Positions 1 to 64,000 of a DNA stretch of 64,000 nt are shown piece after piece; position 1 is the stretch's first letter, and the number at the start of each line of letters is the position of its first letter. Both the position numbers and the translations under genes were made by a program. The notes below the pieces were generated by a model. The model was not told where the DNA came from. It did not search any database and saw only the letters and a program-made list of their open reading frames with translations. Source of the DNA: Campylobacter peloridis LMG 23910 (lineage in GTDB: Bacteria; Campylobacterota; Campylobacteria; Campylobacterales; Campylobacteraceae); contig NZ_CP007766.1 in assembly GCF_000816785.1 (NCBI RefSeq), positions 620,001 to 684,000 on the forward strand, read 5' to 3'.

Positions 1-1
1 T

Positions 2-166
2 GTTAATGATTATATCGCAAGTTTTGTTGATAATGTATATTGTGCACAAAAAATAGATCATTTTGTAAATATAGAATTTTATTTTAAAAACAAGACTATT
101 TTACAAACACATGAAATTTTGGATATTTTAGAAGAAAGTAAATATTATCTTCCTTTGCAAAAATAA
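2..166 (+). CDS. 3' end of an unrecognised gene upstream of pnp
   Basis: An open frame enters from the window edge and ends at TAA 164-166, giving the last 54 residues of a protein ending in KYYLPLQK. The fragment is mixed hydrophilic and hydrophobic with no motif I recognise. A perfect hairpin overlaps its stop codon, so it seems to be a transcription unit separate from pnp. Its identity cannot be set from this fragment. Confidence 0.6.
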   Translation, partial: VNDYIASFVDNVYCAQKIDHFVNIEFYFKNKTILQTHEILDILEESKYYLPLQK

Positions 167-205
167 ATTTATATCTGAGCAAAAAGTTGTTTAGATATAA
201 ATTTA
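164..205 (+). terminator. Probable terminator hairpin after the upstream gene
   Basis: A perfect 13-bp stem (TAAATTTATATCT at 164-176 with its complement at 193-205) closes a 16-nt loop and starts on the stop codon of the upstream gene. The stem is AT-only and lacks a clean U run, as often seen in Campylobacter. It could also act in the opposite direction. Confidence 0.5.
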
Positions 206-223
206 TAGGCAAAATAAAAACAG

Positions 224-257
224 GCTTTTTAAGTTTTATATTTAAAATTTAAAAAGC
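224..257 (+). promoter_or_regulatory. Imperfect hairpin upstream of the pnp promoter
   Basis: The sequence around GCTTTTTAA at 224-232 pairs with TTAAAAAGC ending at 257, making a long imperfect stem followed by a T-rich stretch. It lies upstream of the predicted pnp -10 box, so it is more likely a second terminator of the upstream gene than part of the pnp leader. If pnp starts further upstream, it could be an RNase III target like the E. coli pnp leader stem; that is speculation. Confidence 0.35.
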
Positions 258-272
258 TTATTTGTTTTTGTC

Positions 273-278
273 TATAAT
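273..278 (+). promoter_or_regulatory. Predicted -10 box of pnp
   Basis: A perfect TATAAT sits 22 bases before the pnp start codon, preceded by a T-rich tract and no clear -35 box, the usual sigma-70 promoter style of Campylobacter. The leader would be only about 15 nt and includes the AAGGA ribosome binding site at 289-293. Confidence 0.55.
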
Positions 279-299
279 AAAAATATTTAAGGATAAATT

Positions 300-2408
300 A
301 TGCGACATGAAATAAATATCAATAACCATTTAGAAATTTTTGATACTGACAAGGTAGCAAAACAAGCAGCTGGTGCAGTATTGATGCAAGAAAAAAATGC
401 AGTAGTGTTAGCTACTGTAGCTAGAGAAGAAAAAATGGTAGAAGAGGATTTTCTACCACTTACTGTGCAGTATATAGAAAAAGCTTATGCAGCAGGTAAA
501 ATACCTGGAGGTTATGTTAAAAGAGAGACAAAGCCAGGCGATAATGAAACTTTAAGTGCTAGGATTATTGATAGAAGTTTAAGACCATTATTTCCAAAAG
601 GCTATGCATATCCAACTCAAATTGTAGTGATGGTTCTTTCGGCTGATCCTGAGGTTGATTTGCAAGTAATGAGTTTAAATGCAGCTAGCATTGCATTGTA
701 TTTAAGTGATATTCCTATTAAAGCTCCAGTTTGTGGAGTGAGAATAGGACGCATTAATAATGAATTTGTTTTAAATCCAAGCAATAGTGAGTTAAAGAAT
801 AGTTCGCTAGATCTTTATGTGGCTGGAGTTAAAGATGAACTTTTGATGATAGAAATGAGAGCATTGTCTAATAAACAAAACCATATTCATTTTATGAACG
901 AATTAAGTGAAGATGACACGCTTAAAGCTTTAGAATTTGCAGGCAATGCTATTTTAAGAGGTTCTAATGAATATGAAAAGGTTTTTGCAGCTTATAGAAA
1001 AACTTCAAATCTTGAATTTAAAATAGAACTTGATAATGAAGAAATTATCAATCATGTAAAAAATTCTTATTTAACTAAATTAAAAATTGCTATTAATCAA
1101 ATGGCTAAAAGTGAAAGAGCTAGCGAGCTTTCTAAAATTGCTAAAGAAATTGAGATAGAACCTATAGCAATTGAAAAAGAATGGAAATTAGAAGATATTG
1201 AAAAAGCATTGCATATATGTAAAAGAGAATTAGTTAGAGCACAGATAATTAATGAGGCAAAAAGAGCAGATGGTAGAGGTTTGAAAGATGTTAGAAAAAT
1301 AGACATAGAAACAAATATTTTACCGAATGCACATGGTTCTTGTTTATTTACTAGAGGTCAAACACAAGCTTTAGTTGTTGCAACTTTGGGCGGAGATAAT
1401 GATGCGCAAATGTCAGATTTATTAACAGAAAAAAATCCAGTGTGTGAAAAATTTATGGTTAATTATAACTTTCCAGGATTTTCTGTGGGAGAGGCTAGTC
1501 CTATTAAAGCACCGGGAAGAAGAGAGTTAGGTCATGGAAATTTAGCAAAACGAGCTTTACATCCTAGTGTTGATAGTGATTGTGCTTATATTATTCGTTT
1601 GGTTTCTGAAATTTTAGAAAGCAATGGTTCTAGTTCTATGGCTACGGTGTGTGGAGGATCTTTGGCTTTAAAAGCTGCTGGTATAAAGAGTGAAAAATTA
1701 ATCGCAGGTGTGGCTATGGGACTTGTTTTTGAAGATGAGAAATATGCTATTTTGACAGATATTATGGGGCTTGAAGATCATGATGGGGATATGGATTTTA
1801 AAGTTGCAGGTAGTTATGATGGTATCACTGCTTTACAAATGGATATAAAACTTGGTGGTATTGAACAGCAAGTTTTAAAAGAAGCATTATATCAAGCAAA
1901 AGAAGCAAGGGAATATATTTTAAATTTAATGGAACAAGCAAGCAAAAATATTATTATTAATGAAGCTATATTGCCTAAAATTGAAATTTTTAATGTTGAT
2001 CCAAATAAAATACCTGATATTATAGGTCAAGGTGGTAAAACCATAAAAGAAATTATAGAAAAATTTGAGGTAAACATAGATTTAGATAGAGAAAAAGGTG
2101 AGGTTAAAATTTCTGGGATTAATAGTGAGTTAATCCATCAAAGTAAAGAATATATATTAAATTTGCTTCACTCAAAGAGTTCTAATAAAAAACGCGATAA
2201 AAAAGAAATGCCAAAATTTGAGTTAGGAGAAGAATTTATTGGTAAAGTTCAAAAAGTAGTTGATTTTGGTGTATTTATAGAATTAAAAGATGGTATTGAT
2301 GGATTGTTGCATAATTCCAAGATTAAAGAAAAATTAGAAGTGGGTCATGAGGTTAAAGTTAAAGTGTTAGAAATAAAAAATGGAAAAGTTTCTTTGGATT
2401 TGGTTTAA
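300..2408 (+). CDS. pnp: Polyribonucleotide nucleotidyltransferase (PNPase)
   Basis: This is a 3'-to-5' exoribonuclease that phosphorolytically degrades RNA to nucleoside diphosphates and takes part in mRNA turnover in the cytoplasm. The 702-residue protein has the standard order: a first RNase PH domain ([18 protein letters not shown] near residue 67), a helical linker, a second catalytic RNase PH domain ([26 protein letters not shown], then [17 protein letters not shown]), a KH domain with [10 protein letters not shown] near residue 573, and a C-terminal S1 domain ([21 protein letters not shown], about 643-700). Length matches the family. The ATG start has AAGGA seven bases upstream. It is monocistronic between hairpins, and it marks the core-genome end of the window. 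Confidence 0.97.
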
Positions 2409-2435
2409 AGCAAGTTAAGCAATACTTGCTTTAAA
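2404..2435 (+). terminator. pnp terminator hairpin
   Basis: A perfect 12-bp stem (TTTAAAGCAAGT with ACTTGCTTTAAA) and an 8-nt loop overlaps the pnp stop codon. It separates pnp from the tRNA promoter starting four bases further on. There is no long U run, and the stem could work on both strands. Confidence 0.6.
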
Positions 2436-2438
2436 ACC

Positions 2439-2467
2439 TTGACAAAATATAATAGTTTTGGCATAAT
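2439..2467 (+). promoter_or_regulatory. Promoter of the tRNA operon
   Basis: TTGACA at 2439-2444 and CATAAT at 2462-2467 are separated by 17 bp. The first tRNA starts 15 bp after the -10 box. No comparable promoter is seen between the following tRNAs, so one transcript probably carries all eight. Confidence 0.7.
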
Positions 2468-2481
2468 TTCATTTTTTGGTT

Positions 2482-2557
2482 GTCTCGTTAGCTCAGCCGG
2501 TAGAGCATCTCCCTTTTAAGGAGGGGGCCGTTGGTTCGAATCCAACACGGGACACCA
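2482..2557 (+). tRNA. tRNA-Lys (UUU), copy 1
   Basis: A 76-nt cloverleaf with 7-bp acceptor (GTCTCGT with ACGGGAC, one G-U pair), anticodon loop CTTTTAA giving UUU, T-arm GGTTCGAATCC and an encoded CCA end. It is the first gene of the array. Confidence 0.95.
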
Positions 2558-2573
2558 CTTATATCTTTATTTT

Positions 2574-2649
2574 GGTCGCTTAGCTCAGTTGGTAGAGCGC
2601 CACCCTTACAAGGTGGATGTCATAAGTTCGAGTCTTATAGTGACCACCA
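2574..2649 (+). tRNA. tRNA-Val (UAC), copy 1
   Basis: A 76-nt tRNA: acceptor GGTCGCT with AGTGACC, anticodon stem CCACC/GGTGG enclosing CTTACAA (anticodon UAC), encoded CCA. Sixteen bases follow the preceding tRNA-Lys. Confidence 0.95.
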
Positions 2650-2662
2650 TTCTTTTTTAGGT

Positions 2663-2739
2663 GCGGCGGTAGTTCAGCTGGTTAGAATATCGGCCTGTCA
2701 CGCCGGAGGTCGCGGGTTCGAGCCCCGTCCGCCGCGCCA
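2663..2739 (+). tRNA. tRNA-Asp (GUC), copy 1
   Basis: A 77-nt tRNA: acceptor GCGGCGG with CCGCCGC, anticodon loop CTGTCAC (GUC), G discriminator and encoded CCA. Only two bases separate it from the next tRNA-Lys. Confidence 0.95.
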
Positions 2740-2741
2740 TT

Positions 2742-2817
2742 GTCTCGTTAGCTCAGCCGGTAGAGCATCTCCCTTTTAAGGAGGGGGCCGTTGGTTCGAA
2801 TCCAACACGGGACACCA
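2742..2817 (+). tRNA. tRNA-Lys (UUU), copy 2
   Basis: Identical to the copy 260 bp upstream, including flanks. It begins the second repeat of the Lys-Val-Asp block. Confidence 0.95.
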
Positions 2818-2833
2818 CTTATATCTTTATTTT

Positions 2834-2909
2834 GGTCGCTTAGCTCAGTTGGTAGAGCGCCACCCTTACAAGGTGGATGTCATAAGTTCGAGTCTTATAG
2901 TGACCACCA
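2834..2909 (+). tRNA. tRNA-Val (UAC), copy 2
   Basis: Identical to the tRNA-Val 260 bp upstream; anticodon UAC, encoded CCA. Confidence 0.95.
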
Positions 2910-2922
2910 TTCTTTTTTAGGT

Positions 2923-2999
2923 GCGGCGGTAGTTCAGCTGGTTAGAATATCGGCCTGTCACGCCGGAGGTCGCGGGTTCGAGCCCCGTCCGCCGCGCCA
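2923..2999 (+). tRNA. tRNA-Asp (GUC), copy 2
   Basis: Identical to the tRNA-Asp 260 bp upstream; anticodon GUC, encoded CCA. Confidence 0.95.
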
Positions 3000-3001
3000 T
3001 T

Positions 3002-3077
3002 GTCTCGTTAGCTCAGCCGGTAGAGCATCTCCCTTTTAAGGAGGGGGCCGTTGGTTCGAATCCAACACGGGACACCA
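3002..3077 (+). tRNA. tRNA-Lys (UUU), copy 3
   Basis: Third identical tRNA-Lys, starting a third repeat that breaks off right after the ACTT following its CCA. Unique sequence and tRNA-Glu follow. Confidence 0.95.
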
Positions 3078-3093
3078 CTTCAGCTAATTCTTT

Positions 3094-3169
3094 GACCCTT
3101 TCGTCTAGTGGCTCAGGACATCACTCTCTCTGTGTGAAAACAGAGGTTCAAATCCTCTAGGGGTCGCCA
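3094..3169 (+). tRNA. tRNA-Glu-like gene with odd anticodon arm (CUC)
   Basis: The body is a clear tRNA-Glu: acceptor GACCCTT with AGGGGTC, D-arm typical of Glu, T-arm GAGGTTCAAATCCTC, G discriminator and encoded CCA. The anticodon arm is unusual. Aligned on the Glu frame, the stem is TCACT/TGTGA with a T-T mismatch next to the loop, and the loop is CTCTCTG, giving anticodon CUC instead of the usual UUC and a U at position 37, where a purine is normal. It may be a minor isoacceptor or a decaying copy. It marks the border between core genome and the accessory region. Confidence 0.8.
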
Positions 3170-3218
3170 TTTAATTTAAGTTTTGTTTTAAGATTTTATA
3201 ATTGTATGTAAGAAGCAA

Positions 3219-3267
3219 TGGTGGATTTAGCAGGCGTGTAATTTACCAACTAAACTCCTAAATATCC
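3219..3267 (-). pseudogene. Degraded tRNA-like sequence
   Basis: Read on the minus strand it starts GGATATT, passes a D-arm-like TTTAGTTGGTAAA and ends in CCTGCTAAATCCACCA, which looks like a T-arm 3' half, acceptor strand, discriminator and CCA. The anticodon arm is missing, so it cannot work as a tRNA. The last 18 bases recur with one change in the spacer of modules A, D and E, so it may be a recombination site or a shared relic. Confidence 0.4.
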
Positions 3268-3290
3268 ATACTTTAATGAAATATTTTTCA

Positions 3291-3314
3291 TTTGCACATA
3301 CTTTTGCACATACT
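3291..3314. repeat. Two adjoining 12-bp direct repeats
   Basis: TTTGCACATACT occurs twice back to back. Short direct repeats of this type can be recombinase arm sites next to tRNA-associated integration points. No integrase is present, so the role is open. Confidence 0.4.
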
Positions 3315-3365
3315 TTGTATTTTATTGTAAAAATGTGTAAAAAAGTGATATTGTTTTGCTAAATA

Positions 3366-3464
3366 GGTGATGTATTAAAATTTTTAGAGTGTGAATTTCA
3401 AGGAAAGAATATTGTGTATTTAAATTCTAACAAAGAAAAATACTGCCTGACTAATGAAGAGTAA
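3366..3464 (+). pseudogene. Short coding relic, unrecognised
   Basis: A 33-codon frame without a start codon begins with GDVLKFLECEF and ends with KEKYCLTNEE before TAA. Its codon use looks like real coding sequence, and a fragment of a larger lost gene is likely. It sits 340 bp upstream of the TraN-like relic and may come from the same element. Confidence 0.3.
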
Positions 3465-3804
3465 GTGTTTAATATATTCAAGAAACAATTTTAAAAATAG
3501 AATATTTGCTATTATATGAATTGCCAAAGTAGATTAAATCTTATTTTAAAGATTTAACCCTTAGTATAATTTTAGCTATTTTTTCAAAGCTATAAACATT
3601 TTTTAAAATCATTACCATTTAAATTTTTTCTAATATCTATAATTCTACATTATACTATATTAAATATTTTATTTTATGTCCTGCTTATACTGTAAAATAA
3701 AATATAAATGCTATGCTTTAGATAGTTTTAGAAGTTAGTAAAGATATTGTATGTTTAAAACAATAACTATTTTAAATGTAATAGTTGTGTTTTAAAAAAG
3801 CACT

Positions 3805-4389
3805 AGCCATATCGAAGATGATGATGCTCAAGTTGGTATTAATGATGAAAATAATAATGGTTGGGAAGATGATGGTTCTTGTGGAGGACAAATTTTTATC
3901 TTTAATGGAAAAGATAATAGATGTCGCTCTAAAGACAAATTTTTGGCTTAACTGGGGGTGGTTGCTGTGATAAAGATAAAGTATTTATAGGGCTTATACC
4001 TTGTAAAGAAGATAAAAAAAGCTAGCTAAACTCAATAAGCAAAATAGATGTGTAGAAGTTGGTGAATATTGCTCTAAAAAAATTAAATTCATAGCTTGTA
4101 TTCAGCATAAAAAACACATTGTTGTTTTAATTCAAAATTAGCAAGAATATTTAATGAGCAAGGACGCCCACAAATTGGAAGAGGTTGGGGTTCTCCAAAA
4201 AGTCCTGATTGTAGAGGATTTGTTCCAGAAGAATTTCAAAAGTTAGATTTTAGTGAAATAGATTTAAGTGAATTTATTGCTGATATTGTTGGAAGTATTG
4301 ATGTAGATAAAATACAAGCTGATTCTATAAAAATACAAGAAAAGATTGAAAGCAATCTTGAGAATTTAACAAGAAAACCTACTAATTAA
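3805..4389 (+). pseudogene. TraN-like conjugative transfer gene, C-terminal relic
   Basis: Joining three reading frames gives a cysteine-rich C-terminal part typical of TraN, the outer-membrane mating-pair stabilisation protein of F-type conjugation. Recognisable blocks in order are GQIFIFNGKDNRCRSKDKF, GLTGGGCCDKDKVF, LAKLNKQNRCVEVGEYC, HCCFNSKLARIFNEQGRP and GRGWGSPKSPDCRGFVPEEF, then an acidic tail ending RKPTN. At least three frameshifts, all near short homopolymers (the T5 near 3940, an A7 near 4015 and an A6 near 4110), and loss of the N-terminal part show that it is dead. It indicates a former conjugative element or plasmid at this site. Confidence 0.75.
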
Positions 4390-4401
4390 AAAGAAAAATA
4401 A

Positions 4402-4668
4402 AATTATAGAAAGGAGATAGAGTTTAGTTAAAAGTTTGTTTGGTACCGCAGGTAGCTCACTCTAGTTGCCCCAAAAAGGGGCTTGGTTAATATATCTTGA
4501 CTATAAATAGGCAAAGTAGTATAATAACCACTAAAATGAGCTTTACGAACCTCATTGAGTTATACCTCCTTTCAGGGGTTTCACAATTTAGCCGTAGGGG
4601 GTCAGCCTGCGGCTTAAACCCTTAATATAATTATACCGAACAAACTCTTTAACTTATTTAATACACAC
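4402..4668 (+). ncRNA. Structured RNA candidate, copy 1
   Basis: A roughly 260-bp non-coding element whose ends pair: AAAGTTTGTTTGGTA near 4431-4445 with TACCGAACAAACTCTTT near 4633-4650. Inside are hairpins GCCCC-AAAAA-GGGGC (4468-4482), AATGAG/CTCATT and a 9-bp stem at 4590-4614, plus a full consensus promoter. CTCCTTTC at 4566-4573 is an exact complement of GAAAGGAG at 4409-4416. A second copy 349 bp downstream keeps the architecture with different stem sequences. I do not recognise the family. It could instead be a small non-coding mobile element. Confidence 0.5.
4497..4525 (+). promoter_or_regulatory. Consensus sigma-70 promoter inside RNA element 1
   Basis: TTGACT (4497-4502), 17-bp spacer, TATAAT (4520-4525). 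A transcript would start near 4532 and cover the second half of the element, including CTCCTTTC and the 4590-4614 hairpin. A -35 this good is rare in this genome type. Confidence 0.65.
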
Positions 4669-4750
4669 AATAAAAAATTACTTTTTTGTTATTTAGAATT
4701 TATTTTTTTGTGTCTTTATTTAACACAAATGCTAAAAAAACAATATATAA

Positions 4751-5009
4751 AACTATAGAAAGGAGATGAAGTTTAGTTAAAAGTTTGTTTGGTAAAGCCA
4801 AAGGGATTATCCTAAACCCTGCAAAAGCAGGGGATACTCAATAAGCCTTGACATAGCAAAGTGTTAAGAGTATAATTATAAGGATAATTTTTGTTAGCAT
4901 TATGCTCACCTCCCTTCTGGGCGGTAAATTAACGCTAAAGGGTTGCGCCCCTTTGGCGTTGCACCCTTAATATAATTATATCAAACAAACTCTTTAGCTT
5001 CTTTAATAC
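4751..5009 (+). ncRNA. Structured RNA candidate, copy 2
   Basis: Second copy of the element at 4402-4668. The ends are nearly the same (AAAGTTTGTTTGGTA near 4780 and CAAACAAACTCTTT near 4983), but internal stems differ while keeping position: CCCTGC-AAAA-GCAGGG at 4817-4832 and a 12-bp stem at 4931-4960 (AACGCTAAAGGG with CCCTTTGGCGTT). Compensating stem changes support a folded RNA. GAAAGGAG at 4758-4765 faces CTCCCTTC at 4910-4917, one mismatch from complementary. Confidence 0.5.
4848..4876 (+). promoter_or_regulatory. Consensus sigma-70 promoter inside RNA element 2
   Basis: TTGACA (4848-4853), 17-bp spacer, TATAAT (4871-4876). It has the same position and spacing as in element 1 although the spacer sequence has diverged, so the promoter is a conserved part of the element. 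Confidence 0.65.
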
Positions 5010-5014
5010 AATTG

Positions 5015-5193
5015 ATGAAAAGATTTTACATTTTATTCCTTAGTGCTTTAATTTTTCACTTTCTTTATTATTTGGTGCTACAAATATAGATGATAATCAT
5101 ATTATCTTTACTTGGGGCTATGGTGAAGTAGCAAATGATATTTTACAAGTTATAAAAGATGTTATATTTTTGCTTCAATTAACTAATAAAAGT
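5015..5193 (+). pseudogene. N-terminal relic of a membrane or secreted protein, possibly conjugative
   Basis: ATG 5015 opens a hydrophobic signal-like start (MKRFYILFLSALIF), then the frame shifts and continues as SLSLLFGATNIDDNHIIFTW followed by GYGEVANDILQVIKDVIF. The signal sequence plus an aromatic-glycine stretch before a membrane helix recalls the N-terminus of TraG-like transfer proteins, which would suit the TraN relic upstream, but this is a weak resemblance. At 5194 the frame runs straight into the truncated 273-aa gene, so this is the junction between the dead element and the module array. Confidence 0.35.
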
Positions 5194-5766
5194 AAAGAAT
5201 CTTTTCATATCAATATCTTAATCAATAGTGATACACTTTATAAAAATCCTTTATTGCAATATAATATAAATAGAAAAATTTCTAAAGATGATAATATCAT
5301 TTATGCTTTAAAAAATACTTCTAGTATAAATCAAGCTTTTAAAAACTTAAAACAATTACAAGAAGTATTATTAAAAGAAAATATATTTTTAAATTTTATA
5401 GACTTAAATAGTAAAGAAAGTCTTTTAAGTTTTTACAATCAAATATTAAGTAATCATCATCTTAAAGATTATTTTTATATAAAAAATAATCAATTTTTTA
5501 TTAAAGAAGATATAAAAAATAAAATTGTATTTCACAATATCAATTCTTCTTCTATTATAAGTAATTATCTTAGCTTGTTAAATGATTTTAATACTTTAAG
5601 TAAGATAGAACTTATAAATATATTAGAAAGTTTAAGTTTATATAATCTCTCAACTTTAATGCAAGATATACAAAAAAGAAACTTAAAACTAGAATATAAC
5701 TTAAAAAGCTTTGATAAAGATAATATCTTTTTATCTAATATGATTATGAATGTGAGATTGAAGTAA
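5194..5766 (+). pseudogene. 273-aa module protein, 5'-truncated copy
   Basis: Codes for the last 191 residues of the unknown 273-aa protein found intact in modules B to E, starting at KESFHINILINSD. The remaining part is almost identical to the module E copy. A TTG at 5170 could start a 198-aa product, but there is no good ribosome binding site and the upstream codons belong to the preceding relic. It shows where the array was fused to older DNA. Confidence 0.8.
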
Positions 5767-5769
5767 GTA

Positions 5770-5787
5770 AATGGTAGATTTAGCAGG
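5770..5787. other. tRNA-3'-end-like motif in the module spacer (A)
   Basis: AATGGTAGATTTAGCAGG differs by one base from 3217-3234. Its complement reads like a tRNA acceptor end with CCA. On the plus strand it also begins a nine-codon frame (MVDLAGVIC, 5771-5800), which may be the start of a lost gene. The same 18 bases are in modules D and E. Confidence 0.4.
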
Positions 5788-5842
5788 TGTGATTTGTTAA
5801 TCACAGCAAAGTATTTTTTGCTTATATGCTATATTTTATTGT

Positions 5843-5848
5843 TATAAT
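5843..5848 (+). promoter_or_regulatory. Predicted -10 box ahead of the immunity region (A)
   Basis: TATAAT preceded by a T-rich tract, in the spacer after the 273-aa gene. It would drive the stub and lipoprotein genes. It is conserved in modules D and E. AT-rich background makes chance matches common. Confidence 0.4.
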
Positions 5849-5849
5849 T

Positions 5850-5889
5850 TATAAAAAGTGATGAAAAATATACAGGACAAAGTTACTGA
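5850..5889 (+). pseudogene. Remnant of a lipoprotein 3' end (A)
   Basis: These bases encode KSDEKYTGQSY and a stop codon, the last residues of the lipoprotein found intact at 39854-40507, directly abutting the ATG of a stub as the full gene also does. An older lipoprotein-plus-effector pair has evidently been deleted down to this scar. Modules B to E carry the same scar. Confidence 0.7.
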
Positions 5890-6044
5890 TGAACCCTAAA
5901 GAACTTATTTCTCAAATCAAAGACTATGCTGATATAGCAGATGCTAGTTATGCTATGCTTGATTTAATCGATGAGAATGATGAAAAAGGTTTTAATAGTA
6001 TGTTAAATATAAAAACTAAATTTTACTTATACCAAGGTATTTGA
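5889..6044 (+). pseudogene. Effector N-terminal stub 1 (A)
   Basis: A 51-codon frame starting MNPKELISQIKDYADIADAS. The pattern K-DYA-(D/E)-(I/L)-A-AS-Y is shared with the N-termini of the lipases and all other stubs in the array. The sequence leaves the family after about 36 residues and stops, so it is a truncated effector start. It precedes the lipoprotein gene. Confidence 0.65.
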
Positions 6045-6072
6045 AATAATATACTTTAAAAAGGAGTATCAA

Positions 6073-6701
6073 ATGAAAATCACAATGATAATTCTAAGCT
6101 TATTTTCTTTAGTATCTTTAAGTGCATGTGCTTTTAAAGAAAATAAAGCAAGTGAATTAGAAACTCTTGCAAGTAATTATGGTGGAATTTATATCTTTGA
6201 TAAAAAAATAAGAGAAGAGATATTGGAAAATGAAAGAAAGAAAGGAGAGGCAATGAAAAAAATGTCTTTAGGGGATGATTTTTGGGATCAATTAAAAATC
6301 ATAGAAAAAAATTCCCTCAAGTCCTTTCTAATGGTTGTAAATATTATCGTAATGATTATAATTATAAAATAGGAGAATCAAACTTCAACTTCAAAGATAA
6401 ACCCGAATTTGCATACTATGAAGATCAATTTAAAGCATATATGGGTGAAGAAAACTATAAAAAATTAAGACCTTATTTAGGTATGACAACTTATTATGTG
6501 TGTGAGGGTAAAAAATATCCTGTTGTTTTTGCTACTATGATAGATTATAAAGTAAAAAGCTATGGATTGTTTGGAGATGAAGGAAGAGGATTTAGCTTTT
6601 CTAGTATTAGTCGTAAAAGTGCAGGAGGAGGATCTTTTCATTATTTTACTAATGGTAAATTTGTAAAAAGTGATGAAAAATATACAGGACAAAGTTACTG
6701 A
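6073..6701 (+). pseudogene. Immunity-like lipoprotein, frame-shifted OFF copy (A)
   Basis: A lipoprotein signal (MKITMIILSLFSLVSLSAC, lipobox LSAC) begins the gene after AAAAAGGAG. The frame breaks at an A7 tract (6305-6311). The module D homologue has A8 here and reads through to 217 residues. One more A would give a continuous ~209-aa protein ending KYTGQSY. The central part (about residues 57-80) differs from module D. Lipoproteins next to lipases are commonly immunity proteins guarding the periplasm, which is my inference here. The stop overlaps the ATG of stub 2 (TGATG region), suggesting coupled translation. Confidence 0.7.
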
Positions 6702-6823
6702 TGAACCCTAAAGAATTTATCTCTCAAATCAAAGACTATGCTAATATAGCAGATGCTAGTTATGCTATGTTGGAATATGTTACTTTTAATGTTCTTGGTA
6801 TTTATGGCTGGAATGGTTCCTAG
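6701..6823 (+). pseudogene. Effector N-terminal stub 2 (A)
   Basis: A 40-codon frame beginning MNPKEFISQIKDYANIADAS, overlapping the lipoprotein stop by one base. It has the family start and then diverges and stops. It was probably once the effector paired with the lipoprotein. Confidence 0.65.
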
Positions 6824-6887
6824 TGTAATTATATTTTGATTTTTAAAAAGTAGGATAATTTTATTAAAAATATAAAAAGGAAAATAA

Positions 6888-7351
6888 ATGGGTTTATTAA
6901 AAAAAATATACATTGCTTGGGGGATGTTTTGGGGAATTATTTTTTTGTTTAGTTCTTTATATGCTTATTTTAGTGATATAGAATTTTTGGTGATATGTTA
7001 AAGATTGCATTTTTTATATATTCTTATCCATTGTTACCTTACATATCATATTTAACACTACAAGAAACTATTAAATCCAAAAATATTTTTCTTTATTTTT
7101 CTTTATTTTTCTTTATTTTTCTTTATTTTTCTTTATTTTTCTTTATTTTTCTTTATTTTTCTTTATTTTTCTTTATCTCGGGGGGATTTTTTAATTATGT
7201 AATAATATTAGGTATTTATACAATATTATTTTTAATAATATCTATTAAATTTAGAAAAGAACTTTCTTATTATTTTTCTTTATTATTTTGTATTTTTTTA
7301 TACATTTTTTTATATCTTTTTATTTTCTATATGGATTTAAAAAATGAGTAA
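6888..7351 (+). pseudogene. Immunity-like membrane protein with 10-bp repeat tract, split frame (A)
   Basis: Two frames overlap at ATGTTAA (6995-7001): 37 residues starting MGLLKKIYIAWGMFWGI, then 118 residues. Together they resemble the intact 170-aa membrane protein downstream (MIILKNLYIIWIIIWGFG), so this is probably one gene with a frameshift, though coupled translation of two parts is possible. The second part contains nine copies of ATTTTTCTTT (7085-7174), coding a repetitive FLYFSLFFFI membrane segment. Module D has eight copies, which changes the frame. Confidence 0.6.
7085..7174. repeat. 10-bp tandem repeat, 9 copies (A)
   Basis: ATTTTTCTTT repeated nine times inside a membrane protein gene. 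The unit length is not a multiple of three, so gain or loss of a copy changes the reading frame. Module E also has nine copies and module D eight. Confidence 0.95.
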
Positions 7352-7397
7352 TAAAGCTCAAATTAACAATCTCAAAAATTATGCTAAACTTGTATAG
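7344..7397 (+). pseudogene. Effector N-terminal stub 3 (A)
   Basis: A 17-codon frame, MSNKAQINNLKNYAKLV, overlapping the end of the membrane protein gene. It matches the first residues of the lipase family (KTQINNLKDYAEL) and then stops. It is the shortest stub in the array. Confidence 0.55.
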
Positions 7398-7453
7398 ATT
7401 GGTTTTTTTGATTTTTTAATAATAATTTAAATTTCAACAAAAAAGGAAGTAGT

Positions 7454-7966
7454 GTGATAATACTAAAAAATCTATATATTATTTGGATTATAATTTGGGG
7501 ATTTGGGGCTATTTTAGGTTATTATATGGGATATGATGCAACTTTTACTAAAATATTCTTTTTTCTTGTTATACTTTATCTTTTTCCATTGTTGCCTTAT
7601 TTGCATTATTTAATTTTTGAAAAAGCAAAGAACAAAAATATATTCATTTCTATTTGTTATTATCTACTATTATTTGTTATTACCGCTTATTATTTTACTT
7701 TAATATATTCATGTGGAGCAAATTTTTTAACATTTTTTATAATGATTACTTTATATATGATTATTTGTAGTGCTATAATTTTATGGAAATTTAAAATAAA
7801 TTTAAGATTATATTTTTACATAATTTTATGTATTTTTACTTATCTCTATATAGTTTTACATGTTTTTATAGTATGTTATGAAATAGAATGGGCAGATATA
7901 CTGTTAGATAAAGATATAAGGATATATATTTACGGAGAAATAATTAATTTGCTTACGGAGCAATAA
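7454..7966 (+). CDS. Immunity-like multi-pass membrane protein, 170 aa (A)
   Basis: An intact hydrophobic protein with about four or five predicted membrane segments, starting at GTG 7454 after AAAAAGGAAG. Its N-terminal ~48 residues (LKNLYIIWIIIWGFG onward) are shared with the 124-aa protein at 41250-41624 in module D, but the rest is different. It lies directly upstream of stub 4; in module D its relative lies directly upstream of an intact lipase with the same N-terminus as stub 4. That pairing suggests immunity to that lipase. No enzymatic motif is visible. Confidence 0.7.
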   Translation: MIILKNLYIIWIIIWGFGAILGYYMGYDATFTKIFFFLVILYLFPLLPYLHYLIFEKAKNKNIFISICYYLLLFVITAYYFTLIYSCGANFLTFFIMITLYMIICSAIILWKFKINLRLYFYIILCIFTYLYIVLHVFIVCYEIEWADILLDKDIRIYIYGEIINLLTEQ

Positions 7967-7973
7967 TTTGTTT

Positions 7974-7979
7974 TATAAT
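7974..7979 (+). promoter_or_regulatory. Possible -10 box before stub 4 (A)
   Basis: TATAAT in the 42-bp gap between the 170-aa membrane gene and stub 4, preceded by a T-rich stretch. The same site is at 52546-52551 in module E. Confidence 0.3.
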
Positions 7980-8008
7980 AAATCTTATTTTTATAGGGGA
8001 ATAAATTA

Positions 8009-8434
8009 ATGAAAACTCAAATCAATAATTTAAAAGATTATGCAGAACTTGCATGGGCTAGTTATTTTTATTTTGATTTAAAAGGTTGCATATTACAAGA
8101 AAATGAAACTATCGTTACTTTAAATGAGCTTGTAAGTTTAAGTTATAACGGAAACATAGCTGGAAGAAAAGAAAAGGTCGGACAAGAATATAGTTTTATT
8201 GGCAAAGGTGAATTAAATGGAGAATTTGGAGAATTACAAGCTAGGAATTTCTCTCAAAGATATGAGGTTCAATTTCATCAGCCTAACACTTTAAGTGGTT
8301 TTAGTGCTACTTTGTTTGGAGAAAAAAGAAAACAAATTGATAGTAAAACTAAAGAAAAAATCTATACAAGTGAATATGGCTATATCAATTATATTTTAGC
8401 CATTAGAGGAATAGAGCCTAAGGAAGTCAAATAA
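8009..8434 (+). pseudogene. Lipase effector N-terminal stub 4 (A)
   Basis: 141 residues, beginning MKTQINNLKDYAELAWASYF and containing the conserved effector block LNGEFGELQARNFSQRY, FHQPNT and GFSATLF. It ends near ILAIRGIE, which corresponds to the VVGFRGTE block of the lipases. The GHSLGG nucleophile and the rest are missing. Its start equals that of the intact module D lipase, so it is the remnant of an older lipase whose back half was lost. Confidence 0.75.
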
Positions 8435-8941
8435 TGAAAAAGTTTCTTGCACCTAAAAAGATTATCTTAGTATTTATTACATTATTTGGAATTTATCTAC
8501 TTGGAATCCCGCTTTATTATACTCCTTATGAATTACAATCAAGTTATTGGAAGTTTAAGAAAATATGTGAGTTAGATATTACACCGCCTTCTAAAAAAAA
8601 GAACAGAGAAAGCATTAAAATTATTTGGAGTTAATCCTAGTGATTTACAAAATAATTTAAAACTTGAGAATAATAATTATATTGCACGATTTAGATATGA
8701 TACTGAGAGAATAAAAGCTCAGTTAAATATTAAAATGGATTTGGAAAAAAATATAATAGAAATCAATGAATCAGGCTCAATTTGGTATGATTGGAGACCT
8801 ATGATATTAGGCAATGAAGGCAATATGGATTTTAGAGTTATGTGGAATAATTATATTACCTGTGGTAATATCTATATTAAAGAGATGCCAGAATGTTTTA
8901 AAGATAATAAGTTTATCTGTAATTTTAAGGAGGCAAAATGA
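8434..8941 (+). pseudogene. Immunity-like single-pass membrane protein, frame-shifted (A)
   Basis: The first frame (8434-8634) has a positively charged start and one membrane helix (IILVFITLFGIYLLGIPL). At an A8 tract (8593-8600) the natural continuation (TEKALKLFGVNPSDLQ and onward to FKEAK at 8941) moves to another frame. With A7 the product would be one 168-aa protein with a membrane anchor and an extracytoplasmic domain. Its start overlaps the stop of stub 4 by one base, and its end overlaps stub 5 (ATGA). Inferred immunity protein. Confidence 0.65.
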
Positions 8942-9375
8942 CAAATAAAGAGATAGTTGAAAAACTACGAGATAACGCTGAGTTAGCATGGGCTAGCTAT
9001 GGATATTTTCACTATTTTTTAGAACAGCAAAGTAAATCTCACTTTCTTGTAATGCAAGATAGGCAAGGCAATGAAATTAGAGACGCTGACAATAAACCTA
9101 AAATTCAAGAAATTTACATTACGGATATTTTGAATACAAACTATAAAAATCATAGAGTTGTTGAATTTGTTCAGTTAGATAAAGAACAAAAAGAAATTAC
9201 TATCAGCAAGCTCGATGGCGACTTCTCCCCACTCCAAGCCAAACAATTCTTAGATAGATATGATTTATTAATCCATCAAACAAATACAGAGTCAAGCTTT
9301 TCTGCTGCTTTGTTCTATGATACATACAAAGATGGTTTCGTGGTGTGGTTTAGGGAAACAGAATGCGGATTCTAA
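8938..9375 (+). pseudogene. Lipase effector N-terminal stub 5 (A)
   Basis: 145 residues starting MTNKEIVEKLRDNAELAWAS. It contains LDGDFSPLQAKQFLDRY, HQTNT and SAALFYD, and ends just after FVVWFRETE, the equivalent of the lipase FVVGFRGTE block. Everything from the nucleophile onward is missing. The cut is at nearly the same family position as in stub 4. The next gene starts 13 bases before its stop. Confidence 0.75.
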
Positions 9376-9617
9376 AAATACTTTATATTTGTTGGATTAT
9401 ATTATGTGTTGTAGGTTGGTTTATATCTCCTATTGTTGGACATAATCCAAATAGGGTTGAGGAGTTTTTTATAATGCTTGGTTGGATAGTCTTTCCACTA
9501 ATGATAGCCAATCTATGGCTTTTTGGAATAACAAGAATTAAAAAATATTTAAGGAATTTTTTAATATTGTTTTTATATTACCCTTTGGCATTTGCTCTGT
9601 TTTTGGTGCTAAATTAA
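9363..9617 (+). CDS. Immunity-like small membrane protein, 84 aa (A)
   Basis: A hydrophobic protein with about three membrane segments, starting MRILKILYICWIILCVVGWF; the start resembles the other array membrane proteins (LKxLYIxWIxxWG). It lies 14 bp upstream of the only complete lipase of this module, so by position it is the best candidate immunity protein for it. No enzymatic motif. Confidence 0.65.
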   Translation: MRILKILYICWIILCVVGWFISPIVGHNPNRVEEFFIMLGWIVFPLMIANLWLFGITRIKKYLRNFLILFLYYPLAFALFLVLN

Positions 9618-9631
9618 CTTTAGGAGACTAA

Positions 9632-11173
9632 ATGAAAGAATTAATCAACAATCTAAGAGACTATGCCGAGTTGGCTCAAGCAAGTTATTTTAACTTTATG
9701 TATATCAATAACGATGAGCGAGAAATGGATAGTTATAAAATAGGGCAAAATAGATTCCCTAAAGATAAAGACAATATAGAAAATTTAGAATATACAAAGA
9801 CCTTATCTAAAAAATATAAAGATTATTTTATTTATGATGATTCCATTGCACTATATCCGACACTTAATGGAGAATTTGGGGAGATTCAAGCTAAAAACTT
9901 TGCTAAAAAATATGAGATTAAATTCCACCAACCAAATACGGCTTCTGGCTTTAGTGCTACTTTGTTTTATGATAAAGAAAAAGATAAGTTTGTAGTAGGG
10001 TTTAGGGGGACAGAGGGACTTTGGAGTATGGATACTTTGGCGGATATAGGGCTTACCTTTGGTAAGGGCGATTTTCAACTTAATGCTTTAAAGCAATTTT
10101 TATTAGACATAGCACCTATTTTAAACAAAGTAGATTCAAATAATATTATTTTTATAGGGCATTCTTTAGGCGGATATTTAGCAGTTATAGCAATGCAATT
10201 TTGCGATACTATTGATAGGAGCTTAAATACACAATTTAATGCAATCAAATTTATGGCATCGCAAGTCTATACTTTTAATTCTCCTGCTATTGATGAGATT
10301 GATAATATGCTAATGCGGGCTTTGGCAGCATTATTAGATAAAAATATTATGGAGCAAGTCTTAAATCCCCAAAAAGTATATTGTGTCTATGACAGCGGTG
10401 GTATAAATATCATCGCTTCTGCTCAATATGGCTCACACAATAGACTGCCTATCTATACGGGTAAAGATTCTCACTCCATAATCCCCCTAACTCAAACTCT
10501 TTACTTCTACTCCTATCTTTTAGAATTAGATGCTAACCATAACAAAGTCAAAGATAAAAGTTTTAGTGAATGTATAGAGTATCTTAATCATTTTATGAAA
10601 AATATTCAAATATATACAGAAACTTTTGTGTTAAAAAATAATGCTATTAATAATAAAAATTTCGCTCTTAAAAATGGACCTCTTGGGCTTTTAAGAAGCT
10701 CTCCAGAAAAAATCAACCATTTTGAATATTTTCTTTCATTAATAGCCACCATAATGCAAGAAACAAATGGTATTTTAGAAGAGGTTGGAGATAATTATTA
10801 TACAAGCTACAAAGCTCCTACCATTAGTCAAACAAAAATCATAGATTTTATTTTAAAAGCACATGAAAAAGAAAAATATATTTTAATTCTTGATAAAAAT
10901 GATTTTAATAAATACAGAAAAGATTGTTCCTTTATTAATAATCAAGAAAATTTAGCTCATAAAATTGCCATTGGGGAATTTAGAATTTTCATTGTAGTTT
11001 ATAAAGATATGAAATGTCTTGAAAATATTAATAATATAACAAAAATATACAGATATAATTCAAAAAGTTATAAAATAAAAGATCAAATTTGGGATGAGCA
11101 ATATTTAGGTGGAGTTTGTAAAATATCACAAGCTTTGTATTTTAATGGAAAAGCTAAAATAGGTATTATTTAG
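9632..11173 (+). CDS. Lipase-family effector, 513 aa (A)
   Basis: An alpha/beta-hydrolase of the class 3 lipase type. The N-terminal array domain (about 1-128) has KELINNLRDYAELAQAS, LNGEFGEIQAKNF, FHQPNT and FVVGFRGTE. The nucleophile elbow is IGHSLGG with Ser178; likely partners are Asp254 (VYDSGG) and His281 (GKDSHS). The C-terminal half (about 260-513) is identical to that of the otherwise different module D lipase, so it is a constant region, perhaps for loading onto the PAAR-like protein encoded 8 bp downstream. There is no signal peptide. Lipases with this context are typical phospholipase effectors of type VI secretion, which is the inferred role. AGGAGA precedes the ATG. Confidence 0.8.
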   Translation: MKELINNLRDYAELAQASYFNFMYINNDEREMDSYKIGQNRFPKDKDNIENLEYTKTLSKKYKDYFIYDDSIALYPTLNGEFGEIQAKNFAKKYEIKFHQPNTASGFSATLFYDKEKDKFVVGFRGTEGLWSMDTLADIGLTFGKGDFQLNALKQFLLDIAPILNKVDSNNIIFIGHSLGGYLAVIAMQFCDTIDRSLNTQFNAIKFMASQVYTFNSPAIDEIDNMLMRALAALLDKNIMEQVLNPQKVYCVYDSGGINIIASAQYGSHNRLPIYTGKDSHSIIPLTQTLYFYSYLLELDANHNKVKDKSFSECIEYLNHFMKNIQIYTETFVLKNNAINNKNFALKNGPLGLLRSSPEKINHFEYFLSLIATIMQETNGILEEVGDNYYTSYKAPTISQTKIIDFILKAHEKEKYILILDKNDFNKYRKDCSFINNQENLAHKIAIGEFRIFIVVYKDMKCLENINNITKIYRYNSKSYKIKDQIWDEQYLGGVCKISQALYFNGKAKIGII

Positions 11174-11180
11174 GAAAATT

Positions 11181-12611
11181 ATGATAGGTAAAGACTTTTT
11201 ATATTCTATTCATAAAGATAAAAAAAGTATTTATTTGTTTTGTGAAAATAAAAGCATCATTGATTGTCAAAGTATTTATGATGAACTTTATAAATTAGAA
11301 GCAACGACAGATTTTACTTTTGAAGAACTCCAAAACTATCAAGCTTATATCTTCCTAAACTCCACCCTCCTTACAGGCTCAAGTGAACTTCCTAATAATC
11401 CTTTTTACTTTGGAGAATTAGATCAAGATAATGCTATAAAACAAGATACACCTAGTTATTATTTTTCTCCTAAAGATGAAGATAGTGGCAAAGGAAAACT
11501 TAGCATCTTTTATAAAAATGATGAACTTTGCTTGCTTAATTATTCTATTATAGAAAATTCTTTAAATATCAAATTAGAATGTTTAAGCAAGCAAAGCTTA
11601 GAGTATAAAGACTTAATTTCAAACACTCTAAAAGAACAAAAAACCATACAAATAAATAAAAAACAAGCTATAGCTAAACTTCATGCCCTTTTAGAAAATC
11701 AAAACCTAGAATGTATCCATGGAGGTAAAGTCATACTTCAATCAAACAAAGGAAAAACTTTTAAAGATGGTGGTGTGCCTATTATGCTAGAAAGTGATTT
11801 ACTTAATTCTAGCATAAGTGGTTGTCCTAATACTATAGGAAAAGTAAGCTATCCTTGTACTAAGGTAGTAGATGTTAAAGGCTCTTTATCTCAAAAGAAA
11901 GTTAATAATGAATATGTAATCTTACAAGAACTCATCTTAGCTTGTGTCACAGATAAAGGATATCCTTTAAAAGTAAGCTTTGTACCTACTAAGTTTAAAT
12001 TTGATCATAGTTTTAATCCTAAGGAAGGCTTAGCCAAACAAAACAAAAACCAAACAAAGCTAAAAGAGTCTATAATAAGACTTCATTATAAAAGTGATAG
12101 ATTTCAAAAAGATAACCTACCTATCTATAACCTTTTAATTAATAATGAAAAAAAAGAACAAAATAAAGCTTTAAGTGAATTAAATATAGATCAAAAAGAT
12201 TTAAAAGATATAGAAGATGTTAATATTCTTAATCAATTCAAACAAGACTTTAGTAAAGATTATGAATTTAAAGAATTAAATTTTAGTTTTGATACTAATT
12301 TAATCAAACTTTATTTTATTATCCCAAAAAATATTGCTAAAGTTTATAAAAGTGCTTATAAAGAATTTGAATATAAAGATTTAGGAGCAGGGTATTTTAC
12401 ACAGCTACATGAGTATGATAAAATCATCAAAAATTCCCTAGAAGATAATAAAGAATTAAACGAATATCATTTTAGTTTTTTAGCTCCTGCTAAAATGCAA
12501 AATTTAAAATTTCAAATCGCAAATGGACTAGATGAGATCTTAGAAGATGAAGATAGAAAACAAGAGCTTTATGTTTGTAAATTTGTAGTAGTGAATGGGA
12601 TTAAAATATGA
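11181..12611 (+). CDS. PAAR-like spike protein, 476 aa, lipase-type N-terminus (A)
   Basis: The middle region holds the cysteine and histidine pattern of zinc-binding PAAR-like tip proteins: CIHGG (178-182), SGCPNTIG (Cys215), YPCTKV (Cys226), then Cys255. Such proteins cap the spike of contractile injection systems and carry effectors. Residues 1-62 (MIGKDFLYSIHKDKKS start) are found only behind lipases; B and C have another N-terminus. From TGSSELPNNPFYFGEL onward all copies agree. Its stop overlaps the next start (ATGA), implying translational coupling. No VgrG or Hcp partner is in the window. Confidence 0.75.
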   Translation: MIGKDFLYSIHKDKKSIYLFCENKSIIDCQSIYDELYKLEATTDFTFEELQNYQAYIFLNSTLLTGSSELPNNPFYFGELDQDNAIKQDTPSYYFSPKDEDSGKGKLSIFYKNDELCLLNYSIIENSLNIKLECLSKQSLEYKDLISNTLKEQKTIQINKKQAIAKLHALLENQNLECIHGGKVILQSNKGKTFKDGGVPIMLESDLLNSSISGCPNTIGKVSYPCTKVVDVKGSLSQKKVNNEYVILQELILACVTDKGYPLKVSFVPTKFKFDHSFNPKEGLAKQNKNQTKLKESIIRLHYKSDRFQKDNLPIYNLLINNEKKEQNKALSELNIDQKDLKDIEDVNILNQFKQDFSKDYEFKELNFSFDTNLIKLYFIIPKNIAKVYKSAYKEFEYKDLGAGYFTQLHEYDKIIKNSLEDNKELNEYHFSFLAPAKMQNLKFQIANGLDEILEDEDRKQELYVCKFVVVNGIKI

Positions 12612-15600
12612 AAATAAAAGATTTCACCTTAATTACATCAAATCATAATTTGGAAATTGAGTTAAAAAATCTTACCGAAAATGCTAATAAAATTATTTTT
12701 ATATGTGGTGATTTTGATGGATATAAAGAAGCTAAGAATTCTTTGTATAAGACACTACATACTATTGAAGATAAATTTAAAAGTAACAAGAAAAAAACTT
12801 TTAAAATCATACATTTAAATCAAGCTAATAAAGATGAAATCACAAAAGAACAAAAATTTAGCTCTGATAAAAATTTATCTAGTATTAAAAAAATTATCTT
12901 TAATAATTTAAATTTTTTAAATGATGTAATCAATCAAAACAAAAATAAAACACTCAATAAAATTATTGATGAGAGCAATGAAAAAAATATTGAAAATTTT
13001 TTAAAAGGAATTCAAAAAGAATTAAATGCATTATTAAAAAATATCAAAGAATCTGATTATTTTGAGCAAGAGATTAAACCAAAGATACAACTTACCCTAG
13101 ATACACTTTTTAATACACTTTTAAAAAATATCACTCAATCTAATGATGATGAATATAAGCAAATTATTAGAGCTATAGCAAAATTTTTTATCAATATATT
13201 AGATTCTGTAACCAATCTTAAAAAACCTATCTCTTTAGTTAAAAAAAATCCTTATGTTTTTGTTGTAAATACATTATTTGAAGTTTATAATTCTTCTTCT
13301 GACTATCAAGAGTATAAGGAACAAAAATATTATTATGATTTTGCTTATCCACTTTTAGAGCTTATTACTAGTAAGCTTTATCCTATTATCGCTTTGTGCA
13401 ATGAAGAAATTTTATCTGATGTATTGATTATAGATGATAAAGTATTATTAGATTTTTCATCTTATTCTAATGCACCTTCTATTAGTCTTTATAAAAATAG
13501 TTTTTATAAAGTTATTTTAGATGAAGAATTTCAAGGTATTTTTGATCATTTTTTAGAAAATAATCCAAAAATTAAAAATGAAAAGTTAGATAATACGCTT
13601 TTAATTAATTCTAGTTTAAAAAATTTTGATACAACATTAAAAAAAGCAATCAATTCAAATATCTCTGAACTTAATCATTTCTTTTATGCAGAATATCCTG
13701 ATTTAAATTCTTCTATACTAGTAGAAATGATACTAGATAAAAAAAATACTGATCAAATCAATACAACCAAAATGGGTAAAAATTATTTGTTTATTACCAA
13801 TCCACCACAGCTTAACAATGCAGCACTTTGTGAAGATTTGTATCAAAAAAAATTAGGAGCAATAATAAAAAATCGCCCAAAAGCTCTTACAAAAAATGAA
13901 AAACTTGGATTAAAAGAGCAATTTCCTAGTAAAAGAGATTATGGTTCTTATTTTATAGAAAGAGATGTTAAAAAGGAAGATGATTTTGTATTGCAACTTT
14001 GTCCTTTTGTGAAACTTGATGGACAGATTTATCAAAAATATAAAAGGTATTTTAATTTTTATAATCAAACATATTCTCGGTTATTGTTTGATTTATTAGA
14101 GAGTACAAAACAATCAGTTGAGCAAGATTTTGCTTATATTGATAGCTTTTTTAAATTACCCAAAGAACTGGAAGAAATTAGCGAAAAAGAAAAAGAAAAA
14201 GTAAAAGAATATATCGGGCTTTTTAATAATTATTTAGATAATATCAATTCTTATTATGATCAAATGCAATTTTTTCTTGAGTTAGAGTCATCAATATCCA
14301 AAACATATGAAAATGTAGATTTTAAGAAATACTCACCTTTAACGGTTGTTTTATTGACTTTAACTTTGTATGTTTTACAAAAAGACTTAGCTTTTACACA
14401 AGAATATTCTCTTGGTGTTAAAAATATTGTAATTCCAAATTTAGATTATGGTGATAAAGAAATTACACTTAATTATCAAAAGATTAAAATACCAAATTAT
14501 TTTAATGAGTATATTTCATTTATCCCTGATGATATTTATTTTTATGATAATGATAAAAAAATTTACATCTTTTTATCTAAAGAATTAAATAAAAATAAAA
14601 AAGAAGATGAAGTTATCTATTTAGATGAATTAGCTAAAGCTATGTTTGAAAATGATTTTGAAGAAGAAGATCAAACTTATGTGAATTTTTTAAAAACCTT
14701 AAACGAAAGCTTTGATGAGGAAATTGAATTTAAAGAAAATACACAAACAGATAAAACTCTTCCTTTGAAAAAAGATTTAGATAAAAGTATTCAAGAAATT
14801 ATGCTTGATAATGAACTTGCAAAATTATCCATAGATATCACTTTTTTTAATATCATTAAGCAACTTTTTCCTTTTGCAGAATTTTTTATGAGTCAGCCTG
14901 ATTTTTTTAAAAAAATGATTTTATTTTTTATAAATTCAAGCTTTGATAAAAAGCATTATGGCAATAAATTATTTTCTAGTTTTAAAGCACATTTTTTTAA
15001 AGAACTAGGGATATTTTATGCACTTAATCCTAAAGGACATTTTATAAAAATTAATCCAAAAAGTAAAAAGCCACTCAATAAGCTTTTTTTATATCAAATA
15101 GGAACAAATTATTATTATTTTAATCAATTAGAATATGCAAGCGAGTTGAAAAAGTCAAAGAGTTTTTCAAGATTGGATAAAGCTAAGCAAATTCATTTGA
15201 TATCAAAAGTAAAAAAACAATTAGCTATTGATTTTTCTATTAAAGTAAGTAAAAATTTAAGTGTAGATGTGTTAAAAAATTTAGCAGGATCTTTTATCGA
15301 TACACTTTTGCCTACAAATTATGAAAGATTAAAAATTTTATATGAAAAACTAATGTATGAAAAATTTACTTACAATTATGATTTTCCTTTAGCTGTAAAA
15401 AAAGAAGAATACTTAACCTATCCTTTATTGATAAATTCTAGATTTATGAGTTTTGATTTATCTGAGTTTATTTTTGGTTCTTTATTATGCACAGGTGGGC
15501 TTAATTATTATCCTAGTATTGCTTGTGCTACGACTTCAAGCAAAGCTAGGGAATTTGCCTTAAAAAGACTTTTATCTTATATTATTTTAGATGAGAAAAG

Positions 15601-16090
15601 AAGTGCTTTTAAGGAAGATAAAATCAATGAGGGCAAATACATCTTAAATGATAAGGAATTTTTTGAAGAAAACAATATAGAACTTAGAAATTGCAATATA
15701 TATAAGCTAGAGCATTTTCAAAGAAAAGAAGAGTATAAAACACAACACCCAGTGATAAAACAACACCCTATCTTAGCTTATAATGATGCTATACAAATTT
15801 TATATGAATATGCAAATGGTATTTATAGCACTACTCAAGATGAAAAGGGTAAGTTCATAGAAGATAGGCAAAAAGCAAGAAGATTGATGGAAAATTTAGA
15901 AGCCATAGGACAACATAATTTAGAAGTGATGTATAGGGGGATAAGCAATGAAGATGTTAATAATGATAGAAAAAATAGAGAAAATGAGGAAGAAAGTGAT
16001 AATATTAATAAAATACAAGATTATTCTAACAAATTCATAGGCAGACTAGCCACTACTATAATCATGGAAGATGGTTTGTATATAGGATGA
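12608..16090 (+). CDS. Giant module protein, 1160 aa (A)
   Basis: Function not recognised. It is Lys, Asn and Phe rich, mostly soluble, with one hydrophobic stretch near residues 575-595 (TVVLLTLTLYVLQ). The N-terminus has an IIFICGDFDGY strand-like motif. Four copies in the window differ at a handful of residues, for example LNDVINQ here and LNNAINQ in B and D, with a short hypervariable stretch near 1107-1140 just before the invariant C-terminal end GRLATTIIMEDGLYIG. It overlaps the PAAR-like gene by four bases and precedes the 431-aa gene by 11 bp, so it is likely cargo or an accessory of the same spike complex. Confidence 0.7.
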   Translation: MKIKDFTLITSNHNLEIELKNLTENANKIIFICGDFDGYKEAKNSLYKTLHTIEDKFKSNKKKTFKIIHLNQANKDEITKEQKFSSDKNLSSIKKIIFNNLNFLNDVINQNKNKTLNKIIDESNEKNIENFLKGIQKELNALLKNIKESDYFEQEIKPKIQLTLDTLFNTLLKNITQSNDDEYKQIIRAIAKFFINILDSVTNLKKPISLVKKNPYVFVVNTLFEVYNSSSDYQEYKEQKYYYDFAYPLLELITSKLYPIIALCNEEILSDVLIIDDKVLLDFSSYSNAPSISLYKNSFYKVILDEEFQGIFDHFLENNPKIKNEKLDNTLLINSSLKNFDTTLKKAINSNISELNHFFYAEYPDLNSSILVEMILDKKNTDQINTTKMGKNYLFITNPPQLNNAALCEDLYQKKLGAIIKNRPKALTKNEKLGLKEQFPSKRDYGSYFIERDVKKEDDFVLQLCPFVKLDGQIYQKYKRYFNFYNQTYSRLLFDLLESTKQSVEQDFAYIDSFFKLPKELEEISEKEKEKVKEYIGLFNNYLDNINSYYDQMQFFLELESSISKTYENVDFKKYSPLTVVLLTLTLYVLQKDLAFTQEYSLGVKNIVIPNLDYGDKEITLNYQKIKIPNYFNEYISFIPDDIYFYDNDKKIYIFLSKELNKNKKEDEVIYLDELAKAMFENDFEEEDQTYVNFLKTLNESFDEEIEFKENTQTDKTLPLKKDLDKSIQEIMLDNELAKLSIDITFFNIIKQLFPFAEFFMSQPDFFKKMILFFINSSFDKKHYGNKLFSSFKAHFFKELGIFYALNPKGHFIKINPKSKKPLNKLFLYQIGTNYYYFNQLEYASELKKSKSFSRLDKAKQIHLISKVKKQLAIDFSIKVSKNLSVDVLKNLAGSFIDTLLPTNYERLKILYEKLMYEKFTYNYDFPLAVKKEEYLTYPLLINSRFMSFDLSEFIFGSLLCTGGLNYYPSIACATTSSKAREFALKRLLSYIILDEKRSAFKEDKINEGKYILNDKEFFEENNIELRNCNIYKLEHFQRKEEYKTQHPVIKQHPILAYNDAIQILYEYANGIYSTTQDEKGKFIEDRQKARRLMENLEAIGQHNLEVMYRGISNEDVNNDRKNRENEEESDNINKIQDYSNKFIGRLATTIIMEDGLYIG

Positions 16091-16101
16091 AAGGATAAAT
16101 A

Positions 16102-17397
16102 ATGAGCGGTAATAAAGATATTTACGAGATTTATACTTCTAATGGACTTATATTAGAAGTTGATAAAAATACAAATCAAATTATATTTGATAAAAGAAAA
16201 GATGGGCGTGAAGTAGGCAAATACACCCAAGAATATTCTAAAGCTTTGTTTGAAGCTGATCGTATATTAAGAAACTCTCCCTACAAAGACTATCAACCCA
16301 GATATTTAGATCCTAATCTTTACACAGGGCAAAGTTCTACTTTGCTTGAGTTTAAAGATTGGCAAAGTATTTATTTAAAAGATCCTTTAAAAGGAAGCAT
16401 AGCTCCTTGGACTAAAGCAGAAAAAGCTTATTATAAATCTTTAAAAACTAAAAAAGAAAGATATAAGTATTTAGTTATAAGAAGTGGTATAAGAAGTGTT
16501 GTTATAGATATACCTTATGAAGCTATAGGAGCTGTAGATGAAAAAGGAAATGTAGATCCTAAATATGAAAAATTATATAAAATAGTAGATGATAATAAAC
16601 ATAATCTAAGATCAAGTTTATTTCATAATGAATGGGGTATGGCAGCAGGAATATTAGGTGATTATAAATATCTAGCTAATGATATGTCTCAAAATGGTTT
16701 TAATGCAAGATTTATCCAAGCTACTATACTTTATATACAATTAAGTGGAGGAAGTAGTATATTAGATAAACCTAATTTATTAGGTGCTATTTATGGTTAT
16801 GCTGATATTGCTGTAGGAAGTGGTTTAGTAGGAGTGCATAAAAATCCTTTAAGAGAACAAGAGATTAAAACCTTAGCTAAGACTTTAAAACCTGATGAAT
16901 TTGGTATGCTTCCTTTTATAGATGAGATTATGGGAGTAGATTGGGTAATTGATTATAATAAATATCAAATTTCTCGCGATGAATTTGGAAGTATGTATAG
17001 AGCCTTAAGAAGTGATATAGTTGAGGGTAAGATAAAAGATCCAAGGGATGTAGATTCTACTTATGAAAGCAGAAGAGAATTTGATCGTTATAGGGGAGGG
17101 TATTATAATGGCATGGTAAATGCCTATGGTTATGATATTCCAAATGATTGGAATGATGCACAATTAAAAATAGATTCTATGATTTTAACTGCCAAACTAG
17201 CAGCCCTAACTCCTCCACAAGGCTATCCTAATGCACCAAGATATTTTACCCCTGAAAACCTAGAATGGTATTATAAAAGACATAAGCTTGATAGACTCCT
17301 TGATCCAAGAATTCCTGCCATATATAGATATAATTTTCCGCAAGAACTTCGAGCTAAAATACTAGCTTATGCTAAAGAGCATAATATAAAAGAGTAA
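16102..17397 (+). CDS. Module protein of the ~430-aa family, 431 aa (A)
   Basis: Family not recognised. It starts MSGNKDIYEIYTSNG, with a short beta-rich head (YEIYTxNGxILxVxKxTN) shared by all copies, then a conserved body (LEFKDWQSIYLKDP, IAPWTKAEKAYY, LFHNEWGMAAGILGDYKYLA, PDEFGMLPFIDEIMGVDWVID) and an invariant C-terminus (DPRIPAIYRYNFPQELRAK). Residues around 280-370 vary between copies, here like module D (YNKYQISRDEFGSMYRAL). The location at the end of each PAAR-containing operon suggests a toxin or accessory protein, but nothing proves this. Confidence 0.65.
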   Translation: MSGNKDIYEIYTSNGLILEVDKNTNQIIFDKRKDGREVGKYTQEYSKALFEADRILRNSPYKDYQPRYLDPNLYTGQSSTLLEFKDWQSIYLKDPLKGSIAPWTKAEKAYYKSLKTKKERYKYLVIRSGIRSVVIDIPYEAIGAVDEKGNVDPKYEKLYKIVDDNKHNLRSSLFHNEWGMAAGILGDYKYLANDMSQNGFNARFIQATILYIQLSGGSSILDKPNLLGAIYGYADIAVGSGLVGVHKNPLREQEIKTLAKTLKPDEFGMLPFIDEIMGVDWVIDYNKYQISRDEFGSMYRALRSDIVEGKIKDPRDVDSTYESRREFDRYRGGYYNGMVNAYGYDIPNDWNDAQLKIDSMILTAKLAALTPPQGYPNAPRYFTPENLEWYYKRHKLDRLLDPRIPAIYRYNFPQELRAKILAYAKEHNIKE

Positions 17398-17402
17398 AAA
17401 TA

Positions 17403-17457
17403 ATGAATTTCATTAGCCACTACTATCATTATGAAAAATGGTTTATGTATAGGTTAA
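17403..17457 (+). pseudogene. Scar: 3' end of a giant-protein gene after the 431-aa gene
   Basis: Encodes LATTIIMKNGLCIG and stop, the end of the 1242-aa type gene of module E, with an 8-bp deletion in the upstream codons. It sits between the 431-aa gene and the 273-aa gene, so a giant gene of the E type once stood here or this is a recombination tail. Confidence 0.7.
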
Positions 17458-17475
17458 TTAAAAAAAGGAAAAATA

Positions 17476-18297
17476 ATGCAAAAAACACTTCAAATTGATT
17501 TAGAAAAAAGAAAAGCTTTAGAGAATTTAAAAAATTTAAGCTTATTGGGTTTTGGTGGAGTTATGTTATTTAATCTAAATAAAGATGATTTGATTAAAGA
17601 TAATGATATTTTTTCTATGCATAATATGAATCATTTTTTACAACTTAGTTTAGATCAATTTTACATACCTAATGCTTTTTTAAATATTTTAGAATTTTTA
17701 CATATTAAAAAACATATTGATATAAAAGAATCTTTTCATATGAATATCTTAATCAATAGTGATACACTTTATAAAAATCCTTTATTGCAATATAATATAA
17801 ATAGAACAATTTCTAAAGATGAAAATATCATTTATGCTTTAAAAAATACTTCTAGTATAAATCAAGCTTTTAAAAACTTAAAACAACTACAAGAAGCATT
17901 ATTAAAAGAAAATATATTTTTAAATTTTATAGACTTAAATAGTAAAGAAAGTCTTTTAAGTTTTTACAATCAAATATTAAGTAATCATCATCTTAAAGAT
18001 TATTTTTATATAAAAAATAATCAATTTTTTATTAAAGAAGATATAAAAAATAAAATTATATTTCACAATATCAATTCTTCTTCTATTATAAGTAATTATC
18101 TTAGCTTGCTAAATGATTTTAATACTTTAAGCAAAATAGAACTTATAAATATATTAGAAAGTTTAAGTTTATACAATCTTTCAACTTTAATGCAAGATAT
18201 ACAAAAAAGAAACTTAAAACTAGAATATAACTCAAAAAGCTTTGATGAAGATAGTATCTTTTTATCTAATATGATTATGAATGTGAGATTGAAGTAG
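17476..18297 (+). CDS. 273-aa module protein (B)
   Basis: Unknown family. The protein begins MQKTLQIDLEKRKALENLKN and is rich in Leu, Asn, Ile and Lys, predicted soluble and mostly helical, with no signal peptide and no motif I recognise. It differs from module C by Thr4 in place of Ile. D and E copies share a few other substitutions (HINILINSD, SKDDNI). Its place at the start of every module, before the immunity region, and its conservation suggest a common role such as an adaptor or chaperone, but that is a guess from position. GGAAAAATA precedes the ATG. Confidence 0.7.
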   Translation: MQKTLQIDLEKRKALENLKNLSLLGFGGVMLFNLNKDDLIKDNDIFSMHNMNHFLQLSLDQFYIPNAFLNILEFLHIKKHIDIKESFHMNILINSDTLYKNPLLQYNINRTISKDENIIYALKNTSSINQAFKNLKQLQEALLKENIFLNFIDLNSKESLLSFYNQILSNHHLKDYFYIKNNQFFIKEDIKNKIIFHNINSSSIISNYLSLLNDFNTLSKIELINILESLSLYNLSTLMQDIQKRNLKLEYNSKSFDEDSIFLSNMIMNVRLK

Positions 18298-18301
18298 GGA
18301 A

Positions 18302-18334
18302 ATGGTAGAAATGGTAGGCATATGGATTTATTAA
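18302..18334 (+). other. Ten-codon frame in the module spacer (B)
   Basis: ATGGTAGAAATGGTAGG starts a ten-codon frame (MVEMVGIWIY). It replaces the MVDLAGV frame found in A, D and E. Probably a degenerate gene start or spacer repeat, not a gene. The 3' end of a lipoprotein gene (KSDEKYTGQSY) follows at about 18403-18442. Confidence 0.3.
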
Positions 18335-18442
18335 TTAAACCTTTAATAATCATCTTTAATAAAGTGTTTTTGCTTATACATTGTATTTTACTAATAATAA
18401 ATTTATAAAAAGTGATGAAAAATATACAGGACAAAGTTACTA

Positions 18443-18934
18443 ATGAATCCTAAAGAACTTATCTCTCAAATCAAAGACTATGCTGATATAGCAGATGCTA
18501 GTTATGCTATGCTTGATTTAATCGATGAGAATGATGAAAAAGGTTTTTTTGATAGTGCTTTTACTCCTCCTTTGTGGCTTTATGCAGATGGAATAAAGTT
18601 AGGGTATGAGATAGAAGATGGGTGTAATACAGGTGAAAAAATAAAAAAACTCATTTTAGATAAAATACGCAGAATGGGAGATCCTACAGCTTATGCTACC
18701 ATTATAGAAGCTAGATTTTCTGATGAGCTTGATAAAGTAGATGAATAATTAAGACAAGAATATCTTAAAAATAAAGAATGAGACAAGATAGATCAAAAAT
18801 GGTATGAGGCTAAAGAATCTAGTGAATTTAATGATGGTTTTTTGGGCTTTGGAATTAAAATGAATTCTGTTAATGTTACAAACAATAAGATGTTAAAAAA
18901 TAATCAATATATAGTAAGGAATATTTATGAATAA
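18443..18934 (+). pseudogene. Chimeric effector stub and NlpC-like remnant (B)
   Basis: The first 101 codons start with the lipase-family head (MNPKELISQIKDYADIADAS) but end in FSDELDKVDE, a block of the NlpC-like effector (SPDELDKIDE). After that stop the remnant goes on in the same frame with LRQEYLKNKE, a stop, DKIDQKWYEAKES and NNQYIV, matching the effector at 19959. Two effector classes have been joined by recombination and then decayed. The next gene starts inside its tail at 18927. Confidence 0.65.
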
Positions 18935-19268
18935 CAAATTTAATTTTGCTAAATTTTTATTAGATTGTTTCGCTTGTTGCGGATTGACTATAATATCTTA
19001 TTTCATATTTTTTTTACCTATTATTTATCTTATCAGATTTATTTATTTAATAGGAATAAATATGGATATTTTAAATGGATTTGGCGACCATGCCCTGCTT
19101 TTTACATTGTGTCATATTGCATTTTTTACTATTTGGTTTTTATTAGAAAAGAGAAACATTATAAAATATAAAATTCATAAATTAAGTTTTTGGATAGTAT
19201 TTGCATTTGCAAATAGTTTTTGGTGGTATTTAGCTTATTGGTTGGCAAATGGAGGATTTCATAAATGA
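18927..19268 (+). CDS. Immunity-like membrane protein, 113 aa (B)
   Basis: Three or four hydrophobic segments (start MNNKFNFAKFLLDCFACC), ending ANGGFHK. AGTAAGGAATATTT precedes the start. It overlaps the next stub by four bases (ATGA), the usual arrangement of immunity-like gene then effector start in this array. Identical in module C. Function inferred from context only. Confidence 0.6.
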   Translation: MNNKFNFAKFLLDCFACCGLTIISYFIFFLPIIYLIRFIYLIGINMDILNGFGDHALLFTLCHIAFFTIWFLLEKRNIIKYKIHKLSFWIVFAFANSFWWYLAYWLANGGFHK

Positions 19269-19378
19269 AATATTACGCAACAATTTATATCCATCCCATG
19301 GATTGGAATATTCCCCATGTCTTTTTAGGACTTACTAAAGACAAAAGTTCTGATGAGCTTGATAAAGTAGATGAATAA
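19265..19378 (+). pseudogene. NlpC-like effector N-terminal stub (B)
   Basis: A 37-codon frame starting MKYYATIYIHPMDWNIPHVF and continuing LGLTKDKSSDELDKVDE, then stop. It is the start of the NlpC-like effector family, including the His of the HxFLGL motif, cut before the Cys. It overlaps the end of the 113-aa membrane gene. Confidence 0.7.
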
Positions 19379-19441
19379 TTAAGACAAGAATATCTTAAAA
19401 ATAAAGAATTTAAATTAATTAAAAGTATTAAGTAGATTGGT

Positions 19442-19447
19442 TATAAT
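19442..19447 (+). promoter_or_regulatory. Possible -10 box before the 155-aa membrane gene (B)
   Basis: TATAAT 30 bp before the TTG start of the next gene, after a degenerate stub. Conserved at 30787-30792 in module C. It would allow the immunity-like gene to be expressed on its own. Confidence 0.4.
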
Positions 19448-19476
19448 AAAACAATTTATCTATATTAGGAGTAAAT

Positions 19477-19944
19477 TTGCAAATTCCTATTTATTCTAAA
19501 CTCAAAGCAAAACTAGAAAGCAAAGGAATAGATAGTATATCAAGTGGGCAAATTGCTTGGTTTGTGTGTAGCTTGATTCTTGCTTTGGTGGCTTATATTA
19601 TTTTAACTTTTCACTACATTTATATTAGTTATGGTAAATATGATAAGAATTTATTTTTATTAATATTTGATAGAAATGCAATAGAGTTATTTATTGTTGT
19701 ATATTCTTGCATAATGTTTAATTTATTATATACTTATAATGCCATTCCTTTGGTTTTATCTGCGGTATTTATATTTTTAGCATTTTATTTTTCTAGTTTA
19801 AGCTTGTTTATTATTGGTTGTTGTGGTATAGGAGTATTTTTCTTAATATCCATTTTTAAAAGAAAGTTTATGTTTAGCGTTTTATTATTTGCCTTGGGTT
19901 ATGCTTGCACTTTGTTCTTTTTTTATGGACTGGCAACATATTAG
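19477..19944 (+). CDS. Immunity-like membrane protein, 155 aa (B)
   Basis: The start is TTG, seven bases after AGGAG. The first 31 residues (MQIPIYSKLKAKLESKGIDS onward to AWFVC) match the module C protein at 30822. The rest, with about four membrane segments, is unrelated to it. The start of the following effector changes together with it, which is what a matched toxin-immunity pair would show. It lies 14 bp upstream of the effector. Inner-membrane immunity protein is the likely role, by inference. Confidence 0.65.
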   Translation: MQIPIYSKLKAKLESKGIDSISSGQIAWFVCSLILALVAYIILTFHYIYISYGKYDKNLFLLIFDRNAIELFIVVYSCIMFNLLYTYNAIPLVLSAVFIFLAFYFSSLSLFIIGCCGIGVFFLISIFKRKFMFSVLLFALGYACTLFFFYGLATY

Positions 19945-19958
19945 AAAGGATTTTATAA

Positions 19959-21253
19959 ATGAAATATTATGCAACGATTTATATTGATGAGTTTTTAGAA
20001 TATGAAATATTAGTTAATCTTTATAATGGAAACGGCTTAGATTTCACTCACGCCTTTTTAGGACTTACCAAAGATAAAAGTCCTGATGAGTTAGATAAAA
20101 TAGATGAAACATTAAGACAAGAATATCTTAAAAACAAAGAATGGGACAAGATAAATCAAAAATGGTATGAAGCTAAAGAACCTAATGAAATCAATGATGA
20201 TTTTTGGGGTTTTGGAACTGGAATTGCTAATGTTGCAGAATCTCTTATAGGATCTCCTGGCAAAGTATTTAACAATAACCAATATGTATTAGATAGCAAT
20301 ATTGATAAAAATTGTTATATTATTAAAAAACTAAGAAGCCCTCAAACTTTCAAACCTTCTAATCGCTGTACTTTAGAACTTTCTAAAGAACAATATGAAA
20401 GCTTACTTGTAAATATTAAAGCTGATTTTGAAGCCACAAAAGAAATCACACCTAATAGCGAAAAGCCAATCAATGAAGAATTTACCTATAAACTTCTTGA
20501 AAATAATTGCGTTACTTGGGTTATTCAAAAACTTTCTGATATAGGAATAGAGCTTATTGATGATAAATATAAAGTGCCTGGAAATTTGATAGATATCTTT
20601 GGCTTGATCAAATTTCTTCACTCTATCTTTTTGAAATTTCAAAATATTGATGATAATTTACAAAGTGTAAAAGGCGCAAGAGCTTTTATTACTTGGACTA
20701 GATCTATGCTAGATAATAATTATATATGTTATGTAAATCAGGAAAATTTAGAAAAGAAAATACAAACTTTTTGTAAAAAAATATAGAAAATCAAAGATAT
20801 TACGAAAGTATTAAAAAATTTTATAATGAAATCTCTCAACTTAAAAATATATATAATAAATTAGATTTTTGTTTGGAATCTATCACTAAAAAATTTAATA
20901 CAAGCATAAAAGGCGATTTTAAATTGATTTATTTCGATAGAAAAGATAGACAAATTAAACTTTTAAAAGCAGATAATGATTATGAAGCTATTGTGATACA
21001 AGATTTAGATTTGAGTCAGAAATATAATAATTTTAGTGCGAGTAAATTTTATCCTTTTATTTTTACACCTAAAAATGAAATGATTTCAAGAATGCTTTAT
21101 CATAAATATGATTATGGTAATATCTCACAAGAATATCAAAAAGATAAAAATGAATTTTATTTTAATGTTTTAGCAGGTGAAAAAAGCGATAAATATTGGA
21201 GTTCTAGCTATCATAAAATGACTAAAAATTTAAGGAAAATTCATGTCTCTTGA
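19959..21253 (+). pseudogene. Permuted NlpC/papain-like effector, split by poly-A frameshift (B)
   Basis: The first frame (19959-20786, 275 aa) has DFTHAFLGLTKD with His31 and LLENNCVTWVIQKL with Cys184. A His before an Asn-Cys helix is the order of permuted NlpC/P60 or LRAT-like thiol enzymes, which can be peptidases, amidases or acyltransferases. At an A7 tract (20775-20781) the frame ends, and the rest (NIENQRYYESIKKF through KIHVS at 21253) is in another frame. A8 would give one protein of 431 aa. Module C has the same A7. Either a phase-OFF state or slippage during expression is possible. The C-terminal part overlaps the PAAR-like start by 11 bases. Confidence 0.65.
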
Positions 21254-22607
21254 AAAAGTAAAAGAAACAATTTTTGCTTATGATAAAGAAGTGATTGATT
21301 GTGAAATCTTAAGGGCGAAAAATGTTGATTTAACTTATTCTAAAATTTATTTCAAAGGTGTATTACTTACAGGCTCAAGTGAACTTCCTAATAATCCTTT
21401 TTACTTTGGAGAATTAGATCAAGATAATGCTATAAAACAAGATATACCCAGTTATTATTTTTCTCCTAAAGATGAAGATAGTGGCAAAGGAAAACTTAGC
21501 ATCTTTTATAAAAATGATGAACTTTGCTTGCTTAATTATTCTATTATAGAAAATTCTTTAAATATCAAATTAGAATGTTTAAGCAAACAAAGCTTAGAGT
21601 ATAAAGATTTAATTTCAAACACTCTAAAAGAACAAAAAACCATACAAATAAATAAAAAACAAGCTATAGCTAAACTTCATGCCCTTTTAGAAAATCAAAA
21701 CCTAGAATGTATCCATGGAGGTAAAGTCATACTTCAATCAAACAAAGGAAAAACTTTTAAAGATGGTGGTGTGCCTATTATGCTAGAAAGTGATTTACTT
21801 AATTCTAGCATAAGTGGCTGTCCTAATACTATAGGAAAAGTAAGCTATCCTTGCACCAAGGTAGTAGATGTTAAAGGCTCTTTATCTCAAAAGAAAGTTA
21901 ATAATGAATACGCAATCTTACAAGAACTCATCTTAGCTTGTGTCACAGATAAAGGCTTTCCTTTAAAAGTAAGCTTTGTACCTACTAAGTTTAAATTTGA
22001 TCATAGTTTTAATCCTAAGGAAGGCTTAGCAAAACAAAACAAAAACCAAACAAAGCTAAAAGAGTCTATAATAAGACTTCATTATAAAAGTGATAGATTT
22101 CAAAAAGATAACCTACCTATCTATAACCTTTTAATTAATAATGAAAAAAAAGAACAAAATAAAGCTTTAAGTGAATTAAATATAGATCAAAAAGATTTAA
22201 AAGATATAGAAGATGTTAATATTCTTAATCAATTCAAACAAGACTTTAGTAAAGATTATGAATTTAAAGAATTAAATTTTAGTTTTGATACTAATTTAAT
22301 CAAACTTTATTTTATTATCCCAAAAAATATTGCTAAAGTTTATAAAAGTGCTTATAAAGAATTTGAATATAAAGATTTAGGAGCAGGGTATTTTACACAG
22401 CTACATGAGTATGATAAAATCATCAAAAATTCCCTAGAAGATAATAAAGAATTAAACGAATATCATTTTAGTTTTTTAGCTCCTGCTAAAATGCAAAATT
22501 TAAAATTTCAAATCGCAAATGGACTAGATGAGATCTTAGAAGATGAAGATAGAAAACAAGAGCTTTATGTTTGTAAATTTGTAGTAGTGAATGGGATTAA
22601 AATATGA
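21243..22607 (+). CDS. PAAR-like spike protein, 454 aa, NlpC-type N-terminus (B)
   Basis: Same PAAR-like core as the 476-aa copies (CIHGG, GCPNTIG, YPCTKV, LACVTDKG), but the first 39 residues (MSLEKVKETIFAYDKEVIDC start) replace the 62-residue lipase-type start. The switch falls just before LLTGSSELPNN. Since the N-terminus follows the class of the upstream effector, it is probably the effector-docking part. It overlaps the effector gene and the giant gene, consistent with one translational unit. Confidence 0.75.
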   Translation: MSLEKVKETIFAYDKEVIDCEILRAKNVDLTYSKIYFKGVLLTGSSELPNNPFYFGELDQDNAIKQDIPSYYFSPKDEDSGKGKLSIFYKNDELCLLNYSIIENSLNIKLECLSKQSLEYKDLISNTLKEQKTIQINKKQAIAKLHALLENQNLECIHGGKVILQSNKGKTFKDGGVPIMLESDLLNSSISGCPNTIGKVSYPCTKVVDVKGSLSQKKVNNEYAILQELILACVTDKGFPLKVSFVPTKFKFDHSFNPKEGLAKQNKNQTKLKESIIRLHYKSDRFQKDNLPIYNLLINNEKKEQNKALSELNIDQKDLKDIEDVNILNQFKQDFSKDYEFKELNFSFDTNLIKLYFIIPKNIAKVYKSAYKEFEYKDLGAGYFTQLHEYDKIIKNSLEDNKELNEYHFSFLAPAKMQNLKFQIANGLDEILEDEDRKQELYVCKFVVVNGIKI

Positions 22608-25600
22608 AAATAAAAGATTTCACCTTAATTACATCAAATCATAATTTGGAAATTGAGTTAAAAAATCTTACCGAAAATGCTAATAAAATTATTTTTATAT
22701 GTGGTGATTTTGATGGATATAAAGAAGCTAAGAATTCTTTGTATAAGACACTACATACTATTGAAGATAAATTTAAAAGTAACAAGAAAAAAACTTTTAA
22801 AATCATACATTTAAATCAAGCTAATAAAGATGAAATCACAAAAGAACAAAAATTTAGCTCTGATAAAAATTTATCTAGTATTAAAAAAATTATCTTTAAT
22901 AATTTAAATTTTTTAAATAATGCAATCAATCAAAACAAAAATAAAACACTCAATAAAATTATTGATGAGAGCAATGAAAAAAATATTGAAAATTTTTTAA
23001 AAGGAATTCAAAAAGAATTAAATGCATTATTAAAAAATATCAAAGAATCTGATTATTTTGAGCAAGAGATTAAACCAAAGATACAACTTACCCTAGATAC
23101 ACTTTTTAATACACTTTTAAAAAATATCACTCAATCTAATGATGATGAATATAAGCAAATTATTAGAGCTATAGCAAAATTTTTTATCAATATATTAGAT
23201 TCTGTAACCAATCTTAAAAAACCTATCTCTTTAGTTAAAAAAAATCCTTATGTTTTTGTTGTAAATACATTATTTGAAGTTTATAATTCTTCTTCTGACT
23301 ATCAAGAGTATAAGGAACAAAAATATTATTATGATTTTGCTTATCCACTTTTAGAGCTTATTACTAGTAAGCTTTATCCTATTATCGCTTTGTGTAATGA
23401 AGAAATTTTATCTGATGTATTGATTATAGATGATAAAGTATTATTAGATTTTTCATCTTATTCTAATGCACCTTCTATTAGTCTTTATAAAAATAGTTTT
23501 TATAAAGTTATTTTAGATGAAGAATTTCAAGGTATTTTTGATCATTTTTTAGAAAATAATCCAAAAATTGAAAATGAAAAGTTAGATAATGCGCTTTTAA
23601 TTAATTCTAGTTTAAAAAATTTTGATACAACATTAAAAAAAGCAATCAATTCAAATATCTCTGAACTTAATCATTTCTTTTATGCAGAATATCCTGATTT
23701 AAATTCTTCCATACTAGTAGAAATGATACTAGATAAAAAAAATACTGATCAAATCAATACAACCAAAATGGGTAAAAATTATTTGTTTATTACCAATCCA
23801 CCACAGCTTAACAATGCAGCACTTTGTGAAGATTTGTATCAAAAAAAATTAGGAGCAATAATAAAAAATCGCCCAAAAGCTCTTACAAAAAATGAAAAAC
23901 TTGGATTAAAAGAGCAATTTCCTAGTAAAAGAGATTATGGTTCTTATTTTATAGAAAGAGATGTTAAAAAGGAAGATGATTTTGTATTGCAGCTTTGTCC
24001 TTTTGTGAAACTTGATGGACAGATTTATCAAAAATATAAAAGGTATTTTAATTTTTATAATCAAACATATTCTCGGTTATTGTTTGATTTATTAGAGAGT
24101 ACAAAACAATCAGTTGAGCAAGATTTTGCTTATATTGATAGCTTTTTTAAATTACCCAAAGAACTGGAAGAAATTAGCGAAAAAGAAAAAGAAAAAGTAA
24201 AAGAATATATCGGGCTTTTTAATAATTATTTAGATAATATCAATTCTTATTATGATCAAATGCAATTTTTTCTTGAGTTAGATCCATCAATATCCAAAAC
24301 ATATGAAAATGTAGATTTTAAGAAATACTCACCTTTAATGGTTGTTTTATTGACTTTGACTTTGTATGTTTTACAAAAAGACTTAGCTTCTACACAAGAA
24401 TATTCTCTTGGTGTTAAAAATATTGTAATTCCAAATTTAGATTATGGTGATAAAGAAATTACACTTAATTATCAAAAGATTAAAATACCAAATTATTTTA
24501 ATGAGTATATTTCATTTATCCCTGATGATATTTATTTTTATGATAATGATAAAAAAATTTACATCTTTTTATCTAAAGAATTAAATAAAAACAAAAAAGA
24601 AGATGAAGTTATCTATTTAGATGAATTAGCTAAAGCTATGTTTGAAAATGATTTTGAAGAAGATGATCAAACTTATGTGAATTTTTTAAAAACCTTAAAC
24701 GAAAGCTTTGATGAGGAAATTGAATTTAAAGAAAATACACAAACAGATAAAACTCTTCCTTTGAAAAAAGATTTAGATAAAAGCATTCAAGAAATTATGC
24801 TTGATAATGAACTTGCAAAATTATCCATAGATATCACTTTTTTTAATATCATTAAGCAACTTTTTCCTTTTGCAGAATTTTTTATGAGCCAGCCTGATTT
24901 TTTTAAAAAAATGATTTTATTTTTTATAAATTCAAGCTTTGATAAAAAGCATTATGGCAATAAATTATTTTCTAGTTTTAAAGCGCATTTTTTTAAAGAA
25001 CTAGGGATATTTTATGCACTTAATCCTAAAGGGCATTTTATAAAAATTAATCCAAAAAGTAAAAAGCCACTCAATAAGCTTTTTTTATATCAAATAGGAA
25101 CAAATTATTATTATTTTAATCAATTAGAATGTGCAAGCGAGTTGAAAAAGTCAAAGAGTTTTTCAAGATTGGATAAAGCTAAGCAAATTCATTTGATATC
25201 AAAAGTAAAAAAACAATTAGCTATTGATTTTTCTATTAAAGTAAGTAAAAATTTAAGTGTAGATGTGTTAAAAAATTTAGCAGGATCTTTTATCGATACA
25301 CTTTTGCCTACAAATTATGAAAGATTAAAAATTTTATATGAAAAACTAATGTATGAAAAATTTACTTACAATTATGATTTTCCTTTAGCTGTAAAAAAAG
25401 AAGAATACTTAACCTATCCTTTATTGATAAATTCTAGATTTATGAGTTTTGATTTATCTGAGTTTATTTTTGGTTCTTTATTATGCACAGGTGGGCTTAA
25501 TTATTATCCTAGTATTGCTTGTGCTACGACTTCAAGCAAAGCTAGGGAATTTGCCTTAAAAAGACTTTTATCTTATATTATTTTAGATGAGAAAAGAAGT

Positions 25601-26086
25601 GCTTTTAAGGAAGATAAAATCAATGAGGGCAAATACATCTTAAATGATAAGGAATTTTTTGAAGAAAACAATATAGAACTTAGAAATTGCAATATATATA
25701 AGCTAGAGCATTTTCAAAGAAAAGAAGAGTATAAAACACAACACCCAGTGATAAAACAACACCCTATCTTAGCTTATAATGATGCTATACAAATTTTATA
25801 TGAATATGCAAATGGTATTTATAATACTACCCAAGATGAAAAGGGTAAGTTCATAGAAGATAGGCAAAAAGCAAGAAGATTGATGGAAAATTTAGAAGCC
25901 ATAGGACAACATAATTTAGAAGTGATGTATAAGGGGGTAAAGAGAGAAAAGACAAATGATGAAATTAAGATGAAAGAAGATGATGAAGAAAACGATGATA
26001 TTAGTAAAATACAAGATTATTCTAATAAGTTTATAGGCAGACTAGCCACTACTATAATCATGGAAGATGGTTTATATATAGGATGA
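22604..26086 (+). CDS. Giant module protein, 1160 aa (B)
   Basis: Same unknown family and length as the A copy. Changes are few: LNNAINQ, PKIENEKLDNALL, LELDPSIS, MVVLLTL, QLECASE. The stretch after EVMYKG is its own version (VKREKTNDEIKMKEDDEEND) before the invariant GRLATTIIMEDGLYIG end. Start overlaps the PAAR-like stop (ATGA). Confidence 0.7.
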   Translation: MKIKDFTLITSNHNLEIELKNLTENANKIIFICGDFDGYKEAKNSLYKTLHTIEDKFKSNKKKTFKIIHLNQANKDEITKEQKFSSDKNLSSIKKIIFNNLNFLNNAINQNKNKTLNKIIDESNEKNIENFLKGIQKELNALLKNIKESDYFEQEIKPKIQLTLDTLFNTLLKNITQSNDDEYKQIIRAIAKFFINILDSVTNLKKPISLVKKNPYVFVVNTLFEVYNSSSDYQEYKEQKYYYDFAYPLLELITSKLYPIIALCNEEILSDVLIIDDKVLLDFSSYSNAPSISLYKNSFYKVILDEEFQGIFDHFLENNPKIENEKLDNALLINSSLKNFDTTLKKAINSNISELNHFFYAEYPDLNSSILVEMILDKKNTDQINTTKMGKNYLFITNPPQLNNAALCEDLYQKKLGAIIKNRPKALTKNEKLGLKEQFPSKRDYGSYFIERDVKKEDDFVLQLCPFVKLDGQIYQKYKRYFNFYNQTYSRLLFDLLESTKQSVEQDFAYIDSFFKLPKELEEISEKEKEKVKEYIGLFNNYLDNINSYYDQMQFFLELDPSISKTYENVDFKKYSPLMVVLLTLTLYVLQKDLASTQEYSLGVKNIVIPNLDYGDKEITLNYQKIKIPNYFNEYISFIPDDIYFYDNDKKIYIFLSKELNKNKKEDEVIYLDELAKAMFENDFEEDDQTYVNFLKTLNESFDEEIEFKENTQTDKTLPLKKDLDKSIQEIMLDNELAKLSIDITFFNIIKQLFPFAEFFMSQPDFFKKMILFFINSSFDKKHYGNKLFSSFKAHFFKELGIFYALNPKGHFIKINPKSKKPLNKLFLYQIGTNYYYFNQLECASELKKSKSFSRLDKAKQIHLISKVKKQLAIDFSIKVSKNLSVDVLKNLAGSFIDTLLPTNYERLKILYEKLMYEKFTYNYDFPLAVKKEEYLTYPLLINSRFMSFDLSEFIFGSLLCTGGLNYYPSIACATTSSKAREFALKRLLSYIILDEKRSAFKEDKINEGKYILNDKEFFEENNIELRNCNIYKLEHFQRKEEYKTQHPVIKQHPILAYNDAIQILYEYANGIYNTTQDEKGKFIEDRQKARRLMENLEAIGQHNLEVMYKGVKREKTNDEIKMKEDDEENDDISKIQDYSNKFIGRLATTIIMEDGLYIG

Positions 26087-26097
26087 AAGGATAAATA

Positions 26098-27384
26098 ATG
26101 AGTGAAACTTATGAAATTTATACGCCTAATGGTGGTATATTAGATGTAGAAAAAAAAACGAATAAAATTTTATTAAGTGATGGGGGAGCTAAGGTAGGCA
26201 AATACACCCAAGAATATTCTAAAGCTTTGTTTGAAGCTGATCGTATATTAAGAAACTCCCCCTACAAAGACTATCAACCCAGATATTTAGATCCTAATCT
26301 TTACACAGGGCAAAGTTCTACTTTACTTGAATTTAAAGATTGGCAAAGTATTTATTTAAAAGATCCTATTAAAGGAAGCATAGCTCCTTGGACTAAAGCA
26401 GAAAAAGCTTATTATAAATCTTTAAAAACTAAAAAAGAAAGATATAAATATTTAGTTATAAGAAGTGGTATAAGAAGTGTTGTTATAGATATACCTTATG
26501 AAGCTATAGGAGCTGTAGATGAAAAAGGAAATGTAGATCCTAAATATGAAAAATTATATAGAATAGTAGATGATAATAAACATAATCTAAGATCAAGTTT
26601 ATTTCATAATGAATGGGGTATGGCAGCAGGAATATTAGGTGATTATAAATATCTAGCTAATGATATGTCTCAAAATGGTTTTAATGCAAGATTTATCCAA
26701 GCTACTATACTTTATATACAATTAAGTGGAGGAAGTAGTATATTAGATAAACCTAATTTATTAGGTGCTATTTATGGTTATGCAGATATTGCTGTAGGAA
26801 GTGGTTTAGTAGGAGTGCATAAAAATCCTTTAAGAGAACAAGAGATTAAAACCTTAGCTAAGACTTTAAAACCTGATGAATTTGGTATGCTTCCTTTTAT
26901 AGATGAGATTATGGGAGTAGATTGGGTGATTGATTTAAATAAATATGATATAGCTAGTGATGAATCTGGAAGTATATACAAAGCCTTAAGAAGTGATATA
27001 GTTGAGGGTAAGATAAAAGATCCAAGGGATGTAGATTCTACTTATGAAAGCAGAAGAGAATTTGATCGCCATAGGGGAGGGTATAAAAATGGCATGAGGG
27101 AAGGTTATGAAACCGATACACCTAATGATTGGAGTGAAGAAGAAGCACAACTTTTTAATGATACTTTAATACTACATGCCAAACTAGCAGCCCTAACTCC
27201 TCCTCAAGGCTATCCTAATGCACCTTATTATTTTACCCCTGAAAATCTAGAATGGTATTATAAAAGACATAAGCTTGATAGACTCCTTGATCCAAGAATT
27301 CCTGCCATATATAGATATAATTTCCCGCAAGAACTTCGAGCTAAAATACTAGCTTATGCTAAAGAACATAATATAAAAGAGTAA
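26098..27384 (+). CDS. Module protein of the ~430-aa family, 428 aa (B, first copy)
   Basis: Head MSETYEIYTPNGGILDVEKK. The body and C-terminus are as in the A copy, but the variable region near 278-365 has NKYDIASDESGSIYKAL and GGYKNGMREGYETDTPNDW. It lies 11 bp after the giant gene. Unknown function; see the A copy for conserved blocks. Confidence 0.65.
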   Translation: MSETYEIYTPNGGILDVEKKTNKILLSDGGAKVGKYTQEYSKALFEADRILRNSPYKDYQPRYLDPNLYTGQSSTLLEFKDWQSIYLKDPIKGSIAPWTKAEKAYYKSLKTKKERYKYLVIRSGIRSVVIDIPYEAIGAVDEKGNVDPKYEKLYRIVDDNKHNLRSSLFHNEWGMAAGILGDYKYLANDMSQNGFNARFIQATILYIQLSGGSSILDKPNLLGAIYGYADIAVGSGLVGVHKNPLREQEIKTLAKTLKPDEFGMLPFIDEIMGVDWVIDLNKYDIASDESGSIYKALRSDIVEGKIKDPRDVDSTYESRREFDRHRGGYKNGMREGYETDTPNDWSEEEAQLFNDTLILHAKLAALTPPQGYPNAPYYFTPENLEWYYKRHKLDRLLDPRIPAIYRYNFPQELRAKILAYAKEHNIKE

Positions 27385-27386
27385 AA

Positions 27387-27444
27387 ATAATGAATTTCAT
27401 TAGCCACTACTATAATCATGGAAGATGGTTTGTATATAGGATGA
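27387..27444 (+). pseudogene. Scar: 3' end of the 1160-aa gene between duplicated 428-aa genes
   Basis: Encodes the end of the 1160-aa family (ATTIIMEDGLYIG, stop) plus its downstream GAAAGGATAAA ribosome binding site. It shows the duplicated block was the last ~55 bp of the giant gene together with the following 428-aa gene. Confidence 0.8.
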
Positions 27445-27454
27445 AAGGATAAAA

Positions 27455-28741
27455 ATGAGTGAAACTTATGAAATTTATATGCCTAATGGTATTATATTAG
27501 ATGTAGAAAAAAAAACGAATAAAATTTTATTAAGTGATGGGGGAGCTAAGGTAGGCAAATACACCCAAGAATATTCTAAAGCTTTGTTTGAAGCACACAA
27601 TATCAAACAAAACTCTCCCTACAAAGACTATAAACCAAGATATTTAGATCCTAATCTTTACACAGGGCAAAGTTCTACTTTACTTGAGTTTAAAGATTGG
27701 CAAAGTATTTATTTAAAAGATCCTATTAAAGGAAGCATAGCTCCTTGGACTAAAGCAGAAAAAGCTTATTATAAATCTTTAAAAACTAAAAAAGAAAGAT
27801 ATAAGTATTTAGTTATAAGAAGTGGTATAAGAAGTGTTGTTATAGATATACCTTATGAAGCTATAGGGGCTGTAGATGAAAAAGGAAATGTAGATCCTAA
27901 ATATGAAAAATTATATAGAATAGTAGATGATAATAAACATAATCTAAGATCAAGTTTATTTCATAATGAATGGGGTATGGCAGCAGGAATATTAGGTGAT
28001 TATAAATATCTAGCTAATGATATGTCTCGTAATGGTTTTAATGCAAGATTTATCCAAGCTACTATACTTTATATACAATTAAGTGGAGGAAGTAGTATAT
28101 TAGATAAACCTAATTTATTAGGTGCTATTTATGGTTATGCAGATATTGCTGTAGGAAGTGGTTTAGTAGGAGTGCATAAAAATCCTTTAAGAGAACAAGA
28201 GATTAAAACCTTAGCTAAGACTTTAAAACCTGATGAATTTGGTATGCTTCCTTTTATAGATGAGATTATGGGAGTAGATTGGGTAATTGATTTAAATAAA
28301 TATAGATTGGCTAATGATCAATTTGGAAGTATATACAAAGCCTTAAGAAGTGATATAGTTGAGGGTAAATTAAAAGATCCAAGGGATGTAGATTCTACTT
28401 ATGAAAGCAGAAGAGAATTTGATCGTTATATGGTTGGATATAGAAAGGGTATGGCGCAAGGTTATGGAACCGATACACCTAATGATTGGAGCGAAGAAGA
28501 AGCACAACTTTTTAATGATACTTTAATACTACATGCCAAACTAGCAGCCCTAACTCCTCCTCAAGGCTATCCTAATGCACCTTATTATTTTACCCCTGAA
28601 AATCTAGAATGGTATTATAAAAGACATAAGCTTGATAGACTCCTTGATCCAAGAATTCCTGCCATATATAGATATAATTTCCCAGAGGATTTAAGAGCTA
28701 AAATACTAGCTTATGCTAAAGAACATAATATAAAAGAGTAA
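27455..28741 (+). CDS. Module protein of the ~430-aa family, 428 aa (B, second copy)
   Basis: Head MSETYEIYMPNGIILDVEKK, then EAHNIKQNSPYKDYKPRY in place of EADRILRNSPYKDYQPRY. Variable region: NKYRLANDQFGSIYKAL and VGYRKGMAQGYGTDTPNDW. C-terminus NFPEDLRAK. It is preceded by a ribosome binding site carried in the 1160-gene scar, so it should be expressed. Two different variants side by side suggest diversification of this protein is useful to the cell. Confidence 0.65.
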   Translation: MSETYEIYMPNGIILDVEKKTNKILLSDGGAKVGKYTQEYSKALFEAHNIKQNSPYKDYKPRYLDPNLYTGQSSTLLEFKDWQSIYLKDPIKGSIAPWTKAEKAYYKSLKTKKERYKYLVIRSGIRSVVIDIPYEAIGAVDEKGNVDPKYEKLYRIVDDNKHNLRSSLFHNEWGMAAGILGDYKYLANDMSRNGFNARFIQATILYIQLSGGSSILDKPNLLGAIYGYADIAVGSGLVGVHKNPLREQEIKTLAKTLKPDEFGMLPFIDEIMGVDWVIDLNKYRLANDQFGSIYKALRSDIVEGKLKDPRDVDSTYESRREFDRYMVGYRKGMAQGYGTDTPNDWSEEEAQLFNDTLILHAKLAALTPPQGYPNAPYYFTPENLEWYYKRHKLDRLLDPRIPAIYRYNFPEDLRAKILAYAKEHNIKE

Positions 28742-28801
28742 AAATAATGAATTTCATTAGCCACTACTATCATTATGAAAAATGGTTTGTATATAGGTTA
28801 A
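28742..28801 (+). pseudogene. Scar: 3' end of a 1242-type giant gene (B/C junction)
   Basis: Same scar as at 17403-17457 (LATTIIMKNGLYIG, stop), before the next 273-aa gene. It marks the B/C module boundary and suggests the tandem duplication joint is not inside this scar, since both boundaries have it. Confidence 0.7.
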
Positions 28802-28819
28802 TTAAAGAAAGGACAAACA

Positions 28820-29641
28820 ATGCAAAAAATACTTCAAATTGATTTAGAAAAAAGAAAAGCTTTAGAGAATTTAAAAAATTTAAGCTTATTGGGTTTTGGT
28901 GGAGTTATGTTATTTAATCTAAATAAAGATGATTTGATTAAAGATAATGATATTTTTTCTATGCATAATATGAATCATTTTTTACAACTTAGTTTAGATC
29001 AATTTTACATACCTAATGCTTTTTTAAATATTTTAGAATTTTTACATATTAAAAAACATATTGATATAAAAGAATCTTTTCATATGAATATCTTAATCAA
29101 TAGTGATACACTTTATAAAAATCCTTTATTGCAATATAATATAAATAGAACAATTTCTAAAGATGAAAATATCATTTATGCTTTAAAAAATACTTCTAGT
29201 ATAAATCAAGCTTTTAAAAACTTAAAACAACTACAAGAAGCATTATTAAAAGAAAATATATTTTTAAATTTTATAGACTTAAATAGTAAAGAAAGTCTTT
29301 TAAGTTTTTACAATCAAATATTAAGTAATCATCATCTTAAAGATTATTTTTATATAAAAAATAATCAATTTTTTATTAAAGAAGATATAAAAAATAAAAT
29401 TATATTTCACAATATCAATTCTTCTTCTATTATAAGTAATTATCTTAGCTTGCTAAATGATTTTAATACTTTAAGCAAAATAGAACTTATAAATATATTA
29501 GAAAGTTTAAGCTTATACAATCTTTCAACTTTAATGCAAGATATACAAAAAAGAAACTTAAAACTAGAATATAACTCAAAAAGCTTTGATGAAGATAGTA
29601 TCTTTTTATCTAATATGATTATGAATGTGAGATTGAAGTAG
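28820..29641 (+). CDS. 273-aa module protein (C)
   Basis: Starts MQKILQIDLEKRKALENLKN and is otherwise the same as the module B protein, including SKDENI and the SKSFDEDSIF tail. Unknown function. AAAGAAAGGACAAAC precedes the ATG. Confidence 0.7.
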   Translation: MQKILQIDLEKRKALENLKNLSLLGFGGVMLFNLNKDDLIKDNDIFSMHNMNHFLQLSLDQFYIPNAFLNILEFLHIKKHIDIKESFHMNILINSDTLYKNPLLQYNINRTISKDENIIYALKNTSSINQAFKNLKQLQEALLKENIFLNFIDLNSKESLLSFYNQILSNHHLKDYFYIKNNQFFIKEDIKNKIIFHNINSSSIISNYLSLLNDFNTLSKIELINILESLSLYNLSTLMQDIQKRNLKLEYNSKSFDEDSIFLSNMIMNVRLK

Positions 29642-29786
29642 GGAAATGGTAGAAATGGTAGGCATATGGATTTATTAATTAAACCTTTAATAATCATCTT
29701 TAATAAAGTGTTTTTGCTTATACATTGTATTTTACTAATAATAAATTTATAAAAAGTGATGAAAAATATACAGGACAAAGTTACTA

Positions 29787-30278
29787 ATGAATCCTAAAGA
29801 ACTTATCTCTCAAATCAAAGACTATGCTGATATAGCAGATGCTAGTTATGCTATGCTTGATTTAATCGATGAGAATGATGAAAAAGGTTTTTTTGATAGT
29901 GCTTTTACTCCTCCTTTGTGGCTTTATGCAGATGGAATAAAGTTAGGGTATGAGATAGAAGATGGGTGTAATACAGGTGAAAAAATAAAAAAACTCATTT
30001 TAGATAAAATACGCAGAATGGGAGATCCTACAGCTTATGCTACCATTATAGAAGCTAGATTTTCTGATGAGCTTGATAAAGTAGATGAATAATTAAGACA
30101 AGAATATCTTAAAAATAAAGAATGAGACAAGATAGATCAAAAATGGTATGAGGCTAAAGAATCTAGTGAATTTAATGATGGTTTTTTGGGCTTTGGAATT
30201 AAAATGAATTCTGTTAATGTTACAAACAATAAGATGTTAAAAAATAATCAATATATAGTAAGGAATATTTATGAATAA
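29787..30278 (+). pseudogene. Chimeric effector stub and NlpC-like remnant (C)
   Basis: Identical to the module B chimera at 18443: lipase-family head, NlpC-family tail block (FSDELDKVDE), then a decayed continuation with internal stops. It was present before modules B and C were duplicated. Confidence 0.65.
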
Positions 30279-30612
30279 CAAATTTAATTTTGCTAAATTT
30301 TTATTAGATTGTTTCGCTTGTTGCGGATTGACTATAATATCTTATTTCATATTTTTTTTACCTATTATTTATCTTATCAGATTTATTTATTTAATAGGAA
30401 TAAATATGGATATTTTAAATGGATTTGGCGACCATGCCCTGCTTTTTACATTGTGTCATATTGCATTTTTTACTATTTGGTTTTTATTAGAAAAGAGAAA
30501 CATTATAAAATATAAAATTCATAAATTAAGTTTTTGGATAGTATTTGCATTTGCAAATAGTTTTTGGTGGTATTTAGCTTATTGGTTGGCAAATGGAGGA
30601 TTTCATAAATGA
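30271..30612 (+). CDS. Immunity-like membrane protein, 113 aa (C)
   Basis: Same as the module B protein at 18927, three or four membrane segments, overlapping the following stub by four bases. Kept intact in both modules although its partner effector is reduced to a stub, which fits selection for immunity. Confidence 0.6.
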   Translation: MNNKFNFAKFLLDCFACCGLTIISYFIFFLPIIYLIRFIYLIGINMDILNGFGDHALLFTLCHIAFFTIWFLLEKRNIIKYKIHKLSFWIVFAFANSFWWYLAYWLANGGFHK

Positions 30613-30689
30613 AATATTACGCAACAATTTATATCCATCCCATGGATTGGAATATTCCCCATGTCTTTTTAGGACTTACCAAAAAATAA
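30609..30689 (+). pseudogene. NlpC-like effector N-terminal stub (C)
   Basis: Starts like the module B stub (MKYYATIYIHPMDWNIPHVF) but ends earlier, after LGLTKK, because of a small change in an A-rich run. Downstream bases still encode ELDKIDEQLRQE in another frame. Independent further decay after the B/C duplication. Confidence 0.7.
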
Positions 30690-30786
30690 AAATCCTGAGG
30701 AGCTTGATAAGATAGATGAACAATTAAGACAAGAATGTCTTAAAAACAAAGAATTTAAATTAATTAAAAGTATTAAGTAGATTGGT

Positions 30787-30792
30787 TATAAT
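30787..30792 (+). promoter_or_regulatory. Possible -10 box before the 141-aa membrane gene (C)
   Basis: TATAAT 30 bp before the TTG start, the same arrangement as in module B. Confidence 0.4.
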
Positions 30793-30821
30793 AAAACAAT
30801 TTATCTATATTAGGAGTAAAT

Positions 30822-31247
30822 TTGCAAATTCCTATTTATTCTAAACTCAAGGCAAAACTAGAAAGCAAAGGAATAGATAGTATATCAAGCGGACAAATTG
30901 CTTGGTTTGTGTGTAGTGTAGGGATTTTTATCATTCCTATGGTATATTTTTATATCAGTAACAATTATGATCAATTCACTATTTTATTTATTATGTTATT
31001 TATTTTTATATTGAATATGCTTTATATTAAAAATTTTTTTGCATTATTGTTGCTTGTGATATTAATATTTATATATATGAAATATCATGAGTTTATCTAT
31101 AATTTTAAAATTTTATTTTTTATTTTTGCACCTATAATTTTTATCTTTTTAAGAGCTTGGAGAATTTTAATAACTTTTTTATGTGGATATATTTTTTTAG
31201 TGGCTATGGTATATATATTTGAGTTATTAGGAGGATTTTATAAATGA
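30822..31247 (+). CDS. Immunity-like membrane protein, 141 aa (C)
   Basis: Shares the first ~31 residues with the module B protein (KLKAKLESKGIDSISSGQ), then becomes an unrelated multi-pass membrane sequence (VGIFIIPMVYFYISNN onward). TTG start after AGGAG. It overlaps the effector start by four bases (ATGA), whereas in B the genes are 14 bp apart. The concerted change with the effector start supports an immunity role. Confidence 0.65.
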   Translation: MQIPIYSKLKAKLESKGIDSISSGQIAWFVCSVGIFIIPMVYFYISNNYDQFTILFIMLFIFILNMLYIKNFFALLLLVILIFIYMKYHEFIYNFKILFFIFAPIIFIFLRAWRILITFLCGYIFLVAMVYIFELLGGFYK

Positions 31248-32541
31248 AATATTATGTTACGATTTATATTGATCCATTGGTAGAATGTTTTTTGGATTTT
31301 AAAAATCAGTGTTACTGGCAAAGAGAAGACTTCACTCACGCTTTCTTAGGACTTACCAAAGATAAAAGTCCTGATGAACTTGATAAGATAGATGAACAAT
31401 TAAGACAAGGGTATCTTAAAAATAAAGAATGGGACAAGATAGATCAAAAATGGTATGAAGCTAAAGAACCTAATGAATTCAATGATGATTTTTGGGGTTT
31501 TGGAACCGGAATTGCTAATGTTGCAGAATCTCTTATAGGAACTCCTGGCAAAGTATTTAACAATAACCAATATGTATTAGATAGCAATATTGATAAAAAT
31601 TGTTATATTATTAAAAAACTAAGAAGCCCTCAAACTTTCAAACCTTCTAATCGCTGTACTTTAGAACTTTCTAAAGAACAATATGAAAGCTTACTTGTAA
31701 ATATTAAAGCTGATTTTGAAGCCACAAAAGAAATCACACCTAATAGCGAAAAGCCAATCAATGAAGAATTTACCTATAAACTTCTTGAAAATAATTGCGT
31801 TACTTGGGTTATTCAAAAACTTTCTGATATAGGAATAGAGCTTATTGATGATAAATATAAAGTGCCTGGAAATTTGATAGATATCTTTGGCTTGATCAAA
31901 TTTCTTCACTCTATCTTTTTGAAATTTCAAAATATTGATGATAATTTACAAAGTGTAAAAGGCGCAAGAGCTTTTATTACTTGGACTAGATCTATGCTAG
32001 ATAATAATTATATATGTTATGTAAATCAGGAAAATTTAGAAAAGAAAATACAAACTTTTTGTAAAAAAATATAGAAAATCAAAGATATTACGAAAGTATT
32101 AAAAAATTTTATAATGAAATCTCTCAACTTAAAAATATATATAATAAATTAGATTTTTGTTTGGAATCTATCACTAAAAAATTTAATACAAGCATAAAAG
32201 GCGATTTTAAATTGATTTATTTCGATAGAAAAGATAGACAAATTAAACTTTTAAAAGCAGATAATGATTATGAAGCTATTGTGATACAAGATTTAGATTT
32301 GAGTCAGAAATATAATAATTTTAGTGCGAGTAAATTTTATCCTTTTATTTTTACACCTAAAAATGAAATGATTTCAAGAATGCTTTATCATAAATATGAT
32401 TATGGTAATATCTCACAAGAATATCAAAAAGATAAAAATGAATTTTATTTTAATGTTTTAGCAGGTGAAAAAAGCGATAAATATTGGAGTTCTAGCTATC
32501 ATAAAATGACTAAAAATTTAAGGAAAATTCATGTCTCTTGA
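31244..32541 (+). pseudogene. Permuted NlpC/papain-like effector, split by poly-A frameshift (C)
   Basis: The first frame (31244-32074, 276 aa) has its own N-terminus (MKYYVTIYIDPLVECFLDFK), then matches B from FTHAFLGLTKD (His32) through ENNCVTWVIQKL (Cys185). It is cut by the same A7 tract (32063-32069), with the remainder in another frame to 32541. A8 would restore a 432-aa protein. Retention of identical coding sequence on both sides of the shift suggests that the OFF state is recent, reversible or bypassed. Confidence 0.65.
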
Positions 32542-33895
32542 AAAAGTAAAAGAAACAATTTTTGCTTATGATAAAGAAGTGATTGATTGTGAAATCTTAA
32601 GGGCGAAAAATGTTGATTTAACTTATTCTAAAATTTATTTCAAAGGTGTATTACTTACAGGCTCAAGTGAACTTCCTAATAATCCTTTTTACTTTGGAGA
32701 ATTAGATCAAGATAATGCTATAAAACAAGATATACCCAGTTATTATTTTTCTCCTAAAGATGAAGATAGTGGCAAAGGAAAACTTAGCATCTTTTATAAA
32801 AATGATGAACTTTGCTTGCTTAATTATTCTATTATAGAAAATTCTTTAAATATCAAATTAGAATGTTTAAGCAAACAAAGCTTAGAGTATAAAGATTTAA
32901 TTTCAAACACTCTAAAAGAACAAAAAACCATACAAATAAATAAAAAACAAGCTATAGCTAAACTTCATGCCCTTTTAGAAAATCAAAACCTAGAATGTAT
33001 CCATGGAGGTAAAGTCATACTTCAATCAAACAAAGGAAAAACTTTTAAAGATGGTGGTGTGCCTATTATGCTAGAAAGTGATTTACTTAATTCTAGCATA
33101 AGTGGTTGTCCTAATACTATAGGAAAAGTAAGCTATCCTTGTACTAAGGTAGTAGATGTTAAAGGCTCTTTATCTCAAAAGAAAGTTAATAATGAATATG
33201 TAATCTTACAAGAACTCATCTTAGCTTGTGTCACAGATAAAGGCTTTCCTTTAAAAGTAAGCTTTGTACCTACTAAGTTTAAATTTGATCATAGTTTTAA
33301 TCCTAAGGATGGTTTAGCCAAACAAAACAAAAACCAAACAAAGCTAAAAGAGTCTATAATAAGACTTCATTATAAAAGTGATAGATTTCAAAAAGATAAC
33401 CTACCTATCTATAACCTTTTAATTAATAATGAAAAAAAAGAACAAAATAAAGCTTTAAGTGAATTAAATATAGATCAAAAAGATTTAAAAGATATAGAAG
33501 ATGTTAATATTCTTAATCAATTCAAACAAGACTTTAGTAAAGATTATGAATTTAAAGAATTAAATTTTAGTTTTGATACTAATTTAATCAAACTTTATTT
33601 TATTATCCCAAAAAATATTGCTAAAGTTTATAAAAGTGCTTATAAAGAATTTGAATATAAAGATTTAGGAGCAGGGTATTTTACACAGCTACATGAGTAT
33701 GATAAAATCATCAAAAATTCCCTAGAAGATAATAAAGAATTAAACGAATATCATTTTAGTTTTTTAGCTCCTGCTAAAATGCAAAATTTAAAATTTCAAA
33801 TCGCAAATGGACTAGATGAGATCTTAGAAGATGAAGATAGAAAACAAGAGCTTTATGTTTGTAAATTTGTAGTAGTGAATGGGATTAAAATATGA
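32531..33895 (+). CDS. PAAR-like spike protein, 454 aa, NlpC-type N-terminus (C)
   Basis: Like the module B copy, with NNEYVILQE and PKDGLAKQN as small differences that match module D instead. PAAR-like Cys/His core retained. Overlaps the effector and giant genes. Confidence 0.75.
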   Translation: MSLEKVKETIFAYDKEVIDCEILRAKNVDLTYSKIYFKGVLLTGSSELPNNPFYFGELDQDNAIKQDIPSYYFSPKDEDSGKGKLSIFYKNDELCLLNYSIIENSLNIKLECLSKQSLEYKDLISNTLKEQKTIQINKKQAIAKLHALLENQNLECIHGGKVILQSNKGKTFKDGGVPIMLESDLLNSSISGCPNTIGKVSYPCTKVVDVKGSLSQKKVNNEYVILQELILACVTDKGFPLKVSFVPTKFKFDHSFNPKDGLAKQNKNQTKLKESIIRLHYKSDRFQKDNLPIYNLLINNEKKEQNKALSELNIDQKDLKDIEDVNILNQFKQDFSKDYEFKELNFSFDTNLIKLYFIIPKNIAKVYKSAYKEFEYKDLGAGYFTQLHEYDKIIKNSLEDNKELNEYHFSFLAPAKMQNLKFQIANGLDEILEDEDRKQELYVCKFVVVNGIKI

Positions 33896-36800
33896 AAATA
33901 AAAGATTTCACCTTAATTACATCAAATCATAATTTGGAAATTGAGTTAAAAAATCTTACCGAAAATGCTAATAAAATTATTTTTATATGTGGTGATTTTG
34001 ATGGATATAAAGAAGCTAAGAATTCTTTGTATAAGACACTACATACTATTGAATATAAATTTAAAAGTAACAAGAAAAAAACTTTTAAAATCATACATTT
34101 AAATCAAGCTAATAAAGATGAAATCACAAAAGAACAAAAATTTAGTTCTGATAAAAATTTATCTAGTATTAAAAAAATTATCTTTAATAATTTAAATTTT
34201 TTAAATGATGTAATCAATCAAAACAAAAATAAAACACTCAATAAAATTATTGATGAGAGCAATGAAAAAAATATTGAAAATTTTTTAAAAGGAATTCAAA
34301 AAGAATTAAATGCATTATTAAAAAATATCAAAGAATCTGATTATTTTGAGCAAGAGATTAAACCAAAGATACAACTTACCCTAGATACACTTTTTAATAC
34401 ACTTTTAAAAAATATCACTCAATCTAATGATGATGAATATAAGCAAATTATTAGAGCTATAGCAAAATTTTTTATCAATATATTAGATTCTGTAACCAAT
34501 CTTAAAAAACCTATCTCTTTAGTTAAAAAAAATCCTTATGTTTTTGTTGTAAATACATTATTTGAAGTTTATAATTCTTCTTCTGACTATCAAGAGTATA
34601 AGGAACAAAAATATTATTATGATTTTGCTTATCCACTTTTAGAGCTTATTACTAGTAAGCTTTATCCTATTATCGCTTTGTGCAATGAAGAAATTTTATC
34701 TGATGTATTGATTATAGATGATAAAGTATTATTAGATTTTTCATCTTATTCTAATGCACCTTCTATTAGTCTTTATAAAAATAGTTTTTATAAAGTTATT
34801 TTAGATGAAGAATTTCAAGGTATTTTTGATCATTTTTTAGAAAATAATCCAAAAATTAAAAATGAAAAGTTAGATAATACGCTTTTAATTAATTCTAGTT
34901 TAAAAAATTTTGATACAACATTAAAAAAAGCAATCAATTCAAATATCTCTGAACTTAATCATTTCTTTTATGCAGAATATCCTGATTTAAATTCTTCTAT
35001 ACTAGTAGAAATGATACTAGATAAAAAAAATACTGATCAAATCAATACAACCAAAATGGGTAAAAATTATTTGTTTATTACCAATCCACCACAGCTTAAC
35101 AATGCAGCACTTTGTGAAGATTTGTATCAAAAAAAATTAGGAGCAATAATAAAAAATCGCCCAAAAGCTCTTACAAAAAATGAAAAACTTGGATTAAAAG
35201 AGCAATTTCCTAGTAAAAGAGATTATGGTTCTTATTTTATAGAAAGAGATGTTAAAAAGGAAGATGATTTTGTATTGCAACTTTGTCCTTTTGTGAAACT
35301 TGATGGACAGATTTATCAAAAATATAAAAGGTATTTTAATTTTTATAATCAAACATATTCTCGGTTATTGTTTGATTTATTAGAGAGTACAAAACAATCA
35401 GTTGAGCAAGATTTTGCTTATATTGATAGCTTTTTTAAATTACCCAAAGAACTGGAAGAAATTAGCGAAAAAGAAAAAGAAAAAGTAAAAGAATATATCG
35501 GGCTTTTTAATAATTATTTAGATAATATCAATTCTGATTATGATCAAATGCAATTTTTTCTTGAGTTAGATCCATCAATATCCAAAACATATGAAAATGT
35601 AGATTTTAAGAAATACTCACCTTTAACGGTTGTTTTATTGACTTTGACTTTGTATGTTTTACAAAAAGACTTAGCTTCTACACAAGAATATTCTCTTGGT
35701 GTTAAAAATATTGTAATTCCAAATTTAGATTATGGTGATAAAGAAATTACACTTAATTATCAAAAGATTAAAATACCAAATTATTTTAATGAGTATATTT
35801 CATTTATCCCTGATGATATTTATTTTTATGATAATGATAAAAAAATTTACATCTTTTTATCTAAAGAATTAAATAAAAACAAAAAAGAAGATGAAGTTAT
35901 CTATTTAGATGAATTAGCTAAAGCTATGTTTGAAAATGATTTTGAAGAAGATGATCAAACTTATGTGAATTTTTTAAAAACCTTAAACGAAAGCTTTGAT
36001 GAGGAAATTGAATTTAAAGAAAATACACAAACAGATAAAACTCTTCCTTTGAAAAAAGATTTAGATAAAAGCATTCAAGAAATTATGCTTGATAATGAAC
36101 TTGCAAAATTATCCATAGATATCACTTTTTTTAATATCATTAAGCAACTTTTTCCTTTTGCAGAATTTTTTATGAGCCAGCCTGATTTTTTTAAAAAAAT
36201 GATTTTATTTTTTATAAATTCAAGCTTTGATAAAAAGCATTATGGCAATAAATTATTTTCTAGTTTTAAAGCGCATTTTTTTAAAGAACTAGGGATATTT
36301 TATGCACTTAATCCTAAAGGGCATTTTATAAAAATTAATCCAAAAAGTAAAAAGCCACTCAATAAGCTTTTTTTATATCAAATAGGAACAAATTATTATT
36401 ATTTTAATCAATTAGAATGTGCAAGCGAGTTGAAAAAGTCAAAGAGTTTTTCAAGATTGGATAAAGCTAAGCAAATTCATTTGATATCAAAAGTAAAAAA
36501 ACAATTAGCTATTGATTTTTCTATTAAAGTAAGTAAAAATTTAAGTGTAGATGTGTTAAAAAATTTAGCAGGATCTTTTATCGATACACTTTTGCCTACA
36601 AATTATGAAAGGTTAAAAATTTTATATGAAAAACTAATGTATGAAAAATTTACTTACAATTATGATTTTCCTTTAGCTGTAAAAAAAGAAGAATACTTAA
36701 CCTATCCTTTATTGATAAATTCTAGATTTATGAGTTTTGATTTATCTGAGTTTATTTTTGGTTCTTTATTATGCACAGGTGGGCTTAATTATTATCCTAG

Positions 36801-37374
36801 TATTGCTTGTGCTACGACTTCAAGCAAAGCTAGGGAATTTGCCTTAAAAAGACTTTTATCTTATATTATTTTAGATGAGAAAAGAAGTGCTTTTAAGGAA
36901 GATAAAATCAATGAGGGCAAATACATCTTAAATGATAAGGAATTTTTTGAAGAAAACAATATAGAACTTAGAAATTGTAATATATGTAAGCTAGAGCATT
37001 TTCAAAGAAAAGAAGAGTATAAAACACAACACCCAGTGATAAAACAACACCCTATCTTAGCTTATAATGATGCTATACAAATTTTATATGAATATGCAAA
37101 TGGTATTTATAGCACTACTCAAGATGAAAAGGGTAAGTTCATAGAAGATAGGCAAAAAGCAAGAAGATTGATGGAAAATTTAGAAGCCATAGGACAACAT
37201 AATTTAGAAGTGATGTATAAGGGGATAGGGGATAAGAAGATAAAAAATGAAATTAAGATGAAAGAAGATGATGAAGAAAACGATGATATTAGTAAAATAC
37301 AAGATTATTCTAATAAGTTTATAGGCAGACTAGCCACTACTATAATCATGGAAGATGGTTTATATATAGGATGA
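33892..37374 (+). CDS. Giant module protein, 1160 aa (C)
   Basis: Unknown family as in A and B. Distinguishing residues: HTIEYKFKS, LNDVINQ, NSDYDQMQ, NICKLEH. The hypervariable stretch reads IGDKKIKNEIKMKEDDEEND and shares its first part with D and its second part with B. C-terminal GRLATTIIMEDGLYIG is unchanged. Confidence 0.7.
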   Translation: MKIKDFTLITSNHNLEIELKNLTENANKIIFICGDFDGYKEAKNSLYKTLHTIEYKFKSNKKKTFKIIHLNQANKDEITKEQKFSSDKNLSSIKKIIFNNLNFLNDVINQNKNKTLNKIIDESNEKNIENFLKGIQKELNALLKNIKESDYFEQEIKPKIQLTLDTLFNTLLKNITQSNDDEYKQIIRAIAKFFINILDSVTNLKKPISLVKKNPYVFVVNTLFEVYNSSSDYQEYKEQKYYYDFAYPLLELITSKLYPIIALCNEEILSDVLIIDDKVLLDFSSYSNAPSISLYKNSFYKVILDEEFQGIFDHFLENNPKIKNEKLDNTLLINSSLKNFDTTLKKAINSNISELNHFFYAEYPDLNSSILVEMILDKKNTDQINTTKMGKNYLFITNPPQLNNAALCEDLYQKKLGAIIKNRPKALTKNEKLGLKEQFPSKRDYGSYFIERDVKKEDDFVLQLCPFVKLDGQIYQKYKRYFNFYNQTYSRLLFDLLESTKQSVEQDFAYIDSFFKLPKELEEISEKEKEKVKEYIGLFNNYLDNINSDYDQMQFFLELDPSISKTYENVDFKKYSPLTVVLLTLTLYVLQKDLASTQEYSLGVKNIVIPNLDYGDKEITLNYQKIKIPNYFNEYISFIPDDIYFYDNDKKIYIFLSKELNKNKKEDEVIYLDELAKAMFENDFEEDDQTYVNFLKTLNESFDEEIEFKENTQTDKTLPLKKDLDKSIQEIMLDNELAKLSIDITFFNIIKQLFPFAEFFMSQPDFFKKMILFFINSSFDKKHYGNKLFSSFKAHFFKELGIFYALNPKGHFIKINPKSKKPLNKLFLYQIGTNYYYFNQLECASELKKSKSFSRLDKAKQIHLISKVKKQLAIDFSIKVSKNLSVDVLKNLAGSFIDTLLPTNYERLKILYEKLMYEKFTYNYDFPLAVKKEEYLTYPLLINSRFMSFDLSEFIFGSLLCTGGLNYYPSIACATTSSKAREFALKRLLSYIILDEKRSAFKEDKINEGKYILNDKEFFEENNIELRNCNICKLEHFQRKEEYKTQHPVIKQHPILAYNDAIQILYEYANGIYSTTQDEKGKFIEDRQKARRLMENLEAIGQHNLEVMYKGIGDKKIKNEIKMKEDDEENDDISKIQDYSNKFIGRLATTIIMEDGLYIG

Positions 37375-37385
37375 AAGGATAAATA

Positions 37386-38672
37386 ATGAGTGAAACTTAT
37401 GAAATTTATACGCCTAATGGTGGTATATTAGATGTAGAAAAAAAAACGAATAAAATTTTATTAAGTGATGGGGGAGCTAAGGTAGGCAAATACACCCAAG
37501 AATATTCTAAAGCTTTGTTTGAAGCTGATCGTATATTAAGAAACTCCCCCTACAAAGACTATCAACCCAGATATTTAGATCCTAATCTTTACACAGGGCA
37601 AAGTTCTACTTTACTTGAATTTAAAGATTGGCAAAGTATTTATTTAAAAGATCCTATTAAAGGAAGCATAGCTCCTTGGACTAAAGCAGAAAAAGCTTAT
37701 TATAAATCTTTAAAAACTAAAAAAGAAAGATATAAATATTTAGTTATAAGAAGTGGTATAAGAAGTGTTGTTATAGATATACCTTATGAAGCTATAGGAG
37801 CTGTAGATGAAAAAGGAAATGTAGATCCTAAATATGAAAAATTATATAGAATAGTAGATGATAATAAACATAATCTAAGATCAAGTTTATTTCATAATGA
37901 ATGGGGTATGGCAGCAGGAATATTAGGTGATTATAAATATCTAGCTAATGATATGTCTCAAAATGGTTTTAATGCAAGATTTATCCAAGCTACTATACTT
38001 TATATACAATTAAGTGGAGGAAGTAGTATATTAGATAAACCTAATTTATTAGGTGCTATTTATGGTTATGCTGATATTGCTGTAGGAAGTGGTTTAGTGG
38101 GAGTGCATAAAAATCCTTTAAGAGAACAAGAGATTAAAACCTTAGCTAAGACTTTAAAACCTGATGAATTTGGTATGCTTCCTTTTATAGATGAGATTAT
38201 GGGAGTAGATTGGGTAATTGATTATAATAAATATGATATAGCTAGCGATGAATTTGGAGATATATACAAAGCCTTAAGAAGTGATATAGTTGAGGGTAAG
38301 ATAAAAGATCCAAGGGATGTAGATTCTACTTATGAAAGCAGAAGAGAATTTGATCGCCATAGGGGAGGGTATAAAAATGGTATGAGGCAAGGTTATGAAA
38401 CTGATACACCTAATGATTGGAGTGAAGAAAGAGCACAACTTTTTAATGATACTTTAATACTACATGCCAAACTAGCAGCCCTAACTCCACCTCAAGGCTA
38501 TCCTAATGCACCTTATTATTTTACCCCTGAAAACCTAGAATGGTATTATAAAAGACATAAACTTGATAGACTCCTTGATCCAAGAATTCCTGCCATATAT
38601 AGATATAATTTCCCGCAAGAACTTCGAGCTAAAATACTAGCTTATGCTAAAGAACATAATATAAAAGAGTAA
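37386..38672 (+). CDS. Module protein of the ~430-aa family, 428 aa (C)
   Basis: Same head as the first B copy. Variable region: YNKYDIASDEFGDIYKAL and GGYKNGMRQGYETDTPNDW, a mix of the B and D variants. No giant-gene scar follows; instead an AT-rich 53-bp spacer precedes the next 273-aa gene, so this junction has a different history. Confidence 0.65.
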   Translation: MSETYEIYTPNGGILDVEKKTNKILLSDGGAKVGKYTQEYSKALFEADRILRNSPYKDYQPRYLDPNLYTGQSSTLLEFKDWQSIYLKDPIKGSIAPWTKAEKAYYKSLKTKKERYKYLVIRSGIRSVVIDIPYEAIGAVDEKGNVDPKYEKLYRIVDDNKHNLRSSLFHNEWGMAAGILGDYKYLANDMSQNGFNARFIQATILYIQLSGGSSILDKPNLLGAIYGYADIAVGSGLVGVHKNPLREQEIKTLAKTLKPDEFGMLPFIDEIMGVDWVIDYNKYDIASDEFGDIYKALRSDIVEGKIKDPRDVDSTYESRREFDRHRGGYKNGMRQGYETDTPNDWSEERAQLFNDTLILHAKLAALTPPQGYPNAPYYFTPENLEWYYKRHKLDRLLDPRIPAIYRYNFPQELRAKILAYAKEHNIKE

Positions 38673-38725
38673 TTTAATCAAAACAAAAAAATATTTAAAG
38701 TAAAATTAAAATAAAAGGATAAACA

Positions 38726-39547
38726 ATGCAAAAAATACTTCAAATTGATTTAGAAAAAAGAAAAGCTTTAGAGAATTTAAAAAATTTAAGCTTATTGGGT
38801 TTTGGTGGAGTTATGTTATTTAATCTAAATAAAGATGATTTGATTAAAGATAATGATATTTTTTCTATGCATAATATGAATCATTTTTTACAACTTAGTT
38901 TAGATCAATTTTACATACCTAATGCTTTTTTAAATATTTTAGAATTTTTACATATTAAAAAACATATTGATATAAAAGAATCTTTTCATATCAACATCTT
39001 GATCAATAGTGATACACTTTATAAAAATCCTTTATTGCAATATAATATAAATAGAACAATTTCTAAAGATGATAATATCATTTATGCTTTAAAAAATACT
39101 TCTAGTATAAATCAAGCTTTTAAAAACTTAAAACAACTACAAGAAGTATTATTAAAAGAAAATATATTTTTAAATTTTATAGACTTAAATAGTAAAGAAA
39201 GTCTTTTAAGTTTTTACAATCAAATATTAAGTAATCATCATCTTAAAGATTATTTTTATATAAAAAATAATCAATTTTTTATTAAAGAAGATATAAAAAA
39301 TAAAATTGTATTTCACAATATCAATTCTTCTTCTATTATAAGTAATTATCTTAGCTTGTTAAATGATTTTAATACTTTAAGTAAGATAGAACTTATAAAT
39401 ATATTAGAAAGTTTAAGTTTATATAATCTCTCAACTTTAATGCAAGATATACAAAAAAGAAACTTAAAACTAGAATATAACTTAAAAAGCTTTGATAAAG
39501 ATAATATCTTTTTATCTAATATGATTATGAATGTGAGATTGAAGTAA
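38726..39547 (+). CDS. 273-aa module protein (D)
   Basis: Starts MQKILQIDLEK; has the HINILINSD, SKDDNI and NLKSFDKDNIF variants shared with A and E and not with B and C. So the 273-aa gene tracks the type of the variable region behind it. AAAAGGATAAAC precedes the ATG. Unknown function. Confidence 0.7.
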   Translation: MQKILQIDLEKRKALENLKNLSLLGFGGVMLFNLNKDDLIKDNDIFSMHNMNHFLQLSLDQFYIPNAFLNILEFLHIKKHIDIKESFHINILINSDTLYKNPLLQYNINRTISKDDNIIYALKNTSSINQAFKNLKQLQEVLLKENIFLNFIDLNSKESLLSFYNQILSNHHLKDYFYIKNNQFFIKEDIKNKIVFHNINSSSIISNYLSLLNDFNTLSKIELINILESLSLYNLSTLMQDIQKRNLKLEYNLKSFDKDNIFLSNMIMNVRLK

Positions 39548-39550
39548 GTA

Positions 39551-39568
39551 AATGGTAGATTTAGCAGG
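39551..39568. other. tRNA-3'-end-like motif in the module spacer (D)
   Basis: Identical to the 18-bp motif at 5770-5787, with the same MVDLAGVIC frame and the downstream TATAAT (39624-39629) and lipoprotein-tail scar. Confidence 0.4.
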
Positions 39569-39623
39569 TGTGATTTGTTAATCACAGCAAAGTATTTTTT
39601 GCTTATATGCTATATTTTATTGT

Positions 39624-39629
39624 TATAAT
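39624..39629 (+). promoter_or_regulatory. Predicted -10 box ahead of the immunity region (D)
   Basis: TATAAT with T-rich upstream sequence, same place as in modules A and E. Confidence 0.4.
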
Positions 39630-39669
39630 TTATAAAAAGTGATGAAAAATATACAGGACAAAGTTACTG

Positions 39670-39825
39670 ATGAACCCTAAAGAACTTATTTCTCAAATCA
39701 AAGACTATGCTGATATAGCAGATGCTAGTTATGCTATGCTTGATTTAATCGATGAGAATGATGAAAAAGGTTTTAATAGTATGTTAAATATAAAAACTAA
39801 ATTTTACTTATACCAAGGTATTTGA
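39670..39825 (+). pseudogene. Effector N-terminal stub 1 (D)
   Basis: Same 51-codon stub as at 5889 (MNPKELISQIKDYADIADAS start). It precedes the intact lipoprotein gene. Confidence 0.65.
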
Positions 39826-39853
39826 AATAATATACTTTAAAAAGGAGTATCAA

Positions 39854-40507
39854 ATGAAAATCACAATGATAATTCTAAGCTTATTTTCTTTAGTATCTTT
39901 AAGTGCATGTGCTTTTAAAGAAAATAAAGCAAGTGAATTAGAAACTCTTGCAAGTAATTATGGTGGAATTTATATCTTTGATAAAAAAATAAGAGAAGAG
40001 ATATTGGAAAATGAAAGAAAGATAAAAGAATATAATCAATGGATTAATAATATATCTGCTTCTGATGAAGAGTTAAGAGCTAATATTAAAAAGTATGATG
40101 TAGAAAAAAAATTCCCTCAAGTCCTTTCTAATGGTTGTAAATATTATCGTAATGATTATAATTATGATGTAGATAATCCTGACTATGATTTTAACTTCGA
40201 TGATAAACCCGAATTTGCATACTATGAAGATCAATTTAAAGCATATATGGGTGAAGAAAACTATAAAAAATTAAGACCTTATTTAGGTATGACAACTTAT
40301 TATGTGTGTAAGGGTAAAAAATATCCTGTTGTTTTTGCTACTATGATAGATTATAAAGTAAAAAGCTATGGATTGTTTGGAGATGAAGGAAGAGGATTTA
40401 GCTTTTCTAGTATTAGTCGTAAAAGTGCAGGAGGAGGATCTTTTCATTATTTTACTAATGGTAAATTTGTAAAAAGTGATGAAAAATATACAGGACAAAG
40501 TTACTGA
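39854..40507 (+). CDS. Immunity-like lipoprotein, 217 aa, intact (D)
   Basis: The complete form of the lipoprotein: signal peptide with lipobox LSAC (Cys19), then a soluble domain with SNGCKYYRNDYNYD, EDQFKAYMGEENYKKLRPYL, YYVCKGKKYPVVFATMIDYK and ending KYTGQSY. The A8 tract at 40104-40111 keeps the frame. Residues about 57-80 (IKEYNQWINNISASDEEL) differ from A/E, as does DVDNPDYDFNFDD, so this is a separate specificity variant. AAAAAGGAG precedes the ATG. Its stop overlaps stub 2. A periplasmic lipoprotein immunity to a phospholipase effector is the inferred role. Confidence 0.7.
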   Translation: MKITMIILSLFSLVSLSACAFKENKASELETLASNYGGIYIFDKKIREEILENERKIKEYNQWINNISASDEELRANIKKYDVEKKFPQVLSNGCKYYRNDYNYDVDNPDYDFNFDDKPEFAYYEDQFKAYMGEENYKKLRPYLGMTTYYVCKGKKYPVVFATMIDYKVKSYGLFGDEGRGFSFSSISRKSAGGGSFHYFTNGKFVKSDEKYTGQSY

Positions 40508-40629
40508 TGAACCCTAAAGAATTTATCTCTCAAATCAAAGACTATGCTAATATAGCAGATGCTAGTTATGCTATGTTGGAATATGTTACTTTTAATGTTC
40601 TTGGTATTTATGGCTGGAATGGTTCCTAG
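40507..40629 (+). pseudogene. Effector N-terminal stub 2 (D)
   Basis: Same 40-codon stub as in A (MNPKEFISQIKDYANIADAS start), overlapping the lipoprotein stop. Confidence 0.65.
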
Positions 40630-40693
40630 TGTAATTATATTTTGATTTTTAAAAAGTAGGATAATTTTATTAAAAATATAAAAAGGAAAATAA

Positions 40694-41147
40694 ATGGGTT
40701 TATTAAAAAAAATATACATTGCTTGGGGGATGTTTTGGGGAATTATTTTTTTGTTTAGTTCTTTATATGCTTATTTTAGTGATATAGAATTTTTGGTGAT
40801 ATGTTAAAGATTGCATTTTTTATATATTCTTATCCATTGTTACCTTACATATCATATTTAACACTACAAGAAACTATTAAATCCAAAAATATTTTTCTTT
40901 ATTTTTCTTTATTTTTCTTTATTTTTCTTTATTTTTCTTTATTTTTCTTTATTTTTCTTTATTTTTCTTTATCTCGGGGGGATTTTTTAATTATGTAATA
41001 ATATTAGGTATTTATACAATATTATTTTTAATAATATCTATTAAATTTAGAAAAGAACTTTCTTATTATTTTTCTTTATTATTTTGTATTTTTTTATACA
41101 TTTTTTTATATCTTTTTATTTTCTATATGGATTTAAAAAATGAGTAA
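40694..41147 (+). pseudogene. Immunity-like membrane protein with 8-copy repeat, frame-shifted (D)
   Basis: The same gene as at 6888-7351 in A, but with eight ATTTTTCTTT copies (40891-40970). The second frame therefore stops after 65 residues (ending SRGDFLIM), and the membrane segments beyond the repeat are lost. This is direct evidence that copy number at this tract changes the protein. Confidence 0.65.
40891..40970. repeat. 10-bp tandem repeat, 8 copies (D)
   Basis: ATTTTTCTTT eight times; nine in modules A and E at the matching site. Flanks are identical, so the change is a single-unit slippage. Confidence 0.95.
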
Positions 41148-41193
41148 TAAAGCTCAAATTAACAATCTCAAAAATTATGCTAAACTTGTATAG
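41140..41193 (+). pseudogene. Effector N-terminal stub 3 (D)
   Basis: Same 17-codon frame as in A (MSNKAQINNLKNYAKLV). Confidence 0.55.
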
Positions 41194-41249
41194 ATTGGTT
41201 TTTTTGATTTTTTAATAATAATTTAAATTTCAACAAAAAAGGAAGTAGT

Positions 41250-41624
41250 GTGATAATACTAAAAAATCTATATATTATTTGGATTATAATTTGGGGATTT
41301 GGGGCTATTTTAGGTTATTATATGGGATATGATGCAACTTTTACTAAAATATTCTTTTTTCTTGTTATACTTTATCTTTTTCCATTGTTGCCTTATTTTT
41401 GTTATTTGATTTATAAAAAAGCAAGAAATACAAAAAATATATTTGTTGCTATTTGTTGCTATTTGTTGCTATTTGTTGCTATTTGTTGCTATTTGTTGCT
41501 ACTACTGATTAATAGAAATAATAGTAATTTTAAGTTGTACTTAATTATTATTGTGATACATATTGTAATATTTGCAATAATTTATTTAATTAAAAGAAAT
41601 AAAAATGAAAACTCAAATCAATAA
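41250..41624 (+). CDS. Immunity-like membrane protein with 10-bp repeats, 124 aa (D)
   Basis: The first ~48 residues match the 170-aa protein of A and E (LKNLYIIWIIIWGFG, FFFLVILYLFPLLPY), then it diverges. Six copies of ATTTGTTGCT (41441-41500) code the FVAICCYLLL membrane repeat; adding or losing a copy would change the frame of the C-terminal part (NRNNSNFKLYLIIIVIHIV). GTG start after AAAAAGGAAG. The end overlaps the lipase start by 20 bases, tying its expression to that lipase, for which it is the likely immunity protein. Confidence 0.65.
   Translation: MIILKNLYIIWIIIWGFGAILGYYMGYDATFTKIFFFLVILYLFPLLPYFCYLIYKKARNTKNIFVAICCYLLLFVAICCYLLLLLINRNNSNFKLYLIIIVIHIVIFAIIYLIKRNKNENSNQ
41441..41500. 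repeat. 10-bp tandem repeat ATTTGTTGCT, 6 copies (D)
   Basis: Six perfect copies inside a membrane protein gene, absent from the related A/E gene. It is a second, different 10-bp tract in the same array. Confidence 0.95.
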
Positions 41625-43200
41625 TTTAAAAGATTATGCAGAACTTGCACAAGCTAGTTATTTTTATTTTGATTTTTTAAATACTAGAAATATATTTGAG
41701 TTAGATTCTAATCAAGAAAAAATTCAAGAAGAAAATTCTATTAGAGGTTATAGAGAAATAAAAGTAAATTTAGAACATGTTGTCAGTCAAAAATATAAAG
41801 ATAAAAAAGTATTGATTAATTTAAGACAAGATAATGATTGGCAATCAAAAATATTAAATTTCTTTGATGAAAAGACAAATTTTGATAAACTAAATGGAGA
41901 ATTTGGAGAATTACAAGCTAGGAATTTCTCTCAAAGATATGAGGTTCAATTTCATCAGCCTAACACTACAAGTGGCTTTAGTGCTACTTTGTTTTATGAT
42001 AAAGAAAAAGATAAATTTGTGGTAGGATTTAGGGGAACTGAAGCTGATAATTTTATTAGCTCGATTCAAGATATAGCTCAAGACATAACTCTATCCCTCA
42101 ATGGCAATCTCCAATCTTCTTCTCTTTTAGAATTTTTAGAACAAGTAAATAAAATAATCAAAAATAAACACAAAAGCATTATATTTGTAGGACATTCATT
42201 GGGTGGGTATTTAGCTCAAATGGCTTTGATATATTGCGATATTAAATATAAAGATAAATTATCTTTTAGTCCTAATGAAGTTTATACCTTTAATGCCCCT
42301 AGTGTTTATGGTTGGAATTTTCCTAATATAGCTATCAACCCTAATACAATAAAAATTATGCAAGATCTTTTAGGAAAATACACTATAGATATTTCAGAAA
42401 AAATCACTCATATTTATGATAATGGTAAAATTGAAATCATCGCTTCTGCTCAATATGGCTCACACAATAGACTGCCTATCTATACGGGTAAAGATTCTCA
42501 CTCCATAATCCCCCTAACTCAAACTCTTTACTTCTACTCCTATCTTTTAGAATTAGATGCTAACCATAACAAAGTCAAAGATAAAAGTTTTAGTGAATGT
42601 ATAGAGTATCTTAATCATTTTATGAAAAATATTCAAATATATACAGAAACTTTTGTGTTAAAAAATAATGCTATTAATAATAAAAATTTCGCTCTTAAAA
42701 ATGGACCTCTTGGGCTTTTAAGAAGCTCTCCAGAAAAAATCAACCATTTTGAATATTTTCTTTCATTAATAGCCACCATAATGCAAGAAACAAATGGTAT
42801 TTTAGAAGAGGTTGGAGATAATTATTATACAAGCTACAAAGCTCCTACCATTAGTCAAACAAAAATCATAGATTTTATTTTAAAAGCACATGAAAAAGAA
42901 AAATATATTTTAATTCTTGATAAAAATGATTTTAATAAATACAGAAAAGATTGTTCCTTTATTAATAATCAAGAAAATTTAGCTCATAAAATTGCCATTG
43001 GGGAATTTAGAATTTTCATTGTAGTTTATAAAGATATGAAATGTCTTGAAAATATTAATAATATAACAAAAATATACAGATATAATTCAAAAAGTTATAA
43101 AATAAAAGATCAAATTTGGGATGAGCAATATTTAGGTGGAGTTTGTAAAATATCACAAGCTTTGTATTTTAATGGAAAAGCTAAAATAGGTATTATTTAG
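41605..43200 (+). CDS. Lipase-family effector, 531 aa (D)
   Basis: Alpha/beta-hydrolase with VGHSLGG (Ser198), a likely Asp in IYDNGK and His in GKDSHS. The N-terminal block (MKTQINNLKDYAELAQASYF, LNGEFGELQARNFSQRY, FHQPNT, FVVGFRGTE) is the intact form of stub 4 of A/E. The catalytic region (about 145-272) differs from the A/E lipase, while everything from IIASAQYGSHNRLPIY to the end is identical to it at the DNA level (42437 corresponds to 10409). The protein thus has a variable front half with most of the hydrolase and a constant back half. No signal peptide. Role inferred as for the A lipase. Confidence 0.8.
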   Translation: MKTQINNLKDYAELAQASYFYFDFLNTRNIFELDSNQEKIQEENSIRGYREIKVNLEHVVSQKYKDKKVLINLRQDNDWQSKILNFFDEKTNFDKLNGEFGELQARNFSQRYEVQFHQPNTTSGFSATLFYDKEKDKFVVGFRGTEADNFISSIQDIAQDITLSLNGNLQSSSLLEFLEQVNKIIKNKHKSIIFVGHSLGGYLAQMALIYCDIKYKDKLSFSPNEVYTFNAPSVYGWNFPNIAINPNTIKIMQDLLGKYTIDISEKITHIYDNGKIEIIASAQYGSHNRLPIYTGKDSHSIIPLTQTLYFYSYLLELDANHNKVKDKSFSECIEYLNHFMKNIQIYTETFVLKNNAINNKNFALKNGPLGLLRSSPEKINHFEYFLSLIATIMQETNGILEEVGDNYYTSYKAPTISQTKIIDFILKAHEKEKYILILDKNDFNKYRKDCSFINNQENLAHKIAIGEFRIFIVVYKDMKCLENINNITKIYRYNSKSYKIKDQIWDEQYLGGVCKISQALYFNGKAKIGII

Positions 43201-43207
43201 GAAAATT

Positions 43208-44638
43208 ATGATAGGTAAAGACTTTTTATATTCTATTCATAAAGATAAAAAAAGTATTTATTTGTTTTGTGAAAATAAAAGCATCATTGATTGTCAAAGT
43301 ATTTATGATGAACTTTATAAATTAGAAGCAACGACAGATTTTACTTTTGAAGAACTCCAAAACTATCAAGCTTATATCTTCCTAAACTCCACCCTCCTTA
43401 CAGGCTCAAGTGAACTTCCTAATAATCCTTTTTACTTTGGAGAATTAGATCAAGATAATGCTATAAAACAAGATACACCTAGTTATTATTTTTCTCCTAA
43501 AGATGAAGATAGTGGCAAAGGAAAACTTAGCATCTTTTATAAAAATGATGAACTTTGCTTGCTTAATTATTCTATTATAGAAAATTCTTTAAATATCAAA
43601 TTAGAATGTTTAAGCAAGCAAAGCTTAGAGTATAAAGACTTAATTTCAAACACTCTAAAAGAACAAAAAACCATACAAATAAATAAAAAACAAGCTATAG
43701 CTAAACTTCATGCCCTTTTAGAAAATCAAAACCTAGAATGTATCCATGGAGGTAAAGTCATACTTCAATCAAACAAAGGAAAAACTTTTAAAGATGGTGG
43801 TGTGCCTATTATGCTAGAAAGTGATTTACTTAATTCTAGCATAAGTGGCTGTCCTAATACTATAGGAAAAGTAAGCTATCCTTGCACCAAGGTAGTAGAT
43901 GTTAAAGGCTCTTTATCTCAAAAGAAAGTTAATAATGAATATGTAATCTTACAAGAACTCATCTTAGCTTGTGTCACAGATAAAGGCTTTCCTTTAAAAG
44001 TAAGCTTTGTACCTACTAAGTTTAAATTTGATCATAGTTTTAATCCTAAGGATGGTTTAGCCAAACAAAACAAAAACCAAACAAAGCTAAAAGAGTCTAT
44101 AATAAGACTTCATTATAAAAGTGATAGATTTCAAAAAGATAACCTACCTATCTATAACCTTTTAATTAATAATGAAAAAAAAGAACAAAATAAAGCTTTA
44201 AGTGAATTAAATATAGATCAAAAAGATTTAAAAGATATAGAAGATGTTAATATTCTTAATCAATTCAAACAAGACTTTAGTAAAGATTATGAATTTAAAG
44301 AATTAAATTTTAGTTTTGATACTAATTTAATCAAACTTTATTTTATTATCCCAAAAAATATTGCTAAAGTTTATAAAAGTGCTTATAAAGAATTTGAATA
44401 TAAAGATTTAGGAGCAGGGTATTTTACACAGCTACATGAGTATGATAAAATCATCAAAAATTCCCTAGAAGATAATAAAGAATTAAACGAATATCATTTT
44501 AGTTTTTTAGCTCCTGCTAAAATGCAAAATTTAAAATTTCAAATCGCAAATGGACTAGATGAGATCTTAGAAGATGAAGATAGAAAACAAGAGCTTTATG
44601 TTTGTAAATTTGTAGTAGTGAATGGGATTAAAATATGA
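43208..44638 (+). CDS. PAAR-like spike protein, 476 aa, lipase-type N-terminus (D)
   Basis: Same as the A copy apart from DKGFPL and PKDGLAKQN. The 62-residue lipase-type N-terminus and PAAR-like Cys/His core are intact. Starts 8 bp after the lipase and overlaps the giant gene. Confidence 0.75.
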   Translation: MIGKDFLYSIHKDKKSIYLFCENKSIIDCQSIYDELYKLEATTDFTFEELQNYQAYIFLNSTLLTGSSELPNNPFYFGELDQDNAIKQDTPSYYFSPKDEDSGKGKLSIFYKNDELCLLNYSIIENSLNIKLECLSKQSLEYKDLISNTLKEQKTIQINKKQAIAKLHALLENQNLECIHGGKVILQSNKGKTFKDGGVPIMLESDLLNSSISGCPNTIGKVSYPCTKVVDVKGSLSQKKVNNEYVILQELILACVTDKGFPLKVSFVPTKFKFDHSFNPKDGLAKQNKNQTKLKESIIRLHYKSDRFQKDNLPIYNLLINNEKKEQNKALSELNIDQKDLKDIEDVNILNQFKQDFSKDYEFKELNFSFDTNLIKLYFIIPKNIAKVYKSAYKEFEYKDLGAGYFTQLHEYDKIIKNSLEDNKELNEYHFSFLAPAKMQNLKFQIANGLDEILEDEDRKQELYVCKFVVVNGIKI

Positions 44639-47600
44639 AAATAAAAGATTTCACCTTAATTACATCAAATCATAATTTGGAAATTGAGTTAAAAAATCTT
44701 ACCGAAAATGCTAATAAAATTATTTTTATATGTGGTGATTTTGATGGATATAAAGAAGCTAAGAATTCTTTGTATAAGACACTACATACTATTGAAGATA
44801 AATTTAAAAGTAACAAGAAAAAAACTTTTAAAATCATACATTTAAATCAAGCTAATAAAGATGAAATCACAAAAGAACAAAAATTTAGCTCTGATAAAAA
44901 TTTATCTAGTATTAAAAAAATTATCTTTAATAATTTAAATTTTTTAAATAATGCAATCAATCAAAACAAAAATAAAACACTCAATAAAATTATTGATGAG
45001 AGCAATGAAAAAAATATTGAAAATTTTTTAAAAGGAATTCAAAAAGAATTAAATGCATTATTAAAAAATATCAAAGAATCTGATTATTTTGAGCAAGAGA
45101 TTAAACCAAAGATACAACTTACCCTAGATACACTTTTTAATACACTTTTAAAAAATATCACTCAATCTAATGATGATGAATATAAGCAAATTATTAGAGC
45201 TATAGCAAAATTTTTTATCAATATATTAGATTCTGTAACCAATCTTAAAAAACCTATCTCTTTAGTTAAAAAAAATCCTTATGTTTTTGTTGTAAATACA
45301 TTATTTGAAGTTTATAATTCTTCTTCTGACTATCAAGAGTATAAGGAACAAAAATATTATTATGATTTTGCTTATCCACTTTTAGAGCTTATTACTAGTA
45401 AGCTTTATCCTATTATCGCTTTGTGCAATGAAGAAATTTTATCTGATGTATTGATTATAGATGATAAAGTATTATTAGATTTTTCATCTTATTCTAATGC
45501 ACCTTCTATTAGTCTTTATAAAAATAGTTTTTATAAAGTTATTTTAGATGAAGAATTTCAAGGTATTTTTGATCATTTTTTAGAAAATAATCCAAAAATT
45601 AAAAATGAAAAGTTAGATAATACGCTTTTAATTAATTCTAGTTTAAAAAATTTTGATACAACATTAAAAAAAGCAATCAATTCAAATATCTCTGAACTTA
45701 ATCATTTCTTTTATGCAGAATATCCTGATTTAAATTCTTCTATACTAGTAGAAATGATACTAGATAAAAAAAATACTGATCAAATCAATACAACCAAAAT
45801 GGGTAAAAATTATTTGTTTATTACCAATCCACCACAGCTTAACAATGCAGCACTTTGTGAAGATTTGTATCAAAAAAAATTAGGAGCAATAATAAAAAAT
45901 CGCCCAAAAGCTCTTACAAAAAATGAAAAACTTGGATTAAAAGAGCAATTTCCTAGTAAAAGAGATTATGGTTCTTATTTTATAGAAAGAGATGTTAAAA
46001 AGGAAGATGATTTTGTATTGCAACTTTGTCCTTTTGTGAAACTTGATGGACAGATTTATCAAAAATATAAAAGGTATTTTAATTTTTATAATCAAACATA
46101 TTCTCGGTTATTGTTTGATTTATTAGAGAGTACAAAACAATCAGTTGAGCAAGATTTTGCTTATATTGATAGCTTTTTTAAATTACCCAAAGAACTGGAA
46201 GAAATTAGCGAAAAAGAAAAAGAAAAAGTAAAAGAATATATCGGGCTTTTTAATAATTATTTAGATAATATCAATTCTGATTATGATCAAATGCAATTTT
46301 TTCTTGAGTTAGATCCATCAATATCCAAAACATATGAAAATGTAGATTTTAAGAAATACTCACCTTTAACGGTTGTTTTATTGACTTTGACTTTGTATGT
46401 TTTACAAAAAGACTTAGCTTCTACACAAGAATATTCTCTTGGTGTTAAAAATATTGTAATTCCAAATTTAGATTATGGTGATAAAGAAATTACACTTAAT
46501 TATCAAAAGATTAAAATACCAAATTATTTTAATGAGTATATTTCATTTATCCCTGATGATATTTATTTTTATGATAATGATAAAAAAATTTACATCTTTT
46601 TATCTAAAGAATTAAATAAAAACAAAAAAGAAGATGAAGTTATCTATTTAGATGAATTAGCTAAAGCTATGTTTGAAAATGATTTTGAAGAAGATGATCA
46701 AACTTATGTGAATTTTTTAAAAACCTTAAACGAAAGCTTTGATGAGGAAATTGAATTTAAAGAAAATACACAAACAGATAAAACTCTTCCTTTGAAAAAA
46801 GATTTAGATAAAAGCATTCAAGAAATTATGCTTGATAATGAACTTGCAAAATTATCCATAGATATCACTTTTTTTAATATCATTAAGCAACTTTTTCCTT
46901 TTGCAGAATTTTTTATGAGCCAGCCTGATTTTTTTAAAAAAATGATTTTATTTTTTATAAATTCAAGCTTTGATAAAAAGCATTATGGCAATAAATTATT
47001 TTCTAGTTTTAAAGCGCATTTTTTTAAAGAACTAGGGATATTTTATGCACTTAATCCTAAAGGGCATTTTATAAAAATTAATCCAAAAAGTAAAAAGCCA
47101 CTCAATAAGCTTTTTTTATATCAAATAGGAACAAATTATTATTATTTTAATCAATTAGAATGTGCAAGCGAGTTGAAAAAGTCAAAGAGTTTTTCAAGAT
47201 TGGATAAAGCTAAGCAAATTCATTTGATATCAAAAGTAAAAAAACAATTAGCTATTGATTTTTCTATTAAAGTAAGTAAAAATTTAAGTGTAGATGTGTT
47301 AAAAAATTTAGCAGGATCTTTTATCGATACACTTTTGCCTACAAATTATGAAAGGTTAAAAATTTTATATGAAAAACTAATGTATGAAAAATTTACTTAC
47401 AATTATGATTTTCCTTTAGCTGTAAAAAAAGAAGAATACTTAACCTATCCTTTATTGATAAATTCTAGATTTATGAGTTTTGATTTATCTGAGTTTATTT
47501 TTGGTTCTTTATTATGCACAGGTGGGCTTAATTATTATCCTAGTATTGCTTGTGCTACGACTTCAAGCAAAGCTAGGGAATTTGCCTTAAAAAGACTTTT

Positions 47601-48117
47601 ATCTTATATTATTTTAGATGAGAAAAGAAGTGCTTTTAAGGAAGATAAAATCAATGAGGGCAAATACATCTTAAATGATAAGGAATTTTTTGAAGAAAAC
47701 AATATAGAACTTAGAAATTGTAATATATGTAAGCTAGAGCATTTTCAAAGAAAAGAAGAGTATAAAACACAACACCCAGTGATAAAACAACACCCTATCT
47801 TAGCTTATAATGATGCTATACAAATTTTATATGAATATGCAAATGGTATTTATAGCACTACTCAAGATGAAAAGGGTAAGTTCATAGAAGATAGGCAAAA
47901 AGCAAGAAGATTGATGGAAAATTTAGAAGCCATAGGACAACATAATTTAGAAGTGATGTATAAGGGGATAGGGGATAAGAAGATAAAAAATGAAATTAAG
48001 ATGAAAGAAGATGATGAAGAAAGCGATGATACTAATAAAGCCCAAGATTATTCTAATCAATTCATAGGCAGATTAGCCACTACTATAATCATGGAAGATG
48101 GTTTATATATAGGATGA
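44635..48117 (+). CDS. Giant module protein, 1160 aa (D)
   Basis: Unknown family. Combines LNNAINQ (as B) with NSDYDQMQ and NICKLEH (as C). Variable end: IGDKKIKNEIKMKEDDEESD, then DTNKAQDYSNQFIGRL, then the invariant C-terminus. Confidence 0.7.
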   Translation: MKIKDFTLITSNHNLEIELKNLTENANKIIFICGDFDGYKEAKNSLYKTLHTIEDKFKSNKKKTFKIIHLNQANKDEITKEQKFSSDKNLSSIKKIIFNNLNFLNNAINQNKNKTLNKIIDESNEKNIENFLKGIQKELNALLKNIKESDYFEQEIKPKIQLTLDTLFNTLLKNITQSNDDEYKQIIRAIAKFFINILDSVTNLKKPISLVKKNPYVFVVNTLFEVYNSSSDYQEYKEQKYYYDFAYPLLELITSKLYPIIALCNEEILSDVLIIDDKVLLDFSSYSNAPSISLYKNSFYKVILDEEFQGIFDHFLENNPKIKNEKLDNTLLINSSLKNFDTTLKKAINSNISELNHFFYAEYPDLNSSILVEMILDKKNTDQINTTKMGKNYLFITNPPQLNNAALCEDLYQKKLGAIIKNRPKALTKNEKLGLKEQFPSKRDYGSYFIERDVKKEDDFVLQLCPFVKLDGQIYQKYKRYFNFYNQTYSRLLFDLLESTKQSVEQDFAYIDSFFKLPKELEEISEKEKEKVKEYIGLFNNYLDNINSDYDQMQFFLELDPSISKTYENVDFKKYSPLTVVLLTLTLYVLQKDLASTQEYSLGVKNIVIPNLDYGDKEITLNYQKIKIPNYFNEYISFIPDDIYFYDNDKKIYIFLSKELNKNKKEDEVIYLDELAKAMFENDFEEDDQTYVNFLKTLNESFDEEIEFKENTQTDKTLPLKKDLDKSIQEIMLDNELAKLSIDITFFNIIKQLFPFAEFFMSQPDFFKKMILFFINSSFDKKHYGNKLFSSFKAHFFKELGIFYALNPKGHFIKINPKSKKPLNKLFLYQIGTNYYYFNQLECASELKKSKSFSRLDKAKQIHLISKVKKQLAIDFSIKVSKNLSVDVLKNLAGSFIDTLLPTNYERLKILYEKLMYEKFTYNYDFPLAVKKEEYLTYPLLINSRFMSFDLSEFIFGSLLCTGGLNYYPSIACATTSSKAREFALKRLLSYIILDEKRSAFKEDKINEGKYILNDKEFFEENNIELRNCNICKLEHFQRKEEYKTQHPVIKQHPILAYNDAIQILYEYANGIYSTTQDEKGKFIEDRQKARRLMENLEAIGQHNLEVMYKGIGDKKIKNEIKMKEDDEESDDTNKAQDYSNQFIGRLATTIIMEDGLYIG

Positions 48118-48127
48118 AAGGATAAAA

Positions 48128-49429
48128 ATGAATGGTAATAAAGATATTTACGAGATTTATACGCCTAATGGACTTATATTAGAAGTTGATAAAAATACAA
48201 ATCAAATTATATTTGATAAAAGAGAAGATGGGCGTGAAGTAGGCAAATACACCCAAGAATATTCTAAAGCCCTTTTTGAAGCACACAATATCAAACAAAA
48301 CTCCCCATACAAAGACTATCAACCTAGATATTTAGATCCTGAATTTCATACAGGAGAGAGATCTACTTTACTTGAATTTAAAGATTGGCAAAGTATTTAT
48401 TTAAAAGATCCTATTAAAGGAGCTATAGCTCCTTGGACTAAAGCAGAAAAAGCTTATTATAACTCACTAAAAACTAAAAAAGAAAGATATAAATATTTAG
48501 TCATTAGAAGTGGTATAAGAAGTGTTGTTATAGATATACCTTATGAAGCTATAGGAGCTGTAGATGAAAAAGGAAATGTAGATCCTAAATATGAAAAATT
48601 ATATAGAATAGTAGATGATAATAAACATAATCTAAGATCAAGTTTATTTCATAATGAATGGGGTATGGCAGCAGGAATATTGGGTGATTATAAATACCTA
48701 GCTAATGATATGTCCCAAAATGGTTTTAATGCAAGATTTATACAAGCTACTATACTTTATATACAATTAAGTGGAGGAAGTAGTATATTAGATAAACCTA
48801 ATTTATTAGGTGCTATTTATGGTTATGCTGATATTGCTGTAGGAAGTGGTTTAGTAGGAGTGCATAAAAATCCTTTAAGAGAACAAGAAATTAAAACCTT
48901 AGCTAAGATTTTAAAACCTGATGAATTTGGTATGCTTCCTTTTATAGATGAAATTATGGGAGTAGATTGGGTGATTGATTATAATAAATATAGAATTTCT
49001 CGCGATGAATTTGGAAGTATGTATAGAGCCTTAAGAAGTGATATAGTTGAGGGTAAGATAAAAGATCCAAGGGATGTAGATTCTACTTATGAAAGCAGAA
49101 GAGAATTTGATCGCCATAGGGGAGGGTATTATAATGGCATGGTAAATGCCTATGGTTATGATATTCCAAATGATCGGAGTGAAGAAAGTGCACAATTAAG
49201 AATAGATTCTATGATTTTAACTGCCAAACTAGCAGCCCTAACTCCTCCTCAAGGCTATCCTAATGCACCTTATTATTTTACCCCTGAAAATCTAGAATGG
49301 TATTATAAAAAACACAAATTAGATGCTAAACTTGATCCAAGAATTCCTGCCATATATAGATATAATTTTCCAGAGTATTTAAGAGCTAAAATACTAGCTT
49401 ATGCTAAAGAGCATAATATAAAAGAGTAA
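48128..49429 (+). CDS. Module protein of the ~430-aa family, 433 aa (D)
   Basis: Head MNGNKDIYEIYTPNG as in A; EAHNIKQNSPYKDY as in the second B copy; its own DPEFHTGERSTLLEF and KKHKLDAKLDPRIP changes; variable region YNKYRISRDEFGSMYRAL and GGYYNGMVNAYGYDIPND. Another mosaic member, unknown function. Confidence 0.65.
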   Translation: MNGNKDIYEIYTPNGLILEVDKNTNQIIFDKREDGREVGKYTQEYSKALFEAHNIKQNSPYKDYQPRYLDPEFHTGERSTLLEFKDWQSIYLKDPIKGAIAPWTKAEKAYYNSLKTKKERYKYLVIRSGIRSVVIDIPYEAIGAVDEKGNVDPKYEKLYRIVDDNKHNLRSSLFHNEWGMAAGILGDYKYLANDMSQNGFNARFIQATILYIQLSGGSSILDKPNLLGAIYGYADIAVGSGLVGVHKNPLREQEIKTLAKILKPDEFGMLPFIDEIMGVDWVIDYNKYRISRDEFGSMYRALRSDIVEGKIKDPRDVDSTYESRREFDRHRGGYYNGMVNAYGYDIPNDRSEESAQLRIDSMILTAKLAALTPPQGYPNAPYYFTPENLEWYYKKHKLDAKLDPRIPAIYRYNFPEYLRAKILAYAKEHNIKE

Positions 49430-49431
49430 AA

Positions 49432-49497
49432 ATAATGAATTTCATAACTAGACTAACTATGACTATAATAATGGAAGATGGTTTATGTATGGGTTAA
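49432..49497 (+). pseudogene. Scar: diverged 3' end of a giant gene (D/E junction)
   Basis: Encodes FITRLTMTIIMEDGLCMG and stop, related to but distinct from the other giant-gene ends. It suggests a further giant-gene variant once existed here. Confidence 0.65.
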
Positions 49498-49516
49498 ATT
49501 AAAGAAAGGATAAACA

Positions 49517-50338
49517 ATGCAAAAAATACTTCAAATTGATTTAGAAAAAAGAAAAGCCTTAGAGAATTTAAAAAATTTAAGCTTATTGGGTTTTGGTGGA
49601 GTTATGTTATTTAATCTAAATAAAGATGATTTGATTAAAGATAATGATATTTTTTCTATGCATAATATGAATCATTTTTTACAACTTAGTTTAGATCAAT
49701 TTTACATACCTAATGCTTTTTTAAATATTTTAGAATTTTTACATATTAAAAAACATATTGATATAAAAGAATCTTTTCATATCAATATCTTAATCAATAG
49801 TGATACACTTTATAAAAATCCTTTATTACAATATAATATAAATAGAACAATTTCTAAAGATGATAATATCATTTATGCTTTAAAAAATACTTCTAGTATA
49901 AATCAAGCTTTTAAAAACTTAAAAGAATTACAAGAAGTATTATTAAAAGAAAATATATTTTTAAATTTTATAGACTTAAATAGTAAAGAAAGTCTTTTAA
50001 GTTTTTACAATCAAATATTAAGTAATCATCATCTTAAAGATTATTTTTATATAAAAAATAATCAATTTTTTATTAAAGAAGATATAAAAAATAAAATTGT
50101 ATTTCACAATATCAATTCTTCTTCTATTATAAGTAATTATCTTAGCTTGTTAAATGATTTTAATACTTTAAGTAAGATAGAACTTATAAATATATTAGAA
50201 AGTTTAAGTTTATATAATCTCTCAACTTTAATGCAAGATATACAAAAAAGAAACTTAAAACTAGAATATAACTTAAAAAGCTTTGATAAAGATAATATCT
50301 TTTTATCTAATATGATTATGAATGTGAGATTGAAGTAA
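49517..50338 (+). CDS. 273-aa module protein (E)
   Basis: Like the D copy, with LKELQEVLL in place of LKQLQEVLL. From base 49766 it matches the truncated A copy. Unknown function. AAAGAAAGGATAAAC precedes the ATG. Confidence 0.7.
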   Translation: MQKILQIDLEKRKALENLKNLSLLGFGGVMLFNLNKDDLIKDNDIFSMHNMNHFLQLSLDQFYIPNAFLNILEFLHIKKHIDIKESFHINILINSDTLYKNPLLQYNINRTISKDDNIIYALKNTSSINQAFKNLKELQEVLLKENIFLNFIDLNSKESLLSFYNQILSNHHLKDYFYIKNNQFFIKEDIKNKIVFHNINSSSIISNYLSLLNDFNTLSKIELINILESLSLYNLSTLMQDIQKRNLKLEYNLKSFDKDNIFLSNMIMNVRLK

Positions 50339-50341
50339 GTA

Positions 50342-50359
50342 AATGGTAGATTTAGCAGG
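50342..50359. other. tRNA-3'-end-like motif in the module spacer (E)
   Basis: Identical to 5770-5787 and 39551-39568. Confidence 0.4.
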
Positions 50360-50414
50360 TGTGATTTGTTAATCACAGCAAAGTATTTTTTGCTTATATG
50401 CTATATTTTATTGT

Positions 50415-50420
50415 TATAAT
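50415..50420 (+). promoter_or_regulatory. Predicted -10 box ahead of the immunity region (E)
   Basis: TATAAT as in modules A and D; followed by the lipoprotein-tail scar and stub 1. Confidence 0.4.
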
Positions 50421-50460
50421 TTATAAAAAGTGATGAAAAATATACAGGACAAAGTTACTG

Positions 50461-50616
50461 ATGAACCCTAAAGAACTTATTTCTCAAATCAAAGACTATG
50501 CTGATATAGCAGATGCTAGTTATGCTATGCTTGATTTAATCGATGAGAATGATGAAAAAGGTTTTAATAGTATGTTAAATATAAAAACTAAATTTTACTT
50601 ATACCAAGGTATTTGA
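50461..50616 (+). pseudogene. Effector N-terminal stub 1 (E)
   Basis: Same 51-codon stub as at 5889 and 39670. Confidence 0.65.
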
Positions 50617-50644
50617 AATAATATACTTTAAAAAGGAGTATCAA

Positions 50645-51273
50645 ATGAAAATCACAATGATAATTCTAAGCTTATTTTCTTTAGTATCTTTAAGTGCATG
50701 TGCTTTTAAAGAAAATAAAGCAAGTGAATTAGAAACTCTTGCAAGTAATTATGGTGGAATTTATATCTTTGATAAAAAAATAAGAGAAGAGATATTGGAA
50801 AATGAAAGAAAGAAAGGAGAGGCAATGAAAAAAATGTCTTTAGGGGATGATTTTTGGGATCAATTAAAAATCATAGAAAAAAATTCCCTCAAGTCCTTTC
50901 TAATGGTTGTAAATATTATCGTAATGATTATAATTATAAAATAGGAGAATCAAACTTCAACTTCAAAGATAAACCCGAATTTGCATACTATGAAGATCAA
51001 TTTAAAGCATATATGGGTGAAGAAAACTATAAAAAATTAAGACCTTATTTAGGTATGACAACTTATTATGTGTGTGAGGGTAAAAAATATCCTGTTGTTT
51101 TTGCTACTATGATAGATTATAAAGTAAAAAGCTATGGATTGTTTGGAGATGAAGGAAGAGGATTTAGCTTTTCTAGTATTAGTCGTAAAAGTGCAGGAGG
51201 AGGATCTTTTCATTATTTTACTAATGGTAAATTTGTAAAAAGTGATGAAAAATATACAGGACAAAGTTACTGA
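50645..51273 (+). pseudogene. Immunity-like lipoprotein, frame-shifted OFF copy (E)
   Basis: Same as the A copy, including the A7 tract (50877-50883) that breaks the frame. The shared OFF state in A and E means the shift predates their duplication or was copied between them. Confidence 0.7.
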
Positions 51274-51395
51274 TGAACCCTAAAGAATTTATCTCTCAAA
51301 TCAAAGACTATGCTAATATAGCAGATGCTAGTTATGCTATGTTGGAATATGTTACTTTTAATGTTCTTGGTATTTATGGCTGGAATGGTTCCTAG
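51273..51395 (+). pseudogene. Effector N-terminal stub 2 (E)
   Basis: Same as the stub at 6701, overlapping the lipoprotein stop codon. Confidence 0.65.
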
Positions 51396-51459
51396 TGTAA
51401 TTATATTTTGATTTTTAAAAAGTAGGATAATTTTATTAAAAATATAAAAAGGAAAATAA

Positions 51460-51923
51460 ATGGGTTTATTAAAAAAAATATACATTGCTTGGGGGATGTT
51501 TTGGGGAATTATTTTTTTGTTTAGTTCTTTATATGCTTATTTTAGTGATATAGAATTTTTGGTGATATGTTAAAGATTGCATTTTTTATATATTCTTATC
51601 CATTGTTACCTTACATATCATATTTAACACTACAAGAAACTATTAAATCCAAAAATATTTTTCTTTATTTTTCTTTATTTTTCTTTATTTTTCTTTATTT
51701 TTCTTTATTTTTCTTTATTTTTCTTTATTTTTCTTTATTTTTCTTTATCTCGGGGGGATTTTTTAATTATGTAATAATATTAGGTATTTATACAATATTA
51801 TTTTTAATAATATCTATTAAATTTAGAAAAGAACTTTCTTATTATTTTTCTTTATTATTTTGTATTTTTTTATACATTTTTTTATATCTTTTTATTTTCT
51901 ATATGGATTTAAAAAATGAGTAA
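51460..51923 (+). pseudogene. Immunity-like membrane protein with 9-copy repeat, split frame (E)
   Basis: Same as the A gene at 6888-7351: a 37-residue first frame, overlap at ATGTTAA, then 118 residues containing nine ATTTTTCTTT copies (51657-51746). Confidence 0.6.
51657..51746. repeat. 10-bp tandem repeat, 9 copies (E)
   Basis: ATTTTTCTTT nine times, equal to module A and one more than module D. Confidence 0.95.
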
Positions 51924-51969
51924 TAAAGCTCAAATTAACAATCTCAAAAATTATGCTAAACTTGTATAG
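51916..51969 (+). pseudogene. Effector N-terminal stub 3 (E)
   Basis: Same 17-codon stub as in A and D. Confidence 0.55.
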
Positions 51970-52025
51970 ATTGGTTTTTTTGATTTTTTAATAATAATTT
52001 AAATTTCAACAAAAAAGGAAGTAGT

Positions 52026-52538
52026 GTGATAATACTAAAAAATCTATATATTATTTGGATTATAATTTGGGGATTTGGGGCTATTTTAGGTTATTATATG
52101 GGATATGATGCAACTTTTACTAAAATATTCTTTTTTCTTGTTATACTTTATCTTTTTCCATTGTTGCCTTATTTGCATTATTTAATTTTTGAAAAAGCAA
52201 AGAACAAAAATATATTCATTTCTATTTGTTATTATCTACTATTATTTGTTATTACCGCTTATTATTTTACTTTAATATATTCATGTGGAGCAAATTTTTT
52301 AACATTTTTTATAATGATTACTTTATATATGATTATTTGTAGTGCTATAATTTTATGGAAATTTAAAATAAATTTAAGATTATATTTTTACATAATTTTA
52401 TGTATTTTTACTTATCTCTATATAGTTTTACATGTTTTTATAGTATGTTATGAAATAGAATGGGCAGATATACTGTTAGATAAAGATATAAGGATATATA
52501 TTTACGGAGAAATAATTAATTTGCTTACGGAGCAATAA
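52026..52538 (+). CDS. Immunity-like multi-pass membrane protein, 170 aa (E)
   Basis: Same as the A protein at 7454-7966; GTG start, four or five membrane segments, directly upstream of stub 4. Confidence 0.7.
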   Translation: MIILKNLYIIWIIIWGFGAILGYYMGYDATFTKIFFFLVILYLFPLLPYLHYLIFEKAKNKNIFISICYYLLLFVITAYYFTLIYSCGANFLTFFIMITLYMIICSAIILWKFKINLRLYFYIILCIFTYLYIVLHVFIVCYEIEWADILLDKDIRIYIYGEIINLLTEQ

Positions 52539-52580
52539 TTTGTTTTATAATAAATCTTATTTTTATAGGGGAATAAATTA

Positions 52581-53006
52581 ATGAAAACTCAAATCAATAA
52601 TTTAAAAGATTATGCAGAACTTGCATGGGCTAGTTATTTTTATTTTGATTTAAAAGGTTGCATATTACAAGAAAATGAAACTATCGTTACTTTAAATGAG
52701 CTTGTAAGTTTAAGTTATAACGGAAACATAGCTGGAAGAAAAGAAAAGGTCGGACAAGAATATAGTTTTATTGGCAAAGGTGAATTAAATGGAGAATTTG
52801 GAGAATTACAAGCTAGGAATTTCTCTCAAAGATATGAGGTTCAATTTCATCAGCCTAACACTTTAAGTGGTTTTAGTGCTACTTTGTTTGGAGAAAAAAG
52901 AAAACAAATTGATAGTAAAACTAAAGAAAAAATCTATACAAGTGAATATGGCTATATCAATTATATTTTAGCCATTAGAGGAATAGAGCCTAAGGAAGTC
53001 AAATAA
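52581..53006 (+). pseudogene. Lipase effector N-terminal stub 4 (E)
   Basis: Same as the A stub at 8009-8434, the cut-off start of the MKTQ-type lipase that is intact in module D. Confidence 0.75.
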
Positions 53007-53513
53007 TGAAAAAGTTTCTTGCACCTAAAAAGATTATCTTAGTATTTATTACATTATTTGGAATTTATCTACTTGGAATCCCGCTTTATTATACTCCTTA
53101 TGAATTACAATCAAGTTATTGGAAGTTTAAGAAAATATGTGAGTTAGATATTACACCGCCTTCTAAAAAAAAGAACAGAGAAAGCATTAAAATTATTTGG
53201 AGTTAATCCTAGTGATTTACAAAATAATTTAAAACTTGAGAATAATAATTATATTGCACGATTTAGATATGATACTGAGAGAATAAAAGCTCAGTTAAAT
53301 ATTAAAATGGATTTGGAAAAAAATATAATAGAAATCAATGAATCAGGCTCAATTTGGTATGATTGGAGACCTATGATATTAGGCAATGAAGGCAATATGG
53401 ATTTTAGAGTTATGTGGAATAATTATATTACCTGTGGTAATATCTATATTAAAGAGATGCCAGAATGTTTTAAAGATAATAAGTTTATCTGTAATTTTAA
53501 GGAGGCAAAATGA
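53006..53513 (+). pseudogene. Immunity-like single-pass membrane protein, frame-shifted (E)
   Basis: Same as 8434-8941, with the same A8 tract breaking the frame after PPSKKK. The coding character of the downstream frame is well kept. Confidence 0.65.
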
Positions 53514-53947
53514 CAAATAAAGAGATAGTTGAAAAACTACGAGATAACGCTGAGTTAGCATGGGCTAGCTATGGATATTTTCACTATTTTTTAGAACAGC
53601 AAAGTAAATCTCACTTTCTTGTAATGCAAGATAGGCAAGGCAATGAAATTAGAGACGCTGACAATAAACCTAAAATTCAAGAAATTTACATTACGGATAT
53701 TTTGAATACAAACTATAAAAATCATAGAGTTGTTGAATTTGTTCAGTTAGATAAAGAACAAAAAGAAATTACTATCAGCAAGCTCGATGGCGACTTCTCC
53801 CCACTCCAAGCCAAACAATTCTTAGATAGATATGATTTATTAATCCATCAAACAAATACAGAGTCAAGCTTTTCTGCTGCTTTGTTCTATGATACATACA
53901 AAGATGGTTTCGTGGTGTGGTTTAGGGAAACAGAATGCGGATTCTAA
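53510..53947 (+). pseudogene. Lipase effector N-terminal stub 5 (E)
   Basis: Same as 8938-9375, ending after FVVWFRETE. Confidence 0.75.
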
Positions 53948-54189
53948 AAATACTTTATATTTGTTGGATTATATTATGTGTTGTAGGTTGGTTTATATCT
54001 CCTATTGTTGGACATAATCCAAATAGGGTTGAGGAGTTTTTTATAATGCTTGGTTGGATAGTCTTTCCACTAATGATAGCCAATCTATGGCTTTTTGGAA
54101 TAACAAGAATTAAAAAATATTTAAGGAATTTTTTAATATTGTTTTTATATTACCCTTTGGCATTTGCTCTGTTTTTGGTGCTAAATTAA
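53935..54189 (+). CDS. Immunity-like small membrane protein, 84 aa (E)
   Basis: Same as 9363-9617. Candidate immunity protein of the lipase that starts 14 bp downstream. Confidence 0.65.
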   Translation: MRILKILYICWIILCVVGWFISPIVGHNPNRVEEFFIMLGWIVFPLMIANLWLFGITRIKKYLRNFLILFLYYPLAFALFLVLN

Positions 54190-54203
54190 CTTTAGGAGAC
54201 TAA

Positions 54204-55745
54204 ATGAAAGAATTAATCAACAATCTAAGAGACTATGCCGAGTTGGCTCAAGCAAGTTATTTTAACTTTATGTATATCAATAACGATGAGCGAGAAATGG
54301 ATAGTTATAAAATAGGGCAAAATAGATTCCCTAAAGATAAAGACAATATAGAAAATTTAGAATATACAAAGACCTTATCTAAAAAATATAAAGATTATTT
54401 TATTTATGATGATTCCATTGCACTATATCCGACACTTAATGGAGAATTTGGGGAGATTCAAGCTAAAAACTTTGCTAAAAAATATGAGATTAAATTCCAC
54501 CAACCAAATACGGCTTCTGGCTTTAGTGCTACTTTGTTTTATGATAAAGAAAAAGATAAGTTTGTAGTAGGGTTTAGGGGGACAGAGGGACTTTGGAGTA
54601 TGGATACTTTGGCGGATATAGGGCTTACCTTTGGTAAGGGCGATTTTCAACTTAATGCTTTAAAGCAATTTTTATTAGACATAGCACCTATTTTAAACAA
54701 AGTAGATTCAAATAATATTATTTTTATAGGGCATTCTTTAGGCGGATATTTAGCAGTTATAGCAATGCAATTTTGCGATACTATTGATAGGAGCTTAAAT
54801 ACACAATTTAATGCAATCAAATTTATGGCATCGCAAGTCTATACTTTTAATTCTCCTGCTATTGATGAGATTGATAATATGCTAATGCGGGCTTTGGCAG
54901 CATTATTAGATAAAAATATTATGGAGCAAGTCTTAAATCCCCAAAAAGTATATTGTGTCTATGACAGCGGTGGTATAAATATCATCGCTTCTGCTCAATA
55001 TGGCTCACACAATAGACTGCCTATCTATACGGGTAAAGATTCTCACTCCATAATCCCCCTAACTCAAACTCTTTACTTCTACTCCTATCTTTTAGAATTA
55101 GATGCTAACCATAACAAAGTCAAAGATAAAAGTTTTAGTGAATGTATAGAGTATCTTAATCATTTTATGAAAAATATTCAAATATATACAGAAACTTTTG
55201 TGTTAAAAAATAATGCTATTAATAATAAAAATTTCGCTCTTAAAAATGGACCTCTTGGGCTTTTAAGAAGCTCTCCAGAAAAAATCAACCATTTTGAATA
55301 TTTTCTTTCATTAATAGCCACCATAATGCAAGAAACAAATGGTATTTTAGAAGAGGTTGGAGATAATTATTATACAAGCTACAAAGCTCCTACCATTAGT
55401 CAAACAAAAATCATAGATTTTATTTTAAAAGCACATGAAAAAGAAAAATATATTTTAATTCTTGATAAAAATGATTTTAATAAATACAGAAAAGATTGTT
55501 CCTTTATTAATAATCAAGAAAATTTAGCTCATAAAATTGCCATTGGGGAATTTAGAATTTTCATTGTAGTTTATAAAGATATGAAATGTCTTGAAAATAT
55601 TAATAATATAACAAAAATATACAGATATAATTCAAAAAGTTATAAAATAAAAGATCAAATTTGGGATGAGCAATATTTAGGTGGAGTTTGTAAAATATCA
55701 CAAGCTTTGTATTTTAATGGAAAAGCTAAAATAGGTATTATTTAG
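54204..55745 (+). CDS. Lipase-family effector, 513 aa (E)
   Basis: Same protein as the A lipase (Ser178 in IGHSLGG, His281 in GKDSHS). Carrying two identical lipase genes 44 kb apart in one array raises dosage or provides donor sequence for recombination. Confidence 0.8.
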   Translation: MKELINNLRDYAELAQASYFNFMYINNDEREMDSYKIGQNRFPKDKDNIENLEYTKTLSKKYKDYFIYDDSIALYPTLNGEFGEIQAKNFAKKYEIKFHQPNTASGFSATLFYDKEKDKFVVGFRGTEGLWSMDTLADIGLTFGKGDFQLNALKQFLLDIAPILNKVDSNNIIFIGHSLGGYLAVIAMQFCDTIDRSLNTQFNAIKFMASQVYTFNSPAIDEIDNMLMRALAALLDKNIMEQVLNPQKVYCVYDSGGINIIASAQYGSHNRLPIYTGKDSHSIIPLTQTLYFYSYLLELDANHNKVKDKSFSECIEYLNHFMKNIQIYTETFVLKNNAINNKNFALKNGPLGLLRSSPEKINHFEYFLSLIATIMQETNGILEEVGDNYYTSYKAPTISQTKIIDFILKAHEKEKYILILDKNDFNKYRKDCSFINNQENLAHKIAIGEFRIFIVVYKDMKCLENINNITKIYRYNSKSYKIKDQIWDEQYLGGVCKISQALYFNGKAKIGII

Positions 55746-55752
55746 GAAAATT

Positions 55753-57750
55753 ATGATAGGTAGAGACTTTTTATATTCTATTCATAAAGATAAAAAAAGT
55801 ATTTATTTGTTTTGTGAAAATAAAAGCATCATTGATTGTCAAAGTATTTATGATGAACTTTATAAATTAGAAGCAACGACAGATTTTACTTTTGAAGAAC
55901 TCCAAAACTATCAAGCTTATATCTTCCTAAACTCCACCCTCCTTACAGGCTCAAGTGAACTTCCTAATAATCCTTTTTACTTTGGAGAATTAGATCAAGA
56001 TAATGCTATAAAACAAGATATACCCAGTTATTATTTTTCTCCTAAAGATGAAGATAGTGGCAAAGGAAAACTTAGCATCTTTTATAAAAATGATGAACTT
56101 TGCTTGCTTAATTATTCTATTATAGAAAATTCTTTAAATATCAAATTAGAATGTTTAAGCAAACAAAGCTTAGAGTATAAAGACTTAATTTCAAATACCC
56201 TAAAAGAACAAAAAACCATACAAATAAATAAAAAACAAGCTATAGCTAAACTTCATGCCCTTTTAGAAAATCAAAACCTAGAATGTATCCATGGAGGTAA
56301 AGTCATACTTCAATCAAACAAAGGAAAAACTTTTAAAGATAGTGGTGTGCCTATTATGCTAGAAAGTGATTTGCTTAATTCTAGCATAAGTGGCTGTCCT
56401 AATACTATAGGAAAAGTAAGCTATCCTTGCACCAAGGTAGTAGATGTTAAAGGCTCTTTATCTCAAAAGAAAGTTAATAATGAATATGTAATCTTACAAG
56501 AACTCATCTTAGCTTGTGTCACAGATAAAGGCTTTCCTTTAAAAGTAAGCTTTGTACCTACTAAGTTTAAATTTGATCATAGTTTTAATCCTAAGGAAGG
56601 CTTAGCAAAACAAAGCAAAAATCAAACAAAGCTAAAAGAGCCTAAGTTAAGAATGTATTATAAAGAACATAAATATCAAAAAGATAATCTTTTAATCACT
56701 AATTTATATCTAAACGATACTTTATATCAAAACGAACAAGGTTTAGATCAATTAGAATTATCTAAAAACGACTTATTTGATTTAAATGATGTCAATATGC
56801 TAAATACTCTTAAACAAGACTTTAGTAAAGATTATGATTTTAAAGAGTGTAAAATTACGCTTGGTGCGCATTTGTTAAAATTAATCTTTATCATCCCAAA
56901 AAATATTGCTAAAGTTCATAAAAGTGCTTATAAAGAATTTGAATATAAAGATTTAGGAGCAGGGTATTTTAAAGAGCTTTTTGAATATCATCAAGATTAT
57001 CGAGAAAAAGAAAATATTATACATTATAGAGTTTTTTTAGCTCCTGCTAAAATGCAAAAGATTGAGTTTGAAATTGCTAAAGGTTTAGATGAGTGGCTTG
57101 ATGATGAAAATGTATGTTCTTTTAATATTTTAACCAAGGATTATTTTAAGGCAAATGATAAAGATATACTTACAAGTGATAATATAAAAGATAATATAAA
57201 TACCACACAAACTCACATCAATGAAAATTATAACAATACTCAAGAACTCATCCTTGATAATGTGATAAGAATACAAACACAAGATGGTAGTGGAGAGTTT
57301 ATTGAGATAATATTTCCTAGTCAATTAGAACTCAATGATAAACCTTTGGAAGATGTGAGTTATACGTTTGCTCCGGCTTTAAGGGGGATAAGGCAATTTT
57401 TTAAAGACATTGAGTATTTAAAGCATAGAACATTGACTAAAGATGAAGTGTTACAGATAGTGGATAAACTGCCAAAAAATGTTCGAGATAAACGCAGAAG
57501 AATAGTTGAAAATAAAGAAGAATTAGACAAATTATGGAAAAAGTTAACTAAAAACTCTGAAGAGTTAGAAAATAAAGTAGATAAAAAATACGGACAACCG
57601 ATTTATATGAGAAAACTAGATGATCAAACTATTATACAATATAAAAAAACTTCTAAAAGTGGGGGCGAGACCATAGAGATAAATTCCAATAAACCAAGAG
57701 GAAATCTTAAAACAATACATATAGAAAATGGGATAAAAAATGAAATATAG
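55753..57750 (+). CDS. PAAR-like spike protein with C-terminal extension, probable toxin domain, 665 aa (E)
   Basis: The first ~295 residues match the lipase-type PAAR-like proteins, including the CIHGG, GCPNTIG and YPCTKV sites. It then diverges (KEPKLRMYYKEHKYQ) while keeping alignable blocks (IPKNIAKVHKSAYKEFEYKD, LAPAKMQ), and has about 190 extra residues. The final ~80 residues (YGQPIYMRKLDDQTIIQYK, then SGGETIEIN, ending GIKNEI) are compact and charged, like C-terminal toxin tips of polymorphic toxins; I cannot name the family. The gene after it overlaps its end by 11 bases, as immunity genes do. So this spike may carry its own toxin besides loading the lipase. Confidence 0.65.
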   Translation: MIGRDFLYSIHKDKKSIYLFCENKSIIDCQSIYDELYKLEATTDFTFEELQNYQAYIFLNSTLLTGSSELPNNPFYFGELDQDNAIKQDIPSYYFSPKDEDSGKGKLSIFYKNDELCLLNYSIIENSLNIKLECLSKQSLEYKDLISNTLKEQKTIQINKKQAIAKLHALLENQNLECIHGGKVILQSNKGKTFKDSGVPIMLESDLLNSSISGCPNTIGKVSYPCTKVVDVKGSLSQKKVNNEYVILQELILACVTDKGFPLKVSFVPTKFKFDHSFNPKEGLAKQSKNQTKLKEPKLRMYYKEHKYQKDNLLITNLYLNDTLYQNEQGLDQLELSKNDLFDLNDVNMLNTLKQDFSKDYDFKECKITLGAHLLKLIFIIPKNIAKVHKSAYKEFEYKDLGAGYFKELFEYHQDYREKENIIHYRVFLAPAKMQKIEFEIAKGLDEWLDDENVCSFNILTKDYFKANDKDILTSDNIKDNINTTQTHINENYNNTQELILDNVIRIQTQDGSGEFIEIIFPSQLELNDKPLEDVSYTFAPALRGIRQFFKDIEYLKHRTLTKDEVLQIVDKLPKNVRDKRRRIVENKEELDKLWKKLTKNSEELENKVDKKYGQPIYMRKLDDQTIIQYKKTSKSGGETIEINSNKPRGNLKTIHIENGIKNEI

Positions 57751-58474
57751 GTATATAAAATGGGATGAAAACGAAAAGTGTGCTATTTTTTTTCCTGATA
57801 TAGATTTTGATATATGGAAAAAAACCCAGCTTTTAGAGAATGATTATGCTAATCCAACTTTAATTATATCATCTCATTTAAAAGATAAGGTCGGTATTTT
57901 AGAACTATTTGAATATTATATTTTGCTTATTTGTGGAAAAAGCATGGGTGTCTCAAGGTGGGAATGTAATAATTTAATTTTATTAGATACTTACAGCATT
58001 GATAATATTAGCAGCCCATTTTCTTTAAATACACCCAAACCTACCTATATAAGTGAATATATTAGTGTTTTGGGGCAGCTTTTTCTAGCAGGATATATAG
58101 ATTTTGGATCTTATTGTGATGAAGATAGAAATAAAATAGATTATCCCTCAAACTTATCTTATTATAAAGAAGATAAATATCAAGCTTGGGTACATTTTAG
58201 AGATAATTTTTTTTATAAAGAAAGATTTATTAGAGAGTTGGATGATCTCGAGACATTAGATGAGAATGGATGTAGTTTTATTTTAGGTGATGTTTCTTGG
58301 GATACACCACAATATTGGTCACAATATAATATCTGGGTAGCAATAACTCCCAAAGGCACAAAATACTTCCAAGAAATCTTAGCTCCTAAATTTTACAACA
58401 AATACAAAGATTTAGAAGTAGAAATTGATGATAAAGGTAATATTATAAGGTGGATTGGAGAGATTAATAGATGA
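57740..58474 (+). CDS. Candidate cytoplasmic immunity protein for the PAAR C-terminal domain, 244 aa
   Basis: Starts MKYRYIKWDENEKCAIFFPD inside the last codons of the 665-aa gene. It has no signal peptide or membrane segment, is acidic and aromatic-rich, and occurs only here, where the PAAR-like protein has a C-terminal extension. Such a one-to-one link and overlap is typical of a toxin-immunity pair. No domain recognised. A ~60-bp gap with AAAGGCAG then precedes the giant gene. Confidence 0.6.
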   Translation: MKYRYIKWDENEKCAIFFPDIDFDIWKKTQLLENDYANPTLIISSHLKDKVGILELFEYYILLICGKSMGVSRWECNNLILLDTYSIDNISSPFSLNTPKPTYISEYISVLGQLFLAGYIDFGSYCDEDRNKIDYPSNLSYYKEDKYQAWVHFRDNFFYKERFIRELDDLETLDENGCSFILGDVSWDTPQYWSQYNIWVAITPKGTKYFQEILAPKFYNKYKDLEVEIDDKGNIIRWIGEINR

Positions 58475-58534
58475 TTTTGCTTAAATTTTTATTTAAATAA
58501 AAACCTTAAGTCAATATTTACTTAAAGGCAGATA

Positions 58535-61500
58535 ATGAAAAATAAAGAATTTACTTGTCAATATATTTATAACCAAAACAATCTTAAAAACTTGATAGAT
58601 AAATATTGCAAACAAGCTAAAAATATAGTTTTATATTGTAATAATTTTTCAAGAAAAAATATACTGAATTTAGCACTAACAGATTATGATATTGCTAAAG
58701 ATTGTTATTATAGTTTAGATAAATACTTATATGATACTCTTAAAATATCTGCTTATAAGGGAAAAAAAGTTCAAATTTATGATTATTCTTATGAAAAATT
58801 TACTGATTCTAATAAGTTTAGCAATAATCCCTCAAACCTTACTATCACTCCTTTATCTTGCGATATGACAAGCATTTTAGATGATTTTGTAAAAGCCTTG
58901 GGAAAATCTGAAAATCAAACTATTTCAAAAACTATGACGCAAAAGTTAGAAAAAGAGAATAAAAATATTGATTCTTTAATCATTTGCATTAATGAGAAAT
59001 TAAAAATCCCTATACTTCAAAAACTAAAATCATTCGATGAATATCAAAAATTAAACGAGTATAAACTAAATGAACAAATAGAGTTTGTCTTTAATGAATT
59101 AATACAAAATATTAAAGATATTTATGCAGAAGGTTATGATCTTGTATATAAGAAAATCATTAATGCCTTTCTTGGTATTGTCAATATCTTTAGATTGAAA
59201 AGCTTTTTAACAAAAACACAGCCATTGTTAGTTATTGGTGATAGTGCTTTTGAGTTGATAAAAGCTTATAAAGAAATTTCAAAGTGGAGTGAAGATAAAT
59301 ACTCTTATGCTATTTATAATGCTATTGTGCAACTACTCATAAGTGATATTGGTTATATTTTTACTCTTTTTGAAAACAAAATTGATCATTACACTTTGAT
59401 CATAGATAATAAAATTCTTTTTGATTTTTCAGGTTTTGGAGCAATAAGGAATCAATCACCGGCATATCATAAGCAAGATCTTGCAATTTATCTTCAATCA
59501 AACGAAGAAATTTTTAAAGATTTTCACAAAGGAAAATTCTTAAATTTCATCACCCAAAATCCCAAAGAAGAATTAATATTACATAGTAGATATTCTATTA
59601 AAGAGGCACTTAAAAAACAAATGTCCCTAGATCAAAACAGACTAAGCTATATAGAAAGTCCGTATTTTAACTCTATTACACTAGCTCAAATCATAAAAGA
59701 TTTAAAGGGTGAAAAAAACGAATCTTATTATGCAAAAAATTTTCTTATCATTACAAATGCTCCACAAAAATACAATGCAGGACTTCATCAAAAGCTCACA
59801 GAAGAAATTTTTGAAAATACCATCATTTATCCAGATACCATAGAAGATGAAACACAAAACGATATTTTAATCAAAGCTCCAAAAGACTACGATGCAATGA
59901 TAGATTATAGTAAATATAAAATCGATATTATTGATAATGAAAAAGATGCCTTTGTGCTTTCTTTAAGTCCTTTTATTCGCTTAAATTATCAAACTTATCA
60001 AGGCTTTGAAGATACAGTAAAAGAAAAAGAAGAGTTAATTAAAGATATTACAGATAACAATCTAGAAAATATATTTCAATATATGAATTTTATAAAAAAT
60101 CCTAGTAATATCAATAAAATATATAATTATCATTATTTGCAATCTATTTTTTATCAAGCAAATAATAAAAAAACTTTCTTAGAAAAACAAAAGCAATACT
60201 TTCAAGAAGGTATAGAATGCGTAAAAGCTTATATAGATAGTATTACCCATATTGCACAGCCTAAAATAGGTACTTACACAGGTGTGGTATACAAAGGAGA
60301 GGGTTTTGTAAAGAAAAATGTATTTACTATCACAGATGTGATTTTACTTGCTTTAACTTATTATACGATAAAACATTTTTATTCTTTTATTCAAACTGAT
60401 TTCCAAGCTTGGTGGAAATTGTTTTCAAATTGTGAAAGTATACAAATAGAAGAGAAAGAAAGTATTGATATACTTCCTACAAATGTCTTTTTAAATATAA
60501 ATGAAGAAAAAATTCCCCTATGTTTTTCAAAACAACAAAAAGCCAAACTCGCAAAAAATGAAATTTTTTGTATAGAAGAATTTGTGGATTATTTAGAACA
60601 ATTAAAAGATCATGAAATTAGTGATGAGGAAGATAGACAGTTTTTATCTTCCCTAATAGAGCCTCAAAGTGAAAATCATCAAACCCAAGATGAAGCAGTG
60701 GAATATAATCTAAAACAAATAAACGCATTGATTGAAAAAGAGAAAATATCAAACAAGAAAATTGATGATGAACTTGATGAATTGATAAAAGATATAGAAA
60801 AAAATAATATAAATAAAATTCCTTATAATCCGCAAAAAACTATAGTGGCTATGATGGATGCTTTTATAGATAAATTCTTTCCTTTTGCAGATTTTTTAAG
60901 AGCAGATGAATTTAAATTTGCTAAATTGCTTAGTAAAACCATTCTTAATTTTTTAACCCTTAAAGCACAAAAAGCCTTTTATGAAAGTATAGGTATAAGT
61001 TATTTATTGTTTTTGATGATGGATTCAAGTATTCAAATGAAAAAGGTTAAAATACAAAATCAAGAACAATTTAACAAAAGACTTAAAAGATTAAATAAAA
61101 TAGCTTTATTAGAACTTTGCTATATGCAAAAAAATAAAAACAAATACGAAGCTATTATGCTAGTAGATGATCCAAGCTTTAAAGAGTTAAAAAATCATGA
61201 TGGTTTTAAAGATATAACAAATATCAGCAAAAAACAAATTTTTCAATATAAATTTAATTTTACTTTAAAAAATATTCGTAGTATTGCCAAAGAATCTTTC
61301 ATATCTTTACCTCAAGCTGTTATTACAGATTTGATCAATCAATTATGGATTAGCGCATATGAACAAAGTAAAAAAGAACACGAAAGATTGCAATTTTTAA
61401 ATTTTGCTCATAAGTATAATCCTCCTTATGTTTTAGCAAAAAAACCTACAAATACACAAGAAGGATTTATCTCTTATCCTATGTTTATTAATAATACTTT

Positions 61501-62263
61501 TGTTTCTTTTAATTTTACTTCTATGTTTACAGGGGGAAAGCTACAAACAGGAGGTTTGGGAGAGAAAGAAGCTTTATTTGTTTATCATAAAGATGTAGGT
61601 GGTGCAAAAAGGGTAAGAAATTATCTTTTAAACAAACTTTTTGCGTATTTATGTTTAGATGAATTAAGATCAAAAACTGGTGATTTAAAAACCATAGAGG
61701 ATATAGACTTTTTTAATACCTATTCTTATTTACATGATTTAGCTATAAAACCAAGGCTTTTAAAACTAAAGCATGAAGAAGATTTTTTAATCTCTGATTG
61801 TCTTAGTAAAACTCAAAAAGAAAACATACAAAAATACAACCAAAAACTACAAGCTATTAACAACGATGAGGCAAAAAGGGCTTTGTATGATGAGTATAAA
61901 AGAAGCTGTGATAATGGTTTGAGTGAAAATTCTTTAAATCCTATAGATGCTTATCATCAATGTATGGATTATTTAGAAGATATGGATAATGATGTATTTA
62001 ACACTAAAGCAACAAACAACACCCCCAATCCTTTAAAACATAGAAATTTCTTAAAGGCTTTAGATACCATAGGACAAAATAATATTAAGGCTTTGTATGT
62101 GGGGGTGGCGGAGAATGAAATGCAAAATAAGGATCAGATCAGAAATAGTAAAAAGAAACAAAGAGTAGGTAAAACCTCTTTTAAAGAAAAAAAGCAACCA
62201 CCAAAAATGATAGGTAGACTAGCCACTACTATCATTATGAAAAATGGTTTATGCATAGGCTAA
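58535..62263 (+). CDS. Giant module protein, divergent form, 1242 aa (E)
   Basis: A distant relative of the 1160-aa proteins with the same layout: N-terminal strand (AKNIVLYCNNFS), a central hydrophobic stretch near residue 600 (VILLALTYYTIKHFYSF), KFFPFADFLRADEF matching QLFPFAEFFMSQPDF, YPMFINNTFVSFNF matching YPLLINSRFMSFDL, and the end GRLATTIIMKNGLCIG. A Lys-rich stretch lies before the conserved end. Its 3' end is the type left as scars after the 431-aa gene of A and after B, so E-type genes were once more widespread in the array. Confidence 0.7.
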   Translation: MKNKEFTCQYIYNQNNLKNLIDKYCKQAKNIVLYCNNFSRKNILNLALTDYDIAKDCYYSLDKYLYDTLKISAYKGKKVQIYDYSYEKFTDSNKFSNNPSNLTITPLSCDMTSILDDFVKALGKSENQTISKTMTQKLEKENKNIDSLIICINEKLKIPILQKLKSFDEYQKLNEYKLNEQIEFVFNELIQNIKDIYAEGYDLVYKKIINAFLGIVNIFRLKSFLTKTQPLLVIGDSAFELIKAYKEISKWSEDKYSYAIYNAIVQLLISDIGYIFTLFENKIDHYTLIIDNKILFDFSGFGAIRNQSPAYHKQDLAIYLQSNEEIFKDFHKGKFLNFITQNPKEELILHSRYSIKEALKKQMSLDQNRLSYIESPYFNSITLAQIIKDLKGEKNESYYAKNFLIITNAPQKYNAGLHQKLTEEIFENTIIYPDTIEDETQNDILIKAPKDYDAMIDYSKYKIDIIDNEKDAFVLSLSPFIRLNYQTYQGFEDTVKEKEELIKDITDNNLENIFQYMNFIKNPSNINKIYNYHYLQSIFYQANNKKTFLEKQKQYFQEGIECVKAYIDSITHIAQPKIGTYTGVVYKGEGFVKKNVFTITDVILLALTYYTIKHFYSFIQTDFQAWWKLFSNCESIQIEEKESIDILPTNVFLNINEEKIPLCFSKQQKAKLAKNEIFCIEEFVDYLEQLKDHEISDEEDRQFLSSLIEPQSENHQTQDEAVEYNLKQINALIEKEKISNKKIDDELDELIKDIEKNNINKIPYNPQKTIVAMMDAFIDKFFPFADFLRADEFKFAKLLSKTILNFLTLKAQKAFYESIGISYLLFLMMDSSIQMKKVKIQNQEQFNKRLKRLNKIALLELCYMQKNKNKYEAIMLVDDPSFKELKNHDGFKDITNISKKQIFQYKFNFTLKNIRSIAKESFISLPQAVITDLINQLWISAYEQSKKEHERLQFLNFAHKYNPPYVLAKKPTNTQEGFISYPMFINNTFVSFNFTSMFTGGKLQTGGLGEKEALFVYHKDVGGAKRVRNYLLNKLFAYLCLDELRSKTGDLKTIEDIDFFNTYSYLHDLAIKPRLLKLKHEEDFLISDCLSKTQKENIQKYNQKLQAINNDEAKRALYDEYKRSCDNGLSENSLNPIDAYHQCMDYLEDMDNDVFNTKATNNTPNPLKHRNFLKALDTIGQNNIKALYVGVAENEMQNKDQIRNSKKKQRVGKTSFKEKKQPPKMIGRLATTIIMKNGLCIG

Positions 62264-62281
62264 TTAAAGAAAGGATAAACA

Positions 62282-63559
62282 ATGAGTGAAACTTATGAGA
62301 TTTATACACCAGATGGATCAATATTAAATGTAGAAAAAGATACAAATAAAATATTATTTACAGCAAAAAGCAATGGTACATATACTAAACAACATTCGCA
62401 AGCTCTCTTTGAAGCTGATCACATATTAAAAAACTCCCCCTACAAAGACTATAAACCCAGATATTTAGATCCTAATCTTTACACAGGGCAAAGTTCTACT
62501 TTGCTTGAGTTTAAAGATTGGCAAAGTATTTATTTAAAAGATCCTATAAAAGGAAGCATAGCTCCTTGGACTAAAGCAGAAAAAGCTTATTATAAATCTT
62601 TAAAAACTAAAAGAGAAAGATATAAGTATTTAGTCATTAGAAGTGGATTAAGAAGTACTGTTATAGATATACCTTATGAAGCTTATACTAATGTAGATGA
62701 AAAAGGAAATTTAATCAATGAAGATTATAAAGAACTTTATAAAAAAGTAGAAAGCAATAGAGGTTTAGCTCATTTAAGCAATGGATATTTATTTATGAGT
62801 GAATGGGAATTAGCAGCAGGGATACTAGGAGATATAAAAGGCTTTGCAAAAGGTGGAGGAGGATTATGGAAAACAGGATTTACCACTAGAGCTTATCAAG
62901 CATTATTTTTAGCAGCACAACTGGGACATCAACCTTCTTTAGAACACCAACTTAGTACTTATTCTTCTTCTGTAGCCTTAGCAGGTGGAGGTCATACTAA
63001 TGCTTTAAGAGAGAAAATGCTAAAAGATTTTTCTAAAAATCCTCCTTATGATGAATTTGGAATGCTTCCTTTCTTAGATGAACTTATAGGAGTGGATTGG
63101 ATTATTGATTTAAACGAATATCAGTTTGCTTATGATGGTGATGGCGGTAGTATTAAGGCTTTAGATGAGAAAGTAAGACAAGGCAAGCTAAAAGATCCAA
63201 GGGATATAGATTCTACTCCAGAGAGTAGGAAAGAATTCGATGAAGAAGCTAATGCTTATACATTTGGTAATAGAATGAATTTTTCCTCTGATATTCGTGA
63301 CAGTAGAAGTAAAGAATCAGCTAGATTGTTTGATGATCTTTTAATACTACATGCCAAACTAGCAGCCCTAACTCCTCCTCAAGGCTATCCTAATGCACCT
63401 TATTATTACACACCCGAACAATTGGAAGATTTTTATAAAAGAAATGTGTTAGATAGATTATGTGATCCAAGAATTCCTGCCATATATAGATATAATTTTC
63501 CGCAAGAACTTCGAGCTAAAATACTAGCTTATGCTAAAGAACATAATATAAAAGAGTAA
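62282..63559 (+). CDS. Module protein of the ~430-aa family, divergent, 425 aa (E)
   Basis: Head MSETYEIYTPDGSILNVEKD. The first ~140 and last ~60 residues match the family closely, but residues about 145-270 are strongly different (HLSNGYLFMSEWELAAGILG, GLWKTGFTTRAYQALFLAAQ). The conserved WELAAGILGD/WGMAAGILGD block suggests a shared fold. It accompanies the divergent giant protein, so the two probably co-evolve. Confidence 0.65.
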   Translation: MSETYEIYTPDGSILNVEKDTNKILFTAKSNGTYTKQHSQALFEADHILKNSPYKDYKPRYLDPNLYTGQSSTLLEFKDWQSIYLKDPIKGSIAPWTKAEKAYYKSLKTKRERYKYLVIRSGLRSTVIDIPYEAYTNVDEKGNLINEDYKELYKKVESNRGLAHLSNGYLFMSEWELAAGILGDIKGFAKGGGGLWKTGFTTRAYQALFLAAQLGHQPSLEHQLSTYSSSVALAGGGHTNALREKMLKDFSKNPPYDEFGMLPFLDELIGVDWIIDLNEYQFAYDGDGGSIKALDEKVRQGKLKDPRDIDSTPESRKEFDEEANAYTFGNRMNFSSDIRDSRSKESARLFDDLLILHAKLAALTPPQGYPNAPYYYTPEQLEDFYKRNVLDRLCDPRIPAIYRYNFPQELRAKILAYAKEHNIKE

Positions 63560-63561
63560 AA

Positions 63562-63617
63562 ATAATGAATTTCATTAGCCACTACTATAATCATGGAAGA
63601 TGGTTTATATATAGGAT
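63562..63617 (+). pseudogene. Scar: 3' end of the 1160-aa gene after the 425-aa gene
   Basis: Encodes ATTIIMEDGLYIG and stop, as between the duplicated 428-aa genes of B, followed by the GAAAGGATAAATA ribosome binding site of the next gene. Confidence 0.8.
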
Positions 63618-63630
63618 GAAAGGATAAATA

Positions 63631-64000
63631 ATGAGTGAAACTTATGAAATTTATACGCCTAATGGTGGTATATTAGATGTAGAAAAAAAAACGAATAAAA
63701 TTTTATTATATGATGGGGGAGCTAAGGTAGGCAAATACACCCAAGAATATTCTAAAGCTTTGTTTGAAGCTGATCGTATATTAAGAAACTCCCCCTACAA
63801 AGACTATCAACCCAGATATTTAGATCCTAATCTTTACACAGGGCAAAGTTCTACTTTACTTGAATTTAAAGATTGGCAAAGTATTTATTTAAAAGATCCT
63901 ATAAAAGGAGCTATAGCTCCTTGGACTAAAGCAGAAAAAGCTTATTATAAATCTTTAAAAACTAAAAAAGAAAGATATAAATATTTAGTTATAAGAAGTG
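63631..64000 (+). CDS. Module protein of the ~430-aa family, 5' part, cut by the window end
   Basis: Starts MSETYEIYTPNGGILDVEKK like the first B and C copies, with LLYDGGAKV instead of LLSDGGAKV. It is open to the window edge. As in B it follows a scar, so module E also has at least two ~430-aa genes and the array goes on beyond the window. Confidence 0.7.
   Translation, partial: MSETYEIYTPNGGILDVEKKTNKILLYDGGAKVGKYTQEYSKALFEADRILRNSPYKDYQPRYLDPNLYTGQSSTLLEFKDWQSIYLKDPIKGAIAPWTKAEKAYYKSLKTKKERYKYLVIRS

Follow-up and report, generated by a model that had tools for sequence, protein, structure and literature searches.

The stretch of DNA analysed here (the window; 64,000 nucleotides of Campylobacter peloridis LMG 23910, contig NZ_CP007766.1) holds two elements of about 260 bp in tandem, at 4395-4664 (copy 1) and 4744-5010 (copy 2), with a spacing of 345-349 nt. 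Between the copies, identity is 88% over 58 nt at one end and 85% over 59 nt at the other; the ends form inverted repeats in both, and hairpins appear at equivalent positions when either copy is folded. A sequence-only reading had described elements of this size with shared pairing ends, and both the similar ends and the inverted repeats were detected; the TTGAC(T/A)-17-TATAAT promoter that it assigned to each element is likewise present on the plus strand, as a near-perfect sigma-70 promoter (Table 1). On the minus strand, each element has the layout of a small gene, with a -10 box, a structured 5'UTR of ~60 nt, a strong Shine-Dalgarno (SD) sequence, a hydrophobic ORF of 20-22 codons whose product has VK[A/I]Y at its end, and a 3'UTR that is structured and finishes with an anti-SD. 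The same reading had placed an SD-like sequence, GAAAGGAG at 4409-4416 and 4758-4765, opposite CTCC(T/C)TTC at 4566-4573 and 4910-4917. That pairing stands, but the plus-strand "SD" does not, as it is the complement of the anti-SD at the 3' end of the putative toxin mRNA.

Table 1. Features of the two tandem elements and of the adjoining gene relics (window coordinates; transcripts and toxin function are predicted).
Feature	Position	Strand	Basis or remark
Copy 1 putative toxin ORF, 22 aa, MRFVKLILVVIILLCLFIVKIY	4487..4555	-	family alignment and coding constraint
Copy 2 putative toxin ORF, 20 aa, MLTKIILIIILLTLCYVKAY	4838..4900	-	family alignment and coding constraint
Copy 1 SD of toxin mRNA, GAAAGGAGG	4565..4573	-	sequence; predicted pairing
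Copy 2 SD of toxin mRNA, GAAGGGAGG	4909..4917	-	sequence; predicted pairing
Copy 1 toxin promoter -10, TATAAT	4630..4635	-	sequence; putative TSS ~4623
Copy 2 toxin promoter -10, TATAAT	4975..4980	-	sequence; putative TSS ~4968
Copy 1 antitoxin promoter, TTGACT-17-TATAAT, within toxin ORF	4497..4525	+	11/12 consensus; putative RNA start ~4532
Copy 2 antitoxin promoter, TTGACA-17-TATAAT, within toxin ORF	4848..4876	+	12/12 consensus; putative RNA start ~4883
Copy 1 toxin mRNA 5'UTR hairpin	4590..4614	-	covaries in family
Copy 2 toxin mRNA 5'UTR hairpin	4931..4960	-	5' arm can alternatively pair CCCUUUGGC in 3'UTR
Copy 1 3'UTR segment pairing toxin codons (AGCTCATTTTAGT x ACTAGAGTGAGCT)	4454..4466	-	covariation; helix survey
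Copy 2 3'UTR segment pairing toxin codons (ATTATCCT x AGGATAAT)	4806..4813	-	helix survey
Copy 1 hairpin directly after stop codon	4468..4482	-	predicted fold
Copy 2 hairpin after stop codon	4817..4832	-	predicted fold
Copy 1 3' anti-SD, CUCCUUUC	4409..4416	-	predicted SD pairing probability 0.99
Copy 2 3' anti-SD, CUCCUUUC	4758..4765	-	predicted SD pairing probability 1.0
Copy 1 terminal inverted repeat arm	4430..4445	.	partner ~4634-4654, overlapping toxin promoter
Copy 2 terminal inverted repeat arm	4779..4794	.	partner ~4979-4999
Decayed C-terminal part of traN (conjugal transfer), adjoining the pair	3785..4388	+	via near-identical locus L002
Relic of Campylobacter-plasmid gene	5162..5781	+	plasmid gene lies beside same element pair and a traG-like gene

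Relics of conjugative genes had been said to flank the elements, and this holds, since the frame upstream is the C-terminus of TraN; in the near-identical locus used to recognise it, an open stretch of 110 aa matches TraN of a C. coli plasmid at 68%. With a decayed traN upstream and, downstream, the relic of a gene that neighbours the same pair on Campylobacter plasmids, the pair most likely arrived with a conjugative element. Two other features of this part of the window were observed. At 2480-3169, a tRNA Lys-Val-Asp block is repeated exactly in tandem: the 260-bp unit is present in 2.3 copies, 100% identical, and tRNA-Glu(CTC) comes after them. This is either a recent duplication or an effect of assembly. 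At 5889-11173, short ORFs in series repeat the N-terminus (KDYAELAxASY-like) of a 513-aa protein, which is intact at 9632-11173, lipase-like and weakly matched by Lipase_3/Mbeg1-like; the series resembles an array of gene copies in decay.

The ORFs encode hydrophobic peptides, each with an SD and a start codon, that end in VKIY and VKAY; an in-frame GTG at 4909 would lengthen the copy 2 peptide to 23 aa. The core shared by the family is [I/V]IILLCxxxVKAY, with remoter members ending in IKAY, RAY or QAY. The reading frame is open in nearly all relatives, and the second codon position is the best conserved. Outside the promoter hexamers, 270 synonymous and 273 non-synonymous single changes were counted, with 24% synonymous expected; close pairs contribute non-independent events, and the count is thus indicative of coding constraint on the ORF and not an exact test. 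Both peptides, of 20 and 22 residues, are probable membrane toxins. Searches of Pfam and NCBIfam with the peptides gave no match, a result that is uninformative for 20-mers. In one member of the family (L017:1485-1703 and L052), a stop codon interrupts the frame shortly before the conserved core, and IIFIIILLMFCYVKAF follows; this member is an inactivated toxin with its RNA structure kept. The TATAAT of the toxin promoter is present in 48 of 54 full-length relatives.

Evidence for an antitoxin comes from the same 54 sequences, which were collected by a profile search that made no use of the promoter. In every one of them, the strand antisense to the ORF carries TTGACN-17-TATAAT, mismatched at one position at most, while 2.4 are expected by shuffling. 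The -10 box coincides with the Ile-Ile codons of the toxin and the -35 box with its Val-Lys codons, a tight overprinting in which the antitoxin promoter boxes double as toxin codons and which would explain why the II and VK residues are invariant. From its position, this plus-strand promoter should drive an RNA antisense to the RBS and 5'UTR of the toxin, and the predicted starts agree with the transcripts that the sequence-only reading had expected near 4532 and 4883. No classical terminator was found for either the toxin RNA or the antisense RNA. The antisense regions of the two copies are 56% identical, with a longest common run of 12 nt, and so each copy probably silences only itself.

RNAalifold on a MAFFT alignment gave no consensus structure. 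MAFFT misaligns the 3'UTR, and we therefore used a swap test, in which each helix arm was hybridised to its own partner and to the partners from the other 29 members. The case for covariation rests on this test together with counts made on named structures; the family model itself (R1) is a sequence-only one, and Rfam reported nothing on the elements at curated thresholds, with sub-threshold matches at chance level. Own partners were preferred for the toxin codons with the 3'UTR (z -11.4), for the 5'UTR hairpin (z -8.0) and for the 5'UTR with the 3'UTR (z -5.4); the terminal inverted repeat gave z -4.3 or -7.3, depending on which of two tail definitions was taken. Such scores can be inflated by relatedness of the members; the controls, three unrelated segment pairs that share the same relatedness, gave z within 0.4 of zero. 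Values near -4 need care, as codons and tail, never proposed as a helix, scored -4.5. For a hairpin formed locally by the SD and an anti-SD upstream of it, support is weak (z -1.7). The hairpins had been thought to keep their places while their sequences changed in a compensating manner, and in 30 non-redundant relatives 8 of the 11 pairs of the 5'UTR hairpin have double-sided changes; the sequence-only reading was right in seeing a structured, covarying RNA. For two helices taken jointly, the covariation score was reached by none of 500 shuffles and was lost when the register was slid. Helices of 8-13 bp between codons and 3'UTR occur in most members, in 25 different sequences.

The SD and the tail do not covary in the swap test, as expected because both sides are nearly invariant. 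Pairing of the SD with the 3' anti-SD has a mean probability of 0.45 over 20 relatives and is strong in part of the family, and in view of this unevenness the mechanism that closes the mRNA may differ between subfamilies. In the window copies, removal of the last 35 nt of the mRNA is predicted to free the SD in part. The covarying inverted repeat extends upstream of the predicted toxin start, for which a simple mRNA-closing model has no explanation. Two relatives (L058:3055-3263 and L013:1832-2080) are apparent chimeras whose 5' and 3' halves resemble different subfamilies, which suggests recombination between paralogues; the helix between codons and 3'UTR is lost in L058.

Seven copies are present in the genome, of which four lie on the main contig and the other three on a contig of 48 kb. 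By DNA search, 29 of 49 genomes of the genus have relatives; with a sequence profile made from 30 non-redundant members the number rises to 34 of the 49, with up to 8 copies each, and six other genera of the order are added. A pattern scan whose matches carry organism names hit Campylobacter and Helicobacter species and one metagenome bin labelled Ruminiclostridium; this last match (L068) yields no family peptide. The family is carried by 44 plasmids, all from Campylobacter, and by prophage contigs of IMG/VR; the phage records of INPHARED gave no match. On the large Campylobacter plasmids L056, L060 and L061, the element has a tyrosine recombinase gene on one side and a VgrG or hypothetical gene on the other. 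Tandem remote relatives in another family of the order (L185, 157 and 636, plus strand) have peptides ending in TCQAY and TSQAY that look like E. coli IbsA (...SFQAY), possibly as a bridge to Ibs or by convergence. Arnion in 2017 is reported to have noted systems of a similar kind in many genomes of Helicobacter and Campylobacter. None of the 40 listed plasmid matches has an annotated feature beneath it (one record being wholly unannotated), and a C. jejuni Ribo-seq paper makes no mention of toxin-antitoxin, antitoxin or AapA (PMC11955535).

The closest known arrangement is that of AapA/IsoA in Helicobacter, where it has been established by experiment for aapA3/IsoA3. In H. pylori, the -10 box of the IsoA promoter of aapA3/IsoA3 is inside the toxin ORF, and the 80-nt antisense RNA IsoA3 silences aapA3; a 5'-3' interaction that involves an anti-SD closes the full-length aapA3 mRNA of 225 nt, and loss of its last 35 nt activates it (PMC6733600). 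The elements described here likewise have the antitoxin promoter within the toxin ORF, and their antisense RNA would cover the RBS and 5'UTR; a toxin mRNA of ~200-230 nt with 5'-3' closure and an anti-SD is predicted for both window copies, and less evenly for their relatives. Several non-identical loci per genome are found in Campylobacterota in both cases (PMC6733600, PMC8322730). They differ in the length and C-terminus of the peptide: AapA1 and AapA3 have 30 aa and AapA proteins end in a conserved Lys-Arg (PMC10537873, PMC6733600), whereas the peptides of the family have 19-23 aa and finish with VKAY or a variant of it. The antitoxin -10 box was found in the toxin ORF of the window elements, and the peptide of ~30 aa with a C-terminal Lys-Arg was not, the window peptides having 20-22 aa and ending in VKIY/VKAY.

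The Ibs peptides of the E. coli Ibs/Sib loci are similarly hydrophobic, have 18-19 aa and mostly end in AY, and these loci are also multicopy with an antisense RNA antitoxin. However, Sib RNA starts downstream of the ibs stop codon and holds the whole ORF, whereas the antitoxin promoter here is within the ORF. The family is not a Pfam Ibs member: the Pfam model Ibs_toxin PF13956 passed its cut-off in none of the 49 genus genomes and in one control genome, E. coli being listed first. By position-specific score against Ibs, the peptide was above shuffles only for IbsC (p 0.007) and IbsD (p 0.04), more weakly so when the last two residues were fixed, and when the two peptide profiles were compared with hhalign, a single column was aligned. 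The hok/Sok, Fst, Ldr and TisB systems also combine a small membrane toxin with an RNA antitoxin; their peptides and layouts differ from those of the window elements. They gave no match in the libraries searched. A 5'-3' mRNA interaction and 3' processing are known for hok as well (cited in PMC6733600).

A short hydrophobic ORF with an RBS and under coding constraint, together with an antisense promoter conserved in 54/54 relatives, is what the sequence of a type I system would offer. We conclude that each element is very probably a complete type I toxin-antitoxin locus, with predicted toxicity and transcripts, controlled like AapA/IsoA of Helicobacter and encoding a different peptide. The strong inner promoter would give an antisense RNA of ~80-130 nt over the toxin RBS and 5'UTR, and its duplex with the mRNA would block translation and lay both RNAs open to RNase III. 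At full length, the toxin mRNA would close on itself, the 3' anti-SD pairing with the SD and the helix between codons and 3'UTR folding the start of the ORF, until 3' trimming opens it. Should the short-lived antisense RNA be lost, through loss of the element or under stress, the opened mRNA would be translated and the peptide would insert in the inner membrane and stop growth.

How else might the elements be explained? One of two possibilities raised by the sequence-only reading, beside a non-coding mobile element, is a regulatory RNA, here taken as a non-coding one from the plus strand, that controls the neighbouring transfer genes, and the consensus promoters on that strand, the structure and the relics of conjugative genes nearby would suit it. 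However, that reading had overlooked the minus-strand ORFs of 20-22 codons, and what the family conserves is a protein-coding frame on this opposite strand, to which a plus-strand RNA would be wholly antisense. Since relatives occur in chromosomes, plasmids and prophages and in unrelated contexts, control of transfer genes in cis is unlikely, and this explanation as a whole is extremely unlikely. It is very unlikely that we are dealing with a miniature mobile element, a passenger moved by a transposase in which the peptide gene is incidental. Conserved and covarying terminal inverted repeats, multiple copies per genome and tandem copies are all in its favour, but the peptide frame and the antisense promoter are the best conserved parts and the inverted repeat also fits a 5'-3' mRNA interaction. 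Several orthologous loci, moreover, have flanks in common for kilobases, which points to loci that were inherited or moved with larger pieces.

The least probable reading of any considered here is that of degenerate type I loci in which the antisense RNA has turned into a trans-acting sRNA. The window pair is set among decayed genes, and a degenerate type I locus has been suggested as the origin of the H. pylori sRNA NikS (PMC8687705). Yet both ORFs, their SDs, both promoters and the anti-SD are intact in the window, and near-identical peptides are retained in other species.

Taken as type I toxin-antitoxin loci, the copies on plasmids and prophages would act as addiction modules, and the pair in the window would be a remnant at a decayed conjugative (TraN) locus. 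A more far-reaching proposal, which we consider rather unlikely, is that the [I/V]IILLCxxxVKAY peptides constitute an undescribed family, unrelated to AapA, that is under AapA-style RNA control and serves as a small addiction module that is common in plasmids and prophages of Campylobacter, the covarying inverted repeat, which includes the toxin promoter, being an additional and unrecognised feature of control or mobility. Genome annotation misses what is apparently a widespread addiction or dormancy module in food-borne Campylobacter.
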